A stretch of DNA of 5,807 nucleotides from Candidatus Sumerlaeota bacterium. GTDB lineage: Bacteria > Sumerlaeota > Sumerlaeia > JAFGJS01. The stretch lies in the NCBI GenBank assembly GCA_016928995.1, contig JAFGJS010000132.1, forward strand, positions 1 through 5,807, written 5' to 3'. The position numbers were made by a program, and so were the translations under genes. This document shows, piece by piece, positions 1-5,807 of this stretch; positions within the stretch are counted from its first letter, which is position 1; each line of letters opens with the position of its first letter. The notes below the pieces were generated by a model. It saw nothing but the letters and a program-made list of their open reading frames with translations. It made no database searches and was not told the origin of the DNA.

Positions 1-1
1 A

Positions 2-87
2 AAAACGTTAAAAAACTGCGATTCCGGAGGCAAGAAAAACCACCTTAAAAAATCGATTTTTTGTCTAGACAGAGGGGACAAGCTCAT
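2..87 (+). repeat. 86-bp terminal inverted repeat, left copy
   Basis: This stretch is identical, in reverse complement, to 5722-5807 at the other end of the window. It contains a 16-bp perfect palindrome (AAAAAATCGATTTTTT, 47-62), overlapped by a 10-bp palindrome (TGTCTAGACA, 62-71), and then AGAGGGGACAAGCTCAT at the inner edge. The outer edge coincides with the window end, so the real repeat may be longer. Motifs of the GGGGACA type are known from REP/MITE-like repeats linked to IS200-like (RAYT) transposases; assigning this repeat to that class is inference. The partial gene at 2-409 reads through it without a stop. Confidence 0.95.
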
Positions 88-409
88 CTATCAATCGAGT
101 GATGCCTCATTCGGCGCTAAAATCACGAATAATAATCCAAGCAATGCGATCGAAATCCTATCAAAAGAGAGCAAATATTTACATGATGAACTGGAAAAAT
201 ATAAAAAATACTATGATATATATCCTGAGTCATTGAAAGAATTAAACATCGATATAACACCTCCTAGCATAGGGGCTAGAGAGTGGAATTATCAAGCAAG
301 TAAAAATGGAACGATGTATTATCTAAGTGTAGATTATGATCCACAATATTATATGTATGAAAGTTGGTTTTTTTCTTCTGAATATAATACATGGCACAGT
401 GATAGTTGA
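2..409 (+). CDS. Hypothetical protein, C-terminal part, 5' end missing
   Basis: The frame is open from the window edge to a TGA at 407-409 (135 codons), and it has no ATG, GTG or TTG start that could give the whole protein, so the beginning lies outside or is lost. I do not recognise the family. About 55 residues in there is a helix-like charged stretch (KYLHDELEKYKKYY) followed by YPESLKEL, then PPS, W.Y and several aromatic-rich strands ending in W-H-S-D-S. A Y..YP.SL.EL segment followed by short beta-rich sequence resembles C-terminal parts of pseudopilin-like or other secreted hypothetical proteins; that is a weak analogy. The first 28 codons lie in the terminal repeat and may not be original coding sequence, so the gene could be a remnant cut by the repeat. 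GC content is far below that of the genes from 514 onward, suggesting different ancestry. Confidence 0.6.
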   Translation, partial: KTLKNCDSGGKKNHLKKSIFCLDRGDKLIYQSSDASFGAKITNNNPSNAIEILSKESKYLHDELEKYKKYYDIYPESLKELNIDITPPSIGAREWNYQASKNGTMYYLSVDYDPQYYMYESWFFSSEYNTWHSDS

Positions 410-433
410 CAAGAGCTATATAGATATTATCAT
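406..433 (+). promoter_or_regulatory. Predicted sigma-70-type promoter for the prenyltransferase
   Basis: A perfect -35 hexamer TTGACA (406-411) is followed, after 16 bases, by TATCAT (428-433), which matches the -10 consensus at five of six positions. Its -35 box overlaps the TGA stop of the preceding frame. Transcription would start near 440 and give a leader of about 75 bases. A second isolated TATAAT lies at 504-509, just before the ATG at 514, but has no good -35 partner. Promoter motifs are common by chance in AT-rich DNA. Confidence 0.45.
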
Positions 434-513
434 GAACTTCACATTTGTCAGTTAGAATATTCACATCAATATATTACACATACATTAAGAGTCATGCTTC
501 GCGTATAATATCA

Positions 514-1395
514 ATGAATCTTGCCAGAAAAATACAATACTTCATGTCGATGATCAAGATCGCGCATATGGTTTTTGCGTTGCCGTTTGCGCTGGCGGCG
601 ATGTGTCTGGCGGCGATGCGGCGCGGAGGAACGCCGTGGCCGGCCTGGCAGGAGGCGGCGCTGATCCTGCTCGCTTGCTATGCGGCGCGCACGGCGGCGA
701 TGACCTACAACCGGATCGCAGACCGCGAGATCGACGCGCAGAATCCGCGCACGAAAAACCGAGAGCTCGTCACAGGCGCGCTCTCGCTGAATTTCGCACG
801 CATGATGCTGATCGTCCATGTCGCGCTATTCGTGCTCGCGGCCTGGGGTTTGAACACGCTGGCGCTGGCGCTCAGCCCGGTCTGTCTCGCCGTGCTGCTG
901 GGTTACAGCCACATGAAACGTTTCAGCTGGCTGTCGCATGCAGGGTTGGGGCTGGCGCTGGGACTCGCGCCGGTGGGCGCCTGGATCGCCATTGAAGGCG
1001 CCGCCGCATTCCAACGGCCGGAGCCATGGCTGCTGATGCTTAGCGTGTTCTGCTGGGTTGCCGGATTCGACGTCATCTACGCCTGTCAGGATTACGAAAC
1101 AGACCTGCGCATCGGTCTGCGCTCTATCCCCGCGCGCTTCGGACTGGCCGGGGCGTTTCGCATCACTCACGCCCTGCATTTTCTATCCGGCGCCGGTTTC
1201 TTCGTCTTCTGGCGCGTCGCCGGGCTGGGCTGGCTCAGTCTCGGCGGCATCATCCTGATGTGCATGCTGCTGGCATACGAGAACGCCATCATCACCCCGC
1301 GCGACCAATCGCGACTGAACACGGCCTTTTTCACGGTCAACGGCGTCGTCAGTCTAATGTTCTTCGTCTGCGTCCTGGGCGATCTGTTGCTTTAA
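514..1395 (+). CDS. mqnP: UbiA-family prenyltransferase, MqnP-like (menaquinone biosynthesis)
   Basis: An integral membrane aromatic prenyltransferase of the UbiA superfamily, which transfers a polyprenyl chain from its diphosphate to an aromatic acceptor. Both Asp-rich, Mg-diphosphate-binding motifs are present: NRIADREID (66-74) and Y179xxxD183xxxD187 in YACQDYETD. The N-terminal IKIAHMVFALPFALAA and AARTAAMTYNR, followed by NPRTKNREL, are typical of the subfamily annotated as putative 4-hydroxybenzoate polyprenyltransferase, which includes MqnP of the futalosine menaquinone pathway. About eight to nine hydrophobic segments cover the 293 residues, the normal family length. The ATG at 514 was chosen because the family begins shortly before the first helix; the frame extends to a TTG at 445, but those 23 residues are AT-rich and unlike the family. 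ATG 544 is also possible. No clear Shine-Dalgarno precedes either. A role as UbiA in ubiquinone synthesis cannot be excluded; no other quinone gene is nearby. Confidence 0.85.
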   Translation: MNLARKIQYFMSMIKIAHMVFALPFALAAMCLAAMRRGGTPWPAWQEAALILLACYAARTAAMTYNRIADREIDAQNPRTKNRELVTGALSLNFARMMLIVHVALFVLAAWGLNTLALALSPVCLAVLLGYSHMKRFSWLSHAGLGLALGLAPVGAWIAIEGAAAFQRPEPWLLMLSVFCWVAGFDVIYACQDYETDLRIGLRSIPARFGLAGAFRITHALHFLSGAGFFVFWRVAGLGWLSLGGIILMCMLLAYENAIITPRDQSRLNTAFFTVNGVVSLMFFVCVLGDLLL

Positions 1396-1417
1396 GCATT
1401 CCACACAAAAGTTTCGT

Positions 1418-1446
1418 TTGACAGCCGCCGATAAGCATACCATCAT
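1418..1446 (+). promoter_or_regulatory. Predicted promoter of rpsO
   Basis: A consensus -35 TTGACA (1418-1423) is followed, after 17 bases, by CATCAT (1441-1446), four of six matches to TATAAT. It sits in the 167-base gap between the prenyltransferase stop and rpsO, giving a leader of about 110 bases. S15 represses its own translation through leader RNA structures in several bacteria; I see only short stems here (for example CCGC 1500-1503 with GCGG 1512-1515) and cannot identify an S15-binding element. No terminator is visible for the prenyltransferase, so read-through into rpsO is possible. Confidence 0.45.
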
Positions 1447-1562
1447 AGCGCTTCCTTGATCGAGATCGGTCTGGAAACGCCACCGCATGCTCAGTTTGTC
1501 CGCTTTCTCCGGCGGCATACCGGGATGCAGGTGTAGATTACTGAAAAAGCAGGAGATGGAAC

Positions 1563-1832
1563 ATGTCGATTACACCGACACGCAAAACCGAAGTGATTGA
1601 TGAGTACAAAACGCACGACGGCGACACCGGCTCGCCCGAGGTGCAAGTGGCCGTGCTCACCGAACGGATCAAGAATCTGACGGAGCACTTCAAGAAACAC
1701 AAGAAAGACCACAATTCCCGCCGGGGCCTGCTAATGCTGGTCGGCCAGCGCAAACGAATCCTGAAGTACCTGCAAGGCAAGGATATCGGACGCTACCGCA
1801 CTCTGATCGGGCGCTTGGGAATTCGCGGATAA
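1563..1832 (+). CDS. rpsO: 30S ribosomal protein S15
   Basis: Small-subunit ribosomal protein that binds 16S rRNA at the central-domain three-way junction early in 30S assembly. The 89 residues equal the usual bacterial length, and the family signatures are all present: [17 protein letters not shown] (about 21-37), [19 protein letters not shown] (about 39-57) and the basic [12 protein letters not shown] stretch, ending in Y-R-x-L-I-x-R-L-G-I-R-G. A good Shine-Dalgarno (AGGAGA, 1551-1556) lies six bases before the ATG, which fixes the start. The gene has its own predicted promoter and is closed by a strong hairpin terminator nine bases after the stop. pnp follows 415 bases downstream, the classical rpsO-pnp pairing, although the spacer is unusually long and structured. 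The sequence looks complete and intact. Confidence 0.99.
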
Positions 1833-1840
1833 ACGCAAAC

Positions 1841-1879
1841 AAAGGGCCGGCTTGCCGCCGGCCCTTTTGAGTTTATTTT
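1841..1879 (+). terminator. Intrinsic terminator after rpsO
   Basis: A perfect 11-bp stem (AAAGGGCCGGC, 1841-1851, with GCCGGCCCTTT, 1857-1867) closes a five-base loop and runs into TTTTGAGTTTATTTT. It begins nine bases after the rpsO stop. It should end or attenuate rpsO transcripts, so pnp probably depends on partial read-through or its own promoter. Confidence 0.9.
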
Positions 1880-1911
1880 GGGAGTGAAGCGAGAAATGGC
1901 TGAGGACCGTC

Positions 1912-2106
1912 TCACGACGGATGAGGCCGCCACGAGTGCACACGTGCATTCACGAACATGCCGATCCAACTGCTCGTTCGTGAGCGCTCGCGTTCATTCG
2001 TGGCGTTCAAACCACACCTCAGACAGCACGCCACATAATCCGGCGTAAGTTTCGCTCCCCATCAATACAGACTTAACGGGCCATAGCGCCCGGCAAGCCC
2101 GGCCAT
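1912..2106 (-). pseudogene. Possible decayed small reading frame between rpsO and pnp
   Basis: On the minus strand, an ATG at 2106-2104 opens a 64-codon frame ending in TGA (1914-1912), interrupted by one in-frame TGA at 2064-2062. It reads MAGLAGRYGPLSLY, stop, then WGAKLTPDYVACC, LRCGLNATNERERSRTSSW and on to the end. The sequence around the stop (Y-stop-W) fits a TGG to TGA change. I do not know a function, and a spurious frame inside a repeated intergenic element is an equal explanation. The frame covers the whole 29-bp inverted repeat at 1929-2004, and its start lies in a small hairpin. No ribosome binding site is obvious. Confidence 0.25.
1929..2004. repeat. Imperfect 29-bp inverted repeat in the rpsO-pnp spacer
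   Basis: The arms are 1929-1957 and 1976-2004, with an 18-base loop. When one arm is reverse-complemented, 23 of 29 positions agree. The outer seven (GCCACGA) and the inner eight (TCACGAAC) match perfectly. The six differences fall at arm positions 8, 11, 14, 17, 20 and 21, so five are spaced exactly three apart; two would be G-U pairs in RNA. The CACGAATG-like core resembles short dispersed intergenic repeats seen in several environmental bacteria; this link is from memory and unverified. Confidence 0.7.
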
Positions 2107-2114
2107 GAGGCCGG
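2099..2114. other. Small perfect GC hairpin
   Basis: CCGGCC (2099-2104) and GGCCGG (2109-2114) form a six-bp stem with an ATGA loop. No T-run follows on the plus strand, so it is not a standard terminator. The same CCGGCC/GGCCGG words recur at 2135-2140, 2197-2202 and 2226-2233 and could pair in alternative ways. Confidence 0.5.
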
Positions 2115-2145
2115 AGATAAATCATATAAACCACGGCCGGCAAAG

Positions 2146-2200
2146 GGCTTTCCACGCGGCGCCATGCACGTTCCATCGGCACGGCGCGACGTGGAAGGCC
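2146..2200 (+). promoter_or_regulatory. Large hairpin in the pnp leader
   Basis: Bases 2146-2163 pair with 2183-2200 to form an 18-position stem with a single two-by-two internal mismatch (2157-2158 opposite 2188-2189), one G-U pair and a 19-base loop. It ends 47 bases before the pnp start. In Escherichia coli, PNPase represses its own mRNA after RNase III cuts a leader stem-loop in this same location; a comparable role here is inference from position and shape. Confidence 0.55.
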
Positions 2201-2220
2201 GGCGAATATGCCGCCAATTG

Positions 2221-2239
2221 CTTTTCCGGCCGGGAAGGA
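2221..2239 (+). promoter_or_regulatory. pnp ribosome binding site within a potential hairpin
   Basis: GGAAGGA (2233-2239) is a good Shine-Dalgarno eight bases before the pnp ATG. CTTTTCC (2221-2227) can pair with GGGAAGG (2232-2238) across a GGCC loop, with two G-U pairs, which would hide it. CCGGCC at 2226-2231 can instead pair with GGCCGG at 2197-2202, in the right arm of the larger hairpin. The structures are therefore partly exclusive, a layout compatible with translational control. Confidence 0.45.
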
Positions 2240-2247
2240 TCAATTAA

Positions 2248-4518
2248 ATGATTCACAACTACCAGTTGCCATTCGGCAACGGCAACGATCTCAAAGTCGA
2301 GATCGGCAAAGTCGCCAAACAGGCTCACGCATCGATCTGGGCCAGTTGGGGCGACACCGTCGTCCTTGCGGCCATGGTCTTCGGACCGGACGCCCGCGGG
2401 GTGGATTATTTCCCGCTGTTCATCGACTATCGCGACAAGATGTACGCCGATGGACGCATCCCCGGCAGTTTCTTCCGCCGCGAAGGACGCCCCACGGATC
2501 ATGAAACGCTTAAGGCGCGCATCGTGGACCGTCCGTTGCGTCCGCTCTTCCCCGATCACTATCGCGACGAGGTGCAGATTTTCCTGAACACCTACTCGGT
2601 CGATCAAGAGCACGTCGATTATGTCATCTCGGTCAACGCCGCGTCGCTCGCGCTGTTGATCAGCGCCTGTCCGTTTACAAAGCCGGTCGGCTGCGTTCGC
2701 GTTGGCCGCATTGACGGCGAGCTGAAAGTCAACCCGACGATCAGCGAGATGAAAACCAGCGACGTGGACCTGCTTGTCGCCGGCACCAAAGACGCGATCA
2801 ACATGGTCGAATGCGGCTCGAATTTCGTGGAAGAATCCGTGCTAATCGACGGCCTGCGCCTGGCGCACGACAAAATCCAGGAAATCTGCGCCTGGCAGGA
2901 AAGCATCCGCGCCGAGATCGGGCAGCCGAAAATCGAAGTCCTCAAACCCGAAATCAACGAAGAAGTCTTCAACGAGGCCGTGCTGCTGGCCGAAACCAAG
3001 TTGGAGCCAGTTTACGCCATCACGGAAAAAGTCGAGCGCTCCGACAAACTGGACGCATGCAAGCAGGAAATCTGCGACGCGATGCTGGAGAACCTTGGCG
3101 AAGAAGCGTACACGGAAAATCTGAAGACGATCATCGGCGCCATTGATACAGTGTATAAAAAACGTGTGCGCCTGGAAACGCTGAAAGGCAATCGCACCGA
3201 TGGCCGGGATTTGAAGGAAATCCGGCCGATCACCGTGGAAGCCGGCACGCTCCCCCGCGCACATGGCTCCGGTCTGTTCACACGCGGACAAACCCAGTCG
3301 CTCGGCGTCTGCACGCTGGGCACCAAGACCGAACAGATGCTGATCGACGACATCCGCGGCGTGTATGACCGCCATTACTTCCTGCATTACAACTTCCCCG
3401 GATGGAGCGTGGGCGAGGTTCGTCCGGCGCGCGGCCCGGGCCGTCGCGAGATCGGCCACGGCAACCTGGCTGAAAAATCCATCGAGCCGGTCCTGCCCGA
3501 GCATCCCGGCTTCCCCTACACCATCCGCCTGGTTTCCGAAATCCTCGAATCGAACGGTTCGAGCTCGATGGCCAGCGTATGCAGCTGCTGCCTGGCGTTG
3601 ATGGACTGCGGCGTGCCGATCAAGGCGCCCGTGGCCGGCATCGCCATGGGCCTGATCATGGATGAGGAAAGCGGCAAGTACGTCGTGCTGAGCGACATCG
3701 CCGGCATCGAGGATCATCTCGGCGACATGGACTTCAAAGTCGCCGGCACGAAAGACGGCGTCACGGCCCTGCAGATGGACATCAAGATCGAAGGCGTGAC
3801 GATTGAGATCATGGAAAAGGCCCTGGCGCAAGCCAAGGAGGGCCGCCTGCACATCCTCGGCAAAATGACCGACGTGCTGGCCGAACCGCGCCCCGAGCTT
3901 TCCAAGTGGGCGCCGCGCATGGAGCAGATCAAAATCCCGCAGGACAAGATCGGCGCGCTGATCGGCCCCGGCGGCAAGAACATCCGCGAAATCTGCGAGA
4001 CCACCAAGTGCAAGATCGACGTCGAGGAAGACGGCACCGTGATCCTCGCCGGCGTGGACGGCGAAATGATGAAGCTCGCCATCAAACTCGTCGAGCAATG
4101 CACCGCCGTGCCGGAAGCGGGCAAGATTTACACCGGCAAGGTCCGCTCGATCCAGAACTTCGGCATCTTCGTCGAAATCCTGCCGGGCATCGACGGTATG
4201 TGCCACATCAGCGAACTCGTGGCGGATCGCCGCCTGGAATGCGTCGAGGAATTCTGCTCCCTCGGCGACACGGTCACCGTAAAATGCACCGACGTGGACA
4301 GCGCCACGGGCAAGACGCGTCTCAGCCGCACCGAGGCGCTCAAGGAACTCGGCGAATTGAACAATGAAACCTTGAACCCGAGCTGGACCCAGGGCGATCC
4401 CCTGCCGAAACGCGATGATGGCCGTGGCGGACGCGGCGGCGGCGGCAATCGCGGCGGCGGACGTGATCGTGATCGCGGCGGACGCGGCGGACGTGGCGGA
4501 GGCGGCGGACGCCGTTAA
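2248..4518 (+). CDS. pnp: Polynucleotide phosphorylase (polyribonucleotide nucleotidyltransferase)
   Basis: Phosphorolytic 3'-5' exoribonuclease that releases nucleoside diphosphates, acts in mRNA turnover, forms a trimeric ring and often joins the RNA degradosome in the cytoplasm. The 756 residues show the full domain order: first RNase PH core (about 10-140, with FFRREGRP at 75-82), helical linker (about 240-310), second catalytic RNase PH core (about 320-545), KH domain (about 558-615, GPGG loop at 573-576) and S1 domain (about 625-695). The active-site residues are intact: R399-R400 in GRREIGHG, S438-S440 for phosphate, and D489, D495 and K497 in EDHLGDMDFK. After S1 comes an Arg/Gly-rich tail absent from the 711-residue E. 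coli enzyme. The protein has 18 cysteines, including a cluster C445, C447, C448 and C454. Start chosen from the Shine-Dalgarno GGAAGGA eight bases upstream and the usual MIHNYQ-type N-terminus. Confidence 0.99.
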   Translation: MIHNYQLPFGNGNDLKVEIGKVAKQAHASIWASWGDTVVLAAMVFGPDARGVDYFPLFIDYRDKMYADGRIPGSFFRREGRPTDHETLKARIVDRPLRPLFPDHYRDEVQIFLNTYSVDQEHVDYVISVNAASLALLISACPFTKPVGCVRVGRIDGELKVNPTISEMKTSDVDLLVAGTKDAINMVECGSNFVEESVLIDGLRLAHDKIQEICAWQESIRAEIGQPKIEVLKPEINEEVFNEAVLLAETKLEPVYAITEKVERSDKLDACKQEICDAMLENLGEEAYTENLKTIIGAIDTVYKKRVRLETLKGNRTDGRDLKEIRPITVEAGTLPRAHGSGLFTRGQTQSLGVCTLGTKTEQMLIDDIRGVYDRHYFLHYNFPGWSVGEVRPARGPGRREIGHGNLAEKSIEPVLPEHPGFPYTIRLVSEILESNGSSSMASVCSCCLALMDCGVPIKAPVAGIAMGLIMDEESGKYVVLSDIAGIEDHLGDMDFKVAGTKDGVTALQMDIKIEGVTIEIMEKALAQAKEGRLHILGKMTDVLAEPRPELSKWAPRMEQIKIPQDKIGALIGPGGKNIREICETTKCKIDVEEDGTVILAGVDGEMMKLAIKLVEQCTAVPEAGKIYTGKVRSIQNFGIFVEILPGIDGMCHISELVADRRLECVEEFCSLGDTVTVKCTDVDSATGKTRLSRTEALKELGELNNETLNPSWTQGDPLPKRDDGRGGRGGGGNRGGGRDRDRGGRGGRGGGGGRR
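4420..4515 (+). repeat. GGCGGACG-type tandem repeat encoding an RGG tail in pnp
   Basis: The last 32 codons before the stop consist almost only of Gly and Arg, with a DRDR interruption (residues 740-743) and one Asn. The DNA is a run of near-identical nine-base units such as CGCGGCGGA, which is prone to slippage and length change. RGG-rich tails are known to bind RNA non-specifically in other RNA enzymes, which fits a role in holding substrate. Confidence 0.8.
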
Positions 4519-4550
4519 CCGCACAACGCTTCATGACAGCATCGAAAACA

Positions 4551-4586
4551 GACACCCCGCCGAAATATTCCCGGCGGGGTGTTTTG
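4551..4586. terminator. Bidirectional intrinsic terminator between pnp and the convergent block
   Basis: An 11-bp perfect stem (ACACCCCGCCG, 4552-4562, with CGGCGGGGTGT, 4572-4582) closes a nine-base loop and is followed on the plus strand by TTTTGCTTC. On the minus strand the same hairpin is followed by CTGTTTTC. It lies 33 bases after the pnp stop and eight bases beyond the end of the minus-strand efflux remnant, so it can end transcription arriving from both sides. Confidence 0.85.
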
Positions 4587-4593
4587 CTTCATT

Positions 4594-4815
4594 CTAAAGC
4601 GATGTGTCGTTTTCCTTGATGGCCGTGATTTCCAAACGTCCGATGGCATGCTAGCATTGCAGCCGGCTGAGAGTATGATCGATCTGTGCGGCCGTCAGGC
4701 TGTTTTGCGCGTAGAGCAGTTCATCCTGAACATCGGCCATTTCGCGCGCCGTGGTTTGACCCGAAGCCAGCATCATTTGCGTGCCCTCAACGCGGCGTCC
4801 GGAGAGTTGAACGCT
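4594..4815 (-). pseudogene. Outer-membrane efflux protein (TolC/OEP family), C-terminal remnant
   Basis: Reading the minus strand from 4815 gives SVQLSGRRVEGTQMML, then ASGQTTAREMADVQDELLYA, then QNSLTAAQIDHTLSRLQC, an in-frame TAG (4653-4651), and in the same frame HAIGRLEITAIKENDTSL before a final TAG (4596-4594). This matches the last helical repeat of TolC-like efflux channels, where a VE.A..ML..G..T.R...D.Q..LL.AQN.LT.A..DY..A...L pattern leads to an L.R..G.LE end. Only about 73 of the usual 420-500 residues remain. A stop (4818-4816) closes the frame upstream, next to the 3' end of the membrane protein gene, so the 5' part has been lost. The internal TAG fits mutation of a TGG or Tyr codon. 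Together, truncation and nonsense codon mark a dead gene. Rearrangement that brought in the neighbouring gene is the simplest explanation; a misassembly at this join would look similar. Confidence 0.75.
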
Positions 4816-4823
4816 TTATTGAT

Positions 4824-5696
4824 TTATCGGGAAACCGGTTCATGCGTCGGATTTTTATCGGATTGTTCATTGAGCTGTTCCCGGTGTTTAGATTGGATGT
4901 ATTGCCATTCTTCGGCGTACGTCTCGCGATGGCGAATCCAACTGGCGCTGCCGGTCAACATCAACGCCATCAGAATCAGGATCAATGTCGGGATGATTTT
5001 TTCAAGGCCGCTGATCTCCCCAGGATTTCGAAAGACCGTGACCGCGCCAAAAAGCAAAAGCGGCAGGATCACCATTAAACTGGCGACATATCCGATCATC
5101 AAGCCGATGCAATGCGAAGCGTTCATCATCGGAGTCAAGGTTAATGCTCCTCCAACGAGCATCATGATTGACAGCATGAAGGCAATCGAGATGTTCATGC
5201 TGGGATTGGCGACGACAGGCGGATTCTGCTGCAGATCGGCGCTGATCAGCCGTTCGGCGAGTCGCTCCAAATACTTGCCTTCTCCTGTGTCGGCGACAAT
5301 GAACTCGCGGTATTGTATGGTCAACGATAGGTTCGTATTATCGCCTTCGGCATTTAGGTTGACGCTGGCTTTTAATGGCAATTCCGCGTGTTTATAAGCG
5401 GTCATGGGATTATGAGGATCGTGTTTCACGCCTTTACGGCTTGCCCGAATCGAAAGGCCCGGCTCCGATTCTTCAATCGTGAATCCGTCATAATTTAAGC
5501 GGTCGATGAAGAGCTGCCAGACTTTGTCAGGTTCGACGTTTGTGTATTGAATTTCGCGAGCGTGCTTGAGGAAGCCAAATTTCCTTCCGCCGAACAAAGC
5601 CAGCAACAAAGGTTCTAGAATAGGGCTGAACAAGACGATGATTATCCAGAAAATTAGCACAACGCCGACGGCATGTCCGTTGATCGCGGATTCCAT
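4824..5696 (-). CDS. Membrane protein of unknown function, four predicted helices
   Basis: I do not recognise this 290-residue protein. A long hydrophobic N-terminal segment (about 8-36) is followed by a soluble region (about 37-165) with alternating strands and a helix, containing REIQYTNVEPDKVWQLFIDR and ending in a charged helix KYLERLAERL. Three more hydrophobic helices follow (about 168-191, 195-222, 232-254), then a charged tail of 36 residues rich in Glu, Gln and Lys. The soluble part, with its V..DKVW..F...L startup, is faintly like SRPBCC/START-type folds; this is a weak guess. The ATG at 5696 is supported by a strong Shine-Dalgarno GAGGGGAG (5709-5702), five bases away. The inner edge of the 86-bp terminal repeat lies only 25 bases upstream of the ATG, so the promoter must sit in or beyond the repeat. 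GC is lower than in pnp, and the gene abuts a truncated efflux gene, suggesting later arrival. Confidence 0.8.
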   Translation of the reverse strand: MESAINGHAVGVVLIFWIIIVLFSPILEPLLLALFGGRKFGFLKHAREIQYTNVEPDKVWQLFIDRLNYDGFTIEESEPGLSIRASRKGVKHDPHNPMTAYKHAELPLKASVNLNAEGDNTNLSLTIQYREFIVADTGEGKYLERLAERLISADLQQNPPVVANPSMNISIAFMLSIMMLVGGALTLTPMMNASHCIGLMIGYVASLMVILPLLLFGAVTVFRNPGEISGLEKIIPTLILILMALMLTGSASWIRHRETYAEEWQYIQSKHREQLNEQSDKNPTHEPVSR

Positions 5697-5721
5697 GAAG
5701 TCTCCCCTCGCTTGATATGAA

Positions 5722-5807
5722 ATGAGCTTGTCCCCTCTGTCTAGACAAAAAATCGATTTTTTAAGGTGGTTTTTCTTGCCTCCGGAATCGCAGTTTTTTA
5801 ACGTTTT
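5722..5807 (-). repeat. 86-bp terminal inverted repeat, right copy
   Basis: Exact reverse complement of 2-87, with the same palindromes (AAAAAATCGATTTTTT at 5747-5762, TGTCTAGACA at 5738-5747). Here it lies upstream of the minus-strand membrane protein gene and appears non-coding, unlike the left copy, where a reading frame passes through. Identity stops at 5721/88 on the inner side and is limited by the window edge on the outer side. Confidence 0.95.

Follow-up and report, generated by a model that had tools for sequence, protein, structure and literature searches.

Genes and terminal repeats of the window

The stretch of DNA analysed here, termed the window, is 5,807 nucleotides long and makes up the whole of contig C18 in a Candidatus Sumerlaeota genome of 4,546,854 bases and 161 contigs. 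Its features are listed in Table 1. As had been claimed in an earlier note made from the sequence alone, the window encloses chromosomal core genes, which we identified as rpsO, pnp and a gene of the ubiA type. The start codon of the hypothetical membrane protein gene lies some 25 bp inward of the insertion point on the right, and the right copy of the terminal repeat lies upstream of this gene.

A repeat search of the window confirmed that positions 2–87 and 5722–5807 form inverted arms of 86 nt with 100% complementarity, a match far beyond what chance can account for; the next longest inverted pair had 31 nt and 71% complementarity. No Rfam match was found in the window. When the flanks of the 14 copies described below were compared, the copy boundary always fell immediately past ...GGGGACAAGCTCA, and the repeat proper spans positions 1–86 on the left and 5723–5807 on the right. 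Complementarity at bases 87 and 5722 arises only from both flanks starting with T (TCT... and TTT...), which is a coincidence of the flanks because the same boundary was seen in all 14 copies. The earlier note had taken the inner edge of the arms as the boundary of an element; ...GGGGACAAGCTCA is indeed the true boundary, but the final T belongs to the flank.

Table 1. Coordinates of the genes, element ends and insertion-site features in the window.
Feature	Position	Strand	Basis or remark
IS3-family insertion sequence, right (3') terminal 86 bp, truncated at contig end	1..86	+	14 copies, anatomy of relatives
AAAAAATCGATTTTTT palindrome, right-end subterminal region	47..62	.	Imperfect in related elements
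Outer 25 bp of right inverted repeat, TGTCTAGACAGAGGGGACAAGCTCA	62..86	+	Tip at 86; 5'-TGAGC read inward
Outward -35-like hexamer TAGACA, 15 nt from tip	66..71	+	TTGACA there in 7 complete relatives
TCT, 3-bp target duplication of left-hand insertion	87..89	+	Other copy on C72
3' part of gene split by left-hand insertion	87..409	+	In-frame join to C72
UbiA-family prenyltransferase, host core gene	526..1395	+	PF01040, E=4e-50
rpsO, ribosomal protein S15, host core gene	1563..1832	+	PF00312, E=3.6e-38
pnp, polynucleotide phosphorylase, host core gene	2248..4518	+	PF01138/PF03725/PF00013/PF00575
Hypothetical membrane protein gene	4824..5696	-	No Pfam match
TTT, presumed target duplication of right-hand insertion	5720..5722	-	Partner flank absent from genome bin
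Right terminal 85 bp of a second, oppositely oriented copy of this insertion sequence, truncated at contig end	5723..5807	-	
-35-like hexamer TAGACA of second copy	5738..5743	-	

Copies in the genome and the cause of the arm length

When positions 1–87 of the window were used as a query against the genome, 14 matches of 100% identity were obtained, each at a contig end. These ends carried 82–86 bp of the repeat each and 14 different flanks, so that the repeat is dispersed and does not stem from a fold-back chimera. The outer 25 bp occurred in the same 14 places of the genome only, even with 3 mismatches allowed. Searching the whole genome, counting copies and extending their edges, as the earlier note had proposed, thus gave 14 copies with a shared boundary after ...GGGGACAAGCTCA, and its suggestion that assembly had halted at an element present in many copies was borne out.

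How far a contig enters the repeat depends on the likeness of its flank to another flank. The repeat part, the shared flank bases and 1 added up to exactly 88 in 25 of 29 element ends; the sum was below 88 in the other 4, which fits if one further, unseen copy shares the first bases of the flank. Contig starts coincide with the first 88-mer that is unique, the pattern that a de Bruijn graph with k=87 would produce, a value deduced from the contig ends of this genome. The length of the arms is therefore a property of the assembler and not of the element, since the k=87 graph sets the contig starts. Furthermore, because the contig ends where this graph branches, the outer limit of the window is no biological edge, and the repeat extends past the window on both sides. 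MEGAHIT with a k-max of 87 is in use, for example in PMC8036350, where both terms occur. Contigs named k87_ were noticed in another bin of the collection (L227).

This genome shows no fewer than 14 right and 15 left ends, and a few more copies are implied. The 24-mer of the right end had no match among viral contigs, no plasmids with the right end were found, and the genome collection contained no exact match to the 24-mer, so that the exact right-end variant was found only in this genome. A 17-nt match in the relative G019 (L030), surrounded by unrelated genes and without a transposase, was rejected as chance.

The partner left end and its target duplications

A comparison of 197 contig ends, with both end families counted genome-wide by search, revealed a second family, in which CTCTCC...ATCCACCTTAATGGCTGTCCAGTTTTTGGGGACAATTATA is followed by the flank. 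It was present at 15 contig ends and nowhere else in the genome. Its layout resembled that of the right end, with GTC.AG.....GGGGACAA at the tip and CCACCTTA further inward, and the two ends paired as imperfect inverted repeats (left TATAATTGTCCCCAAAAACTGGAC..TTAAGGTGGATTTTTCT against right TGAGCTTGTCCCCTCTGTCTAGAC..TTAAGGTGGTTTTTCT; P=0.014 by local alignment).

A 3-bp duplication paired right with left flanks for 8 of the 14 right ends, against a mean of 2.85 for positions drawn at random from these flanks (P=0.0015); the number of pairs was highest with both tips set at the observed boundary. The remaining 6 right ends, including the right-hand one of the window, had no 3-bp partner among the 15 left ends. 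The bin does not contain the flank outside the right copy. A 5-bp match was also present in two flank pairs; a 5-bp target duplication was rejected, as the 5-bp partner of the window, C49, joins worse than the 3-bp partner C72, which gives a frame of 206 residues.

Genes rejoined across the insertions

Four of the 3-bp pairs (C18 with C72, C151 with C113, C56 with C75 and C5 with C79) rejoined in frame. The join of the window to C72, with the target duplication TCT, reads ...GLGDEFWF|YQSSDASF... and gave an open frame of 206 residues with a lipobox-like N-terminus; the left copy interrupted a small lipoprotein-like gene. The copy of TCT on C72 adjoins the left end of the element, at C72:5375–5460. 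The body of the left copy lies to the left of the window, and its transposase should read toward the window. The other joins yielded 548 residues (C151 with C113), 511 residues (C56 with C75) and 225 residues (C5 with C79). Pairings of C106 or C71 with C55 or C49 through a 3-bp TAT left the frame broken; if C106 and C55 carried the two parts of a DUF5343 gene, about 20 of its residues would be missing.

One distant genome contained an uninterrupted open frame of 548 residues homologous to the C151–C113 join. Residues 29–181 of this homologue matched the first half (E=1e-14) and residues 235–544 the second (E=6e-30), and the joined protein was colinear with it across the insertion point with a better score than either half (E=4e-45), all E-values being those of a one-sequence comparison. 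The colinear, uninterrupted homologue shows that a single insertion accounts for the right end on C151 and the left end on C113.

Related elements and their transposases

Members of the IS3 family, about 1.2–1.6 kb long, carry orfA (HTH_Tnp_1) and orfB (rve, DDE) between imperfect inverted ends and duplicate 3–5 bp of their target. Transposases with an integrase core (rve) were found nowhere in the genome bin, and the collapsed interior of the element is therefore evidently missing from the bin. The copies of this genome would, by analogy with the relatives described here, carry the transposase inside.

The left-end sequence TATAATNNTCCCCAAAAACTGGACAG was present in 55 stretches of other genomes from several phyla. 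Many of these continued with TTAAGGTG, an AAGGAG resembling a ribosome-binding site and a start codon, in the same order as here. Seven complete elements with lengths of 1261–1428 bp could be traced to a right end reading ...GTCTTGACA..GGGGA..., and the right ends of several complete relatives finished with GGCTCA, as here. Exact 3-bp duplications flanked 2 of the 7 complete relatives, and 2 of 3 bases matched in three others. In an element on a Megaera plasmid both the left and the right (GATTTTTAGTCTAGACA...) end resembled those described here. The transposases checked in elements with such ends consisted of an OrfA with HTH_Tnp_1 and an OrfB with HTH_21 and rve, and the OrfB of relatives scored well above the curated cut-off of the IS3 family (NF033516, E down to 8e-86).

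The closest known elements are insertion sequences of the IS3 family, among them uncharacterised copies on plasmid NZ_CP087953.1 of Desulfosarcina sp. BuS5 and in bins of Planctomycetota (L213) and Thermodesulfovibrionia (L232). They share with the element described here a left end of TATAAT..(T)CCCCAAAAACTGGACAG...TTAAGGTG...AAGGAG and a 3-bp target duplication, and several of them share a right end of CCACCTTA...TTTTTTGTCT.GACA..GGGGA...GCTCA. In contrast to their TTGACA and GAGAGGCTCA, the element in this genome, known from its ends alone, has TAGACA in the right end and GACAAGCTCA.

Layout of a putative junction promoter

Elements of the IS3 family form minicircles in which the abutted ends make up a strong promoter. 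The left tip of the element is TATAAT, and TAGACA in its right end lies exactly 15 nt from the tip, where all seven complete relatives have TTGACA. Judged from these motifs, the ends match the known layout of the IS3/IS2 minicircle-junction promoter. In IS2, the left end (IRL) terminates in TA and forms the Pribnow (-10) box of this promoter, and the right end supplies the outward -35 (PMC3219604). The element thus resembles IS2 in having a -10 at the left tip and an outward -35 in the right end, whereas its own ends, if 3 nt apart, would give a spacer of 18 bp, against the 17 bp with a 1-nt gap reported for IS2. The target duplication of IS2 is 5 bp. That of the element is 3 bp, and the transposases of its relatives scored far below the IS2-specific NCBIfam cut-offs.

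We speculated that these ends, with TATAAT at the left tip and TTGACA or TAGACA 15 nt from the right tip, define a clade of IS3 elements distributed over several phyla, although we regard this as doubtful. If it were true, every minicircle of the clade would automatically assemble a strong promoter, and the clade would be a distinct IS3 subgroup that combines an IS2-like promoter layout with 3-bp duplications.

Discussion

We observed a dispersed repeat with both of its ends, 3-bp duplications, interrupted genes and close relatives with IS3-type OrfA and OrfB, and we are highly confident that both ends of the window are the right end of a multi-copy insertion sequence of the IS3 family, with the contig stopping 85–86 bp inside each copy. 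Two copies inserted about 5.6 kb apart in the chromosome in opposite orientation, with their right ends inward, and the short-read assembler, unable to cross copies identical over more than its k-mer, stopped the contig in both. The element most likely moves by the copy-out/paste-in route of IS3. Its transposase may join the two ends into a minicircle, in which TATAAT of the left tip and TAGACA of the right end could make up a junction promoter, spaced by 18 bp if the gap is 3 nt, and the circle would then insert elsewhere and duplicate 3 bp of the target. The element may still be mobile. The copies described here add to a known kind of element and do not constitute a new type.

Other origins of the inverted arms were weighed against this. 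One is a family of REP-like palindromic repeats that a RAYT transposase of the Y1 type would move, along the lines of the earlier note, which had suggested a multi-copy palindromic element, a repeat family with a 16-bp AT palindrome, and a look for an IS200-like (RAYT) transposase nearby. The repeat does resemble REP elements in being a short, multi-copy sequence with a perfect 16-bp palindrome within it. However, it is not free-standing but one end of a longer element, whose other end is distinct and whose target is duplicated over 3 bp; the matching ends in other genomes go with genes for IS3-type DDE transposases, and the palindrome is not conserved and does not define the family, the same stretch being an imperfect palindrome in related elements. 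The paired left end and the target duplications already refute the REP/RAYT reading, which we hold to be extremely improbable. A fold-back chimera, generated by amplification or assembly of a single molecule, had been offered as the alternative and would account for perfect inverted identity up to both contig ends. Against it, the repeat is present on 12 further contigs, beside unrelated flanks, the sequences adjoining the two arms differ from each other, and the flank of the left arm rejoins another contig in frame. The copies on other contigs refute this origin, and its probability is close to nil.

The two opposite copies of one insertion sequence also raise the question of a composite transposon, in which the 5.6-kb rpsO–pnp segment between them would move as a unit. 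The left copy is flanked on its inner side by the same TCT and the same reading frame as on its outer side, on C72, and the cargo would consist of host core genes. Since TCT and the frame continue on C72, the left copy is an independent insertion into a gene that reaches into the window, which makes a composite transposon very unlikely. A linear replicon bounded by terminal repeats had been judged unlikely in the earlier note, and the enclosed core genes and the 12 other contigs that carry the repeat speak against the terminal repeats of a linear replicon or phage.

Collectively, returning to the reading of both window ends as right ends of an IS3-family element, perfect inverted repeats that close the contigs of a metagenome bin can be recognised as the ends of an insertion sequence, with an arm length that is set by the k of the assembler. 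Such ends permit contigs to be paired by target duplications and interrupted genes to be recovered without long reads. The biology itself is routine: a copy-rich element of the IS3 family fragments a bacterial genome, which is a common situation.

Repeat families at contig ends

Comparison of 197 contig ends from the Sumerlaeota bin (G000) revealed that about 120 of them carried a repeat common to more than one end, and that several multi-copy end families were present apart from the IS3-family element, indicating that much of the fragmentation of the bin is due to repeats. Tips and example stretches are listed in the table.

Features of the window, other G000 contigs and a Nitrospirae bin
Feature	Location	Detail
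Tips of other end families	G000 contig ends	...TTTTTAAATTGGCTC; ...GGGGCACTTGGAAGTTGAATCCGGG; ...GATCAAGATGCGCCC / ...GTCAAGATGCGCCC; ...TTGACGACACGCCCTAG; ...TTTTTCAACGGGCTGCTA
Repeat-sharing ends, group	L043, L044, L063, L099, L108, L147, L157	
Repeat-sharing ends, group	L053, L055, L065, L110, L111, L126	
Repeat-sharing ends, group	L049, L052, L061, L118, L137	
Repeat-sharing ends, group	L041, L050, L067, L121	
Interrupted gene	window 87-409, with G000:C72	lipobox protein
Relative of interrupted protein	G000:C129:72760-73041	41% identity
Gene-poor stretch	window 4600-4830	between pnp terminator and convergent hypothetical gene
Related element copy with adjoining second element end	L204:6097-6314	copy ~100 bp, internally deleted

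Genes and possible remnants

The interrupted lipobox protein consisted of two similar halves (YPESL.EL...RPSIG.. and YPESLKELN...PPSIG..). The window stretch after pnp held no convincing gene and is possibly decayed coding sequence.

TAT/ATA adjoined the IS3-family element in both flanks of another pair, the starts of contigs C106 (L015) and C55 (L171). On C55 lay a DUF5343 domain whose match to the profile lacked the initial ~43 positions, and the piece on C106 resembles its N-terminus. About 20 residues were missing between the two pieces, which suggests that two insertions took place close together or that a short segment was deleted.

In the Nitrospirae bin, the related element copy in L204 kept both ends without a transposase. 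Another related element lay immediately against it with its left end (junction between GGGGAGGGG and TATAATGGACCCC). The arrangement may be a MITE-like remnant or the product of insertion at an element tip.

Element ends and scaffold order

Left ends of the IS3-family element lay at both sides of C97 (169 kb), and C157 (54 kb) was bounded by one right and one left end. Because element ends bound such large scaffolds, pairing of the target duplications could establish their order in G000.
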